Assembly: GCA_030698575.1 (NCBI GenBank)
Contig: JAUYMQ010000619.1
Coordinates: forward strand, 1-7,990
From: Deltaproteobacteria bacterium
Lineage (GTDB): Bacteria; JAUYMQ01
DNA length: 7,990 nt
Direction: 5' to 3'
Part shown: piece by piece, positions 1 to 7,990 of the stretch
How the letters are laid out: every line of letters starts with the position of its first letter
How positions within the stretch are numbered: the first letter of the stretch is position 1
Notes under the pieces: generated by a model
Told to the model about the DNA's origin: nothing
Seen by the model: only the letters and a program-made list of their open reading frames with translations
Database searches by the model: none
Position numbers and translations under genes: made by a program

Positions 1-236
1 GCTTGATCCCCGGCCGTCCGGGAAACCTGGGGCGCGTGGCCGCGGCGGCGCTGTCAGTCGTCACGCTCGGCTTCGCGCTCGCCGTCGGGCACTCCGGCGG
101 TGAGCTGGTCTACCGGCACGGCGCCGCAGCGGCCTACGTGCAGGACGCTGCGCCCGGAGCGGCGCGCCTCGAAGGGTACTTCGACGCACGCCTCAAATCC
201 GGGCGGTCGGATGACGACGACGATGACGACGACTGA
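1..236 (+). CDS. C-terminal part of a small membrane protein (DUF2231-like) with poly-Asp tail
   Basis: The frame is open from the left edge and ends at TGA 234-236, so only the last 78 or so residues are visible and the real start lies outside. The visible part has one hydrophobic helix (roughly VAAAALSVVTLGFALAVG), then GGELVYRHG, and a soluble end finishing in eight consecutive aspartates. A late helix followed by GG-x-LVY-x-HG resembles the C-terminus of DUF2231 membrane proteins; that family call rests on this short motif and is tentative. A membrane cytochrome b subunit, as found beside SHP and DHC in Rhodobacter, is the main alternative and cannot be excluded. The next gene starts 56 bp downstream on the same strand, so co-transcription with the two cytochromes c is likely. 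The Asp tail is echoed by the Asp/Glu tail of the dihaem cytochrome two genes on. Confidence 0.55.
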   Translation, partial: LIPGRPGNLGRVAAAALSVVTLGFALAVGHSGGELVYRHGAAAAYVQDAAPGAARLEGYFDARLKSGRSDDDDDDDD

Positions 237-292
237 TGCCGGGCGCGGGCGCTTCGACGACCGAGTCCTTACGATTCGATGGAGGAAAGGCA

Positions 293-718
293 ATGAAAGC
301 ATCGCACCTCATGTTGGTTGGTGCCCTCACCTTCGCTGTGCTGGCGAGCACGCCAGCCTTCGCTGAGCCGAGGCGGGATGCCATCCTCGCCGAGCTCCTG
401 GCGCAGGCCCGGCGGGACGAGCCCGGCTTCGGTCAATTCTCCGCCGAGCGCGGCGCCGCCCTCTACCGAGCGGACCACACGGGCGGCAAGCCGGGCACGG
501 CTTCCTGCACGGCCTGTCACGGCAATACGCCGCTGGAGACAGGACAGACACGAGCTGGCAAGGCCATCGACCCCATGGCGCTCTCCAAGAGTCCCGGGCG
601 CTACACCGACAAGGCCAAGGTGGAAAAGTGGTTCACCCGCAATGGCACGCAGGTATTGGGGCGTGCCTGCACGGCCAAGGAGAAGGGCGATTTCCTCACT
701 TATGTGACAGCACAGTAG
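293..718 (+). CDS. shp: SHP-type monohaem cytochrome c (DUF1924 family)
   Basis: This is a 141-residue secreted haem protein. Residues 1-24 form a Sec signal peptide with an AFA|E cleavage site. The mature part has one haem c site, CTACH at 72-76, preceded by the family block PGFGQFSAERG (44-54) and followed by TRAGKAI-P (86-94) and KVEKWFTRN (109-117). In Rhodobacter sphaeroides SHP the sixth haem ligand is an Asn that can swing away so that O2 or NO binds; Asn117 here sits in the matching motif. Most relatives I recall read NC-x3-5-GR-x-C and carry a disulfide there; this protein has Gly118 in place of the first Cys, leaving Cys126 unpaired. I chose ATG 293 because GGAGGAAAGG (281-290) lies just upstream and the signal peptide starts there. 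The gene sits 31 bp before the dihaem cytochrome gene, its likely electron donor. The family call is firm; the in vivo substrate is unknown. Confidence 0.85.
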   Translation: MKASHLMLVGALTFAVLASTPAFAEPRRDAILAELLAQARRDEPGFGQFSAERGAALYRADHTGGKPGTASCTACHGNTPLETGQTRAGKAIDPMALSKSPGRYTDKAKVEKWFTRNGTQVLGRACTAKEKGDFLTYVTAQ

Positions 719-749
719 TGAACCGCCCTTGCAGATAGGAGAGATGGAA

Positions 750-1244
750 ATGCCCAAGAGCATCGCGCTGTTGTTGCTGCTATCGACGGTCGTCACCCCT
801 TCTCCCGCAGCGGGAGACGAGCGGGTGCCGCCGGTCACGGACCCGGTGGTCAACCAGGAATGCGGGAGTTGTCACATGGCGTTCCAGCCGCAGTTTCTCC
901 CGCAGCGCTCCTGGCAGAAGCTTGTCGACACGTTGGCTGACCACTTTGGTGAAGATGCGAGCCTCGGGGAGACCGAGCGCGCGGCGGTGCTCGACTATCA
1001 CCTCAGCAACGCCGCTGACGGCCCGAAGGGTGGTCGTGCGGCCCGGAAGTATGGCCGGAGAATCGCTGTAGGGCAGGCACCGCTCCGAATCACCGAGACG
1101 CCATGGTGGGTGAAGGAGCACCAGGAAGTGCGGGCCGACAAATGGCGGAGCCGCGAAGTCAAGTCAAAGGCGAACTGCCTCGCGTGTCACAAGAGGGCCG
1201 AAGAGGGTATCTACGAGGACGAGGAGCACGAGGACGACGACTGA
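750..1244 (+). CDS. Dihaem cytochrome c (DHC), probable electron donor to the SHP-type cytochrome
   Basis: The product has 164 residues. A signal peptide (about 1-22, hydrophobic core IALLLLLSTVV) is followed by two haem c motifs, CGSCH at 38-42 and CLACH at 143-147. Conserved-looking DHC features include the FLPQRSWQKL stretch (49-58), a DHFGEDASL segment (64-72), and TPWWVKEH (117-124) ahead of the second haem. Size and haem spacing fit the dihaem cytochrome c family whose Rhodobacter member passes electrons to SHP; the adjacent SHP gene supports that role here. I prefer ATG 750 over ATG 744, since the Shine-Dalgarno AGGAG (737-741) is only 2 nt from the earlier ATG but 8 nt from this one. 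The C-terminus is a run of Glu/Asp (156-164, with one His), not part of the haem fold, and it resembles the acidic tail of the membrane protein at the start of the cluster. Confidence 0.85.
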   Translation: MPKSIALLLLLSTVVTPSPAAGDERVPPVTDPVVNQECGSCHMAFQPQFLPQRSWQKLVDTLADHFGEDASLGETERAAVLDYHLSNAADGPKGGRAARKYGRRIAVGQAPLRITETPWWVKEHQEVRADKWRSREVKSKANCLACHKRAEEGIYEDEEHEDDD

Positions 1245-1271
1245 CGGCGCGAGCGGGCGCGCCGCGTGATC

Positions 1272-1343
1272 GGGGGACGCTCACGCGATACTCGGGGCCG
1301 GCTTTTACCGGCCCGGCGGTTCCCGAGCCGGTGAGCGTCCCCT
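1272..1343. terminator. Long imperfect hairpin between convergent operons, possible bidirectional terminator
   Basis: A 12-bp perfect outer stem pairs 1273-1284 (GGGGACGCTCAC) with 1331-1342, extended by a G-T wobble at 1272/1343. Inside it, CTCGGG (1291-1296) can pair with CCCGAG (1322-1327), and GCCGG (1297-1301) with CCGGC (1308-1312) around the loop CTTTTA. It lies between the end of the cytochrome operon and the end of the convergent DUF1330 gene, where a shared terminator is expected. Neither side has a real T-run, so it is not a classical intrinsic terminator; it may stall polymerase or protect the 3' ends of mRNA. Confidence 0.45.
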
Positions 1344-1356
1344 TCCCGCCATCCCG

Positions 1357-1764
1357 CTAGGCCGACGGCGTCGCGCCCCCGCCGGGATCCGTGGCGTAAA
1401 GCACGGATCGCTCGAGGCTCTCGTCGCGGAGATGCTGGATGGCCCGGTAGGTTTCCGAGAGCACCATGTCGAGGAATGCCTGCCGCGTCGGATACTCGAC
1501 GAGGAGCACGGAGTCCCACTCCGTGCTTCCGATGAGGCGCTCCGTCCCTTCGCCCGCATAGACGATCCGCCCGCCGGCCTTCTGAAGAAGCGGCATCACG
1601 GCGGCGCCGTAGCGCGCGTACATCTCGCGGCCCCCATCCGGCTTGAACTTGAGCAGGTTCAGCATGACCACTGGCCCCTCGGTGGCCCGGGCGGCGAAGG
1701 CCTGCAGGGCTTCGGGGTTGGGAGTTTCCAGCGGGCGCGCGCTCTTTCCATCGGGCGTTCCCAT
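1357..1764 (-). CDS. DUF1330 domain-containing protein
   Basis: This is a 135-residue soluble protein with no signal peptide. The core PVVMLNLLKFK, followed by Y-x3-GAAVMPLLQKAGGRIVYAG and later WDSVLLVEYPTRQAFLDMV, is the typical pattern of DUF1330, a small ferredoxin-like alpha/beta fold of the dimeric alpha-beta barrel group. The family has no settled biochemical function. The start is well supported: AAGGAGG (complement of 1770-1776) lies 5 nt before ATG at 1764. It is the last gene of a three-gene minus-strand unit, 25 bp after the LOG-family gene, and ends facing the cytochrome operon. The N-terminal 20 residues are Pro- and charge-rich and probably disordered. The family assignment is good; nothing in the sequence says what the protein acts on. 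Confidence 0.85.
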   Translation of the reverse strand: MGTPDGKSARPLETPNPEALQAFAARATEGPVVMLNLLKFKPDGGREMYARYGAAVMPLLQKAGGRIVYAGEGTERLIGSTEWDSVLLVEYPTRQAFLDMVLSETYRAIQHLRDESLERSVLYATDPGGGATPSA

Positions 1765-1789
1765 TTGTTCCTCCTTATAGTGGCATCAG

Positions 1790-2341
1790 CTAGTTTTCTT
1801 TTCCAAAACGCGCGAGTCGGTCGAGCAGGCGCTCGGGCGAATCGTCGACCAGAACCATTGCGCGGTTCTTTTCCTTGAGGAACTCCTCGGCAACGGCCTG
1901 GTCGAGAAACTCGATGAGGCGGTCGTAGTAGCCCTCGACATTCAGGATTCCGCAGGGCTTGTCGTGCAGCCCGAGGGTCGCCCAGCTCCAGATCTCGAAG
2001 AACTCCTCCCAGGTCCCCACGCCGCCGGGCAGCACGATGAAGGCGTCGGCCAGCTCCGCCATCATCCCCTTCCGCGCGGGCATCGAGGAGACGGTGCGGA
2101 GATCCCGGACCCGCGGATGGCCGAGCCCCTGCTCGGCGAGGATCTCCGGGATAATCCCTATGACTTCTCCGCCGCCGTCGAGCACGGCATCGGCGACCTC
2201 GCCCATCAGCCCCGCCCGCATGCCGCCGTAGACGAGGCCGATTCCCTTTCCGGCGAGCAGTTCACCGAGGCGCCTCGCCATCGCGCTGTAGGCGGGGCGC
2301 GCCCCTTCCCGGGAACCGCAGTAAACGCATACGCGCTTCAT
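1790..2341 (-). CDS. LOG-family protein (cytokinin riboside 5'-monophosphate phosphoribohydrolase type)
   Basis: The product is a 183-residue cytosolic Rossmann-like protein. Family hallmarks are VCVYCGS at 4-10, the YGGMRAGLMG loop at 38-47, MPARKGMM at 87-94 with the catalytic-region Arg90 and Lys91, and the signature PGGVGTWEE at 105-113. The length matches the usual 180-200 residues. LOG proteins split N6-substituted adenosine (and often plain purine) 5'-monophosphates into free base and ribose 5-phosphate; older annotations call them lysine decarboxylases, which is misleading. The start is ATG 2341 with only a weak GAGAGG upstream. It lies 27 bp after the EamA transporter gene and 25 bp before the DUF1330 gene, so the three are probably co-transcribed. 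Whether the substrate is a cytokinin nucleotide or a housekeeping purine nucleotide cannot be read from the sequence. Confidence 0.92.
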   Translation of the reverse strand: MKRVCVYCGSREGARPAYSAMARRLGELLAGKGIGLVYGGMRAGLMGEVADAVLDGGGEVIGIIPEILAEQGLGHPRVRDLRTVSSMPARKGMMAELADAFIVLPGGVGTWEEFFEIWSWATLGLHDKPCGILNVEGYYDRLIEFLDQAVAEEFLKEKNRAMVLVDDSPERLLDRLARFGKEN

Positions 2342-2368
2342 TCGTCGCCTCTCTCGTCACAGGTCCAT

Positions 2369-3232
2369 TCAGGTTCTCGGGCGGCTCACCTTGATCGATT
2401 CGTAGAGCGCCGCGCCGAGGATGATCGCACCGCCGCCCAGCGTGCGGAGTGAGGGGTACTCCCCGAGCAGCAACGCCGCAAGGGCGATGCCGTAGGCCGG
2501 CTGAAGGCTCTGCACGATGCCGAGGGTCTTCGCCTTCAGGTGGCGCAGGCTGTCAAGCAGCAACGAATGCGGGAAGGCGGTGAACAGCAGTCCGAGAGCG
2601 ACGAGCTGGAGCGCCCACGGCGCCGCCTGCCCGCCAAAGCCCCTCGGCATGACAGGCAGGAGCAGCAGCGCAGCCACCGTGACCTGAAAGAAAAGCGTCA
2701 CGGCGCTGTCAGACCCGCTCAGGTACTTCTTCTGAAAGATATTGCGAAGCGAGTAGAGCAGGGCGGAGCAGACGCCAAGGGCCACCCCGTGTGTTGCGCT
2801 GCTCTCGAGAGAGAGCCCCGGCACCATCAGGAGAACTCCCGCCAGCACCGCCAGCGCGGTCACGACGTCGGCCGGATCAATACGCGCGCGGTTGAAGGCG
2901 GGCTCGAGCAGGACCGTGATCACGGGGAAGGTGAAGAGCGAGACGATCCCGATGGCCACGTTCGAGATCTGCACGGCGTGGAAATAAAGAATCCAGTGGG
3001 CGCCGAGCAGCGCTCCGAGGAGCACGACCATCAGGTAGGCGCGCCGGTTCTCGAGTCGGAACGAGCGGCGGCGGGCGAGCAGCATCACGACGAGGGCGAG
3101 GGCCGCCACCGCCGATCGCCAGAAGATGATCTGTTGGGGGGGCAGGTTGACGAGCTTCGGAAACAGCGCGGTGAACCCCAGAAGGAGCGTCGCCCCGTTG
3201 ATCTCCAGGAGCCCTTTCGCGGCGCGCTGCAT
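2369..3232 (-). CDS. EamA/DMT-superfamily transporter with ten membrane helices
   Basis: The product, 287 residues from ATG 3232, is an inner-membrane protein with ten predicted hydrophobic helices arranged as two five-helix EamA repeats. The first repeat runs from LLEINGATLLLGFTALFP to LAVLAGVLLMVPGL, the second from GVALGVCSALLYSLRNIF to GGGAIILGAALYESIKV. A conserved-type SLQPAYGIALAALLLGE stretch precedes the last helix, as in many EamA proteins. Members export or import small metabolites such as amino acids, nucleobases or sugars; the substrate here is unknown. The start is uncertain: TTG at 3241 would add three residues and lies 7 nt from AGGA of the upstream AGGAAGGGG (complement of 3244-3252), while ATG 3232 is 11 nt from it. 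It is the first gene of the unit with the LOG and DUF1330 genes. I found no convincing promoter in the 200 bp upstream. Confidence 0.9.
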   Translation of the reverse strand: MQRAAKGLLEINGATLLLGFTALFPKLVNLPPQQIIFWRSAVAALALVVMLLARRRSFRLENRRAYLMVVLLGALLGAHWILYFHAVQISNVAIGIVSLFTFPVITVLLEPAFNRARIDPADVVTALAVLAGVLLMVPGLSLESSATHGVALGVCSALLYSLRNIFQKKYLSGSDSAVTLFFQVTVAALLLLPVMPRGFGGQAAPWALQLVALGLLFTAFPHSLLLDSLRHLKAKTLGIVQSLQPAYGIALAALLLGEYPSLRTLGGGAIILGAALYESIKVSRPRT

Positions 3233-3369
3233 GCCCGGCAATTCCCCTTCCTGCCCCGCCCGGCCGCCCTCGGAGGACGTTAGCGGGAACCTGACAGCCT
3301 GAAAATACCGCCCCCGCCGAAACCTTCCTCCGTTTCGCGGTCCGGAAGCCGAGGAGGGGGCCCGACTTC

Positions 3370-3419
3370 CACACCGTGTGTTGCATCCCCCCTAACATTT
3401 CCCGGAACGGGGATTTCGG
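3370..3419 (+). promoter_or_regulatory. Possible upstream activator sites of the sigma-54 promoter
   Basis: Two short inverted repeats lie at the distance where enhancer-binding proteins of sigma-54 promoters usually bind. One is CACAC-C-GTGTG at 3370-3380 (about -160 to -150 from the predicted start near 3530). The other is CCGGAA-N6-TTTCGG at 3402-3419 (about -128 to -111, one mismatch between arms). Neither matches a known activator consensus that I can name, so this is a positional guess only. Confidence 0.25.
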
Positions 3420-3452
3420 ACGGTCTTCGCGGGCCTCAAAAAAACAGTACTA

Positions 3453-3465
3453 AATCAGATACTTA
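3453..3465 (+). promoter_or_regulatory. IHF binding-site match
   Basis: AATCAGATACTTA fits the IHF consensus WATCARNNNNTTR at every fixed position and lies in the only AT-rich patch of the region. It is centred about 70 bp upstream of the predicted sigma-54 transcription start, between possible activator sites and the promoter, which is the usual place for IHF to bend DNA at such promoters. The match alone would occur by chance fairly often; the position makes it credible. Confidence 0.5.
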
Positions 3466-3503
3466 GAGCTTTTTACGCGTTCTTTCACGCCATCCCGGCG
3501 CAC

Positions 3504-3519
3504 TGGCACGCCCCTTGCT
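3504..3519 (+). promoter_or_regulatory. Sigma-54 (RpoN) -24/-12 promoter
   Basis: TGGCACG (3504-3510), four C, then TTGCT (3515-3519) is an essentially perfect match to the sigma-54 consensus TGGCACG-N4-TTGCW, with the required 10 bp between the GG and GC pairs. Transcription should start near 3530 on the plus strand. The next protein gene begins about 430 bp further on, behind a strong terminator, so the direct product appears to be a non-coding RNA. Activation should need an enhancer-binding ATPase that is not encoded in the window. Confidence 0.75.
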
Positions 3520-3807
3520 TTATCCATCGGTGTGGAGCGCTTGGACCCGCCGGCCCTGCCGGGCCCCGGCGTACGGGACACCGGATCCCGTCAAGTCGCG
3601 AGGCGGGCGCCCGCACAGACCTCGATAATGCCTCCGGTGGGAACGTCGGAGTGAGGCAGAGGCGAGGTCGGGCGTTCAGGGGGCGTGCAAAACGCGGTGA
3701 GCATGCCCTCCGGGTCCTGCCTCTTCGAACGAATTGATGAAACCCTGTGTTTGCAAAGGTCAAATCGGCGCCGAGGAGCGGCACCGGAAAATTTGCCGAC
3801 GGCCCAA

Positions 3808-3817
3808 CCCCCCCCCC
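3808..3817 (+). repeat. Homopolymer run of ten C
   Basis: Ten consecutive C lie inside the candidate structured RNA, in a single-stranded-looking stretch between the hairpins. Such a tract can slip during replication and is also a common place for sequencing or assembly errors. Confidence 0.9.
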
Positions 3818-3911
3818 AAAGACCCCTCGGGTCCGACGGCACTGCCGGTTCTCTCGATAGAGAGATACCGGAATCGAGAGCCAGAGGAACGGCGGCCTCT
3901 GACCTCGAAGG

Positions 3912-3945
3912 CAAGCGGGGCTCTCACGAGCCCCGCTTGTATTTT
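3912..3945 (+). terminator. Strong intrinsic terminator
   Basis: A perfect 12-bp stem pairs 3912-3923 (CAAGCGGGGCTC) with 3928-3939 around the tetraloop TCAC and is followed by TATTTTAT. The T-rich side is only on the plus strand, so it ends transcripts coming from the left, that is from the sigma-54 promoter. The ATG of the TonB-family gene follows 19 bp after the stem. Confidence 0.85.
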
Positions 3946-3950
3946 ATACT
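3945..3950 (+). promoter_or_regulatory. Possible -10 element for a leaderless TonB-family mRNA
   Basis: TATACT at 3945-3950 is one base from the sigma-70 -10 consensus, and ATG 3959 lies 8 nt after it, so transcription could start at or next to the A of the start codon. No -35 hexamer is visible at 16-18 bp spacing, because that position falls inside the terminator stem. The proposal is therefore weak, but it would explain the absence of a Shine-Dalgarno sequence. Confidence 0.25.
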
Positions 3951-3958
3951 AAGTAACC

Positions 3959-5179
3959 ATGCAGAGGACCGCCGTGCTCGAACGCCAGAACCACCTCGAC
4001 ATCTTTGTCGCGATCTCGATCGCGCTGCACGCGCTGCTCTTCTGGGCGTACCTCTCGCCGTTCCTGTCTTCGCTGGAGCTGCCGTCAATCCGTCCGACCA
4101 TCGAAATCGTCGAAGTGCCCCGCTCCTACCGGCGCCCCACGCCGGCCACGCCCGCTCCTCCGCCCCCTGCTCCCGACGAAGCGCCGCCCGCGCCCGAAAC
4201 TGAAGCGCAACCCGCGCCACAGCCCGTCCCGGAGCCTCCGTCGCGCGCCTTCGACGTCGTGGACACCCCCAAACCCGCGGTCGAGGAGATCCCGCGCGAT
4301 GCGCGCGTTCTCTCCAGGTACAACCAGCGTGTCGAGCGCCAGGCGCGCGCGCGTGATCTCCCCATCGACAACCGGGGCGAGATCAGCAAGCGCAAGACCG
4401 CGGATCCCCTCGCCAAGCCGTCGGCCGTCGAGAGCGAGCAGCGCGCAGCCGAAGCACGCGAGGCGAAGCAGGCCGATGCGGCGCAGGCGCGTGCAGTCGC
4501 CGGCGGCGGCGATGGCGGGGCGGCCGCCAGGAAGGCTCTCCGGCCGGGGACGCCGGCGCCGGCTGAGCCGCCCGAGCGCGTGAGCGCCGATGCGATCTTC
4601 AGGAGGAAGGGCGCTGGAGAAGAGGGCGGCGCGAAGGGCGGCAAGGCCAGTCCCGGGGAGGGCATCAAGGATCTGCTTCCCACCGAAGAGCGCCTCGCGC
4701 AGCTCGCGGCCGACGCCAAGGGCGGACGAAGCAATCCCTACAATCCGGATCTTGTGCCAGTGGACGCGGAGATGTCCATGGCCACGCTCGAGAGCGAGCA
4801 CGTCGGTTACTATCTGGCCATCAAGAAACGCATCGTGATCAACTGGGATCCCGCGCGGCTCGTGCGCTCGGCCAGCGACACCTACCAGCAGACGCTGCAG
4901 AACTTCGGCGGCGGGAGCATGCTCTCGCACAGCGCGGGCAGCTCGTTGGCGGAAGCCGCGGCGCGGACCGGCCGGGGCGCCACGGTGGTCCGGTTCGTGA
5001 TTGCCAAGAACGGCCGCCTCGAGGGCGAGCCAGCACTCCTGCAGTCGTCGGGCAGCGCCTTTCTCGACGAGGAAGCGCTCCGCGCCGTGCGTTACGCCGA
5101 ACCCTTCCCACCCGTCCCCGACCGTATCGCCAAGAACAGTCTGACGATCACGGGCGAATTCATCTACGGCCGCCGCTAA
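3959..5179 (+). CDS. TonB-family energy transducer protein
   Basis: The product has 406 residues. One N-terminal membrane helix (about 13-37) carries Ser20-x3-His24, matching the S-x3-H motif of TonB helices that contacts ExbB/ExbD. A Pro-rich periplasmic stretch follows (60-94), then a charged, Ala-rich, probably extended region (120-185), Gly-rich linkers (181-188, 218-234) and the C-terminal TonB domain. The domain begins near YYLAIKKRIVINW (284-296) and ends with VVRFVIAKNGRLEG (343-356), SSGSAFLDEEALRAV (363-377) and PFPPVPDRI (382-390). About 45 Gly/Ser/Ala-rich residues (297-340) separate its first helix from the rest. TonB proteins couple the proton gradient to outer-membrane receptors. 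No exbB, exbD or receptor gene is in the window, so the partner is unknown. An in-frame TAA (3950-3952) precludes an upstream start, and no Shine-Dalgarno sequence precedes ATG 3959. A related periplasm-spanning role (TolA-like) is less likely given the C-terminal motifs. Confidence 0.88.
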   Translation: MQRTAVLERQNHLDIFVAISIALHALLFWAYLSPFLSSLELPSIRPTIEIVEVPRSYRRPTPATPAPPPPAPDEAPPAPETEAQPAPQPVPEPPSRAFDVVDTPKPAVEEIPRDARVLSRYNQRVERQARARDLPIDNRGEISKRKTADPLAKPSAVESEQRAAEAREAKQADAAQARAVAGGGDGGAAARKALRPGTPAPAEPPERVSADAIFRRKGAGEEGGAKGGKASPGEGIKDLLPTEERLAQLAADAKGGRSNPYNPDLVPVDAEMSMATLESEHVGYYLAIKKRIVINWDPARLVRSASDTYQQTLQNFGGGSMLSHSAGSSLAEAAARTGRGATVVRFVIAKNGRLEGEPALLQSSGSAFLDEEALRAVRYAEPFPPVPDRIAKNSLTITGEFIYGRR

Positions 5180-5210
5180 AATTCCCGGGGTCAGGTCTGA
5201 AATTTTAGCG
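5174..5210. repeat. Palindromic hairpin overlapping the stop codon of the TonB-family gene, REP-like
   Basis: CGCTAAAATT (5174-5183) and its exact complement AATTTTAGCG (5201-5210) form a 10-bp stem around a 17-nt loop that contains GGGGTCAGGTCTGA. The left arm includes the last codon and TAA of the TonB-family gene; the right arm ends 11 bp before the stop codon of convergent gcvPB. It could serve as a two-way terminator. The loop wording resembles GGGGTCAG-type intergenic repeats that I recall from several Gram-negative genomes, some near REP-associated transposases; that link is from memory and only one copy is in this window. Confidence 0.5.
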
Positions 5211-5221
5211 CCGGCTTCCGC

Positions 5222-6694
5222 CTACTCGGGAAGCCAGCGAAGGATGGGCTTGCGCGCGGCCGTGACTTCGTCGAGGCGCGCCACGGGCGTGGTGAAGGGC
5301 GCCCCGGTGACCAGCTCGGGCCAGTCCGCAGCCTCGGCGGCGATGGCGCGCATGCTGTCGGCGAAGGCGTCGAGCGTCTCGAGGCTCTCGCTCTCGGTCG
5401 GCTCGATCATGAGGGCCCCCGGCACGACGAGGGGGAAGTAGATGGTGGGCGGGTGGTAGCCGTAGTCCATGAGGCGTTTTGCGATATCGAGCGTTTTCAC
5501 TCCGTGGGCGTTCTGCTTCCGGTCCGTCAGGATGCACTCGTGCATGACAGGGCCGGGATAGGGTGCGTGGTAAACGTCGCGGAGCTTTGCGAGCAGGTAG
5601 TTGGCGTTCAGCACCGCGTGCCGGCTCGAATCCGCGAGCCCCTCACCGCCGAGCGCCAGCGCAAAGGCGTAAGCGCGGATGTGCATTCCCACGTGGCCAT
5701 TGAAGCTCTTCACCTTGCCGATCGACTCGGGAAGCTCCTCGATCACGTAGGCGCCCTCGCGGTGATTTACGATGGGCGTGGGGAGATACCGGACGAGCGG
5801 CTCGGCGACGCCGACCGGCCCGGAGCCCGGGCCGCCGCCGCCGTGCGGGGTGGAGAAGGTCTTGTGCAGGTTGAAGTGCATCACGTCCACGCCCCTGTGG
5901 CCCGGCTTGGCCACTCCCATGAGCGCGTTCAGATTGGCGCCGTCGAAATAAACCAGCCCACCCTTCGCGTGCACGATCTCCGCGATCTCGACGATGTGCT
6001 TCTCGAAGAGCCCGCAGGTGTTCGGGTTCGTGAGCATCAGCGCGGCGACTTCCTCGTCCATGTGCGCCGCCACCTCGCGCGGTTCGAGCAGCCCCGTCGG
6101 GCCCGTCTTCATGCTCACGACCTCGTAGTCGCATAGCGTGCAGGAAGCCGGGTTGGTCCCGTGGGCCGTGTCGGGGATGAGCACCTTCTTGCGCGGATTG
6201 CCCTTCGCTTTCTGGTAAGCGCGCACCATGAGCATGCCCGTCAGCTCGCCCTGCGCGCCGGCCGCCGGCTGGAGCGTCACCCGCGCCATGCCGCTCACCT
6301 CGCAGAGGATCTGCTCGAGACGGTACATGAGCTCGAGCAGCCCCTGCGAGATCTCCACGGGCTGCAACGGGTGCGAACGCGCGAACTCCGGCAGGCGGGC
6401 GGCCCACTCGTTCAGCTTCGGGTTGTATTTCATCGTGCAGGAGCCGAGCGGGTACATGCCGACGTCGACGCCGTAGTTCTGGCGCGACAGGCGCGTGTAG
6501 TGCCGGACGACATCGATCTCCGAGATCTCGGGGAACCCCTCGACGGCCTCGCGCGTGCTTTCCTTGCCGTAGAGCGCGGCCGCGTCGGCCGCCGGCACGT
6601 CGGCAGGCGGAAGCGAGTAACCCCGCCGCCCCGGCGAGCCCTTCTCGAAAAGGAGCGGCTCGAGGGTCTGCTTTGCCCGTGGGTCGCGGTTCAT
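5222..6694 (-). CDS. gcvPB: Glycine dehydrogenase (decarboxylating) subunit 2, PLP-binding
   Basis: The product has 490 residues, the usual length for subunit 2 of the two-subunit P-protein of the glycine cleavage system. With subunit 1 it decarboxylates glycine on pyridoxal phosphate and passes the aminomethyl group to the lipoyl arm of GcvH in the cytosol. The PLP lysine is Lys278 in the signature NLHKTFSTPHGGGGPGSGP (275-293). Other family blocks are MYPLGSCTMKYNP (80-92), EISQGLLELMYRLE (114-127), QPAAGAQGELTGM (142-154), DTAHGTNPAS (175-184), LTNPNTCGLFE (221-231) and DGANLNALMG (251-260). ATG 6694 overlaps the stop codon of gcvPA by 4 bp (ATGA), so the two subunits are translationally coupled; AGGGGG lies 8 nt upstream. 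All visible motifs are intact. The gene ends convergently with the TonB-family gene, 42 bp apart. Confidence 0.97.
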   Translation of the reverse strand: MNRDPRAKQTLEPLLFEKGSPGRRGYSLPPADVPAADAAALYGKESTREAVEGFPEISEIDVVRHYTRLSRQNYGVDVGMYPLGSCTMKYNPKLNEWAARLPEFARSHPLQPVEISQGLLELMYRLEQILCEVSGMARVTLQPAAGAQGELTGMLMVRAYQKAKGNPRKKVLIPDTAHGTNPASCTLCDYEVVSMKTGPTGLLEPREVAAHMDEEVAALMLTNPNTCGLFEKHIVEIAEIVHAKGGLVYFDGANLNALMGVAKPGHRGVDVMHFNLHKTFSTPHGGGGPGSGPVGVAEPLVRYLPTPIVNHREGAYVIEELPESIGKVKSFNGHVGMHIRAYAFALALGGEGLADSSRHAVLNANYLLAKLRDVYHAPYPGPVMHECILTDRKQNAHGVKTLDIAKRLMDYGYHPPTIYFPLVVPGALMIEPTESESLETLDAFADSMRAIAAEAADWPELVTGAPFTTPVARLDEVTAARKPILRWLPE

Positions 6695-7990
6695 GCCTTG
6701 AGCCCCCTGGCCAGCTGATCGATCATCGATTTCGGGTTCATCTCGGTCACGCAGACGAGGATGGCGTTCTCGAGTTCCGGATACCAGCGCCCGAGGGCGA
6801 GGCCGCCAAGCACGCCGTCATCGCGCAGCCGGGCCAGCACGCGCTCCGGATCACTCTTCACCTCCACCACAAATTCGTTGAAGGTCGGCGCCGCGAAGGG
6901 GAGCCCCACGCCGGCCGCCTCCCGGATGGTGTTCTTCGCATACTCGGCCTTTGCGAGGTTCAGACGCCCCAGCTCCGCCAGGCCCTGCTTCCCGAGGGTG
7001 GCCAGGAAGGCCGCGCCGGCCAGCGCGCACAGCGACTGGTTGGTGCAGATGTTCGAGGTCGCCTTGTCGCGGCGGATATGCTGCTCGCGGGTGGAGAGCG
7101 TGAGCACGAAGCCCCGGCGCCCGTTTGTGTCGTGCGTCTGGCCGACGAGACGGCCCGGAATCTGCCGCAGGTGCGCCTGGTTGGTGGCGAAGTATCCGAA
7201 CCACGGGCCGCCGTAACTCGGCGGCAGGCCGAAGCTCTGGCCGTCTCCCACCGCCACGTCGGCGCCGAAGGCTCCGGGCCCGCGGAGCACGCCGTAACTC
7301 ACCGGCTCACTGCAGGCGACGACGAACAGGGCCCCCGCGCCGTGAACCAGCCGGGCGACCTCGGCGAGGTTTTCGACGCAGCCGAGGAAATTCGGGCTCT
7401 GCACCGCCACGGCAGACACGCCGTCGTTCAGCGCCGCCTCGAGCGCCGGGAGATCAATTGCGCCCGAAGCGCCGTAAGGGATCTCCTCGATCTCGGCGTC
7501 GCTGCCGGAGAGGTACGTTCTCGCCACGGCGCGGTAGTCGGGATGCATCGTGCGAGCGAGGAGAAACCGCTTTCGGCGGTTCACTCGCCGGGCGAGCAGC
7601 AGCGCCTCGGCCAGGCCCGAAGCGCCGTCGTAGAGGCTCGCGTTCGAAACCTCCATCTCCGTGAGCTGGCAGATGAGCGACTGGTACTCAAAAATCGCCT
7701 GAAGGGTGCCCTGGCTGATTTCGGGCTGGTAGGGCGTGTAGCTGGTGTAGAACTCGGAACGCGAGATGACGAAGTCGACCACGCCCGGCTGGAAGTGGTT
7801 GTATGCGCCGCCGCCGAGGAACATCCCCTCCGCAGGCGGGACCTGCTGCCGGGCGGCCAGTTCGAGCAGGTGGGCCTTCAGACTGTGCTCGTCGAGCCCC
7901 GCAGGCAGGTCGAGCACCGCTCTCTTCCGGAGCGGCGCCGGGACCGGTTCGAAGAGCGCGTCGATGTCCGGCGCGCCGATGACCTCGAGC
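6691..7990 (-). CDS. gcvPA: Glycine dehydrogenase (decarboxylating) subunit 1, N-terminus cut by window edge
   Basis: The visible 432 residues begin in-frame at the right edge (LEVIGAPDIDALFEPVP, then LRKRAVLDLPAGL) and stop at TGA 6691-6693. A GTG at 7917 is an internal valine, not the start, because the conserved IG-x2-D-I-D-ALF block lies upstream of it; perhaps 10 residues are missing. Family blocks include FLGGGAYNHFQP, EFYTSYTPYQPEISQG, QAIFEYQSLICQLT and NASLYDGASGLAEA near the N-terminus, and SFGLPPSYGGPWFG later. Subunit 1 completes the P-protein fold with gcvPB, to which it is joined by a 4-bp overlap. In many genomes gcvT and gcvH lie upstream of this pair; here that side is outside the window, as is any promoter or glycine riboswitch of the operon. 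Confidence 0.96.
   Translation of the reverse strand, partial: LEVIGAPDIDALFEPVPAPLRKRAVLDLPAGLDEHSLKAHLLELAARQQVPPAEGMFLGGGAYNHFQPGVVDFVISRSEFYTSYTPYQPEISQGTLQAIFEYQSLICQLTEMEVSNASLYDGASGLAEALLLARRVNRRKRFLLARTMHPDYRAVARTYLSGSDAEIEEIPYGASGAIDLPALEAALNDGVSAVAVQSPNFLGCVENLAEVARLVHGAGALFVVACSEPVSYGVLRGPGAFGADVAVGDGQSFGLPPSYGGPWFGYFATNQAHLRQIPGRLVGQTHDTNGRRGFVLTLSTREQHIRRDKATSNICTNQSLCALAGAAFLATLGKQGLAELGRLNLAKAEYAKNTIREAAGVGLPFAAPTFNEFVVEVKSDPERVLARLRDDGVLGGLALGRWYPELENAILVCVTEMNPKSMIDQLARGLKA

Follow-up and report, generated by a model that had tools for sequence, protein, structure and literature searches.

A probable sigma-54 transcription unit with a probable non-coding product ahead of a TonB-domain gene in a phylum-level orphan bacterium

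What is made from a sigma-54 promoter that is followed, a few hundred nucleotides on, by an intrinsic terminator and, in between, by nothing that reads as a gene? This question is raised by the stretch of DNA analyzed here, an entire contig (C80) of 7,990 nt, referred to below as the window, from a 4.13-Mb deltaproteobacterial genome assembly (653 contigs, 91.6% complete). The host is a phylum-level orphan, as none of the other genomes searched belongs to its phylum. A preliminary description of the locus had proposed a self-contained sigma-54 transcription unit producing a structured RNA of no known family. We find that the sequence points to a probable sigma-54 transcription unit whose product is probably non-coding, and that two similar units elsewhere in the genome strengthen this part of the proposal; the structural part fares less well.

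Promoter, terminator and reading frames

The unit lies between an EamA transporter gene and a TonB-domain gene, and its features are as follows.

2369-3241, minus strand: EamA transporter gene, the upstream flank of the sigma-54 unit
3453-3465, plus strand: IHF site AATCAGATACTTA, exact, 51 bases upstream of the -24 element
3504-3518, plus strand: sigma-54 -24/-12 promoter TGGCACGCCCCTTGC, exact match
3530-3944, plus strand: predicted non-coding transcript of about 415 nt, deduced from promoter and terminator, with no coding ORF
3618-3669, plus strand: hairpin, long and imperfect, capped by a GGAA (GNRA-type) loop, predicted fold
3806-3828, plus strand: unpaired C-rich loop AACCCCCCCCCCAAAGACCCCTC, candidate target-pairing site, mean unpaired probability 0.95
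3845-3871, plus strand: hairpin CCGGTTCTCTCGATAGAGAGATACCGG, predicted fold
3911-3940 (3911-3950 with tail), plus strand: intrinsic terminator with a 13-pair stem, a loop of 4 and a T-rich tail
3974 (GTG) or 3959 (ATG) to 5179, plus strand: gene with a TonB C-terminal domain (PF03544, 1.3e-8), possibly also transcribed from the sigma-54 promoter by read-through

The sigma-54 match TGGCACGCCCCTTGCT at 3504-3519 has zero mismatches and is the sole one in the window; with the following T included, 0.01 such elements are expected by chance in shuffles. The element, earlier called near-perfect, is therefore perfect. The IHF consensus WATCARNNNNTTR likewise has a single exact match in the window (0.04 expected), upstream of the promoter as had been claimed. 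The site falls in locally AT-rich DNA: counted back from the -24 element, the interval between 80 and 15 bases is 60% AT, compared with 26-54% in the same interval at the other 16 exact sigma-54 sites of the genome. At the far end, the terminator has the form GCAAGCGGGGCTC-TCAC-GAGCCCCGCTTGT followed by the tail ATTTTATACT; its stem, previously given as a perfect 12 bp, comprises 12 Watson-Crick pairs and one terminal G-U pair and forms with a probability near 1 in the predicted fold. The limits of the predicted transcript were set by placing its start about 12 nt past the -12 element and its end after the terminator.

Between these signals the plus strand has ORFs of 40-72 aa, plus one of 172 aa that extends past the terminator. 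Promoter-to-terminator ORFs have negative codon-usage scores when the window's own genes serve as the reference, a score that is imperfect in that an apparently genuine exported protein at another locus (L018) also scored low. None of the five longest ORFs tested between promoter and terminator has a Pfam match, and no well-placed ribosome-binding site was seen by eye for these ORFs, in agreement with the earlier statement that no credible reading frame is present. Promoter, IHF site and terminator, as well as the missing ORF, are beyond chance.

Elsewhere in the window, two small cytochrome-like genes, DUF1924 and a DHC dihaem cytochrome c, lie in tandem at 236-1244, and the fragment 5′ of them ends in an acidic DDDDDDDD tail.

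Folding of the transcript and searches for relatives

The predicted fold of 3530-3950 has a z of -4.3, which is mainly owed to the terminator. Without the terminator z falls to -1.2, no more stable than shuffles; for comparison, coding segments of the window range from -2.7 to +2.2, and the reverse strand (-1.65) lies inside that range. The six hairpins of the preliminary description are thus present in the predicted fold but collectively do not exceed chance, and because the z of -4.3 comes mainly from the terminator, the many hairpins are no evidence for a structured RNA. The claim of a structured RNA finds no support in an inner structure that is no stronger than chance. The C-rich loop spans 23 nt and includes ten consecutive C, the window's sole C run of 8 or more.

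Rfam 15 returned no family at gathering score for the window RNA, and permissive thresholds gave chance matches only, which bears out the view that no known RNA family is represented; nor is a tRNA or tmRNA present. A DNA search of 98 genomes across the domain, none of which shares the host's phylum, gave no usable homologue of the unit, and a DNA search of plasmids and phages gave none either. The sole DNA match among the 98 genomes (in G025) overlaps a GC-rich hairpin after another gene and was rejected as a chance match. At the protein level, a search with the TonB-domain protein against GTDB species genomes gave no match, and one with GcvPB gave 80 distant loci, the best at 62%. The lack of homologues reflects an absence of relatives and not an absence of conservation.

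The TonB-domain gene is convergent in the window with gcvPB (glycine dehydrogenase subunit 2; 5222-6694), and this convergent pair recurs in distant genomes (L022, L030, L035 and L121). The recurrence may mean that the neighbourhood is old, although no functional link is obvious.

Sigma-54 promoters and other ORF-less units in the genome

Genome-wide work rested on pattern searches and fetched stretches. The exact sigma-54 pattern, TGGCACGN4TTGC, occurs at 17 sites in the genome, compared with 2 for the reversed pattern that served as control; with one mismatch allowed the counts are 109 and 64. The genes after exact sites include a type IV pilin (L008), an ammonium-transporter-like gene (L007), a PilM-like gene (L009) and response regulators (L017 and L020), all named from sequence and not by family search. 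Given the excess over the control and the expected kinds of genes among those that follow, the exact -24/-12 pattern marks real promoters in this genome. The genome also encodes rpoN, about 20 full or partial enhancer-binding activator domains and five HU/IHF-family proteins. Neither Hfq (PF17209) nor CsrA was detected in the genome, where at 91.6% completeness either could be missed.

Three of the 17 exact sites lead into a stretch with no positively scoring ORF that ends in a strong terminator: the window site (L005), C304:6615 (L010) and C403:581 (L012). The terminators end about 195-415 nt downstream of the site, and the ORF-less stretches of L010 and L012 are about 210 and 265 nt long. 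A terminator was counted as strong if it had 12 or more pairs, 9 or more of them G-C, and 4 or more T in 9. By this measure such terminators are uncommon: about 266 strand-kb of sampled DNA from the same genome hold seven, including the three behind these sites. The expected number of sites with no scored ORF and a strong terminator within 450 nt is about 0.1-0.2, where three were observed. The chance of finding at least three strong terminators behind 17 sites is about 0.0002-0.001, a guide figure, as the background sample was drawn around sigma-54-like sites and not from random genome and the terminator definition was set after the three had been seen.

L010 is flanked on one side by the start of a minus-strand Maf gene and on the other by the end of a zinc-ribbon gene that converges on it, and the next in-frame start with a visible ribosome-binding site after L012 lies about 260 nt beyond its terminator; on account of these settings both look like stand-alone RNAs. 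The three units have no sequence in common beyond chance except for one 12-mer, GGAGTGAGGCAG, which the window and L010 both contain (1% of shuffles) and whose pairing differs between the two predicted folds. With that single 12-mer between two of the units and no visible homology, the three are not shown to be one family.

Two further sites deserve mention. At L006 (G000:C116:4478, minus strand) no ORF downstream of an exact sigma-54 site scores positively, and the only terminator-like hairpin there is weak; this is possibly a fourth ORF-less unit; a run of ten C, rare in the sample, occurs on the same contig. At L167 (G000:C560:268-282, minus strand) a near-consensus site, TGGCACCGCTCTTGC, lies just downstream of a response regulator that carries an HD (HD-GYP-type) domain and leads into about 268 nt without a scored ORF, after which the contig ends.

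Candidate functions and known systems

With moderate confidence, we favour the reading that the unit makes a stand-alone, sigma-54-dependent, trans-acting small RNA. The locus has the features of that class: a -24/-12 promoter placed as expected relative to the predicted RNA, sigma-54 and activators encoded in the genome, no apparent protein product and a terminator of its own; the two other ORF-less units with strong terminators strengthen the stand-alone, non-coding reading. We propose that an enhancer-binding protein, together with DNA bending at the IHF site, would open the promoter, and that the resulting non-coding RNA of about 415 nt would end at the intrinsic terminator and act in trans, being fully on or off according to the activator's signal. 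In this genome, where Hfq and CsrA are not detectable, direct pairing is the most plausible mode of action, and by analogy the C-rich loop would be the likeliest pairing site, with the G-rich ribosome-binding regions of mRNAs as putative partners.

The main competitor takes the RNA to be a regulated 5′ leader of the TonB gene, transcribed from the sigma-54 start, with the terminator acting as an attenuator that is relieved by a ligand, a protein or an antisense RNA. What keeps this reading in contention is distance: the terminator is followed on the same strand by the TonB start after 33 nt (the likely GTG, preceded by AGAGGA) or 18 nt (the in-frame ATG), so that the unit is not securely self-contained. 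Moreover, a search of the window gave no sigma-70-type promoter that could serve TonB, and another contig of the same genome has a similar layout with very similar spacing:

271-852 of C487 (L168): leader in which a sigma-54-like site TGGCACGACACTAGC (one mismatch) is followed in turn by a c-di-GMP-I riboswitch, a terminator and an ORF

No c-di-GMP-I riboswitch besides the one in that leader (350-434; 60.6 bits) was detected in the genome, and the ORF encodes 114 aa, with GGAGGG before its ATG and no Pfam match. The C487 leader appears to be gated by two signals. By analogy, one signal might gate transcription in the window through sigma-54 and a second might gate TonB through the terminator and an undescribed aptamer that senses a ligand or a protein, a version that we regard as improbable. 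Unlike the C487 leader, the window RNA contains no Rfam riboswitch or recognized aptamer. Nor was an antiterminator found, as judged by duplex energies: upstream segments pair with either arm of the terminator no better than shuffles do. Behind the terminators of L010 and L012 there is no close same-strand gene, and where a TonB-domain gene adjoins gcvPB in three other genomes, the upstream stretch that was examined holds no sigma-54 site. On balance, the TonB leader is a serious candidate that we nonetheless hold to be unlikely.

The remaining explanations carry much less weight. ORFs do exist on the plus strand, and the transcript could be imagined as a short mRNA encoding a small protein or peptide, but the negative codon usage of these ORFs, the lack of Pfam matches in those tested and the lack of a well-placed ribosome-binding site, together with a 72-aa frame that runs through the terminator stem, make it quite improbable. 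A sponge that sequesters a protein, as CrcZ does with Hfq or CsrB/RsmZ with CsrA, would fit the size, the sigma-54 promoter and the IHF site, all of which are as in CrcZ (PMC8395346). However, neither Hfq nor CsrA turned up in the genome search, which makes such a sponge very improbable; GGA occurs 10 times compared with 8.4 in shuffles, so is not enriched, and the open loops do not consist of A-rich repeats. An RNA-binding protein other than these two could conceivably be the one sequestered. That the sequences merely resemble a promoter and a terminator and are unused is the least probable reading, as an exact promoter, an exact IHF site and a strong terminator are jointly very unlikely by chance.

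Small RNAs under sigma-54 couple a specific signal to post-transcriptional control, and the few characterized examples cited here come from pseudomonads and myxobacteria. If our favoured reading of a trans-acting small RNA is correct, three ORF-less units in a phylum-level orphan, in which neither Hfq nor CsrA was detected, would widen the known use of such RNAs and provide a concrete set whose action must rest on something besides these two proteins. The screen for a promoter plus a terminator can be applied to any genome.

Among the known systems, CrcZ of Pseudomonas aeruginosa, which needs both RpoN and IHF, is similar in having an RpoN promoter, an IHF input and an activator (CbrB in CrcZ), and in its intergenic location and length of 407 nt (PMC8395346), which removes the earlier objection that about 410 nt would be long for a trans-acting small RNA. 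CrcZ is, however, a decoy for Hfq, whereas the window's host has no detected Hfq, and the window RNA has no Rfam match and different neighbours. NrsZ of the same species is also an RpoN-dependent intergenic small RNA (PMC8395346), but it is about 226 nt long, is driven by NtrC, is encoded beside ntrC and acts on rhlA. Pxr of Myxococcus xanthus offers a parallel in its predicted sigma-54 promoter, its intergenic position and its host, which lacks hfq and still uses this small RNA (PMC5568312, PMC5684412). Pxr differs in being 108 nt long with three stem-loops and in adjoining its own sigma-54-dependent response regulator, of which no counterpart is visible in the 8-kb contig of the window. For the mode of action, the closest comparison is sX13 of Xanthomonas, whose C-rich loops act Hfq-independently on G-rich motifs in mRNAs (PMC3771888). 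This likeness is a mechanistic analogy only, as sX13 has three apical C-rich loops and the longer window RNA has one loop of 23 nt. Set beside these systems, and with nothing so far to indicate a new family of structured RNAs, the putative non-coding sigma-54 RNA described here looks like a fresh example of a kind known in other bacteria.
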